Source of the DNA: a bacterium
Lineage (GTDB): Bacteria > Vulcanimicrobiota > Vulcanimicrobiia > Vulcanimicrobiales > SCRA01
Direction of reading: 5' to 3'
DNA: 32,732 nucleotides
Assembly (NCBI GenBank): GCA_004297985.1
Contig: SCRA01000065.1
Coordinates: 1-32,732, forward strand
Shown here: in pieces, positions 1 through 32,732 of the stretch
Layout of the letters: each line of letters opens with the position of its first letter
Position numbering within the stretch: position 1 is the first letter of the stretch
Program-made: the position numbers and the translations under genes
Notes under the pieces: model-generated
Database searches by the model: none
What the model was told of the DNA's origin: nothing
Seen by the model: only the letters and a program-made list of their open reading frames with translations

Positions 1-28
1 CGAATGGAGCGCAGCGCAATGAGTGGGA
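1..28. repeat. 28-bp direct repeat, copy 1 (REP-like)
   Basis: Bases 1-28 are identical to bases 93-120; the two copies are 92 bp apart. The sequence after each copy differs (taaagc versus ctgagt), so this is a short repeated unit rather than a large tandem duplication. The complete copy at 88-120 is bounded by TCCCAC and GTGGGA, which are reverse complements, and has a GCGCAGCGC core. This is the layout of a REP-like palindromic element. The left arm of copy 1 would lie outside the window. Confidence 0.7.
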
Positions 29-32
29 TAAA

Positions 33-56
33 GCAATCGCGCGTCGCGCGGATTGC
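33..56. repeat. Inverted repeat between the two repeat copies
   Basis: GCAATC (33-38) pairs with GATTGC (51-56), and GCGCG (39-43) can pair with CGCGC (45-49), with one bulged base at 50. Together with the flanking 28-bp repeats this makes the sequence before fliG strongly palindromic, as in intergenic REP/BIME-type mosaics. No T-run follows, so it is not a typical intrinsic terminator. Confidence 0.45.
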
Positions 57-87
57 GCTCCCGGAGGGGCTTTGGGAGCGGAAGGGT

Positions 88-120
88 TCCCACGAATGGA
101 GCGCAGCGCAATGAGTGGGA
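88..120. repeat. 28-bp direct repeat, copy 2, with terminal inverted repeats
   Basis: Bases 93-120 repeat bases 1-28 exactly. Taken from 88, the element has TCCCAC (88-93) and GTGGGA (115-120) as 6-bp inverted ends and a short GCG/CGC inner stem. It contains two ATG codons (96 and 111) in the fliG frame, so it overlaps the possible fliG starts. Both copies read the same short peptide (RMERSAMSG) in their respective frames, since the DNA is identical. Confidence 0.65.
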
Positions 121-1208
121 CTGAGTCACCGATCATCAACCTCAGCGGGGCCATGAGCCCGCCTGCGATCGGCTCGCCCTACATGAACGACACGTATCAG
201 AGCGTGCTCGCCGAGTTGACCGGCCCCCAGAAGGCCGCCATCCTGCTCATCACGCTGGGCCTGGAGCTGGCGGCGACGGTGTTCAAATTCCTCCGCCAGG
301 ACGAAGTGGAGCGCGTGGTCGTCGAGATCGCGAAGATCACGACGGTTCCGCTGGAGAAGCGCGACGCCGTCGTCGCGGAGGCCTATCAGCGCGCCATCGC
401 CCTCAAGTACATCAACGAGGGCGGCATCGAGTACGCCAAGGAGATCCTCGAGCGCAGCTTCGGCGCGGGCCAGGCCGACGACATGACCAGTCGCCTCTTC
501 GCGGCGCTCAAGCACGGCAATCCGCTCGAGTTGGTGAAAAACACGGAGCCGGCCCAGCTGCTCCAGTTCATCCAGGACGAGCATCCGCAGACGATCGCGC
601 TGATTCTCGTCTATATGAGCGCCGACCAGGCCGGTCAGGTGCTCTCGGCGTTGACGCCCGAGCTTCAGGCCGACGTTGCGATGCGTATCGCGATCCTGCA
701 GAAAACCGCACCGGAGGTGCTCGAACAGTTGGACGAGCTCCTTGGCCGCAGGCTGTTGGTTAGCGGAGCCGACTTCGCCAAGGCAGGCGGTGTCCAGTCG
801 CTGGCACAGGTGATGAATTTCGTCGACCGCGAGACGGAGAAGAATATTCTCGAAGGCCTCTCACAGCGCGATCCAGAGATCGCCAACGAGGTCAAGAACC
901 TGCTGTTCGTCTTCGAGGACATTGCCAACATGGACGAGCGCTCGATCCAGCGGATGCTGCGCGAAGTGGACGGCAAGGACTTGGCGCTGGCCCTCAAGAC
1001 GGCGAACGAAGATCTCCTTGCCAAGGTCTACAAGAACATGTCGCAGCGCGCGGCGCAGACCCTCAAGGAGGACATCGAGGTCCTCGGTCCGGTGCGCGTA
1101 CGCGATGTCGGCCGTGCCCAACAGACGATTGTCGACGTCATCCGCACGCTCGAGGAGAACGGGCAGATCATCATCGCGCGCGGCTCGAAGGACGAGCGGT
1201 TCGTGTGA
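111..1208 (+). CDS. fliG: Flagellar motor switch protein FliG
   Basis: FliG is the C-ring protein that contacts the MS ring and transmits torque from the stator. The conserved LTGPQKAAILLITLG segment marks the start of the N-terminal domain. The EHPQTIA motif of the middle domain is at about residues 157-163 (from 111). The MFVF-type motif reads LFVF at 265-268, followed by the C-terminal torque helix region (DERSIQRMLREVDGKDLALAL) and the conserved LGPVRVRDV tail. The start is uncertain. ATG 111 overlaps a TGA (112-114) in the ATGA style used across the cluster. TTG 72 sits 4 nt behind GGAGG, and ATG 96 follows GGAAGGG (80-86). ATG 183 would give the most typical N-terminus but lacks a Shine-Dalgarno sequence. 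Identity is certain, start is not. Confidence 0.96.
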   Translation: MSGTESPIINLSGAMSPPAIGSPYMNDTYQSVLAELTGPQKAAILLITLGLELAATVFKFLRQDEVERVVVEIAKITTVPLEKRDAVVAEAYQRAIALKYINEGGIEYAKEILERSFGAGQADDMTSRLFAALKHGNPLELVKNTEPAQLLQFIQDEHPQTIALILVYMSADQAGQVLSALTPELQADVAMRIAILQKTAPEVLEQLDELLGRRLLVSGADFAKAGGVQSLAQVMNFVDRETEKNILEGLSQRDPEIANEVKNLLFVFEDIANMDERSIQRMLREVDGKDLALALKTANEDLLAKVYKNMSQRAAQTLKEDIEVLGPVRVRDVGRAQQTIVDVIRTLEENGQIIIARGSKDERFV

Positions 1209-1231
1209 TGGCGAAAGGCCGAGGCTAGCGC

Positions 1232-2086
1232 GTGCGCCGCGTCGTCAAGGGTGCGCACATCGTCAGCGAGCGCTATCTCGTCACGGCGTCGGAGTGCTCC
1301 TCCGCTGAAGGCACCGCGCCGGCCGGCGATCCGCCCTCTGCCGGGACGCAGGGCGGTGCGCCGCGTGCTCTCGAGCAGGCGCAGTCGGCGGCGCTGGCAG
1401 CAGAGCTCGACGTTGCGCGGGAGCAGGCCTTCAGCCTGGTCCATGAGGCGCACGACCGAGCTGCGGCCATCGTCACCGACGCGCGGGCACACAGCGAAGC
1501 AATGATCGATGAGGCCGCCCAGGCCGTTGCATCCTTGCGCGAAGGGGCACGGAGCGGCGGCTATGACGAGGGCCTTGCCCAGGGACACCATACCGCTGAG
1601 GAGGAGATGGCCGGCGCTCTCTCCGCGCTGCGCAGCATCGTAGAGGCCGCACGCGATGGGCGGCGTTCGGTGATCGCCTCCGCAGAGGCGGAGATCGTCC
1701 GGCTGGCAATGCTCGTGGCCCAGCGCGTGGTGCACCGCGAGATCGAGAGCGATCCGCGCGTGGTGCTCGACGTCGCGCGAGCTGCCATTGCCCGTCTCTC
1801 CGATAAGGAGACGATGGTGGTGCGCGTCAATCCTGGCGACCTGGAAACGGTCCGCACGGCGCGCGAGGAGCTCTTCCCCGGAGATGCAAGGCAGATCCGC
1901 TTCGTCGGCGACCTGCGCGTCGACCGCGGCGGTGTGGTCATCGATACGGAGGCCGGCAGCGTCGACGCGAAGATCGAGCATCAGCTTCAGGAAGCACGCC
2001 GCCTCCTGCATCTGGATGAAGAGGAGATCACGCTCGATCGCCAGGTGAGTAGCGAGGGGGTCGTCGGTCGTGCTGAAGCAAGCTGA
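1232..2086 (+). CDS. fliH: Flagellar export regulator FliH
   Basis: FliH is the peripheral stalk-like regulator of the FliI ATPase, tethering it to the export gate and C ring. The 284-residue product has a short N-terminal VVKGAHIV segment, a long Ala/Glu-rich helical middle (roughly 50-130) typical of the FliH/HrpE/YscL family, and a C-terminal globular part containing VAQRVVHREIESDPRVVLDVARAAI. Family identity rests on this layout and on its place between fliG and fliI. The GTG start at 1232 follows an AAAGGCCGAGG stretch. The last 17 bp overlap fliI in another frame. FliH sequences are poorly conserved, so position in the operon is the strongest evidence. Confidence 0.9.
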   Translation: MRRVVKGAHIVSERYLVTASECSSAEGTAPAGDPPSAGTQGGAPRALEQAQSAALAAELDVAREQAFSLVHEAHDRAAAIVTDARAHSEAMIDEAAQAVASLREGARSGGYDEGLAQGHHTAEEEMAGALSALRSIVEAARDGRRSVIASAEAEIVRLAMLVAQRVVHREIESDPRVVLDVARAAIARLSDKETMVVRVNPGDLETVRTAREELFPGDARQIRFVGDLRVDRGGVVIDTEAGSVDAKIEHQLQEARRLLHLDEEEITLDRQVSSEGVVGRAEAS

Positions 2087-3407
2087 GCCGCTCGATCCTC
2101 CGCGCTTCTCCGCCGATCGTTGCGTTGCGGAGCTGCGTGGTGCCGATCTCATCCGTAGCAACGGCCGCGTATGCCAAGTCATCGGCGTTGTCATCGAAAG
2201 CCTCGGCCCGCGGATGGCGGTCGGTGAGACGTGCCGCATCTCGTACCGGCGCAACGCCGCCCCCGTGTTGGCCGAAGTCGTCGGCTTCCGCGACAACAGA
2301 GTTCTCATCATGCCGCTGGGCGAGCTCGCCGGCATCGGAGCGGGCTCCGAGGTCTTCGCCTTGGGGCGTCCGCTCGAGGTAGGCGTCTCCGACGCGCTGC
2401 TCGGGCGCGTACTCGACGGCCTGGGACGGGTGATGGACGGGGGCGCCCCAATCGAGGGGGCCGAGCGCCGCGCGATCATCGCGGCACCGCCTAACCCGTT
2501 GGATCGCCCACGCATCGATCGGCCGCTCTCCGTGGGTGTTCGTGCCATCGACGGCCTATTGACCTGCGGGAAGGGCCAGCGCGTGGGAGTCTTCGCCGGA
2601 AGTGGCGTCGGCAAGTCGACCGTACTGGGCATGGTCGCGCGCAACACGAACGCCGACGTGAACGTGATCGCCCTAGTCGGCGAACGTGGCAAAGAAGTGC
2701 GGGACTTCATCGAACGCGATCTTGGGCCGGAAGGCCTCGCGCGCAGCGTGGTGATCGTGGCAACCAGCGACCAGCCGGCGCTGGTGCGCATCAAGGCGGC
2801 CTTCGTCGCCACCACCATAGCCGAGTACTTCCGCGACCGCGGCCTCGATGTGACGCTCATGATGGACAGCGTCACGCGCTTCGCCATGGCGCAGCGCGAG
2901 GTGGGTTTGGCGATCGGCGAGCCGACAACGACCAAGGGGTACACGCCTAGCGTCTTCGCGCTCTTGCCGCGGCTGCTGGAGCGCGCCGGAACATCGCCGC
3001 GCGGTACCATCACGGGCATCTACGCCGTCCTCGTCGACGGCGACGATCTCAATGAGCCGGTAGCCGACGCCGTGCGCTCGATCCTCGACGGCCACGTCGT
3101 GCTCTCGCGTTCACTCGCCTCCGCTAATCACTATCCTGCCATCGACGTGCTGAGCTCGATCAGCCGCGTGATGCCCGACGTGGTCGATACAGTGCACCAG
3201 CGCGCGGCTGGTGCCGTACGCGATCTGCTGGCGACCTACCGAGAGGCGGAGGATCTCGTCAACATCGGCGCCTACGTGCCGGGGAGCAACGCCAAGGTGG
3301 ACCTGGCGATCGCCAAGATCGAGAGCATCCGGCACTTCTTGCGTCAGGATACCTATGAAGAGTCGACGCTGGAGCAGGCCGTGGCAGGCGTGGTGGCGAT
3401 CTCGTGA
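2070..3407 (+). CDS. fliI: Flagellum-specific ATPase FliI
   Basis: FliI is the F1-beta-like hexameric ATPase that unfolds and delivers export substrates. The product is 445 aa, the usual family length. The Walker A motif GSGVGKST is at 177-184, GERGKEV at 204-210, and Walker B LMMD ends at D266. The following DSVTRFAMAQREVGLAIGEP segment is the signature of type III secretion ATPases rather than F1 subunits. The C-terminal helical domain is complete. The GTG start lies inside the end of fliH, and the stop overlaps the fliJ start by 4 bp (GTGA), so translation of H-I-J is probably coupled. Confidence 0.98.
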   Translation: MLKQAEPLDPPRFSADRCVAELRGADLIRSNGRVCQVIGVVIESLGPRMAVGETCRISYRRNAAPVLAEVVGFRDNRVLIMPLGELAGIGAGSEVFALGRPLEVGVSDALLGRVLDGLGRVMDGGAPIEGAERRAIIAAPPNPLDRPRIDRPLSVGVRAIDGLLTCGKGQRVGVFAGSGVGKSTVLGMVARNTNADVNVIALVGERGKEVRDFIERDLGPEGLARSVVIVATSDQPALVRIKAAFVATTIAEYFRDRGLDVTLMMDSVTRFAMAQREVGLAIGEPTTTKGYTPSVFALLPRLLERAGTSPRGTITGIYAVLVDGDDLNEPVADAVRSILDGHVVLSRSLASANHYPAIDVLSSISRVMPDVVDTVHQRAAGAVRDLLATYREAEDLVNIGAYVPGSNAKVDLAIAKIESIRHFLRQDTYEESTLEQAVAGVVAIS

Positions 3408-3859
3408 AGCGCTTTACGTTTGCCCTCCAGCCCGTCCTTGACGTACGAGAGCGTCACGAGCGCGAGCGCATGCAGCGCCTAGCCGAGGCGCAGATGGTGC
3501 TCCAGCGGGCCGAGGAGCACCTTGCCGCCCTAAAGCAGGAGCGCGATGCCGAAGTTCTCACGGTACGCGAGCGCCATGGCCAACTCGAGCTCGAAGAGCT
3601 GCAAGCCTACTACGGGCACCTGGAGCATATGGCAACCGAGATCGCGCTGCAGCGGGAGCGTGTCGCCGCCGCTTGCAGCCAGGTCGATACGGCGCGCGCC
3701 GAGCTCGTAGCGGCGAGTACCGAGAAGAAGGTGGTCGAGCGCTTGCGTGAACGGCGCTACGAGTCCTTTCGGAACGAGGAGCGCCTGGCAGAGCAGCGCC
3801 AGGTTGATGATGACAATGCACGCGTCGAGTCCCGCGTGCGGGAGCGAAGCAACTCGTGA
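3404..3859 (+). CDS. fliJ: Flagellar export chaperone FliJ
   Basis: FliJ is the coiled-coil stalk that inserts into the FliI hexamer and contacts FlhA. The 151-residue product is almost entirely charged, heptad-rich helix, with no membrane segment. The N-terminal FTFALQPVLDVRERHE matches the family start (F-x-LQ-x-VLDLRE). GTG at 3404 overlaps the fliI stop by 4 bp, and the stop at 3857-3859 overlaps the next gene by 4 bp. Sequence outside the N-terminus is low complexity, so the call relies on the N-terminal motif, size, coiled coil and position directly after fliI. Confidence 0.92.
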   Translation: MKRFTFALQPVLDVRERHERERMQRLAEAQMVLQRAEEHLAALKQERDAEVLTVRERHGQLELEELQAYYGHLEHMATEIALQRERVAAACSQVDTARAELVAASTEKKVVERLRERRYESFRNEERLAEQRQVDDDNARVESRVRERSNS

Positions 3860-4479
3860 TCGTCACGCGCAGGCGTAAGAGACGCTTCAAGTTTGGCCGC
3901 CTGCTGACGCCGCTCGTCGTCATCGCGATCGTCGCAGCGGCCTTCGTCTGGCCGGTGAGCCGCGGGCGTCTGCACGCGGTGGCACCGGTCGGTGTGGCGA
4001 TGGATGCGGCAGCCAACGCCTTCGATGTCGTCTCGCTCCGCCAGTCCGCGGCCGAGCGCCAGCGCACGATCGCCGGCCTTCAGCGGCGGGTTGCAGACCT
4101 CCAGAGCGATGTCCAGTCGCGTGACAAGCAGATATCCGCCTTGACCACGCAGGTCAATCGGACCGACGAGCAGCTTGCGCAGGCATCGCAGCCGGCGCAG
4201 GGCGCGGTAACCGCGCCTCGCGCGGGTCAGTCCGCTGGGGGGGCAGTCTCACCCGCGCCGGGTGGAGATGCCCAGCAGGTCGCACGAACGGCGAAGATCT
4301 GGGACGAGATGGACCCCGCGGCGGCGGCGAAGATCGTTCAGCGCCTCCCCGACGCCTACGTGGCGCGGATCTTTGCCGAGATGGATCCAGACCAGGTGGC
4401 CGAGATTCTCGGGGCGCTGCCTCCGAAGACAGCCGCGACCCTCACGGCAACGCGGGCCACTTCGGCTCCTGCCCGCTAG
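3856..4479 (+). CDS. MotE/YlxF-like membrane protein with MgtE-N-type domain
   Basis: The 207-residue product has a basic N-terminus (RRRKRRFKF), one membrane segment (about 17-35, LLTPLVVIAIVAAAFVW), a coiled coil (about 60-110), a Pro/Ala/Gly linker, and a C-terminal repeat pair resembling the MgtE N-terminal domain (DPAAAAKIVQRLPDAYVARIFAEMDPDQVAEILGALP). This architecture is that of MotE, YlxF and FlbB proteins found between fliJ and fliK. MotE is reported as a chaperone of the periplasmic motility protein MotC in rhizobia, and FlbB organises the spirochaete motor collar. The role here is inferred. GTG at 3856 overlaps fliJ by 4 bp. A likely job is assembly or stabilisation of stator or motor parts at the membrane. 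Confidence 0.8.
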   Translation: MIVTRRRKRRFKFGRLLTPLVVIAIVAAAFVWPVSRGRLHAVAPVGVAMDAAANAFDVVSLRQSAAERQRTIAGLQRRVADLQSDVQSRDKQISALTTQVNRTDEQLAQASQPAQGAVTAPRAGQSAGGAVSPAPGGDAQQVARTAKIWDEMDPAAAAKIVQRLPDAYVARIFAEMDPDQVAEILGALPPKTAATLTATRATSAPAR

Positions 4480-4504
4480 AGATTCCGGCATCGCGTGCCG
4501 ATGA
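4477..4504 (+). promoter_or_regulatory. Possible sigma-28-type promoter before fliK
   Basis: TAGAGATT (4477-4484) matches the -35 consensus TAAAGTTT at 6 of 8 positions. GCCGATGA (4497-4504) matches the -10 GCCGATAA at 7 of 8. The spacer is 12 nt, one more than the E. coli optimum and the same as in the cheY candidate. A start near 4511 would leave a leader of about 30 nt ending in the strong fliK ribosome site. The -35 overlaps the stop codon of the upstream gene. This is pattern matching only. Confidence 0.35.
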
Positions 4505-4525
4505 CGAAAGTGGAACCTTTGACGG

Positions 4526-4536
4526 AAAGGAGGTGA
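4526..4536 (+). promoter_or_regulatory. Near-perfect Shine-Dalgarno that sets the fliK TTG start
   Basis: AAAGGAGGTGA is complementary to almost the whole anti-SD tail of 16S rRNA. GGAGG (4529-4533) lies 7 nt before TTG 4541, an ideal spacing. It is the strongest ribosome site in the window and fixes a TTG start for fliK. Confidence 0.85.
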
Positions 4537-4540
4537 AACA

Positions 4541-6043
4541 TTGGGTCTACCATTCATAGCCCTTCTTGCACATGCCAACGCGCACTCGGCGCTCGGCGAG
4601 CACACGACCACCGGCTCTAGTCAGGCGAGCGGCGACGCTTTCGCGGCGCTCTTTGCCCAACACTGGTCCGGCCCCATGAAGCCCGCCCGCGATGATGCGT
4701 CGAACCCGACCGCGCTCAGCCAGTTGGAGAGCCTGCTCGGAAGCATGTTGCAGCAACCGCCACCGGCACTCACGGCGATCTTCGATCGCGTGCAGTCGGC
4801 GCTCGGGGCGTCTCCCGTAACGGGGACGCACGCGAGCATAGCCTCCATCACGAGCCGCATCAAGACGCTGCTCGCCTCGGGGGCGTCGACCGCCCAGATC
4901 GAGACCACCGTCACGCAGGCGCTAACGCAGGCGTTCGCGGAGCTCTCAACGTCACCGGGAGTTTCCCTCGATCAGGCCTTCGTTGCGCGACTGCGTACGT
5001 CGATCGCCTCGGCGCTCGACTTCGGATCGCCGGCGGCACAGCGCGCCTTGGGCCCGCCTGCGTCCGGTCCACCGGGAAACGCACCGCCGGCCACACAGGC
5101 CGCGGCCCTCGCCCAGCGGATCGCGCAAATTGCGACCGCGATCGTGGGAGGGGCGGATACCGGAGAGACGGGGCAGCAGTTTCGAAACCTGGCGAGCACC
5201 TTGGACCCCTCGGGGAGAGGACTCCCAGCCCCGCAAGTGCAGACGGTCGGTGATCCCCCATCGCCAGCCGTTGCTTCGTCGTCTCCATCCGTGCCCGAGC
5301 CGGCGCCCGCGCCGGCTGGCATCCAACCCGCGGCGCGCTCGACGATGCTCCAGCTACCCATGTCCACAGCGGGGACGCCGGTCCGCATCGATCCACAGCT
5401 CGCCTCGCTGATCTCCGTGCTCGCGCTGGCGCGCGACGGAGCTCCGCGGGGGCAGTCCGCAGACCGCGGAACGCTCCAGCAGAACGGTGCATCCTCGGGA
5501 GCGTGGCTCGGTGCCCTTGCCGGCGTCCAGCCGCATGGGAGCGCCGGTGCCTCCACCGCACCGGCCCTGGCCGGCGCGGCGCAACCACAGCCGAGCAACC
5601 CGTTCGATCGCTATCAGGTGGTCGACCAGGTGGCTCGCGCACTCGCCGTTCGGCCCTCCGACGGGACGACGACGCTGCGCCTCCACTTGGTGCCCGACTC
5701 CCTGGGCGACGTGAGCGTCAAGCTCGTCGTCGGTCCGAGCGGCGTGAGCGCTTCGTTCACGGCCGCGACACCGGCGGCCGGTGCGGCGCTCCAACAAGGG
5801 GCCGACCAACTGGGGCGCGCCTTTGCGGGACACGGGCTGCAGTTGCAGCAGTTTTCCGTCAACGTCGGTGCCGATCCCAACGGAGGGTTCGCATACCGGC
5901 AGCCTCAGTCGTTCTACACACCGTTCACTCGCCATGGCGGGTCGCGCAACTCGTACGACGACGAGGAGTCCTTGGCGGCCATTCCGTCGTTCGGTCCTCC
6001 GGCGACGGTGCGACCGCTGGGGTATCTCGACTATCTGGTGTAG
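4541..6043 (+). CDS. fliK: Flagellar hook-length control protein FliK
   Basis: FliK is the exported molecular ruler that measures the hook and switches FlhB substrate specificity. The 500-residue product has a long Ala/Ser/Pro-rich, low-complexity N-terminal and central part (about 1-350). A C-terminal hook-length control domain (about 355-450) follows, with TTLRLHLVPDSLGDVSVKL, the most conserved stretch in the family (L-x-P-x-x-LG-x-V-x-V), and HGLQLQQFSVNVG. TTG 4541 is chosen because of the near-perfect Shine-Dalgarno 7 nt upstream. The stop is followed after 9 bp by flgD. A Pro-rich segment at about 240-262 (PSVPEPAPAPAG) is typical of ruler regions. FliK is normally fast-evolving, so the C-terminal domain carries the call. 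Confidence 0.94.
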   Translation: MGLPFIALLAHANAHSALGEHTTTGSSQASGDAFAALFAQHWSGPMKPARDDASNPTALSQLESLLGSMLQQPPPALTAIFDRVQSALGASPVTGTHASIASITSRIKTLLASGASTAQIETTVTQALTQAFAELSTSPGVSLDQAFVARLRTSIASALDFGSPAAQRALGPPASGPPGNAPPATQAAALAQRIAQIATAIVGGADTGETGQQFRNLASTLDPSGRGLPAPQVQTVGDPPSPAVASSSPSVPEPAPAPAGIQPAARSTMLQLPMSTAGTPVRIDPQLASLISVLALARDGAPRGQSADRGTLQQNGASSGAWLGALAGVQPHGSAGASTAPALAGAAQPQPSNPFDRYQVVDQVARALAVRPSDGTTTLRLHLVPDSLGDVSVKLVVGPSGVSASFTAATPAAGAALQQGADQLGRAFAGHGLQLQQFSVNVGADPNGGFAYRQPQSFYTPFTRHGGSRNSYDDEESLAAIPSFGPPATVRPLGYLDYLV

Positions 6044-6052
6044 GAGAAACAC

Positions 6053-6535
6053 ATGAGCATAACCAGCGTCAACGGGACGGGTGGATCCGATCTGCCGATC
6101 AACTCGCTCATCGGTAACCCGGCACCGCAAACCACCGGAAACAGCGTCCTGGGGGAGCATGACTTTCTCGCCCTGCTGACCACGCAGCTCCAGAATCAGA
6201 ACCCGCTCCAGCCGATGGACGAGACGCAGTCGATCGCAGAGCTGGCCCAGTTCTCCCAGTTGCAGGAGACCACCAACCTCGCGACGTCGTTCCAGAACTT
6301 CCAGTCGTCCTTCTCCGTGACGCAATTCGCCGGTTTCATCGGCAAGGCGGTCTCGGTAGAGACCTCCACGGGGGGGCAGAACGGCGGCTCACTCGTCAGC
6401 GGTACCGTCAACAAAGTCGTGGTCCAGAACGGGCAGCCGTTCTTCACGATGACGGATGCCAACGGCAATCTCATGACCGACAGCGGTGGGAACCCCATGC
6501 TCTTCTCGCCCAACCAGATCGTGACGGTGGGTTAG
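6053..6535 (+). CDS. flgD: Hook assembly capping protein FlgD
   Basis: FlgD forms the scaffold cap at the tip of the growing hook. The 160-residue product carries the N-terminal family signature FLALLTTQLQNQNPLQPMD (about 43-61) followed by Q-S-I-A-E-L-A-Q-F-S-Q-L-Q. It then has a short beta-rich C-terminal part (GKAVSVETSTGG to NQIVTVG). It is close in size to the short FlgD of Bacillus (about 140 aa) and lacks the long C-terminal domain of the enterobacterial protein. The ribosome site is AGGAG, overlapping the fliK stop. It sits between fliK and the conserved operon protein. Confidence 0.96.
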   Translation: MSITSVNGTGGSDLPINSLIGNPAPQTTGNSVLGEHDFLALLTTQLQNQNPLQPMDETQSIAELAQFSQLQETTNLATSFQNFQSSFSVTQFAGFIGKAVSVETSTGGQNGGSLVSGTVNKVVVQNGQPFFTMTDANGNLMTDSGGNPMLFSPNQIVTVG

Positions 6536-6539
6536 GGCG

Positions 6540-6950
6540 ATGGACCCCAGCTCGATCGCACAGGCCGCGAAGGGCATCCAGCCGACGGGTCAGGTGACAC
6601 CGGCACGAACGCCGGTGCAGATCCCGCCGACTTCCGGACCCGCCTTCCGCGACGTCCTGCGCCAACAGCAGCAGACCCCGCGTCCGACGGGCGAGCCGCT
6701 GCGCTTCTCGGCGCACGCGCTCGAACGCCTCCAGTCGCGTAAGATCACCATCTCGGCGGACGACATGGCTCGAATGAATCAGATGGCCGACAAGGCCGCC
6801 CAGAAGGGCGCCAAGTCTTCCCTCTTCATGTTGCGCGATGTGGCCATGGTCGTCAGCATCAAGAACCGCGTGGTCATCACCGCGGTCGACGCCGACTCGA
6901 TGAAGGAGAACGTCTTCACCAACATCGACTCAGCGGCGATCATCGGCTGA
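6540..6950 (+). CDS. Flagellar operon protein (TIGR02530-like)
   Basis: The 136-residue soluble protein has a disordered Pro/Gln-rich N-terminus (about 1-60) and a conserved C-terminal core (about 61-136). The core has FSAHALERLQSRKI, then MADKAAQKGAKSSLFMLRDVAMVVSIKNRVVITAVD, and ends in the ENVFTNIDSAAII segment. This core and its place between flgD and flgE match the conserved 'flagellar operon protein' family of Firmicutes and related phyla. No biochemical role is established as far as I know; a hook-assembly or export-related function is inferred from context. It starts 4 bp after the flgD stop, with AGGG upstream. Confidence 0.85.
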   Translation: MDPSSIAQAAKGIQPTGQVTPARTPVQIPPTSGPAFRDVLRQQQQTPRPTGEPLRFSAHALERLQSRKITISADDMARMNQMADKAAQKGAKSSLFMLRDVAMVVSIKNRVVITAVDADSMKENVFTNIDSAAIIG

Positions 6951-6984
6951 GGGCACGCACGGAGTACGCTATCACAACTCAATG

Positions 6985-7012
6985 GGCGGTGGACCTCGTA
7001 GAGGAAGCCGCC
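6985..7012 (+). promoter_or_regulatory. Stem-loop in the flgE leader
   Basis: In the 111-bp gap before flgE, GGCGG (6985-6989) can pair with CCGCC (7008-7012), and CCTC (6994-6997) with GAGG (7001-7004), separated by a small internal loop. It ends about 35 nt before the flgE ribosome site (AAAGGA, 7046-7051). No T-run follows, so it is not a standard terminator. It could affect mRNA stability or hook-protein expression. I see no match to a riboswitch I know. Confidence 0.3.
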
Positions 7013-7061
7013 GGCGCGGGTGACCAACCGATCCCGCGTTCCTCGAAAGGACGAACGACGC

Positions 7062-8675
7062 ATGTTCGATTCGCTGTTTATCGGGGTGACTGGTCTGAAC
7101 GCCTATCAGGCGGACATGAACGTCATCTCGAACAACATCGCGAACGTCGGTACCACGGGCTTCAAGTCCCAAGACATGACGTTTCAGGACCTGCTGTACC
7201 AGAGCCTCCGCTATGCCTCGGCGCCGACGCAGACCAACGGCGGCGTAAACCCGCAGGACGTGGGCCTGGGCGTAAAGGTGGGGACGGTCGGCACCGACTT
7301 CGCGCAGGGCGGCCTGCAGACCACGGGCATCAACACGGATCTGGCCATCAACGGCAACGGGTTCTTCATCCTCGCCAATAGCGACGGCAGCGGGCGCCAA
7401 GTCTACACGCGTGACGGCGCCTTCACGCTCAGCTCCACCGGCACGGTGATCGATCCCAGCACGGGTCTAGCCGTCCAGGGATACAAGGCGAATGCCAATG
7501 GGCAGATCACGCAGACGGGAACGCCCTCCGCGATCAGCATCCCGCTGGGTCTGGCCATGCAGGCCCAACAGACCAACAATCTCTTCATGGGCGGCAATAG
7601 CGACGCCAGCCAATACGCCTCGACGGCTTCGGGGAGTAACTCCCAGGCGGCCGCGGCCGGCGCCGGCGTCAACACCGTGGGTGTTCCCCCACCGGCCGCG
7701 GCGGACAAGGTGCTCACCACCACCGTCTACGACTCGCTGGGCAACGCCCACCAACTGACGATCACCTTGACCCCGCTGCCGCCGCCGGCGATCAGCGCGG
7801 GCGGCGCCGCCTATGGCACCATCGACCCGGTGACGTCGAACGTCTCCGGTACCTCCACCTACATCGCTGGTGCCCTGCCCTCGACGGTCACCAATACCGT
7901 GTCGGGTTCGGGAGCCGTCAAGCCGGCTACCCGTTTCGCCTACACGGTGACGGCGGTCGACGGCACCTCGACCACGCCCGCGGCCGGGGAGCAGACTCCC
8001 GGCGGTTACGTCTACTTCGATGCCAACGGGCAGTTCGTCGGCGCCACTGACGCCGCCCCGACCAACGAGCAACTCACAGGCGTAGCAACGAATGCGGCGA
8101 CACTGAACGCCTCCGCGCCGATCAACGCCGGTAACGCGGTGGCCTTGACGGTCAACCTCTGGGGGCCGCCCAATAGCCCGCCGAGTCCCGGCGGGGTGAT
8201 CCCCAACAACGCGGCTGCCCCGACCACCGTCAGTCTGGACTGGAGCAAAGCCACGGGGCTCGCCTCGCCGTACTCGACGGCCGCCTTGACCCAGGACGGC
8301 TATCAGGCCGGCGTGCTCTCGAACATCTCCGTCAGCCAAGACGGAACCGTTCAGGGGCAGTTCACCAACGGCCAGGTGAAGACGGTGGCCCAAGTCGCCG
8401 TCGCCACCTTCGCCAACAACGGCGGCCTCGAACGCATCGGCAGCAACCAGTACGCCTCGACGGCGAACTCCGGCTTGCCGATGGTGGGGTCCGCCAACAC
8501 CGGCAACACCGGCGCGATCGTCTCCGGGGCGCTCGAGCAGTCCAACGTCTCGCTGGCCGATCAGTTCACGAAGATGATCGTGGCCCAGAACGCGTTCACG
8601 GCCAACAGCCGTACCATCGCGACCTCGGACCAGATGCAGCAGACCGTCGTGAACCTGCTCCCCGGCACCGGTTAA
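7062..8675 (+). CDS. flgE: Flagellar hook protein FlgE
   Basis: FlgE polymerises into the hook, the universal joint between rod and filament. The 537-residue product begins with the rod/hook N-terminal signature MFDSLFIGVTGLNAYQADM and ISNNIANVGTTGFK. It ends with the matching C-terminal helix (QSNVSLADQFTKMIVAQNAFTANSRTI). Between them are the hook D1/D2 regions, rich in Thr, Gly, Ala and Asn. It is longer than the enterobacterial protein (about 400 aa) because of an enlarged central domain. ATG 7062 is preferred over upstream GTG 7020 because AAAGGA lies 10 nt upstream and the N-terminus then matches the family. A strong terminator follows 20 bp after the stop, so flgE ends a transcription unit. 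Confidence 0.97.
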   Translation: MFDSLFIGVTGLNAYQADMNVISNNIANVGTTGFKSQDMTFQDLLYQSLRYASAPTQTNGGVNPQDVGLGVKVGTVGTDFAQGGLQTTGINTDLAINGNGFFILANSDGSGRQVYTRDGAFTLSSTGTVIDPSTGLAVQGYKANANGQITQTGTPSAISIPLGLAMQAQQTNNLFMGGNSDASQYASTASGSNSQAAAAGAGVNTVGVPPPAAADKVLTTTVYDSLGNAHQLTITLTPLPPPAISAGGAAYGTIDPVTSNVSGTSTYIAGALPSTVTNTVSGSGAVKPATRFAYTVTAVDGTSTTPAAGEQTPGGYVYFDANGQFVGATDAAPTNEQLTGVATNAATLNASAPINAGNAVALTVNLWGPPNSPPSPGGVIPNNAAAPTTVSLDWSKATGLASPYSTAALTQDGYQAGVLSNISVSQDGTVQGQFTNGQVKTVAQVAVATFANNGGLERIGSNQYASTANSGLPMVGSANTGNTGAIVSGALEQSNVSLADQFTKMIVAQNAFTANSRTIATSDQMQQTVVNLLPGTG

Positions 8676-8695
8676 TCCTCGTTCCCGGCTAGCGA

Positions 8696-8733
8696 CAGGG
8701 GCTCCGCCATGAGGGCGGGGCCCCTGCGTTTTT
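8696..8733 (+). terminator. Rho-independent terminator after flgE
   Basis: CAGGGGCTCCGCC pairs with GGGCGGGGCCCCTG around an ATGA loop, giving a long GC-rich stem (8696-8726). CG and five T residues follow (8729-8733). It lies 20 bp after the flgE stop and divides the flagellar cluster into two main units. Confidence 0.92.
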
Positions 8734-8789
8734 CCCGCTCAAGCAAGCGGGCTGGTGACTCCCAGTCACCGCACCGCCGGATAGCGGCG
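8734..8789 (+). repeat. Three consecutive small hairpins before flbD
   Basis: Directly after the terminator, CCCGCT/AGCGGG (8734-8739 and 8746-8751), GGTGACT/AGTCACC (8754-8760 and 8764-8770, loop CCC) and CGCCG/CGGCG (8775-8779 and 8785-8789) form three stems in a row. The first two are perfect. The block occupies most of the 139-bp gap before flbD. It could be an RNA leader for readthrough transcripts or a protein-binding DNA region. I recognise no known riboswitch in it. Confidence 0.5.
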
Positions 8790-8801
8790 CGCGGCGTTTC
8801 T

Positions 8802-8813
8802 GCCGATACAACA
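8802..8813 (+). promoter_or_regulatory. Possible sigma-28 -10 element at the flbD start
   Basis: GCCGATAC (8802-8809) is close to the sigma-28 -10 consensus GCCGATAA. The 11-mer CCGATACAACA (8803-8813) also occurs exactly at 18759-18769 in the cheY promoter candidate. The -35 region is poor (TAGCGGCG at 12-nt spacing). A start about 6 nt downstream would fall on the flbD ATG, giving a leaderless mRNA, consistent with the lack of a Shine-Dalgarno there. Confidence 0.35.
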
Positions 8814-8814
8814 G

Positions 8815-9048
8815 ATGATGATCTCACTGCACCGTCTCAACGGACAGTCCATCGTATTGAATGCCGATTTGATCGAGTATGTGGAGGCGACGCCGGACAC
8901 GGTGGTCACGCTGACCAGCGGAAATAAATTGCGCGTTCTCGAGACCCTCGACGAGGTTCAGCGGCGGGTCGTTGCATATAAACGGGCGATCCACGGGCCC
9001 GAGCCGTCCCAAGGCGGGGAGACTCCCGCGCCTGCCGCATCACGGTGA
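8815..9048 (+). CDS. flbD: Flagellar protein FlbD/SwrD family
   Basis: This is a small (77 aa) conserved protein of flagellar operons. The Bacillus member (YlzI/SwrD) increases flagellar power, probably by supporting stator function. The core MISLHRLNGQSIVLNADLIEYVEATPDTVVTLTSGNKLRVLET matches the family (I-x-L-x-R-L-N-G, N-x-D-L-I-E-x-V-E, P-D-T-V-I-x-L-x-x-G). The C-terminal 20 residues (PEPSQGGETPAPAASR) are a non-conserved tail. Adjacent ATGs at 8815 and 8818 are both possible. There is no ribosome site, which may mean a leaderless transcript. The gene lies just before motA, which fits a stator-related role. Confidence 0.92.
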   Translation: MMISLHRLNGQSIVLNADLIEYVEATPDTVVTLTSGNKLRVLETLDEVQRRVVAYKRAIHGPEPSQGGETPAPAASR

Positions 9049-9081
9049 TCGTACGATGATGGTAATGGGGAAGGCTTAGGC

Positions 9082-9918
9082 TTGGACGTAGCAACTGTCA
9101 TCGGCATCCTGGTGGCGTGGGGATCGCTGGTCCTTGCCGCTGCTATCGGGCACGTCGACGTCTCGATCATCTTTGCCCGCTACGAAGCGTTCCTGCTGGT
9201 GTTCGGCGGCAGTATCGGCGCGACGATGGTCTCCTTCCCCGTCAAGACCCTCGTCCAAGGTCTGGCCGCGCTGCGCTTGGTCTTCGGCGCCGTGCGACTG
9301 GAGGAGCGCGAGACCATCGCAACGCTGGTTTCCTTCGCCGAGAAGGCTCGACGCGAGGGGCTCCTGGCGCTGGAGAACGAGGCCAACGAGCTCCAAGACG
9401 ACTTCATGCGCAAGGGCATTCAGCTCGTCATCGACGGTCGCGACACGGATATCATCCGCAAGATCTTGGAGACGGAAGTCGGCTATGTGGAGCAGCGCTT
9501 CAAGAAGGCCGAGTCGGTCTGGATGACGATGGGAGGCTACTCGCCGACGCTAGGCATCATCGGAACGGTGCTCGGGCTGATCGCCATGCTCAAGAGTCTG
9601 GGCTCGCTGGGCGGAGACACGTCCAATGTCACCGGGACGATCGGCGTGGCCACGGCGCAGGCCTTTGTGGCCACGTTCTTCGGCATCTCGCTGGCCAATC
9701 TGCTCTGGCTCCCATTCGCCGGCAAGATCCGCGAGCGCGGCGAACAACTGGTGCTCCTGCGTGAGATCATGATTGAAGGCATCCTCGCCATCCAGGCCGG
9801 CGACAATCCACGCCTGCTGGAGGAGAAGCTCCACGCCTTCCTCGACCCCGCGGAGCGCGAGATGGAAGTCGAGGCGGGCGGCGGCGTCGGCGAGCTCGGC
9901 ACGGCGCCGGCGAGCTAG
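9082..9918 (+). CDS. motA: Flagellar motor stator protein MotA
   Basis: MotA forms the ring of the proton- or sodium-driven stator that pushes on FliG. The 278-residue product has the four expected membrane segments (about 4-22, 30-52, 152-172 and 185-210) and a large cytoplasmic loop. That loop has the key charged residues corresponding to E. coli R90 and E98 at the same numbers (R90, E98). The conserved prolines are in GYSPTLG (P155) and LPFAGK (P211). TTG 9082 is the start; GGGGAAGG lies about 8 nt upstream. The C-terminus has a roughly 20-residue acidic/Gly tail. motB follows 14 bp later. Confidence 0.96.
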   Translation: MDVATVIGILVAWGSLVLAAAIGHVDVSIIFARYEAFLLVFGGSIGATMVSFPVKTLVQGLAALRLVFGAVRLEERETIATLVSFAEKARREGLLALENEANELQDDFMRKGIQLVIDGRDTDIIRKILETEVGYVEQRFKKAESVWMTMGGYSPTLGIIGTVLGLIAMLKSLGSLGGDTSNVTGTIGVATAQAFVATFFGISLANLLWLPFAGKIRERGEQLVLLREIMIEGILAIQAGDNPRLLEEKLHAFLDPAEREMEVEAGGGVGELGTAPAS

Positions 9919-9932
9919 GAGCCCGTCGTACC

Positions 9933-10721
9933 ATGGCGCTCGCACCGCAGCCGATCAAGGCCGACGAATCCACACGCTCCCGCGGGCGGCGGCGGCCGAG
10001 GGGTGGTGAGGAGCAGCATCACGAGGCGGCCGGTATGATGCGCTGGCTGCTGACCTATGCCGACATGATCACGCTGCTGCTGGCGCTCTTCATCATCCTT
10101 TTCGCTATGTCGACGATCAGCTCCGTGAAGTTCAGTCGCTTCGCCAAGGAGGTCAACGCGGGCTTCAACGGCCGGGAGTGGGTCAATCAGCCGCCACGCG
10201 CCGGTCAAAAGAGCGATGCGAAAGGCGGGACAACGCCCTCGCAGCAGCAAATCGAACAGCAGTTGACGACGTTCCTCAAGGAGAAGCATCTCCAAAGTGA
10301 GGTTCGTCTGCGTGTGGAGCGGCGGGGCCTGGTGGTGAGCCTCTTGACGGACAAGGCGCTCTATCGTTCGGGCTCGGCCGATATCGGGGCAAAAGTGCGG
10401 GAGATCTTGGACGAGGTGACCGTCTATTTGCGGAAGACGGAGAACGATATCAGCGTGGAGGGGAACACCGACGACGTGCCGATCAATACGCCGGTCTATC
10501 CCACGAACTGGGAACTCTCGACGGCGCGTGCCACGAACGTGGTGCGTTACCTCGTGGAGCGCGACCACATCGCTCCGACCCGCATCTCTGCCGCGGGATA
10601 TGGGGAGTTCCGTCCACTGGTGGCTAACGACTCGCCGGAGCACCGGCAGATCAATCGTCGCGTAGATATCGTGCTCCTCAGTGACAAAGCCACCGCACAA
10701 GCAAGACGTTTGGGAGAGTAA
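9933..10721 (+). CDS. motB: Flagellar motor stator protein MotB
   Basis: MotB carries the ion-binding aspartate and anchors the stator to peptidoglycan. The 262-residue product has a basic, disordered N-terminus (about 1-34). A single membrane helix TYADMITLLLALFIIL holds the ion-binding D44. A plug/linker region follows, then a C-terminal OmpA-like domain (about 130-255) with GNTDDVPI, NWELSTARATNVVRYL and RISAAGYGEFRP, the peptidoglycan-binding elements. The residues around the aspartate (Y-A-D-M-I-T-L-L-L-A-L-F) resemble those of both MotB and MotS-type stators, so I do not assign the ion. The stop is one base before fliM, whose ribosome site lies in the end of motB. Confidence 0.96.
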   Translation: MALAPQPIKADESTRSRGRRRPRGGEEQHHEAAGMMRWLLTYADMITLLLALFIILFAMSTISSVKFSRFAKEVNAGFNGREWVNQPPRAGQKSDAKGGTTPSQQQIEQQLTTFLKEKHLQSEVRLRVERRGLVVSLLTDKALYRSGSADIGAKVREILDEVTVYLRKTENDISVEGNTDDVPINTPVYPTNWELSTARATNVVRYLVERDHIAPTRISAAGYGEFRPLVANDSPEHRQINRRVDIVLLSDKATAQARRLGE

Positions 10722-10722
10722 C

Positions 10723-11706
10723 ATGTCGATGCTCTCGCAAGAGGAAATCGACGCGCTGGTCAATCAACTAGCGGCGCCGGAGACCGAAGAGAAAACGGAG
10801 ACGAAGCGCGTCAAGAGCTTCGATTTTCGCTTCAATAAGCGTCTCGAGAAGTTCACCACCAATCATCTACATACGCTGCGGACCCTGCACGATAACTACA
10901 CGCGCCTGTTGAACAACGCACTCTCGGTATATCTGAGAACGCGTGTCGAAGCGACGATCATCGGCATCGAGCAGATCTCGTACGGGGATTTCATCGCCTC
11001 CATCGGCGTTCCGTCGATCCTCTCGATCTTCTCGATGGATCCGTTGCCCGGCAGCGGGATCGTGCAGCTCGACTTGAATTTGACTTTCTCGATCATCGAC
11101 CGCCTGCTGGGCGGTCCCGGCTGGCTGCCGCAGAAGCTGCGCGACCTGACGGATATCGAGCGCACGCTGATGCAGCGCTTCATGGCGCGCGTCCTCTCCA
11201 GCTACCGCGAGGCCTGGAGCCACTTTCTCACGCTCTCGCTGCGCATCGAGGCGCTCGATTCCAATCCGCAGTTCATTCCGCGCATCATCCCGCTCGATCA
11301 GATGATCGCCTACGTCTCGTGCGAGGTGAAGATCGGCGAGATGACGGGCATCATGAACTTCTGTCTGCCATACCTGGTCTTGCAGTCGATCGCCGCGCAG
11401 CTCTCCGAGTTTCAATGGTCGGGGAGCGTGATGGCCGGACGCGGGATGACCGAAGAGGACGTCGCCGAGTTGGCGCGCAACGTCGAACGCGCCGAAGTCT
11501 CCGTCTCGGTGGAGTTGGGCCGGACGGAAGTGGCGCTGAAGGAGCTGCTGGAGCTCGCCGTAGGTGACGTCGTGCTCTTCGACGTGCCGACGAGCAAAGC
11601 GCTGGTCGCACGCGTGAACGAGCACGAGAAGTTCCAGGTCTTCGTGGGGGCCAACCGCGACAAGTATGCGGCGCGCGTGGCCTCGATCGTCTGGGCAGAG
11701 GAGTAG
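10723..11706 (+). CDS. fliM: Flagellar motor switch protein FliM
   Basis: FliM is the middle C-ring protein and the docking site for CheY-P. The 327-residue product starts with the CheY-binding peptide LSQEEIDALVNQL (residues 4-16). A flexible link, the CheC-like middle domain (about 40-230), and the C-terminal SpoA/FliN-like domain (about 255-325, ending near DKYAARVASI) follow. ATG 10723 is chosen because GGGAGAG lies just upstream and the EIDALL motif is then N-terminal; an in-frame GTG at 10681 would add residues not seen in the family. With cheY in the same window, the CheY-P/FliM switch is complete here. Confidence 0.97.
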   Translation: MSMLSQEEIDALVNQLAAPETEEKTETKRVKSFDFRFNKRLEKFTTNHLHTLRTLHDNYTRLLNNALSVYLRTRVEATIIGIEQISYGDFIASIGVPSILSIFSMDPLPGSGIVQLDLNLTFSIIDRLLGGPGWLPQKLRDLTDIERTLMQRFMARVLSSYREAWSHFLTLSLRIEALDSNPQFIPRIIPLDQMIAYVSCEVKIGEMTGIMNFCLPYLVLQSIAAQLSEFQWSGSVMAGRGMTEEDVAELARNVERAEVSVSVELGRTEVALKELLELAVGDVVLFDVPTSKALVARVNEHEKFQVFVGANRDKYAARVASIVWAEE

Positions 11707-11713
11707 GCAGATC

Positions 11714-12592
11714 GTGGCAGATTCCAATCCGCAGTTGAAGGCGCTGGCGATCGCGATGAGCCGCACCGGTGCCGAGGCCCTAAACGCGCTCCTCGACAGG
11801 CCCGTGCGGGTGGGCGACCCTTTGGTCAACGAGTCCTCGGACTCCATCCTGCTCGAGCCCGAGCGTGTCGTCGCCGCGGCGGAGGTCCCGGCTTTCGGCA
11901 GCGCGCTGGTGCTGCGCTTCTCGAAGCTCGATCTCGCGCGCTGCGTCGATATGATGGTCGGCGGGAGCGGCGAGGTGCAGGGCGAGATCCCGGCCATGCA
12001 GCTCTCCATCGTCTCGGAGACGGCGGGGCAGCTGGCATCGGCCATGGCAGGGGCGCTCGCCGACGAGGTGGGTCTCTCCGCCGAAGGCACGAAGGCCGCT
12101 GTGGTGGAGGATGCCGGCGCACTGCCGCCGCCTCCGTATCTCTCCTTCACGATTCCGCTGGAGATCGAGGGCCTCGCCGCCAGCGCGTTCTCGATCGACA
12201 TTCCGGTCGTGCTCGCCAACCGGGTGACGGAACAGGCCACGAGCCGCTTCCAGCAGCAGGCCAGCCCCCAAGTGCGCGCGGTACAGGCCAAGCCTGCCGA
12301 GTTCGCTCAGATGTCGCCGACGCGGGTGGGCGCGCCGGCACCGGGCTCGGCCAACCTCGATTTGGTGCACGATATCCCGCTGCAGATCTCGGCCGTCCTC
12401 GGCCGGGCGCGGATGCCGTTGCGTGAGGTGGTCTCGCTACAGCCGGGCAACGTCTTCGAGCTGGAGAAGAGCAATGCCGAGCCGATCGATCTCTACGTCA
12501 ACAATATCCTGATTGCACGTGGCGAGGTGGTCGTCGTGGACGACAAGTTCGCGGTGAAGATCTCCGAGCTGAATCCCAGCGACCGTACCTAA
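11714..12592 (+). CDS. fliN: Flagellar motor switch protein FliN, FliY-like with inactive CheC-type domain
   Basis: The 292-residue product has an N-terminal CheC/FliY-like domain (about 10-175), a Gln/Pro/Ala-rich linker, and a C-terminal SpoA domain (about 215-290). The SpoA domain carries the FliN signature (DIPLQISAVLGRARMPLREVVSLQPGNVFEL, then VNNILIARGEVVVVDDKFAVKI). It forms the bottom of the C ring. Compared with FliY, the CheY-P phosphatase motif (S/D-x3-E-x2-N) reads S-IVS-E-TA-G in the second half, so the catalytic Asn is Gly, and no copy is visible in the first half. The N-terminal CheY-binding EIDALL peptide of FliY is also missing. It is probably structural only. GTG 11714 follows AGAGGAG (11697-11703). 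Confidence 0.92.
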   Translation: MADSNPQLKALAIAMSRTGAEALNALLDRPVRVGDPLVNESSDSILLEPERVVAAAEVPAFGSALVLRFSKLDLARCVDMMVGGSGEVQGEIPAMQLSIVSETAGQLASAMAGALADEVGLSAEGTKAAVVEDAGALPPPPYLSFTIPLEIEGLAASAFSIDIPVVLANRVTEQATSRFQQQASPQVRAVQAKPAEFAQMSPTRVGAPAPGSANLDLVHDIPLQISAVLGRARMPLREVVSLQPGNVFELEKSNAEPIDLYVNNILIARGEVVVVDDKFAVKISELNPSDRT

Positions 12593-12603
12593 GCCGGACG
12601 GCG

Positions 12604-12954
12604 ATGAACGCGAATCTGATCGGCCAGTACGTCTATGCGGTCGTCGTTATTATCGCTCTCTTGGCGGCGCTCAGTTGGCTCGTGGCGCAGCTTTCGCGCC
12701 GTCGCATGCTTATCTCGACCGGGCGGCGGCTCGTCGGCGTCGTCGAATCGACGCAGCTCACCCATCAGAACTGGGTCTCGGTGGTCAAGGTGACGGACCG
12801 CTACTATCTGCTGGGCAGCGGGCAGGGCGGCGTCTCGCTGGTCTGCGAGATTCCCGCGGATGCCGTCGATCCATGGCTCGAGGAGCAGCGGCGCATCGCG
12901 CAGCAGCAGGCCGAGACGGTCAGCGGGATCTGGCAACGGGTTCTGCGCCGGTGA
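12604..12954 (+). CDS. fliO: Flagellar biosynthetic protein FliO
   Basis: FliO is a small membrane chaperone that helps assemble the FliP ring. The 116-residue product has one N-terminal membrane helix (about 9-29, VYAVVVIIALLAALSWLVAQL). A cytoplasmic domain follows, with the family pattern V-x-S-T-Q-L-x-x-x-x-x-V-S-V-V-K-V-T-D-R-Y-Y-L-L-G (about 47-72). The stop overlaps the fliP start by 4 bp (GTGA), so FliO and FliP are likely made in coupled fashion. Sequence conservation in FliO is low, but position and architecture agree. Confidence 0.9.
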   Translation: MNANLIGQYVYAVVVIIALLAALSWLVAQLSRRRMLISTGRRLVGVVESTQLTHQNWVSVVKVTDRYYLLGSGQGGVSLVCEIPADAVDPWLEEQRRIAQQQAETVSGIWQRVLRR

Positions 12955-13736
12955 GGGGGCCGCGGCTTCACCCTGTGGCGTTCGCGGCCTGCGCTCTCGC
13001 AGGCTTCGTCTTGCTGTGCGGCGGTATCGCGGCGGCTCAACAGGCGCCGGTGCCCGTGCCGGTTCCGCACATCGATCTCGGCATCGGGCGCTCCACCAAG
13101 CCGCAGGACGTGGCGCTCTCACTGCAGATTCTGGTGCTCCTTACGGTGCTCTCGCTGGCACCTACCCTGCTGGTGTTGCTGACGTCGTTCACGCGCATCA
13201 TCGTGGTGCTCTCGTTCGTGCGCACGGCGCTGGGAACGCAGCAGATGCCGCCGAACCAAATCCTCGTGGGCCTAGCCCTGCTTCTAACCTTCTTCGTCAT
13301 GAAGCCGGTGGTCGACCAGGTCAACACGCAGGCGCTCCAGCCGTACCTCTCGCAGAAGATCTCTCAGCCGGTAGCGCTCGACCGGGCCGCCAAACCCCTG
13401 CGGACCTTCATGTTCAAGCAGACGCGAGAGAAGGATCTCGACCTTTTCTACTTCCTCTCGAAAGAGCCGCGGCCGCGTACCCGGGCCGACGTTCCCACCT
13501 ACGTCCTCGTGCCGGCCTACGTGATCTCCGAGCTCAAGACAGCTTTTGAGATCGGCTTCGCGATTTACGTGCCGTTCATCGTCATCGATATGGCGGTGGC
13601 CTCGATCCTGATGTCGATGGGGATGATGATGCTGCCGCCGGTGATCATCTCGCTGCCCTTCAAGATCCTGGTCTTCGTGCTGGTGGACGGCTGGAACCTG
13701 GTCGTTCACGCGCTCTTCGTGAGCTTCAACACGTGA
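12951..13736 (+). CDS. fliP: Flagellar biosynthetic protein FliP
   Basis: FliP forms the pentameric core of the export gate with FliQ and FliR. The 261-residue product (from GTG 12951) begins with a cleavable-type signal sequence (about 6-27, with a likely AxA-type site near IAAAQQA), as is known for FliP. The family signature SFTRIIVVLSFVRTALGTQQ and MPPNQI is at about 80-105. Three further membrane helices follow, with a large loop that includes the YFLSKEPRPRTRADVPTYVLVPAYVISELKTAF region. The gene overlaps fliO and fliQ by 4 bp at each end. No deviations from the family are visible. Confidence 0.97.
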   Translation: MRGPRLHPVAFAACALAGFVLLCGGIAAAQQAPVPVPVPHIDLGIGRSTKPQDVALSLQILVLLTVLSLAPTLLVLLTSFTRIIVVLSFVRTALGTQQMPPNQILVGLALLLTFFVMKPVVDQVNTQALQPYLSQKISQPVALDRAAKPLRTFMFKQTREKDLDLFYFLSKEPRPRTRADVPTYVLVPAYVISELKTAFEIGFAIYVPFIVIDMAVASILMSMGMMMLPPVIISLPFKILVFVLVDGWNLVVHALFVSFNT

Positions 13737-14002
13737 CGTACGCCGATGCCATCGCGATCGGCCGCGAAGCGATGTGGGTCGTGCTCTTGGTGACGGGGCC
13801 GGCGCTGATCATCGGCCTGGTGGTGGGTCTGGTTATCTCGATCTTCCAGGCCGTGACGCAGATCCAAGAGCCCACGTTGACCTTCATTCCGAAGATCCTC
13901 GCCGTCGGCGTCGCGATTCTGCTCTTCGGTCCGTTCATGCTGGCCATCATGACGGATTTCACGATCAACATGATCAACAACATTGGGGTCTTCGTGCGGT
14001 GA
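13733..14002 (+). CDS. fliQ: Flagellar biosynthetic protein FliQ
   Basis: FliQ is the small (89 aa) two-helix subunit of the export gate. Membrane segments are at about 15-37 (VLLVTGPALIIGLVVGLVISIFQ) and 53-75. The family pattern Q-A-V-T-Q-I-Q-E-P-T-L-T-F-I-P-K is at about 37-52. GTG 13733 overlaps the fliP stop, and the stop overlaps fliR by 4 bp, giving an O-P-Q-R chain of coupled starts. Confidence 0.97.
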   Translation: MTYADAIAIGREAMWVVLLVTGPALIIGLVVGLVISIFQAVTQIQEPTLTFIPKILAVGVAILLFGPFMLAIMTDFTINMINNIGVFVR

Positions 14003-14808
14003 CCGATATCTTCGGGCTCACCCCCGGCGCCTTCGAGACGTTTCTTCTGGTCTTCGTGCGCACGGCGGTGACGCTCTCGCTGATCCCCGTCATCGGCGGC
14101 CCCCAGTTCCCGCTCCAAGCGAAGATCGCGCTAGCCGGGACCATCGCCTACCTGATCTTCAAGACCGTGCACCCCATCGCGCCCCTGCCTTCGCTCTTCG
14201 CCTTGGCCAACGCGCTGGTGGCCCAGGCGCTGATCGGGGTCGTGATCGGCTACATCGCCTTCCTGGTCTTCATGGCCGTCCAATTCGCCGGCGAGATCGT
14301 CGATCTGCAGATCGGCTTCTCGATCGTCAATGTCGTCGATCCGATGTCCCAACAGCAGGTCTCGGTGATCGGGCAGTTCGAGCTGATCATCGCCTCGCTG
14401 CTCTATCTGATGACGGACAGTCATCTGCTGCTGATCGCCGGGCTCGCCGACTCCTTCAAGACGACTCCTTTGCCGTACATCGTCTTCAGCGGCGGGATGC
14501 AGCAGGATATCGGCGTCTTCATCGCCCAGAGCTTCCTGCTGGCGATCAAGATTGCAGCGCCGATCGCAGCCGCGCTCTTCATCACGAACCTCGCTTTGGG
14601 TCTGATGGCCCGCGTCGCGCCGCAGATCAACGTCTTCATCGTGGGCTTTCCGCTCCAGATCGGCGTCGGCCTGATCATGGTTGCGGTGACGCTGCCGCTG
14701 CTGAGCTACCTGTTGCCGCCCGCCTTCGCCGGCATCCCCCAGCAGATCCAGACGACGCTGGCCACCATGAAGGCGAACCCAACTCCCGCCCACTCGCTCG
14801 CGCCGTAG
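13999..14808 (+). CDS. fliR: Flagellar biosynthetic protein FliR
   Basis: FliR is the single-copy gate subunit that completes the FliP5-FliQ4-FliR1 complex. The 269-residue product has about six hydrophobic helices. It carries the family stretch FAGEIVDLQIGFSIVNVVDPMSQQQVSVIGQF (about 95-126) and the C-terminal ARVAPQINVFIVGFPLQIGVGL segment. GTG 13999 overlaps the fliQ stop. The C-terminal 25 residues (PQQIQTTLATMKANPTPAHSLAP) are a soluble tail. flhB begins 12 bp downstream. Confidence 0.96.
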   Translation: MTDIFGLTPGAFETFLLVFVRTAVTLSLIPVIGGPQFPLQAKIALAGTIAYLIFKTVHPIAPLPSLFALANALVAQALIGVVIGYIAFLVFMAVQFAGEIVDLQIGFSIVNVVDPMSQQQVSVIGQFELIIASLLYLMTDSHLLLIAGLADSFKTTPLPYIVFSGGMQQDIGVFIAQSFLLAIKIAAPIAAALFITNLALGLMARVAPQINVFIVGFPLQIGVGLIMVAVTLPLLSYLLPPAFAGIPQQIQTTLATMKANPTPAHSLAP

Positions 14809-14820
14809 GCCCGCAGCACG

Positions 14821-15885
14821 ATGCCGCGCGAAGACCAGACCGAGAAGGCAACACCAAAGCGGCGCGGCGAGTCCCGCGAGAAAGGACAGGTCGCCCGCAG
14901 CGCGGACCTCTCCTCGGCGGCGGTCTTCCTGGCGCTGGTGGTCGTCCTCCACCTCTATTTCTCGCGCTCGATCAACGCGTTCGGAAGTCTCATCCGCCTG
15001 CAGTTTGGAGCGGCCGCGACGCTGGGCGACCCCACCATCACCTCCGTTTGGCGGCTCTTCCTGGAGGCTGGGATGGTCCTCGGCCCCATGATGCTGATGG
15101 TGTTGGCCGTTGCGATGATCGTGGGGGTGGTTGCGAACGTGGCCCAACTCGGGCTGCTCTTCAGCGGCCAAGTCCTGGTGCCGCAGTTCTCCCGCATCAA
15201 TCCCCTTGCGGGCTTCCAGCGGCTGTTCTCGCGGACGGTTGCGGTGAACCTGGCCAAACAGGCCATCAAGTTGTTGGCGGTCGGGTTCTTGGTCTGGGGG
15301 AGCCTGTACGGCCAACTCGACCGTTTCGCGGAACTCGGCCAGATGTCGCCAGAGGATGTGCTGCGCTTCATCGAGGGCCTGGCCTACGGGATCGGCTGGC
15401 GCTTCGGGCTCCTGCTGCTCGTGCTCGGTTTCGCCGATTATGCATATCAGAGGTGGGAGTTCGAGCGCAACATCAGGATGACCAAACAGGAAGTCAAAGA
15501 TGAGGCTCGACAGTCCGAGGGTGACCCGCTGATCAAGGGGAAAGTCCGTCAGAAGATGCGGGAGGCCTCGCGCCGTAGGATGATGGCCGCGGTCCCCAAG
15601 GCCACTGTGGTTGTTACCAACCCCACGCACTTCGCCGTGGCGCTGACCTGGGACGAGATCAAGATGGACGCCCCCGTGGTCAGCGCCAAGGGCGCCGACC
15701 TGGTGGCCAAGAGGATCCGCGAGATCGCCGCCGAGCATGGGGTGCCCGTCATGGAGAACCCGCCGCTGGCGCGGCAACTCTACGACAAGGTGCCGCTCGA
15801 TCAACCGATCCCGCCGAATCTTTACACCGCGGTGGCGGAGGTCATCGCCTTCGTCTACAAGCTCAAACACAGGACGATCGCATAA
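14821..15885 (+). CDS. flhB: Flagellar export specificity protein FlhB
   Basis: FlhB controls the switch from rod/hook to filament export. The 354-residue product has a hydrophilic start with the family motif DQTEKATPKRRGESREKGQVARS, four membrane helices (about 28-45, 75-105, 140-162 and 185-205), and a cytoplasmic domain. That domain contains the autocleavage motif NPTH at residues 267-270. The flanking VVVTNPTHFAVALTW is a perfect family match, so self-cleavage is expected. FliK, the partner that triggers the switch, is encoded upstream. The short C-terminal tail after VPLDQPIPPNLYTAVAEVIAFVY is typical. Confidence 0.98.
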   Translation: MPREDQTEKATPKRRGESREKGQVARSADLSSAAVFLALVVVLHLYFSRSINAFGSLIRLQFGAAATLGDPTITSVWRLFLEAGMVLGPMMLMVLAVAMIVGVVANVAQLGLLFSGQVLVPQFSRINPLAGFQRLFSRTVAVNLAKQAIKLLAVGFLVWGSLYGQLDRFAELGQMSPEDVLRFIEGLAYGIGWRFGLLLLVLGFADYAYQRWEFERNIRMTKQEVKDEARQSEGDPLIKGKVRQKMREASRRRMMAAVPKATVVVTNPTHFAVALTWDEIKMDAPVVSAKGADLVAKRIREIAAEHGVPVMENPPLARQLYDKVPLDQPIPPNLYTAVAEVIAFVYKLKHRTIA

Positions 15886-15916
15886 ACGTGCATAGCGTGA
15901 GGAAAAGGGCATACTG

Positions 15917-18016
15917 ATGGCCGCGCAGGCCCGGCCCCAAGGGATACTCGGCACGATCACCGCCAACGCCCACTTCTTGGTGGCGGCGGCGGTCGTCATG
16001 CTGGTCATCCTGATGATCGTGCCGGTACCCCCGCCGTTACTGGACGTGCTGCTCTCGCTCAATATCGGGGCGGCGCTGCTGATCCTGCTGATCAGCATGT
16101 ATACGGAGAATGCGCTGAACTTCAGCGTCTTTCCGACGCTGCTTCTCGTGGTTACCCTCTACCGGCTCTCGCTGAACATCACTGGTACTCGGCTCATCCT
16201 GCTTCACGGCTACGCAGGCCAAGTCATCGAGACGTTCGGCAACTTCGTGGTGGGTGGCAACTACGCCGTCGGCGTAGTCATCTTTGCGATTCTGATCATC
16301 ATCCAATTCGTGGTCATCACCAACGGCGCCACGCGCGTCGCAGAGGTAGCGGCCCGCTTCACGTTGGATGCGATGCCCGGCAAACAGATGGCGATCGACG
16401 CCGACCTCAACGCCGGCTTGATTACGGACGCCGAAGCCCGCCAGCGGCGCAAGGACATCCAGCGCAACGCCGACTTCTACGGCGCCATGGACGGTGCATC
16501 GAAGTTCGTCCGCGGCGACGCCATTGCCGCCATCATCATCGTCTTCGTCAATATTCTCGGCGGCTTCGTGGTGGGCATCGCGCAGCAGCATCTCGACATT
16601 CTCCAGGCCCTTCAACGCTTCACCCTGCTGACGGTCGGCGAAGGCATCGTCACCCAGATCCCCGCCCTGTTGATCTCCACCGCAACCGGCATTATCGTCA
16701 CGCGGGCGGCCTCCGAGGGGAGCTTCGGCGACGAGCTGCTCACGCAGATCACCCAGCGCGCCCAGCCGCTGTTGATCGGCTCGGTCCTACTGGTCCTGAT
16801 GGCGATCCTTGGCCTGCCCCCGATCCCCATGCTGCTGATCGGCGGAGCATTCTTCGTTGCCTACCGCGCGGTGCGCGGGCGCACGCCTGGAGCGGCCCTC
16901 CCCGGGACGAAGGGTGGCGCGTTGGCGGCGGGCTCGGGGGCGGCTGCGCCGGCCAAGGCTGCCGAGAGCGTCGTGCCGCTGCTCTCGCTCGATCCCATGG
17001 AACTGGAGATCGGATTCGGCCTGATCCCGCTCGTGGACGTGGAGCAGGGCGGAGATCTCCTCGAGCGCATCACGGCGATCCGCCGCCACGCGGCGCGCGA
17101 GCTGGGGATCGTGGTGCCCCCGATCCGCGTCCGCGACAATCTCCAATTGAAACCCAGCGGCTATATCGTAAAGCTCTACGGCTTGGAGGTCGCTCGTGGT
17201 GAGCTGATGATCGGGCGGCTGTTGGCTATGAACCCAGGGACGGCCATCGAGGCCGTCGAGGGGATTGCTACCGTCGAGCCGGCCTTCAACCTCCCCGCGC
17301 TCTGGATCGTCGAGGCAAGCCGCGGCCAAGCTGAGATGTCGGGCTACACGGTGATCGATCCCACCAGCGTGGTGGCGACCCACCTGACGGAGATCATCAA
17401 GGCGCACGCCGCCGACCTGCTGGGGCGTCAAGAGACCAGCGCCCTGCTCGACAACGTCAAGCAGCATTACCCGGTGGTGGTGGAGGAGCTCGTGCCTTCG
17501 CTGCTCAGCGTGGGCGAGATTCAGCGTGTGCTGCAGAGCCTGTTACGCGAGCGCATCCCTATCCGCAATCTCTTGCTCGTCCTCGAAGCCTTGGCGGACG
17601 GGGCGCGCCAGTCGAAGGACATCGACTACCTGGGCGAGCGGGTGCGTGCCGCGCTAGCTCGCCACATCTGCGCCGAGTACGCGGAGGATGGCCTGCTCTC
17701 CGTCATCACCGTCGATCCTCGGTTGGAGGCCTTGCTGACGGAGGCCGTACGCCGCGGCGAGGATGCCTACGCCGTGCTCGATCCGGGGACCGTTGCGCGC
17801 ATCTACAGCTCGCTCACCGAGCAGATCCAGGCGGCCTCTGCGGCAGGTCTCCACCCCATCGTGCTCTGTTCGCCTTCGGTTCGCCTCGCGCTCAAGCGGT
17901 TGACGGAGCGCGCCGCGCCGCAGTTGGTCGTGCTCTCGTACAGCGAGATCGTACCGGGGCTGCGCGTGGAGTCCATCGGTCAGATAACCCTCGAAGATGC
18001 GGCGGCAACGGCCTGA
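15917..18016 (+). CDS. flhA: Flagellar export gate protein FlhA
   Basis: FlhA forms the nonameric cytoplasmic ring that receives chaperone-substrate complexes and takes part in ion-driven export. The 699-residue product has about eight membrane helices in the first 330 residues and the FHIPEP signature RVAEVAARFTLDAMPGKQMA followed by IDADLNAGLI (about 140-169). KFVRGDAIA follows, with D201 at the position of the functional Asp208 of Salmonella. An Ala/Gly linker (about 325-355) leads to the soluble C-terminal domain, which contains IPLVDVEQGGDLLERI and VVPPIRVRDNLQLKPSGY. ATG 15917 follows GAGGAAAAG. No flhF or flhG follows, unlike the usual Firmicutes order. Confidence 0.98.
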   Translation: MAAQARPQGILGTITANAHFLVAAAVVMLVILMIVPVPPPLLDVLLSLNIGAALLILLISMYTENALNFSVFPTLLLVVTLYRLSLNITGTRLILLHGYAGQVIETFGNFVVGGNYAVGVVIFAILIIIQFVVITNGATRVAEVAARFTLDAMPGKQMAIDADLNAGLITDAEARQRRKDIQRNADFYGAMDGASKFVRGDAIAAIIIVFVNILGGFVVGIAQQHLDILQALQRFTLLTVGEGIVTQIPALLISTATGIIVTRAASEGSFGDELLTQITQRAQPLLIGSVLLVLMAILGLPPIPMLLIGGAFFVAYRAVRGRTPGAALPGTKGGALAAGSGAAAPAKAAESVVPLLSLDPMELEIGFGLIPLVDVEQGGDLLERITAIRRHAARELGIVVPPIRVRDNLQLKPSGYIVKLYGLEVARGELMIGRLLAMNPGTAIEAVEGIATVEPAFNLPALWIVEASRGQAEMSGYTVIDPTSVVATHLTEIIKAHAADLLGRQETSALLDNVKQHYPVVVEELVPSLLSVGEIQRVLQSLLRERIPIRNLLLVLEALADGARQSKDIDYLGERVRAALARHICAEYAEDGLLSVITVDPRLEALLTEAVRRGEDAYAVLDPGTVARIYSSLTEQIQAASAAGLHPIVLCSPSVRLALKRLTERAAPQLVVLSYSEIVPGLRVESIGQITLEDAAATA

Positions 18017-18025
18017 CGGAGGTAT

Positions 18026-18721
18026 TTGCGGACAAGGATGAAGATACTCGAAGCGCTTGGTCTGAAACGGAAGGCGTCGGTCAACATCAAGCCGATGTTA
18101 CCGACGCTCAACGCGTGGGTCGACCTCCATTACGGGGGGAGCGCCGTCTTCCACGTGGTCGTGGAGGAGATCGGGTCGGACGCCATCGTCACTTCACACC
18201 CGGACTCGGGACGCTTGCGCCCGGGCGCTACCGGAACGTTCCTCTATACCAACTCGCAGGGAAAGTTTCGCTTTGCCAGCCTCTTCCTGGGCGAAGACCC
18301 CGGCGGCCGCCTGCGCTTCGCGCTGCCCGAGCGCGTTACGAGCCTGGGCGGCGGCGGGGCCAATCAGCGCGCGGCAGTGCGCCTCGATGCCACGGTCCAG
18401 GGCATGTGGCGGATGGCCGCCGGAGGCAAGGGCGTGGGAGAGTTCACCAAGGCGACGGTTCGCGATATCTCGCGGGGCGGCGTCGCGTTGATTATCCCGG
18501 CGCAGCTTCGCAAGACGCAGGAGATCGAAGTACAGCTTCCGCTGAGTGACGGGCCCCCGCTGCAGGCGATCTGCGAGGTGATGCGCATCGAGCGCATCGA
18601 GCGATCCGGCAAGTACTCGCACGGGGTGCGATTCAAAGCGCTTAGGCCGTTCGAGGAACGCGCGGTCGCCGATTTCATCAACAAGCGTCAGGCCGATCTG
18701 CGGGCGCGCGGCCTCGCGTAA
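18026..18721 (+). CDS. PilZ-domain c-di-GMP-binding protein (YcgR-like)
   Basis: The 231-residue soluble protein has an N-terminal YcgR-N-like beta domain (about 25-110) and a C-terminal PilZ domain (about 113-225). Both c-di-GMP contacts are intact: R115-AAV-R119 (RxxxR) and D147-I-S149-RG-G152 (DxSxxG). YcgR-type proteins bind the rotor or stator when c-di-GMP is high and slow or bias the motor. Its position directly after flhA supports a motor-brake role, though this is inferred. Two starts are possible. TTG 18026 lies only 3 nt after GGAGG (18018-18022); ATG 18038 is 15 nt away from it. The gene begins 9 bp after the flhA stop, so it is likely in the same transcript. Confidence 0.9.
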   Translation: MRTRMKILEALGLKRKASVNIKPMLPTLNAWVDLHYGGSAVFHVVVEEIGSDAIVTSHPDSGRLRPGATGTFLYTNSQGKFRFASLFLGEDPGGRLRFALPERVTSLGGGGANQRAAVRLDATVQGMWRMAAGGKGVGEFTKATVRDISRGGVALIIPAQLRKTQEIEVQLPLSDGPPLQAICEVMRIERIERSGKYSHGVRFKALRPFEERAVADFINKRQADLRARGLA

Positions 18722-18737
18722 AGAGAGGGTTTCGGCG

Positions 18738-18765
18738 TTAAGTTCTCTCTAACGGAAACCGATAC
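18738..18765 (+). promoter_or_regulatory. Sigma-28-type promoter for the chemotaxis genes
   Basis: TTAAGTTC (18738-18745) matches 6 of 8 bases of the -35 consensus TAAAGTTT. ACCGATAC (18758-18765) matches 6 of 8 bases of the -10 GCCGATAA, with a 12-nt spacer. The TAAG-to-ACCG distance (15 nt) equals the known sigma-28/sigma-D spacing. It stands in the largest non-coding gap of the window (18722-18906), right before the che genes, a common sigma-28 target. Expected start about 18772. Confidence 0.6.
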
Positions 18766-18823
18766 AACACGGAGGAACCCCGGGTTCGTATGGCACGGGG
18801 CTGGGGCGATGCGAAGGAGCGGT

Positions 18824-18910
18824 ATGAGCGTTCGTGACGTGCGCGGGCGGAGCGATATGCCCCGGTGCGAGTGCGCCGGAAGCTTTCAAGTCAGGGAGCT
18901 AATGGGATGA
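18824..18910 (+). CDS. Short leader ORF coupled to cheY (hypothetical)
   Basis: A 28-codon ORF starts at ATG 18824, has AAGGAG (18814-18819) 4 nt before it, and stops at TGA 18908-18910. The stop overlaps the cheY ATG (18907-18909) as ATGA, the same overlap style as in the rest of the cluster. The peptide is basic with a central R-C-E-C motif and no membrane segment. It resembles nothing I know. It may be a translated leader that raises cheY translation, a microprotein, or chance. The coupling geometry is seen; the function is not known. Confidence 0.35.
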   Translation: MSVRDVRGRSDMPRCECAGSFQVRELMG

Positions 18911-19269
18911 GTAAGAGGGTCCTCATCTGCGACGATGCGGTGGTCATGCGCATGATGATCAAGGGCATCCTCTCCAAGAGCGGGTTCGAAGTCGTCGGCG
19001 AAGCGCAGAACGGTGCCGAGGCGGTGGACAAGTACAAGGAGCTAGGCCCGGATCTGGTCACGATGGACATGGTCATGCCGGAGATGGACGGCATTACCGC
19101 CGTGAGGCAGATCATCTCGCACGATCCCGACGCCAAGATCATCATGTGCACGTCGATGGGGCAGCAGGCCCTCGTCGTCGAGGCGATTCAGGCTGGGGCG
19201 AAGTCGTTTATCACCAAGCCGTTCCAGCCGCCGAAAATCCTCGAAACCATCAACAAGGTGCTGGCGTAG
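18907..19269 (+). CDS. cheY: Chemotaxis response regulator CheY
   Basis: CheY carries the phosphoryl signal from CheA to FliM. The 120-residue product is a single receiver domain with all key residues: acidic pair D9-D10, phosphoacceptor D54 (VTMDMVMPEMDG), T82 and K104 followed by P105. There is no DNA-binding domain. ATG 18907 is chosen over upstream frames because GGGAG (18894-18898) is 8 nt away and the protein then starts SKRVLICDDA. The MPEMDG and KPFQPPKI segments are typical of Firmicutes and Thermotoga-type CheY. cheC follows 11 bp later, its ribosome site overlapping the cheY stop. Confidence 0.96.
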   Translation: MSKRVLICDDAVVMRMMIKGILSKSGFEVVGEAQNGAEAVDKYKELGPDLVTMDMVMPEMDGITAVRQIISHDPDAKIIMCTSMGQQALVVEAIQAGAKSFITKPFQPPKILETINKVLA

Positions 19270-19280
19270 GAGGCTGCCTC

Positions 19281-19889
19281 ATGTCGACGTCGCTCAACTT
19301 GAGCGAACTGCAGAAAGACGCCCTCAAAGAGGTCGGCAACATCGGTGCCGGCCACGCGGCGACGGCGCTTTCGCAGCTCCTGAATACGACGATCAAGCTC
19401 ACGGAACCACGCATCGACATCATCAAGTTCCGCGATCTCACGAATCGCGTGGGCCACAACGACGGCATCGTCGCGGCGCTCCATATGTACGTGCGGGGCG
19501 AGGCCCCCGGGCAGATGCTGGTGCTCTTCGACCGCGAGAACGCTTTGGAGTTCGTCAATGCGTTCATCAAGCGTATCGTCGGTAACATCCAAATCTTCGA
19601 CTCGATCATCGACTCCACGTTGAAGGAACTGGGGAATATCCTGGCCGGCTCTTACTTAACGGCGCTGATCCAGCTGACGGGAATCAATCTGCTGCCGTCG
19701 GTCCCGACGCTCTCGTACGGTACGATCCAGGCCGCGTTCCGGACCTTGATGTCGGTCTTACCGGATCAGGACGTCTTCCTCGTGGAGAATGACTTCATCG
19801 ACCCGCGCACGACCGTTTCGGGGCAGTTCATCCTGATCCCGGAGACGGGCTCGCTGCAGCCGCTACTCCAAGTCTTCGGCGTCGAGTAG
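19281..19889 (+). CDS. cheC: CheY-P phosphatase CheC, two active-site motifs
   Basis: CheC dephosphorylates CheY-P. The 202-residue product has two complete phosphatase motifs of the type (D/S)-x3-E-x2-N-x22-P: D13, E17, N20, P43 and S112, E116, N119, P142. This duplicated arrangement is that of CheC rather than CheX. ATG 19281 follows TAGGAGG (19267-19273), which overlaps the cheY stop, so CheY and CheC are likely co-translated. CheC usually works with the deamidase CheD, but no cheD is present in this window. Because the FliY-like FliN has lost its motifs, CheC is the only visible CheY-P phosphatase here. Confidence 0.93.
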   Translation: MSTSLNLSELQKDALKEVGNIGAGHAATALSQLLNTTIKLTEPRIDIIKFRDLTNRVGHNDGIVAALHMYVRGEAPGQMLVLFDRENALEFVNAFIKRIVGNIQIFDSIIDSTLKELGNILAGSYLTALIQLTGINLLPSVPTLSYGTIQAAFRTLMSVLPDQDVFLVENDFIDPRTTVSGQFILIPETGSLQPLLQVFGVE

Positions 19890-19961
19890 TCGCCGTGGCG
19901 CTTTCGACCATGGCCTGCGTTGCTCGTCGCTCGTGTGCCCGTAGCACAAGTCGCTCCTCGC

Positions 19962-19975
19962 GCCTTGGCCAAGGC
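19962..19975. repeat. Perfect 14-bp palindrome before cheA
   Basis: GCCTTGGCCAAGGC is a perfect palindrome in the 127-bp gap between cheC and cheA, about 40 bp before the cheA start. It could bind a dimeric regulator or form a small RNA hairpin. GC-rich DNA gives such palindromes by chance fairly often. I see no convincing promoter in this gap. Confidence 0.3.
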
Positions 19976-20016
19976 CGAAATCGCTCACGGCGATGCGATT
20001 GCGGGAAGGCGTTGTC

Positions 20017-21906
20017 ATGAGCGAAGAATTTTTTGACCGCGAAGAGTTCGTCCAGTACTTCAAGGACGAAACAGACGAGCTGCTGCAAACCGTCGACTCC
20101 TCTCTGCTCCAACTCGAGAAGTATGTTGATGCGGATGACATCGACGCGGAGATCGTCAACGAGCTCTTTCGCGCCATGCACACGATCAAGGGCAGCGCAG
20201 GCATGCTCGGCTTCACGGAGGTCCAGGAGCTCGCCCATCGCTTGGAGAGCGTCTTCGATCTCTTGCGCAAAGACCGCATGCCGCTCTCCCAGCAGTCGAT
20301 CGACCTCCTGTTCGAAGGGTGCGACATCCTTACGGCGTTGATCCGCGCACTCACCGGTGAAGCGATCGTCCCGGAGGGCGTCGACGGCTACATGGAGCGC
20401 CTGGAGTCCTTTAGCTCGCTGTATGAGACGGCGGCAGCCATCGTCGCGGGCGGGGCGGAGCGGCACGAGGATCAGGGTGAGGAGCGCCTCGACGCCACGA
20501 CCGAGGAGATCGCAGCTTTCGAGGCTGACGTGGCACGACTCTTGGCCGGCTCCGAGAGCGGCAAGCTGCCGGCGGAGCTTCTGGCCACCGCAGCCGACGC
20601 ACCGCAGCCGGCCGATGGCGCGGCGCACCCCACGCACCAAGCGCGGCAAGAACAACGTCGTAACCTCTCTCAGACGATTCGCGTCGATATCGAGCGTCTC
20701 GACGCGTTGCTCAGCCTGGTCGGCGAATTGGTCATCAATCGCACGCGCATCTCCGACATCGCGGCGACGCTGGCGCGCTCACTCTCGGATTTCAAGGATA
20801 CGCCCGCATGCGGCGTCATCGAGCCGCTGACCAAGGACCTCGCGGACTCTGCGGGCCTGCTCGCGCGGACCACCAACGAGATCCAAGAAGGCATCATGAA
20901 GGTGCGCATGGTGCCGATCGGGCAGGTCTTCGAGCGTTTTCCGCGCATGGTTCGCGATCTCTCGAAGGCGCGGAAGAAGGAAGTGCGCCTGGAGATCCGC
21001 GGCGCGGAGACCGATCTCGACAAGACGGTAGTCGACGAGATCGGCGAGCCGCTGATGCATCTCATCCGTAATTGCGTCGACCACGGCATCGAAGAAGCCG
21101 AAGAGCGGCTCGGCTTGGGCAAGCCCGAAGTCGGGACGATCCGGCTCAATGCCTACCACGAAGGCAATCAGATCATCATCGAGGTAGGCGACGACGGCCG
21201 CGGGATCAATCTGGCGCGCGTACGCGAGAAGGGCATCCGTCAGGGGCTCGTCTCGGAGTCGGACAAGCTGACCGATCGCGAGATCATGGAGCTGATCTTC
21301 CAGCCGGGCTTTTCGACGGCGGAGAAAGTCACCGACATCTCGGGTCGAGGCGTCGGCATGGACGTGGTGAAGAAGAACATCGCGCGGCTGAAGGGCATCT
21401 TCGATATCGACTCGACCGAAGGCGTCGGAACGATCTTCACGATCAAGCTTCCGCTTACCCTGGCAATCATCCAGGCGCTCCTGGTGCGCGTGGGCGGCGA
21501 GCTCTACTCGATTCCGCTGGATTCGGTCATCGAGTCCCAGCGCGTGGAGATGTCCGAGGTGCGCACCGTCCACGGTAACGAGGTGATCACCTTGCGCGGC
21601 GCGGTAGTTCCACTGCTGCGCATCGGTGAGTTCTTCGGCCTGGGCACGACGCGCGATCCAGAGAAGGTGATGATCGTGATCGTGAACATGCAGGGACGCC
21701 AGGTAGGCATCGTTGTGGATTCGTTCCAAGGTGAGCAGGAGATCGTCATCAAGCCGCTCTCCGACGTCATCGGTAGGATCAGCGGAATTTCCGGGGCGAC
21801 GATCCTGGGCAACGGATCGATCAGCTTGATCATCGATGTCCACTCGCTCGTTGGCGATGCCTACGCGTCGGGTCGGGTGGCGCGCGCGGAGTACTCGGCG
21901 GTCTGA
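20017..21906 (+). CDS. cheA: Chemotaxis histidine kinase CheA
   Basis: CheA is the sensor-linked kinase that phosphorylates CheY. The 629-residue product has a P1 HPt domain (about 5-115) with the phospho-His H55 in MHTIKGSAGMLGF. A linker of about 85-90 residues rich in Ala, Glu and Pro follows, with no obvious P2 (CheY-docking) domain. Then come the P3 dimerisation helices (about 216-290, SLVGELVINRTRI) and the P4 ATPase with N-box N352 (HLIRNCVDHG), G1 D393-G-R-G and G2 ISGRGVGMDVV. The P5 CheW-like domain (about 475-620) is last. ATG 20017 follows GGGAAGG (20003-20009). cheW follows 26 bp later. Confidence 0.97.
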   Translation: MSEEFFDREEFVQYFKDETDELLQTVDSSLLQLEKYVDADDIDAEIVNELFRAMHTIKGSAGMLGFTEVQELAHRLESVFDLLRKDRMPLSQQSIDLLFEGCDILTALIRALTGEAIVPEGVDGYMERLESFSSLYETAAAIVAGGAERHEDQGEERLDATTEEIAAFEADVARLLAGSESGKLPAELLATAADAPQPADGAAHPTHQARQEQRRNLSQTIRVDIERLDALLSLVGELVINRTRISDIAATLARSLSDFKDTPACGVIEPLTKDLADSAGLLARTTNEIQEGIMKVRMVPIGQVFERFPRMVRDLSKARKKEVRLEIRGAETDLDKTVVDEIGEPLMHLIRNCVDHGIEEAEERLGLGKPEVGTIRLNAYHEGNQIIIEVGDDGRGINLARVREKGIRQGLVSESDKLTDREIMELIFQPGFSTAEKVTDISGRGVGMDVVKKNIARLKGIFDIDSTEGVGTIFTIKLPLTLAIIQALLVRVGGELYSIPLDSVIESQRVEMSEVRTVHGNEVITLRGAVVPLLRIGEFFGLGTTRDPEKVMIVIVNMQGRQVGIVVDSFQGEQEIVIKPLSDVIGRISGISGATILGNGSISLIIDVHSLVGDAYASGRVARAEYSAV

Positions 21907-21932
21907 GCGTGCCGGAGCTCGAGGAGTAACCC

Positions 21933-22445
21933 ATGCAAGACAAGGATTCGAAGCAACTCTCCGGCGAGATGATTCAGGTCGTCTCGTTCTCCCTGGGCAA
22001 TGAGGAGTACGGGGTCGATATCGCCCAGGTGCAGGAGATCAACCGCATGGTGCAGATCACGCATGTGCCGCGTGCACCGCACTTCATGGAGGGCGTGATC
22101 AACCTGCGCGGGCAGTTGATCCCGATCATCGATTTGCGAGCGCGCTTCGACATGCCGCGCGTGGAGCATACCAAGAACACGCGCATCGTCGTGACGGAGA
22201 TCGGCAGCAAGCGCGTGGGGATGGTCGTCGATGCGGTCAGTGAGGTATTGCGCGTCCCCGTTGAGCAGGTAGAAGAGGCTCCGGAGATGATCACGGGCGT
22301 GGAGACCGAGTACATTCGCGGGGTAGGAAAGCTGGGCGACCGCCTGATCATCATGCTCGATCTGCAGCGCGTGATCTCGGCCTCCGAAAAGCGCGAGTTG
22401 GAGACGCTCGACGCAGCCGCGCCGGAGGCGACAGCCGTCTCCTAG
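21933..22445 (+). CDS. cheW: Chemotaxis coupling protein CheW
   Basis: CheW links CheA to chemoreceptors in the signalling array. The 170-residue product is a single CheW domain. It begins VVSFSLGNEEYGVDIAQVQEI (about 15-36) and contains the signature GVINLRGQLIPIIDLR (about 55-71), then IVVTEIGSKRVGMVVDAVSEVLRV. A roughly 20-residue Ala/Glu-rich tail follows the domain. The ribosome site GAGGAG lies 7-12 nt before ATG 21933. It is the last chemotaxis gene in the window. No cheB, cheR, cheD or receptor gene is present nearby. Confidence 0.96.
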   Translation: MQDKDSKQLSGEMIQVVSFSLGNEEYGVDIAQVQEINRMVQITHVPRAPHFMEGVINLRGQLIPIIDLRARFDMPRVEHTKNTRIVVTEIGSKRVGMVVDAVSEVLRVPVEQVEEAPEMITGVETEYIRGVGKLGDRLIIMLDLQRVISASEKRELETLDAAAPEATAVS

Positions 22446-22449
22446 CAGA

Positions 22450-22722
22450 ATGAGCCGGTCAGAGGTGACCATGACCGACCTGACCGAGGTGAGCACGGAT
22501 TCCGGCCACGCACAGCAACCCGAGAGCGCCCAGCGCCCCGCGGTCGATGGGCGTCTGCTGGTGTGGGCTGCCCTCATCGCCGTCTCGGCCGCTGCCGCCT
22601 TCGTCGTCGCGCGAAGCTTCACGGGACGGCGAGAGCCCGACCCGACGAGCACCCGCATCCAGTCACTCATCGACGAAGCCAACCAGCTTCTCCGCTCGCT
22701 TGACGAACAGAAGCGCGACTAG
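22450..22722 (+). CDS. Small single-pass membrane protein, unknown function
   Basis: The 90-residue product has a hydrophilic N-terminus (about 1-35), one membrane helix (about 36-54, LLVWAALIAVSAAAAFVVA), and a short charged C-terminal helix with heptad-like spacing (RIQSLIDEANQLLRSLDEQ). I do not recognise a family. It begins 4 bp after the cheW stop and ends just before rlmD, so it is probably cotranscribed with cheW. The start may be ATG 22450 or ATG 22471, which has AGAGGTG 3 nt upstream. A role in motility or envelope is possible by position only. The base composition resembles its neighbours. Confidence 0.7.
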   Translation: MSRSEVTMTDLTEVSTDSGHAQQPESAQRPAVDGRLLVWAALIAVSAAAAFVVARSFTGRREPDPTSTRIQSLIDEANQLLRSLDEQKRD

Positions 22723-22756
22723 CCTCGCGCCCGCCCTCGGTCAAGAGGTCGTTCTC

Positions 22757-24172
22757 ATGCTCACGGACCTGCTCGCAAACGGGCAAGGCGTCGGCCGTGC
22801 AGGTGGAATGGTCGTCTTCGTCTCGGGCGGGTTGCCTCAGGAGCGGGTGCGTGTGCGCGTCTCCTCGGTCAAGGCAAACTACGCCGTCGGCGACCTGCTC
22901 GAGATCCTCGTGCGCTCACCGGACCGTGCGGAGCCCTTCTGTGCCGTCTTCGGCATCTGCGGCGGGTGCCAAGTCCAGCATCTCGCCTATCCCGCGCAGC
23001 TGCGTTGGAAGCGCAACATGGTCGCCAGTGCCTTCAGACGCATCGCCGGGGTCGAGGCGGAGGTCGCCGAGACGATCGGCATGCCCTTCCCGCGCCACTA
23101 CCGCAACAAGATGTCGCTGGTGGTTCAGGAGCGCCCCGGCGGCCGGTTCGACGTCGGCTTCTATCAGGCACGGTCGCACGAGGTCGTGCCGATCGAATCC
23201 TGTCCGATCGTGCTGCCCCAGCTCGACGGCTACGTCCGCAACTTGGTGTCGATCGCTCGCTCCCCGGCGGCGGGGAGCATCCTGCGCGGTGTACGCCACG
23301 TGGTAGCCCGTGCCGGACGCGCTTTGGGACACGCCGTGGTCTCCTTGACCACGGAGCGCCCGGCCGAGCACCTGGATCGTGCCGTCGCGCGGCTGGTAGC
23401 CGCGCTGCCGGATCTGGTGGGCGTGCAGAACTCGTTCGAGCCCGCCAGCCAGAACGCGGTGATGGGGCGCAAGCAACGAACGATCTGGGGGCAAGCGGAG
23501 ATGGAGGAGGCGATCGACGGGATCCGCTTCCGGGTCTCGGCGGCCTCGTTCTTCCAGGTCAACAGCGAGATGGTGGGGCAGATCTTCCGCTTCATCGCTG
23601 CGGGGCTGACCAAGCCGCGGCGCGTCGTCGATCTCTACTGCGGGGCTGGGACCTTCTCGATCTTCTTCGCGCGCCTGGGCTGCACGGTGTTCGGCGTCGA
23701 GGAGAGTTCCCACGCCATCGAGGAGGCATGCGCCAACGCGTTGCTCAACGGCGTGGAGGCGACCACCGAGTTCGCCGTGGGCCGTGTTGAGGATGCCCTG
23801 CACGAGCCGCGCATCGGCCTGGCGCTGCGCGGCGCCCAGATAGTCTTCATGGATCCGCCGCGCAAGGGGGTCGAGCCCGCTGCGTTGGCGGCGCTGGCCG
23901 CCGCGCGCGTGCCGAACATCTGGTATCTCTCGTGTAATCCCGCCACGCTGGCGCGCGACGTGGGGCAGCTTCACGCGGCGGGATACGAAGTCGGCATCGT
24001 GCAGCCGTTCGACATGTTTCCGCAGACTGGGCACGTCGAGGTGCTCTGCACGCTGTGGCGGAAGGATTCAGCAGCCAAGGTGGACGAGGAGATGCGCCTG
24101 ACGGCGTCGCCGCCGGAGGCTTCGTCGGCGGAGCCCGAAGAGAAGGAGTACCCGGATTTTGTCATCAGGTAG
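22757..24172 (+). CDS. rlmD: 23S rRNA (uracil-C5)-methyltransferase, RlmD/TrmA family
   Basis: The enzyme transfers a methyl group from SAM to C5 of a uridine in rRNA (m5U). The N-terminal TRAM-like domain (TDLLANGQGVGRAGG) is followed by the Fe-S cluster motif C62-x5-C68-x2-C71 with QHLAYPAQ, and a fourth Cys in IESCPIV. The C-terminal Rossmann domain has the SAM motif DLYCGAGTFSIFFA, then MDPPRKGVE and the catalytic SCNPATLARDV with C393. The exact target (U1939, U747 or tRNA U54) cannot be read from sequence; the cluster points to the RlmD/RlmCD type. ATG 22757 has AAGAGGT 8 nt upstream. An in-frame TTG 22700 would complete the first TRAM strand (GQEVVLMLTDL), so the start may lie further upstream. 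Confidence 0.9.
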   Translation: MLTDLLANGQGVGRAGGMVVFVSGGLPQERVRVRVSSVKANYAVGDLLEILVRSPDRAEPFCAVFGICGGCQVQHLAYPAQLRWKRNMVASAFRRIAGVEAEVAETIGMPFPRHYRNKMSLVVQERPGGRFDVGFYQARSHEVVPIESCPIVLPQLDGYVRNLVSIARSPAAGSILRGVRHVVARAGRALGHAVVSLTTERPAEHLDRAVARLVAALPDLVGVQNSFEPASQNAVMGRKQRTIWGQAEMEEAIDGIRFRVSAASFFQVNSEMVGQIFRFIAAGLTKPRRVVDLYCGAGTFSIFFARLGCTVFGVEESSHAIEEACANALLNGVEATTEFAVGRVEDALHEPRIGLALRGAQIVFMDPPRKGVEPAALAALAAARVPNIWYLSCNPATLARDVGQLHAAGYEVGIVQPFDMFPQTGHVEVLCTLWRKDSAAKVDEEMRLTASPPEASSAEPEEKEYPDFVIR

Positions 24173-24458
24173 CGGTATCGACGTACGATATGTCGCGCGC
24201 TTGGCGCGCCTCGATCTCACTGAGGAAGAGGCGACGCTCTACCAGCGGCAGCTCGATCGCCTCCTCGAGCATGTCGAGAGCCTCCAGCGCCTCGACGTCG
24301 GCCGGGTCGCCCCAACCGCGCAGGTGGTGCCGCTGACCAACGTGCTCCGCGACGACGTGACTTGCCCCTCGCTCGACCGCGCGCAGGCAATGGCTGGCGC
24401 GCCTGCCCGCGAGGGAGCCTTCTTCCGGGTATCGCGCATTATCGAGGAGCAGGAATGA
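24159..24458 (+). CDS. gatC: Glutamyl/aspartyl-tRNA amidotransferase subunit C
   Basis: GatC is the small linker that wraps around GatA and GatB in the GatCAB complex, which makes Gln-tRNA and/or Asn-tRNA by transamidation. The 99-residue product has the family start DVRYVARLARLDLTEEEA followed by LDRLLEHVESLQRLDV, and P-T-A-Q-V-V-P-L-x-N-V-L-R-D-D-V. TTG 24159 is the start, with AAGGAG (24143-24148) 10 nt upstream. It overlaps the end of rlmD by 14 bp, and its stop overlaps gatA by 4 bp. The TTG start and overlap suggest translation coupled to rlmD. Confidence 0.95.
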   Translation: MSSGSGIDVRYVARLARLDLTEEEATLYQRQLDRLLEHVESLQRLDVGRVAPTAQVVPLTNVLRDDVTCPSLDRAQAMAGAPAREGAFFRVSRIIEEQE

Positions 24459-25948
24459 GCGCTCTCTATCAGCGGAGCGCCACGCAGATCGCCGCTGCAG
24501 TCAACGCGAGGGAGGTGAGCGCCGTCGAGGTGCTCGGTGCGCATATGGCGCGTATCGAGCGCGTGGAGCCCAGCATTGGCGCGTTCCTGAGCCTCACCGC
24601 GGACCTCGCACGCGAGCAGGCCCGGCGGGTAGACGAGGCTGTCGCCGCGGGGAAGCGCCTCCCGTTGGCGGGTGTGCCGGTGGCCGTCAAGGATAACATG
24701 TGTCTGCAGGGCACAGTGACCACGGCCGGGTCGAAGATTCTCGCCGGATGGGTGGCGCCGTACACGGCCACCGCCGTCGCGCGACTGCTCGAGGCCGGCT
24801 GCCTGCCCGTCGGCAAGGCCAACCTGGACGAGTTCGCGATGGGGAGCTCCTGCGAGAACTCCGCGCTGGGAGTGACCCGTAATCCGTGGGATACGGATCG
24901 CGTTCCCGGGGGCAGCTCCGGTGGAAGCGTCGCAGCCGTGGCCGCAGGGGAGGCGGCATTGGCTACCGCCTCGGACACCGGAGGCTCCATCCGTGAGCCG
25001 GCGGCCTTCTGCGGTGTGGTTGGAATGAAGCCGACCTACGGACGCATCTCGCGCTACGGTTTGATCGCCTTCGCCTCGAGCCTCGACCAGATCGGCCCGA
25101 TTGCCCGAACGGTCGAGGACGCCGCCGCCATGTACGGCGTGATGGCCGGCCACGATCCAATGGATGCGACGAGCCTTCCGCGGCCCGTCGAGCCCACGCT
25201 CCCCGCGCTACGCACCGATCTGCGCGGCCTGCGTGTGGGCCTGGTGCGCGAGTTCGACACGAAGGACCTAGGAGAAGAGATCGACGCCGCGTACCGCCGT
25301 GCCTACGCGCAGTTGGCGGCGCTCGGCGCGGAGATCGTCGACGTTGCGCTGCCGCACGCCGAGTACGGTTTGGCGACCTACTATCTCATCGCCCCGGCGG
25401 AGGCCTCGTCGAATCTCGCGCGCTTCGACGGCGTGCGCTACGGCCTGCGCGTCGACGGCGCCAACGTGCAGGAGATGTACGGTAAGACGCGCGCGGCGGG
25501 CTTCGGTCCCGAAGTGAAGCGGCGCATCCTCATCGGCACGTACGCGCTCTCCAGCGGCTACTACGACGCCTACTACGTGCGCGCGCAGAAGGCCCGCACG
25601 CTGACGGCGGGCGACTTCGAGCGTGCCTTCGCGGCGTGCGATCTGATCGCGTGCCCCGCTGCAAGCTCGCCGGCCTTCGAGTTCGGTGCCAAGAGTGACG
25701 ATCCGGTGTCGATGTATCTGATGGACTACTATACGATTCCGATGTCGCTTGCGGGCTTGCCGGCGCTCTCCGTGCCCTGCGGCTTCGTTCGCGACGGCTC
25801 GCCGGGTGGCCGCGAGCTCCCGCTGGGCCTGCAGTTGGTGGCTCCGCTTTACGAGGAGGCCCGCCTGTTCGCGGCGGCGCACGCCTACGAGCAGGCCACG
25901 CGCTACACGCTCGATCGCCAGCCGCCGGTCGTGGAGAGCGTACGATGA
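24455..25948 (+). CDS. gatA: Glutamyl/aspartyl-tRNA amidotransferase subunit A
   Basis: GatA is the amidase subunit that releases ammonia from glutamine for the tRNA transamidation. The 497-residue product has the catalytic Ser-cisSer-Lys triad at the family positions: K79 (VAVKDN), S154 (PGGSSGGS) and S178 (SDTGGSIREPA). The rest of the amidase signature fold is continuous, including KPTYGRISRYGL and SSLDQIGP. ATG 24455 overlaps the gatC stop as ATGA, and the gatB ATG overlaps the gatA stop in the same way. The presence of GatCAB suggests that this organism lacks GlnRS and/or AsnRS. Confidence 0.98.
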   Translation: MSALYQRSATQIAAAVNAREVSAVEVLGAHMARIERVEPSIGAFLSLTADLAREQARRVDEAVAAGKRLPLAGVPVAVKDNMCLQGTVTTAGSKILAGWVAPYTATAVARLLEAGCLPVGKANLDEFAMGSSCENSALGVTRNPWDTDRVPGGSSGGSVAAVAAGEAALATASDTGGSIREPAAFCGVVGMKPTYGRISRYGLIAFASSLDQIGPIARTVEDAAAMYGVMAGHDPMDATSLPRPVEPTLPALRTDLRGLRVGLVREFDTKDLGEEIDAAYRRAYAQLAALGAEIVDVALPHAEYGLATYYLIAPAEASSNLARFDGVRYGLRVDGANVQEMYGKTRAAGFGPEVKRRILIGTYALSSGYYDAYYVRAQKARTLTAGDFERAFAACDLIACPAASSPAFEFGAKSDDPVSMYLMDYYTIPMSLAGLPALSVPCGFVRDGSPGGRELPLGLQLVAPLYEEARLFAAAHAYEQATRYTLDRQPPVVESVR

Positions 25949-27438
25949 GCGGCACGATGGTTGAGCAAACCTACGAAGCGGTGATCGGGATCGAGTGCCA
26001 CGTCGAGTTGAAGACGGCCTCGAAGATGTTCTGCGGGTGCCGCAACGAGTTCGGCGGCGAGCCCAATACGCAACTCTGCCCCGTCTGCCTGGCGCTCCCC
26101 GGCGCGCTCCCGGTTCCCAATCGCGTGGCCGTGGAGCACGTGGTGCGTGCCGGGCTGGCATGTGGTGCCGCGATTCCTTCGTTCTCGAAATTTGACCGGA
26201 AGAACTACTTCTATCCGGACATGCCCAAGGATTACCAGATCTCGCAGTTCGACATGCCGCTGGTGAGCGGCGGCGTCGTGCGCTTCCGTCGTGAAGACGG
26301 CAGCGAGGGCTCCTGCCGGCTGACCCGCATCCACTTGGAAGAGGATACGGGCAAGTCGACGCACATGGGTTCGGGCGACGGCCGCATCGCGGGGAGCACT
26401 CACTCGCTGGTCGACTTCAACCGTGCCGGCGTTCCACTGATGGAGGTAGTAAGCGAGCCGGAGCTGCGCAGCGCCGAAGACGCCGTAGCGTTCCTCGAGT
26501 ACCTGCGCCTCACGTTCCTCTACCTGGGAATCTCGGACGTAAAGATGGAGGAAGGCTCGCTGCGCTGCGATGCCAACGTCTCGATCCGCCCAGTGGGCTC
26601 GACCGAGTTCGGCACGAAGACCGAGATCAAGAACATGAACTCGTTCCGCTCCGTGTGGCGAGCGATTCAGTCGGAGATCGAGCGCCAGCGCAGCGTCCTC
26701 GCCGAAGGCGGGCGCGTGGCGCAGGAGACGCGCGGCTGGGACGAGGCCAACGGCATCACGCACTCGATGCGCAGTAAGGAGCAGGCGCACGACTACCGCT
26801 ACTTTCCCGATCCCGACCTCGTGCCGCTGACCCTCGAAGCCGCGTGGGTCGAGGATCTGCGGGCCAAGACGGGCCTCATCCCCATCGCCGCGTACGAGCG
26901 CCTCGAGCGTGCGTGCGGGCTGGCCCCGGCGCAGATCCGCCAGCTTCTGGGCGATCCGGCACTGGTGCGTTTCCTGTTGCAGACCGTGGACATGCGCCCG
27001 GACGATGTAGCGTTCGCCCAAGCGGCGGCCAACTGGCTCTTGGGCGACGTCTTGCGCATGCTCAACGAGCGCGGTGTGTCGATCGACGGCCAACGCACGT
27101 TGACGGCGCAAGCGCTGGCTGAGTGCGCCGAGCTCGCGATGGCAGGGGCGATCACTTCGAAGACGGCCAAAGAGCTGCTCGAGCGCGTCATGGCCGAAGG
27201 CGGCTCCCCCAAGGAGATCGTGGCTCGCGAAGGCCTAGCGCAGCTGAGCGACCCCTCAATGATAGCGGGGATCGTCGACCAGGTCATGGCCGCCAACGCC
27301 AAGTCGGTGGCCGACTTCCAGGCCGGTAAGGAGAACGCGATCAAAGCGCTCGTCGGCCAGGTCATGAAGGTCTCGAAGGGCAAGGCCAACCCGCAGCTTG
27401 CGGAGAGCCTCTTACGCGAGCGCCTGAAACAGCCGTAG
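25945..27438 (+). CDS. gatB: Aspartyl/glutamyl-tRNA amidotransferase subunit B
   Basis: GatB phosphorylates the misacylated Glu/Asp on the tRNA and accepts ammonia from GatA. The 497-residue product begins with the family motif YEAVIGIECHVELKT. The zinc-site cysteines FCGC and CPVC are in the first 55 residues, followed by LALPGALPVPN, KNYFYPDMPKDYQISQFD and RIHLEEDTGKS. A C-terminal helical/YqeY-like tail (about 340-495) binds tRNA. It overlaps gatA by 4 bp and ends 2 bp before mutS2, so the gatCAB-mutS2 run is almost certainly one transcript. Confidence 0.98.
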   Translation: MSGTMVEQTYEAVIGIECHVELKTASKMFCGCRNEFGGEPNTQLCPVCLALPGALPVPNRVAVEHVVRAGLACGAAIPSFSKFDRKNYFYPDMPKDYQISQFDMPLVSGGVVRFRREDGSEGSCRLTRIHLEEDTGKSTHMGSGDGRIAGSTHSLVDFNRAGVPLMEVVSEPELRSAEDAVAFLEYLRLTFLYLGISDVKMEEGSLRCDANVSIRPVGSTEFGTKTEIKNMNSFRSVWRAIQSEIERQRSVLAEGGRVAQETRGWDEANGITHSMRSKEQAHDYRYFPDPDLVPLTLEAAWVEDLRAKTGLIPIAAYERLERACGLAPAQIRQLLGDPALVRFLLQTVDMRPDDVAFAQAAANWLLGDVLRMLNERGVSIDGQRTLTAQALAECAELAMAGAITSKTAKELLERVMAEGGSPKEIVAREGLAQLSDPSMIAGIVDQVMAANAKSVADFQAGKENAIKALVGQVMKVSKGKANPQLAESLLRERLKQP

Positions 27439-27440
27439 CC

Positions 27441-29798
27441 GTGGCCGGGGGGAGGCTCGCCGACGAGCGGACGTTGGCGGCGGTGGACTTCCCCGCGGTG
27501 CGCGAGGCGCTGGCTGGCGAATGCGGCGGCGCCACGGCCGTCGTTCGCGCGCGTGCCATACTGCCGGCCACGGATGTCGAAGTGGTACGCGCCGCGCAGG
27601 CGGCCACGACGGAGATGCGGGCGCTGCTCGCGGAGGCAACCTTCGGCTTCGGGGGAATTCCCGATTGCGAGCCGATCGTGGAGCGAGCCGCGTTGCGTGC
27701 CGCGCTGACCGGCGAGGAGCTTCGCGCCGTCCACGGGGCGCTGGCGGCCGCCGCGGCGGCCGTACGCGGGGTCCATGAGGCGGAGGCCCCGACGCTGCAT
27801 GCGATGGTACGCCCCCATCGCCCGCTGCCCGAGCTGCTGCGCGAGATCGGCGATGCCGTCGGCGAGCGCGGTGAGGTTCTCGACCGCGCCTCCCCGGCGC
27901 TCTCGCGGGTGCGCAAGGCGATCCTTCACGCGCAGAACGAGGTACGCGAGCGAACCGCGTCGGTGCTGCGCCAGCAGAGGTACGCCAAGATGATCGGCGA
28001 GTCGATCGTTACCGTGCGCGAGGGGCGCTACGTGGTACCGATCAAGGCGGAGTTCGCGGGAGAGTTTCCCGGCGTGGTGCACGATACCAGCTCCAGCGGG
28101 GCTACCGTCTTCATCGAGCCGCTCGTCACCCTGGAGTCGAACAATCGCCTGCGTGCCTTGCGCATCGAAGAGCAGCGCGAGGTCGAGCGCGTCCTCCACG
28201 AGCTTTCCGTACGCGTCGGCGAGCAGAGCGTTGCCATCTTCGCTAACCTCGAAGTGCTGGCGCAGTTGGACCTCGCGGCGGCGGCGGCGCGTTTGGCGGA
28301 CCGCTACCGTGCGGTTGCTCCTCAGATCGTCGATGACGCGCGAATCGAGATCGTGGAAGGTCGTCACCCGCTGTTGCGTGGGGAGCCGATTCCGCAGTCG
28401 ATTCGCCTCGACGGGGAGCAGCGCGTCGTCGTGGTCTCCGGCCCCAACATGGGCGGGAAGACGGTGACGCTGAAGATGGTGGGTCTCTTCCTGGCCATGG
28501 CCTGTTGCGGCCTCCATCTGCCGGCCCGGGAGGGGACGGTGATCGGCTCCTTCGACGGGCTCTACTCGGATATCGGTGATGAGCAATCGATAGCGGAGAA
28601 TCTCTCGACATACTCGGCGCATATCGTCGCGATGCGCGGCATTATCGAGCGCGCCGGCGCGCGCAGCTTGGTGATCGTCGACGAGATCGGCGGCGGTACC
28701 GAGCCTAACGCCGGCGCGGCGCTGGCGATCGCTATGCTCGAGGTGCTCCTGGAGCGGGGAACGCGCGCCATTGTCACGACGCACGCCACCGAGCTGAAGA
28801 TCTGGGCCCACGGTGTTCCGCACGTGCGCAATGCCTCCGTACGCTTCGATCCGCAGACGCATGCGCCGACGTATCATCTCGACGTGGGGAGCCCGGGGCA
28901 GTCGTTGGCGTTCCCGCTGGCGCGCTCGCTGGGCATCGCCGGAGTGCTCGTCGATCGTGCCGAGGCGCTGCTGGCTGAAGGTGAGCGCGAGTACGATCGT
29001 GCGGTCTCCTCACTTGCGGAGGAGCGCGCTATCCTGCAGCACGAGGTCGATCGACTGCGCGAGGAGCGCGAGCGCGCGGCGCGCGAGGAGCAGCGCCTCC
29101 TCCAGGTGCGCGAACGCCTGGAGGAGGAGCGCCGCCGTTTGCGCACGGAGGGCGGCGAACGTCTGGGTCGAGCGATTCGCGAGTTCAACGAGGAACTGGC
29201 ACGGCGAAGCGAGCGCGGGATGTCTCGCCCGCGCAGCACGGCCGGCCAGCGCAACCTGCTGGCAAAGACGCTCGAGGACATTCATCGTGACCTCGGCATC
29301 GACGGCGAAGAGCGCGTCGCCGAGGGCGGCGAGGCGGCACTAGCCGGTGCTGGGGATCGGGTCTATCTTCCCGCGTTCGATCAGAGCGGCACCGTCGTCG
29401 AGGATTACGGCGAGAGGCTGCTGGTGCAGATCGGCACGATGAAGACGGTGGTTTCCCGTGAAGGAGTGCGCCTAGAGCAGCGTGGTCCGCGCAGTGGGCC
29501 TTCCGGGCGTGCGCAAAGCCGGGGATCGGATGCGACAGCATCGATCGCGGCGCAGGCGCGCATGGAGCTAGACGTCCGCGGGATGCGCGTCGCTGAGGCT
29601 GAGCCGCTGGTCGAGAAGTGGATCGACGAGGGCACGCTGGCCGGCGGTAGAGCGATACGGCTGATCCACGGCAAGGGGACGGGAATGCTGGGGCGCGGCC
29701 TCCACGCATATTTGCGGGATCATCCGCAGGTGCGCTCATTCCGCTACGGCAACCCTGACGAAGGCGGCACGGGTGTCACGGTCATCGAACTGAGCTGA
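27441..29798 (+). CDS. mutS2: Endonuclease MutS2
   Basis: MutS2 is a MutS-related ATPase with a C-terminal Smr nuclease. It is linked to suppression of homologous recombination and, in Bacillus, to rescue of collided ribosomes. The 785-residue product has the helical core (about 1-310) and Walker A GPNMGGKT (334-341). Walker B is IVDEIGGGTEPNAGAA, with D414 and E415. A long charged coiled coil (about 510-600), a KOW-like patch (GDRVYLPAFDQSGTVVEDYG), and a Smr domain with LDVRG (710-714) and HGKGTG (743-748) follow. The mismatch-binding domain of MutS1 is absent, as expected. GTG 27441 lies 2 bp after the gatB stop. Confidence 0.97.
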   Translation: MAGGRLADERTLAAVDFPAVREALAGECGGATAVVRARAILPATDVEVVRAAQAATTEMRALLAEATFGFGGIPDCEPIVERAALRAALTGEELRAVHGALAAAAAAVRGVHEAEAPTLHAMVRPHRPLPELLREIGDAVGERGEVLDRASPALSRVRKAILHAQNEVRERTASVLRQQRYAKMIGESIVTVREGRYVVPIKAEFAGEFPGVVHDTSSSGATVFIEPLVTLESNNRLRALRIEEQREVERVLHELSVRVGEQSVAIFANLEVLAQLDLAAAAARLADRYRAVAPQIVDDARIEIVEGRHPLLRGEPIPQSIRLDGEQRVVVVSGPNMGGKTVTLKMVGLFLAMACCGLHLPAREGTVIGSFDGLYSDIGDEQSIAENLSTYSAHIVAMRGIIERAGARSLVIVDEIGGGTEPNAGAALAIAMLEVLLERGTRAIVTTHATELKIWAHGVPHVRNASVRFDPQTHAPTYHLDVGSPGQSLAFPLARSLGIAGVLVDRAEALLAEGEREYDRAVSSLAEERAILQHEVDRLREERERAAREEQRLLQVRERLEEERRRLRTEGGERLGRAIREFNEELARRSERGMSRPRSTAGQRNLLAKTLEDIHRDLGIDGEERVAEGGEAALAGAGDRVYLPAFDQSGTVVEDYGERLLVQIGTMKTVVSREGVRLEQRGPRSGPSGRAQSRGSDATASIAAQARMELDVRGMRVAEAEPLVEKWIDEGTLAGGRAIRLIHGKGTGMLGRGLHAYLRDHPQVRSFRYGNPDEGGTGVTVIELS

Positions 29799-29819
29799 CC
29801 CGCCATCGGAGAACACTGC

Positions 29820-29855
29820 AGGGGGCTAGCGCTCGGTCATGGAACAGCGTCCCCT
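29820..29855 (+). promoter_or_regulatory. Stem-loop in the mutS2-tyrS gap
   Basis: AGGGG (29820-29824) pairs with CCCCT (29851-29855), and CGCT (29830-29833) with AGCG (29846-29849). The loop includes an ATG at 29839. The structure ends 3 nt before the tyrS ATG, where no Shine-Dalgarno is visible, so it may influence translation start. It has no T-run and lacks the conserved T-box sequence, so I do not call it a T-box. Confidence 0.3.
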
Positions 29856-29858
29856 CCC

Positions 29859-31076
29859 ATGGCTGCCGATATGACGAAGACGCCAGCCGCGCAGGCGGCA
29901 TCGCTGGCCGACGGTTGCGCCGATGTCGTCTCCCTCGATGAGCTCGAGGCGCGCATCGCGCGCAAGGGTCGCCTCACGATCAAGTTTGGGGTCGATCCCT
30001 CAGGCTCGGAGCTCCACCTTGGCCACGCCGTCGTGCTCCACAAGATGCGCGAGTTTCAGGACTTCGGTCATCGCGTAATCTTGCTGATCGGCGACTTCAC
30101 GGCACTCATTGGTGACCCCACGGGGCGTAACGAGCAACGTAAGCCGATCTCGCGCGAGCAGATCGAGGCCAACATGCGCACCTACCGCGAGCAGGCCGGG
30201 CGCGTGCTCGACCTCGAGCGGCTGGAGATCATGTACAACTCGAGCTGGCTGCGCCCGCTGGGATTCGACGAACTGTTGCGCCTGACGTCGCAGGTCACCG
30301 TCGCGCGCATGCTGGAACGCAACGACTTCGCGAAACGCTACGCCGCGGGGCTGCCGATCTCGCTGCACGAGTTGCTCTATCCGGTGGCGCAGGCGTATGA
30401 CAGCGTCGCCATGGAGGCCGATGTCGAGCTGGGCGGCACCGAGCAGCTCTTCAACTTTATGCTGGCGCGGGCGTTTCAGGAGCATGCTGATCAGCCGCCG
30501 CAGATCTGCATGACATCGCCGATCCTCGAAGGCCTGGATGGCGAGCGGCGCATGGGCAAGTCGCTTGGAAATTACGTCTCGCTGGTCGAGCCGGCAGAGC
30601 AGCAGTTCGGCAAGCTGATGTCGCTCCCCGATGCGATGATTCCGCGCTACGCGCGCTTAGCGGCCTTCCGCTCACAGGCGGCCTGCCGCGAGCTCGGCGC
30701 GCTTCTGGCGGCCGGCACCGCCGAGCCGATGGCGGCAAAGAAGGAGCTAGCGGAGGATATCGTCGCGCTCTACCACGGCCGGGAAGACGCTCGTGCGGCG
30801 CGCGAATACTTCGAACGCACCGTGCAACGTCGCGAGGCCCCGGCGGAGATGCCGGAGTTCCGACTGACCACGGTACCGCGACGGCTGGTCGACGTTCTCG
30901 TCTCCGCAGGCTTGGCGCAGAGCAAGCGTGAGGCGGAGCGTCTGGTGGCAGGCGGTGGGGTCCGCCTCAACGGCGAGCAGATCGGCGAAGCGTCGGCGCT
31001 CTGGCAGGCGCGCGAGCCGGTCGTGCTCTCGGTCGGCAGCCGGCGCTTCGTCAAAGTGCTCCCAGTGTTGCCGTAA
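29859..31076 (+). CDS. tyrS: Tyrosyl-tRNA synthetase
   Basis: The enzyme charges tRNA-Tyr with tyrosine. The 405-residue product is a class I synthetase of the TyrZ-like bacterial subgroup (KFGVDPSGSELHLGHAVVLHKMREFQDFGH). The HIGH motif is HLGH at 53-56, and the KMSKS loop reads R-M-G-K-S at 231-235. The tyrosine-site segment (QAYDSVAMEADVELGGTEQLFN) is present. A C-terminal S4 domain (about 345-400, LVDVLVSAGLAQSKREAERLVAGGGVRLNG) binds tRNA. ATG 29859 and ATG 29871 are both possible; neither has a clear ribosome site. It converges with hslO, with 18 bp between the stops. Confidence 0.96.
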   Translation: MAADMTKTPAAQAASLADGCADVVSLDELEARIARKGRLTIKFGVDPSGSELHLGHAVVLHKMREFQDFGHRVILLIGDFTALIGDPTGRNEQRKPISREQIEANMRTYREQAGRVLDLERLEIMYNSSWLRPLGFDELLRLTSQVTVARMLERNDFAKRYAAGLPISLHELLYPVAQAYDSVAMEADVELGGTEQLFNFMLARAFQEHADQPPQICMTSPILEGLDGERRMGKSLGNYVSLVEPAEQQFGKLMSLPDAMIPRYARLAAFRSQAACRELGALLAAGTAEPMAAKKELAEDIVALYHGREDARAAREYFERTVQRREAPAEMPEFRLTTVPRRLVDVLVSAGLAQSKREAERLVAGGGVRLNGEQIGEASALWQAREPVVLSVGSRRFVKVLPVLP

Positions 31077-31094
31077 GTTCGAAGTCGCGCGGCC

Positions 31095-31967
31095 TCATGA
31101 GCTCACGAGCGCAGCGACCTCACGAGGGGTGAGTTCATAGACCTGCCGGCAGTAGTCGCAGATCACCGTCTGGGAGCGCTTCTCGCGTACCATCTCATCG
31201 AGAGTCGTGACTCCGAGACCGCGGACGGCTATCTCGACTTTCTCGCGCGAGCAGCGGCAAGCGAAATGGACCGGAAGCTCGCGGAGCGTCTTTGGGGCCA
31301 TCTCTCTAGCCACCGCGTCCACGAGTCCTCGAGCATCGGCTCCGGATCGCACGAGCGCGGTCACCGGCGGCAACGCCGCTGCCGCGCGCTCGAGCGTTGC
31401 GATCGCATGTTCGCCTGTGCCCGGCATGAGTTCGGCGATGATGCCCCCGGCCGCAAGTATTCCCTTCGGCGAGGCGAGGACGCCGAGGGCCACGACACTC
31501 GGCGTCTGCTCCGAGGTGGCGAAGTAACCCGCGATGTCGTCACCGATCTCTCCGCTGACCAGCTCGACGATGCCCGTGTAGGGCATTCCGTTCTCCAGCG
31601 TACGCGTGACTTGTAGCACACCCCGCCCCACCGCTCCGCCGACGTCAAACTTCCCGTTAAGCGCAAGCGGGAGGTCGACGTCGGGAGGCAGCGCATAACC
31701 GCGTACGCCGATACCGCCGTCGTGTTCAAAAGCCTCGGCTACGACATTGCGCAAAGGGCCATTGCCGGCGACCTGCAGTGCGATTCTGCGCTCGCCCTTT
31801 AGGCCGCCGCCCATGAGTGCTGCTGCGGTCATCAGACGTCCGAGTGCCGCGCTGGCCGTGGGGGAGCAATCGTGGCGATCGCGTGCCTCCGCGACGAGCG
31901 CCGTAGTGATCGCCGCGCGGACCCTGATGGTACCTTCGGCCGCCGTGGCCGTTACGAGGTGATCCAT
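31095..31967 (-). CDS. hslO: Redox-regulated chaperone Hsp33
   Basis: Hsp33 is a cytoplasmic holdase activated by oxidation of its zinc-bound cysteines. The 290-residue product has the N-terminal substrate-binding fold (HDCSPTASAALGRLMTAAALMG and NGMPYTGIVELVSGEIGDDIAGYFATSEQ). The C-terminal redox switch has C237-x-C239 and C270-x2-C273, all present. Read on the minus strand, ATG at 31967 is preceded by AGGAGAGGCACCT. The open frame continues upstream for about 107 more codons without family similarity, overlapping aroQ on the other strand, so the ATG at 31967 is chosen. It is the only minus-strand gene of the window, divergent from aroQ. Confidence 0.96.
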   Translation of the reverse strand: MDHLVTATAAEGTIRVRAAITTALVAEARDRHDCSPTASAALGRLMTAAALMGGGLKGERRIALQVAGNGPLRNVVAEAFEHDGGIGVRGYALPPDVDLPLALNGKFDVGGAVGRGVLQVTRTLENGMPYTGIVELVSGEIGDDIAGYFATSEQTPSVVALGVLASPKGILAAGGIIAELMPGTGEHAIATLERAAAALPPVTALVRSGADARGLVDAVAREMAPKTLRELPVHFACRCSREKVEIAVRGLGVTTLDEMVREKRSQTVICDYCRQVYELTPREVAALVSS

Positions 31968-32048
31968 AGGTGCCTCTCCTCTCGCCGAGGACGTGCGCGA
32001 TCCCTTCCCGAATGGGCTTTCCCAGCAACCGACGATCTGTGAGGTCCG
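31968..32048. promoter_or_regulatory. Divergent hslO-aroQ intergenic region
   Basis: These 81 bp separate the divergent starts of hslO (minus) and aroQ (plus) and must hold the promoters for both. The hslO ribosome site (AGGAG on the minus strand) and a weak aroQ site (GAGG, 32041-32044) are seen. I find no convincing -35/-10 pair. Confidence 0.4.
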
Positions 32049-32492
32049 ATGCGCATCGCCGTTCTCCACGGCCCCAATCTCAACGCGCTGGGCACGCGTG
32101 AGCCTGACATCTACGGTCACACGACGCTCGCCGAGATCGATGCCATGCTCGCGCAAGAGGCGACAACCCTTGGGGTCGATCTCACTTCCCATCAGTATCA
32201 AGGGGAGGGGGAGATCGTTGCCGCCCTCCATCGCGTGGCAGCCGAGGGTGCGCACGGGGTCCTCATCAATCCCGGGGCATATACCCATTACTCGTTCGCG
32301 ATTGCGGACGCTCTACGGTGCATCCCCATTCCGTCGGTCGAAATCCACTTGTCCAACATTCACGGTCGCGAGGAATTTCGCAGCCGCTCGGTGACGGCTG
32401 CGGCCTGCGTCGGTATCGTCGCGGGTTTCGGAGCCCAGTCGTACCCCGTCGCGTTGCAGGCGTTATTCACCTACCTGTCGCGCAATCGGTGA
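32049..32492 (+). CDS. aroQ: 3-dehydroquinate dehydratase, type II
   Basis: AroQ dehydrates 3-dehydroquinate to 3-dehydroshikimate in the shikimate pathway. The 147-residue product is of the usual length. It carries the type II signature HGPNLNALGTREPDIYG with R17 and catalytic Y22, then NPGAYTHYS with N74 and H80, and VEIHLSNIHGREEFR with H100 and R111. It forms dodecamers in characterised relatives. ATG 32049 has GAGG 4 nt upstream, a short spacing. The stop is followed by a large inverted repeat and then the HU gene. Confidence 0.97.
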   Translation: MRIAVLHGPNLNALGTREPDIYGHTTLAEIDAMLAQEATTLGVDLTSHQYQGEGEIVAALHRVAAEGAHGVLINPGAYTHYSFAIADALRCIPIPSVEIHLSNIHGREEFRSRSVTAAACVGIVAGFGAQSYPVALQALFTYLSRNR

Positions 32493-32507
32493 TGAATACA
32501 GGATTTC

Positions 32508-32557
32508 CGCCGCTTGCCGGCAGGAGGGCTGGCAAAGCAAAGCGTAGCAAGGCGGCG
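32508..32557. repeat. Large inverted repeat after aroQ
   Basis: CGCCGC (32508-32513) pairs with GCGGCG (32552-32557), and TTGC (32514-32517) with GCAA (32547-32550), with one bulged base. The inner 29 nt hold further GC-rich pairs (GGC/GCC-type) and the repetitive AAGCAAAGCGTAGCAAG. No T-run follows, so it is either a rho-aided 3' structure for aroQ or a REP-like element similar in style to that before fliG. Confidence 0.45.
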
Positions 32558-32585
32558 AACGGCGAGCCGGACGATCTACGCGCGT

Positions 32586-32651
32586 CCGCGTTTCGGCTTG
32601 CTCGACCTAATATATGTTGATAGACCCCGGATTATTGGGGGAGGGAGTAAC
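32586..32651 (+). promoter_or_regulatory. AT-rich promoter region and ribosome site of the HU gene
   Basis: CTAATATATGTTGATAG (about 32607-32623) is the most AT-rich stretch in the window and probably holds the -10 of the HU promoter, though I cannot fix a -35. GGGGGAGGG (32637-32645) is a strong ribosome site before GTG 32652. CCCC (32625-32628) can pair with GGGG (32637-32640), which could mask the ribosome site. Confidence 0.4.
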
Positions 32652-32732
32652 GTGACGAAGGCCGATCTGATCGCCACTGTGGCGGAAAAGACGGGGCTGA
32701 CCAAGCGCGAGGCGACCGCCGCCGTTGACAGT
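32652..32732 (+). CDS. hup: HU family DNA-binding protein, N-terminal part
   Basis: HU is a small dimeric nucleoid protein that bends DNA. Only 27 codons are present before the window edge. They read TKADLIATVAEKTGLTKREA after the GTG start, which is the conserved helix-1/helix-2 start of HU/IHF proteins (x-K-x-D-L-I-x-x-V-A-x-K-x-x-L-x-K-x-x-A). GTG 32652 follows GGGGGAGGG. HU versus IHF cannot be decided from this fragment. Confidence 0.9.
   Translation, partial: MTKADLIATVAEKTGLTKREATAAVDS

Follow-up and report, generated by a model that had tools for sequence, protein, structure and literature searches.

A terminator and a probable flagellar sigma-28-type promoter adjoining the flbD start codon, with a matching arrangement before flgB in the order

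The gap between flgE and flbD in the window (the whole stretch of 32,732 nucleotides that was analysed) probably holds an intrinsic terminator followed by a promoter of the flagellar sigma-28 (FliA) type fused to the start codon of flbD, and not a leader RNA. This reading is made from sequence comparison. A -10-like octamer is conserved next to flbD, at nearly constant spacing, in four genomes of the genus, a FliA-type sigma factor gene is present, and the same layout is found in front of flgB. The wider flgB pattern in the order is better supported than the flbD site and is the more interesting part. The features of the gap are as follows.

8673–8675, + strand: stop codon TAA of flgE (ORF 7020–8675).
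8696–8733, + strand: hairpin resembling an intrinsic terminator, closing the flgE unit (stem 8696–8726, loop ATGAG, then CGTTTTT at 8727–8733).
8734–8751, + strand: stem 1, found as drawn in the genome of the window; not conserved, 0/18 columns invariant, absent in G001.
8752–8770, + strand: stem 2 (pairs 8754–8770); not conserved, 0/19 columns invariant, absent in G001.
8775–8789, + strand: stem 3; 6/15 columns invariant, its loop overlapping the candidate -35.
8782–8785, + strand: candidate -35 (TAGC), separated from the octamer by 16 nt; its TA is common to the four genomes.
8797–8801, + strand: TTTCT, just upstream of the -10; 5/5 columns invariant in the four genomes.
8802–8809, + strand: sigma-28-like -10 octamer GCCGATAC; 8/8 columns invariant in the four genomes.
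8815–8816, + strand: predicted transcription start, placed as in E. coli aer, 6 bp after the octamer.
8818–9048, + strand: flbD (Pfam FlbD), 76 aa counted from the conserved Met.

The four genomes are that of the window (G000) and its congeners G001–G003. They make up family f1 in this comparison, while the remaining genomes seen from the order belong to a sister family, f2. G002 is 82% complete, and its alignment within the stem stretch of the gap is uncertain. flbD loci were read in 30 of the 44 genomes with a flbD match; three of the loci (L032–L034) have the same upstream sequence as those of G003, G002 and G001 and were counted once.

flgE lies on one side of the gap, and on the other flbD is followed by motA, motB, fliM and fliY/N. 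The hairpin had been described as a textbook terminator closing the flgE unit, and this is borne out. The GC stem has 13 pairs; a terminator scan of the window gave two overlapping matches at the hairpin (0.4 expected), and the hairpin folds better than its shuffled versions in G000 (z -5.0) and in the three congeners (z -4.2, -3.5 and -4.9). In the alignment of the four genomes 25 of the 29 columns from 8697 to 8725 are invariant, 97.9% of cells are paired and one G-C pair is changed to A-U. Of the U-tract that follows, two of eight columns are invariant: GC hairpin and U-tract are both present in G000, and the T run is shorter in the three congeners. The hairpin is not a scattered common repeat, a possibility that the preliminary description had raised, as each of the four genomes has a single match at up to three mismatches. 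Inspection by eye suggests that GC-rich hairpins occupy the flgE–flbD gap of several sister-family loci too (L008–L030), with a T run in L014, L015 and L025 and without one in L008, L016 and L027.

Beyond the terminator the preliminary description saw three clean stems in a row, possibly an antitermination or leader RNA controlling readthrough into the motor and export genes. We now regard such control of readthrough from flgE into flbD as very improbable. The three neat stems do exist as drawn in G000, and the whole gap beats shuffled sequences in folding (z -3.94), but the clear part of this signal comes from the terminator. Taken alone, the three stems (8733–8800) give a weak z of -1.75, with 10 of 200 shuffles folding equally well, and the post-terminator stretch of the three congeners gives 0.00, +0.86 and -0.72. 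Stems 1 and 2 together contain no invariant column out of 37 among the four congeners, and by alignment G001 has neither. The proportion of paired cells is 92.9% for stem 1 (where 10 of the 24 cells are gapped), 47.6% for stem 2 and 77.8% for stem 3.

The structure made of the terminator and the three stems has 83.2% of its cells paired, against 40–53% when it is slid by one to three columns, a difference that includes the terminator and a structure drawn from G000. Shuffled alignments give 82.1%, with 195 of 500 as high as the real one, and no pair measure in the covariation test on the four genomes stands clear of the shuffles. As related genomes lack the stems or have them disrupted, they are not a conserved RNA: a conserved structure with covariation is not seen in the four genomes, and a leader or antitermination RNA was rejected on conservation, folding and pair counts. 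The suggestion that the hairpins act at the DNA level fails for the same lack of conservation. No RNA family had been recognised in the gap, and indeed the Rfam search of the window returned none at the gathering score. Between 8650 and 8900 there were three sub-threshold matches, the best being CrfA (8684–8788, minus strand, 27.6 bits for a gathering score of 38), probably due to the GC-rich hairpins.

Apart from the hairpin, what does not diverge in the gap among the four congeners is TTTCTGCCGATAC, adjoining the flbD start, with 13 of 13 columns invariant. Three of the five columns of AACAG, after the octamer, are invariant, as are 17 of 17 at the start of the flbD coding sequence. The octamer GCCGATAC matches the sigma-28-type -10 consensus GCCGATAA at seven of eight positions; as a -10 it is also that of flagellin in G001 and of flgF/G, and the -10s of the flagellar sites end, after GCCGAT, in -AC, -AT, -AG or -GG. 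It had been placed six nucleotides before the first flbD ATG; in G000 it in fact ends 5 nt before the ATG at 8815 and 8 nt before the ATG at 8818. The first of these codons is ATG, GTG, TTG and GTG across the four congeners; the second, an ATG in every one of them, lines up with the Met of the homologues and is thus the conserved start. From the end of the octamer to this Met there are 8, 8, 8 and 9 nt. The reported lack of a Shine-Dalgarno (SD) sequence holds throughout the genus: none of the four genomes has an SD-like word (GGAG, GAGG, AGGA or AAGG) before flbD, as expected of a leaderless message.

The -35 is poorer. Instead of TAAA at 15–16 nt, the four flbD sites have TAGC, TAGC, TAGA and TACC at 16 nt (two or three matches out of four), with the third base off consensus in every genome. 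According to the excerpts used of the work on the E. coli aer promoter (PMC2859248), point changes in its -35 lower activity about 4- to 10-fold, and sigma-28 transcription begins 6 bp past the octamer. By this rule the flbD transcript would start at 8815–8816, 2–3 nt before the ATG at 8818, and would be leaderless or nearly so. With a matrix made from other sites, flbD scores 12.5 in G000, G001 and G002 and 17.6 in G003, compared with 19.7–23.1 for the promoters used to train it; elsewhere in the window, three places equal or exceed the score of the flbD site. The G000 site has three mismatches in total to the sigma-28 consensus, above the limit of two used for WhiG sites in the consulted part of PMC8325347, so we class it as working like a sigma-28 promoter and not as a proven member. 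The conserved TTTCT, which is not seen at that place in the listed flgB sites, may compensate for the weak -35 or bind something else.

GCCGATA taken by itself is not significant: the window contains six, for 4.1 expected, so that its weight comes only from position and conservation. The pattern TGCCGATAC occurs 24 times in the window's own genome, compared with 30 for the reversed pattern. A general enrichment of GCCGATA next to ATG (128 in the four genomes summed, 86 for the reversed motif) was judged too weak for use, and the other exact TTTCTGCCGATA of G000 (C76:24898), which lies inside a 444-aa ORF on the opposite strand, was set aside.

A cognate sigma factor is encoded in the genus: FliA_WhiG (TIGR02479) scores over the cut-off in G000, G001 and G003, and no match over the cut-off was found in the incomplete G002. 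G000 also encodes FlgM. The more demanding pattern TAAA-N15/16-GCCGAT is found 22 times in the four genomes and seven times when reversed (6, 9, 1 and 6 sites in G000 to G003; 1, 4, 2 and 0 reversed). Such sites precede flagellin, flgF/G and flgB in G000, G001 and G003, and flgM in G000 and G001, the gene families having been checked on one locus each; the remaining sites are not followed by a convincing gene. Several observations weigh against the sigma-28 reading: the flbD -35 is off consensus, the matrix score is below those of the training promoters, GCCGATA is not clearly enriched near ATG genome-wide, flbD of the sister family lacks the site, and G002 has no FliA over the cut-off and more reversed TAAA sites (two) than true ones (one).

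Just upstream of the sigma-28-like flagellin promoter lies csrA (PF02599; L146, about 1390–1488; G000:C23:9909-10224). The flagellin leader contains AAGGAGG and ACAGGATGT in G000, and ACAGGACGT in G001 and G003; next to csrA, the ACAGGATGT and ACAGGACGT elements are what we would presume of control by CsrA.

In the sister family, the 26 flbD loci contain one one-mismatch octamer, at 12 nt, and 13 of them have an SD-like word before flbD. With the octamer in the four congeners and the sister family without it, the flbD site appears as a genus-level feature that has the layout of flgB.

For flgB the set comprised 47 genomes of the order (L240–L269 and L275–L291) and 26 loci from 24 outside genomes, the listed matches being used down to an E-value of 1.3e-17, with weaker or partial ones left out; in G000, flgB is on another contig than the window. 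In the genus of the window flgB is preceded by TAAAG, a spacer, [G/A]CCGATAG and CCCAA[A/G]CG, with eight bases from octamer to ATG and no SD. Among the matches listed, GCCGATA with at most one mismatch stands before an in-frame start in 40 of the 47 genomes of the order, ending at 8 nt (24 sites) or 9 nt (16 sites) when 7–10 nt were allowed. It is exact in 30 of the 47, and 45 have it with up to two mismatches, one of them (L279) doubtful as it lies before an inner Met. The two exceptions are L248, with ACCGATAG at 11 nt, and L262, whose start is uncertain. The 26 listed loci from other families of the phylum have no exact or one-mismatch motif and two with two mismatches. GGAG or GAGG precedes the flgB start in 9 of 47 listed matches in the order, compared with 21 of 26 in the other families (this later count used GGAG, GAGG and AGGAG); with the wider word set, that used for flbD, such a word precedes the start in 11 of the first 30 flgB loci.

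At the flgB spacing neither the reversed motif nor any of three altered motifs occurs in the 47 listed matches. Anywhere within 24 nt, the first count gave 25 of 30 loci for the motif, 6 of 30 for the reversed motif and 0.85 (at most 5) for shuffles, and in these 30 loci one-mismatch octamers number 25 next to the start and 2, 1, 0, 1 and 0 in five upstream blocks of equal size. A -35 of the form T[ACT]A lies 15–16 nt before the octamer at 44 of 45 listed flgB sites (41 of the 44 at 16 nt), whereas shuffled sequences average 3.7 such sites and never exceed 12; none of the four flbD sites fits this form. Exact TAAA is present at 10 of the 45 listed sites, and most flgB promoters are closer to consensus than that of flbD. 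In genus g13 the bases after the flgB octamer (GGAGAAGACG and similar) could double as the SD of a longer message, which those of the window's own genus could not. Conservation in the genus and the corresponding flgB arrangement found across the order thus lend support to the proposal of a sigma-28-like promoter giving a leaderless flbD mRNA.

The differences from the flgB promoters, namely the conserved TTTCT and the non-consensus -35, would also suit a conserved block that is the site of another protein, either an activator or a different sigma factor, and not a sigma-28 promoter. This is quite improbable, as flbD and flgB agree in the octamer and in its distance from the start; flgB of G045 reads GCCGATAG AACAGATG ATG and flbD of G000 reads GCCGATAC AACAGATG ATG.

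Compared with flagellar promoters of the sigma-28/FliA/WhiG/SigD class (TAAA and GCCGATAA; excerpts of PMC2859248 and PMC8325347), the flbD site is alike in its -10, with one mismatch, and in its spacing of 16, and like known sigma-28 systems the host genome has a FliA-type sigma factor and FlgM. It is unlike them in its poor -35 and in having the start codon at the expected transcription start. In Rubrobacter, WhiG sites have been described along with their mapped starts, as the consulted part of PMC8325347 indicates. The portion seen of PMC3874003 describes PD3, a weak sigma-D promoter before flgB in the fla/che operon of B. subtilis, which forms a feedback loop, backs up a sigma-A promoter and is lost when the stretch from -302 to -184, counted from the flgB start, is deleted. 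PD3 resembles the present case in that a promoter of the sigma-28 family precedes early flagellar genes (flgB), and differs from it in being far upstream, whereas here the -10 ends 8–9 nt from the start.

The weakness reported for PD3 in those extracts (PMC3874003) can be set beside the weak -35 of flbD, and beside a hairpin that stays in the three congeners while its T run shortens. Together they would fit an unlikely alternative, in which flbD is expressed mainly by readthrough from the upstream operon, the hairpin being leaky or a 3' stabiliser that does no more than reduce the level, and GCCGATAC a weak secondary sigma-28 promoter. But flbD has no SD in the genus, so that a readthrough message would need another route of translation, and TTTCTGCCGATAC is strictly conserved at near-fixed spacing.

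For a start next to the codon there are precedents. In some phyla leaderless mRNAs are common (PMC5397173, in part), and atsA of Actinoplanes missouriensis is leaderless, with a start 1 nt before the codon, in the extracts seen of PMC11064477. The flbD case resembles leaderless bacterial mRNAs in that the transcript is expected to begin at or next to the start codon with no SD, and it is unlike them in that its predicted promoter is of the flagellar class. Leaderless messages are known mostly from housekeeping-type promoters.

GCCGA(T) is also found upstream of flbD in actinobacteria, in 15 aligned leaders picked by eye for the motif (L070, L077, L081, L083, L085, L086, L091, L096, L098–L102, L105 and L106; last 80 nt before flbD). 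There, unlike here, it begins about 61–68 nt upstream, with a hairpin carrying an AYGGAY loop and usually CAAGGAYGG before the start (12 of the 15). The hairpin stem covaries: it has 92.2% of cells paired and 18 cells changed on both sides (6.3 in shuffles), and three pairs show a change on both sides (2.8 in shuffles). A hairpin with such a loop occurs in 16 of 80 loci, compared with 1.2 after shuffling, five of the 16 being of another kind. Rfam had no match in the seven of these loci searched. We take this leader to look like a double CsrA-type site.

The preferred reading remains that of a terminator and a promoter fused to flbD. The hairpin at 8696–8733 would end the upstream flgE transcript, or shield its 3' end, and a FliA-type promoter with GCCGATAC (8802–8809) as its -10 would restart transcription at about 8815–8816. 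flbD and the motor and export genes would then be translated from an mRNA with about 2–3 nt before the ATG at 8818, or with no leader at all if the ATG at 8815 is the start. The stems in between would be dispensable filler of a GC-rich gap. We infer from the sequence that FliA uses the site, that transcription begins at this point and that the flbD message is translated leaderless; the genes behind flbD are presumably co-transcribed with it, and the upstream operon would run from flgB to flgE.

Sigma-28-family promoters at flgB are already known; the form fused to the start codon was not met in a literature search for FliA, sigma-28 or flgB with leaderless, whose titles and abstract beginnings gave transcription start maps of other bacteria and nothing on this arrangement. 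The cultured Vulcanimicrobium alpinus shows no flagella and has no flagellin gene in the section of PMC9758169 consulted.

In the best-known flagellar systems other promoters serve the basal body, which is built first, and sigma-28 drives the late genes. For the order (probably of Candidatus Eremiobacterota) we put forward, as a tentative possibility, that the late flagellar sigma factor drives the hook-basal-body operon beginning with flgB and, in a single genus, the flbD-motor-export operon as well, from promoters joined directly to their start codons. If this is true, the early messages would have no 5' UTR and would therefore escape control by CsrA or leader RNAs. Flagellin, with its sigma-28 promoter and a long leader carrying an SD and the CsrA-like ACAGGATGT, near csrA, would be controllable, and the usual early-to-late order would be set after transcription and not by a sigma cascade. 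An order-wide sigma-28-like promoter fused to the start of the basal-body operon would be a different flagellar wiring, and such an order would offer a natural experiment on the function of a 5' UTR.
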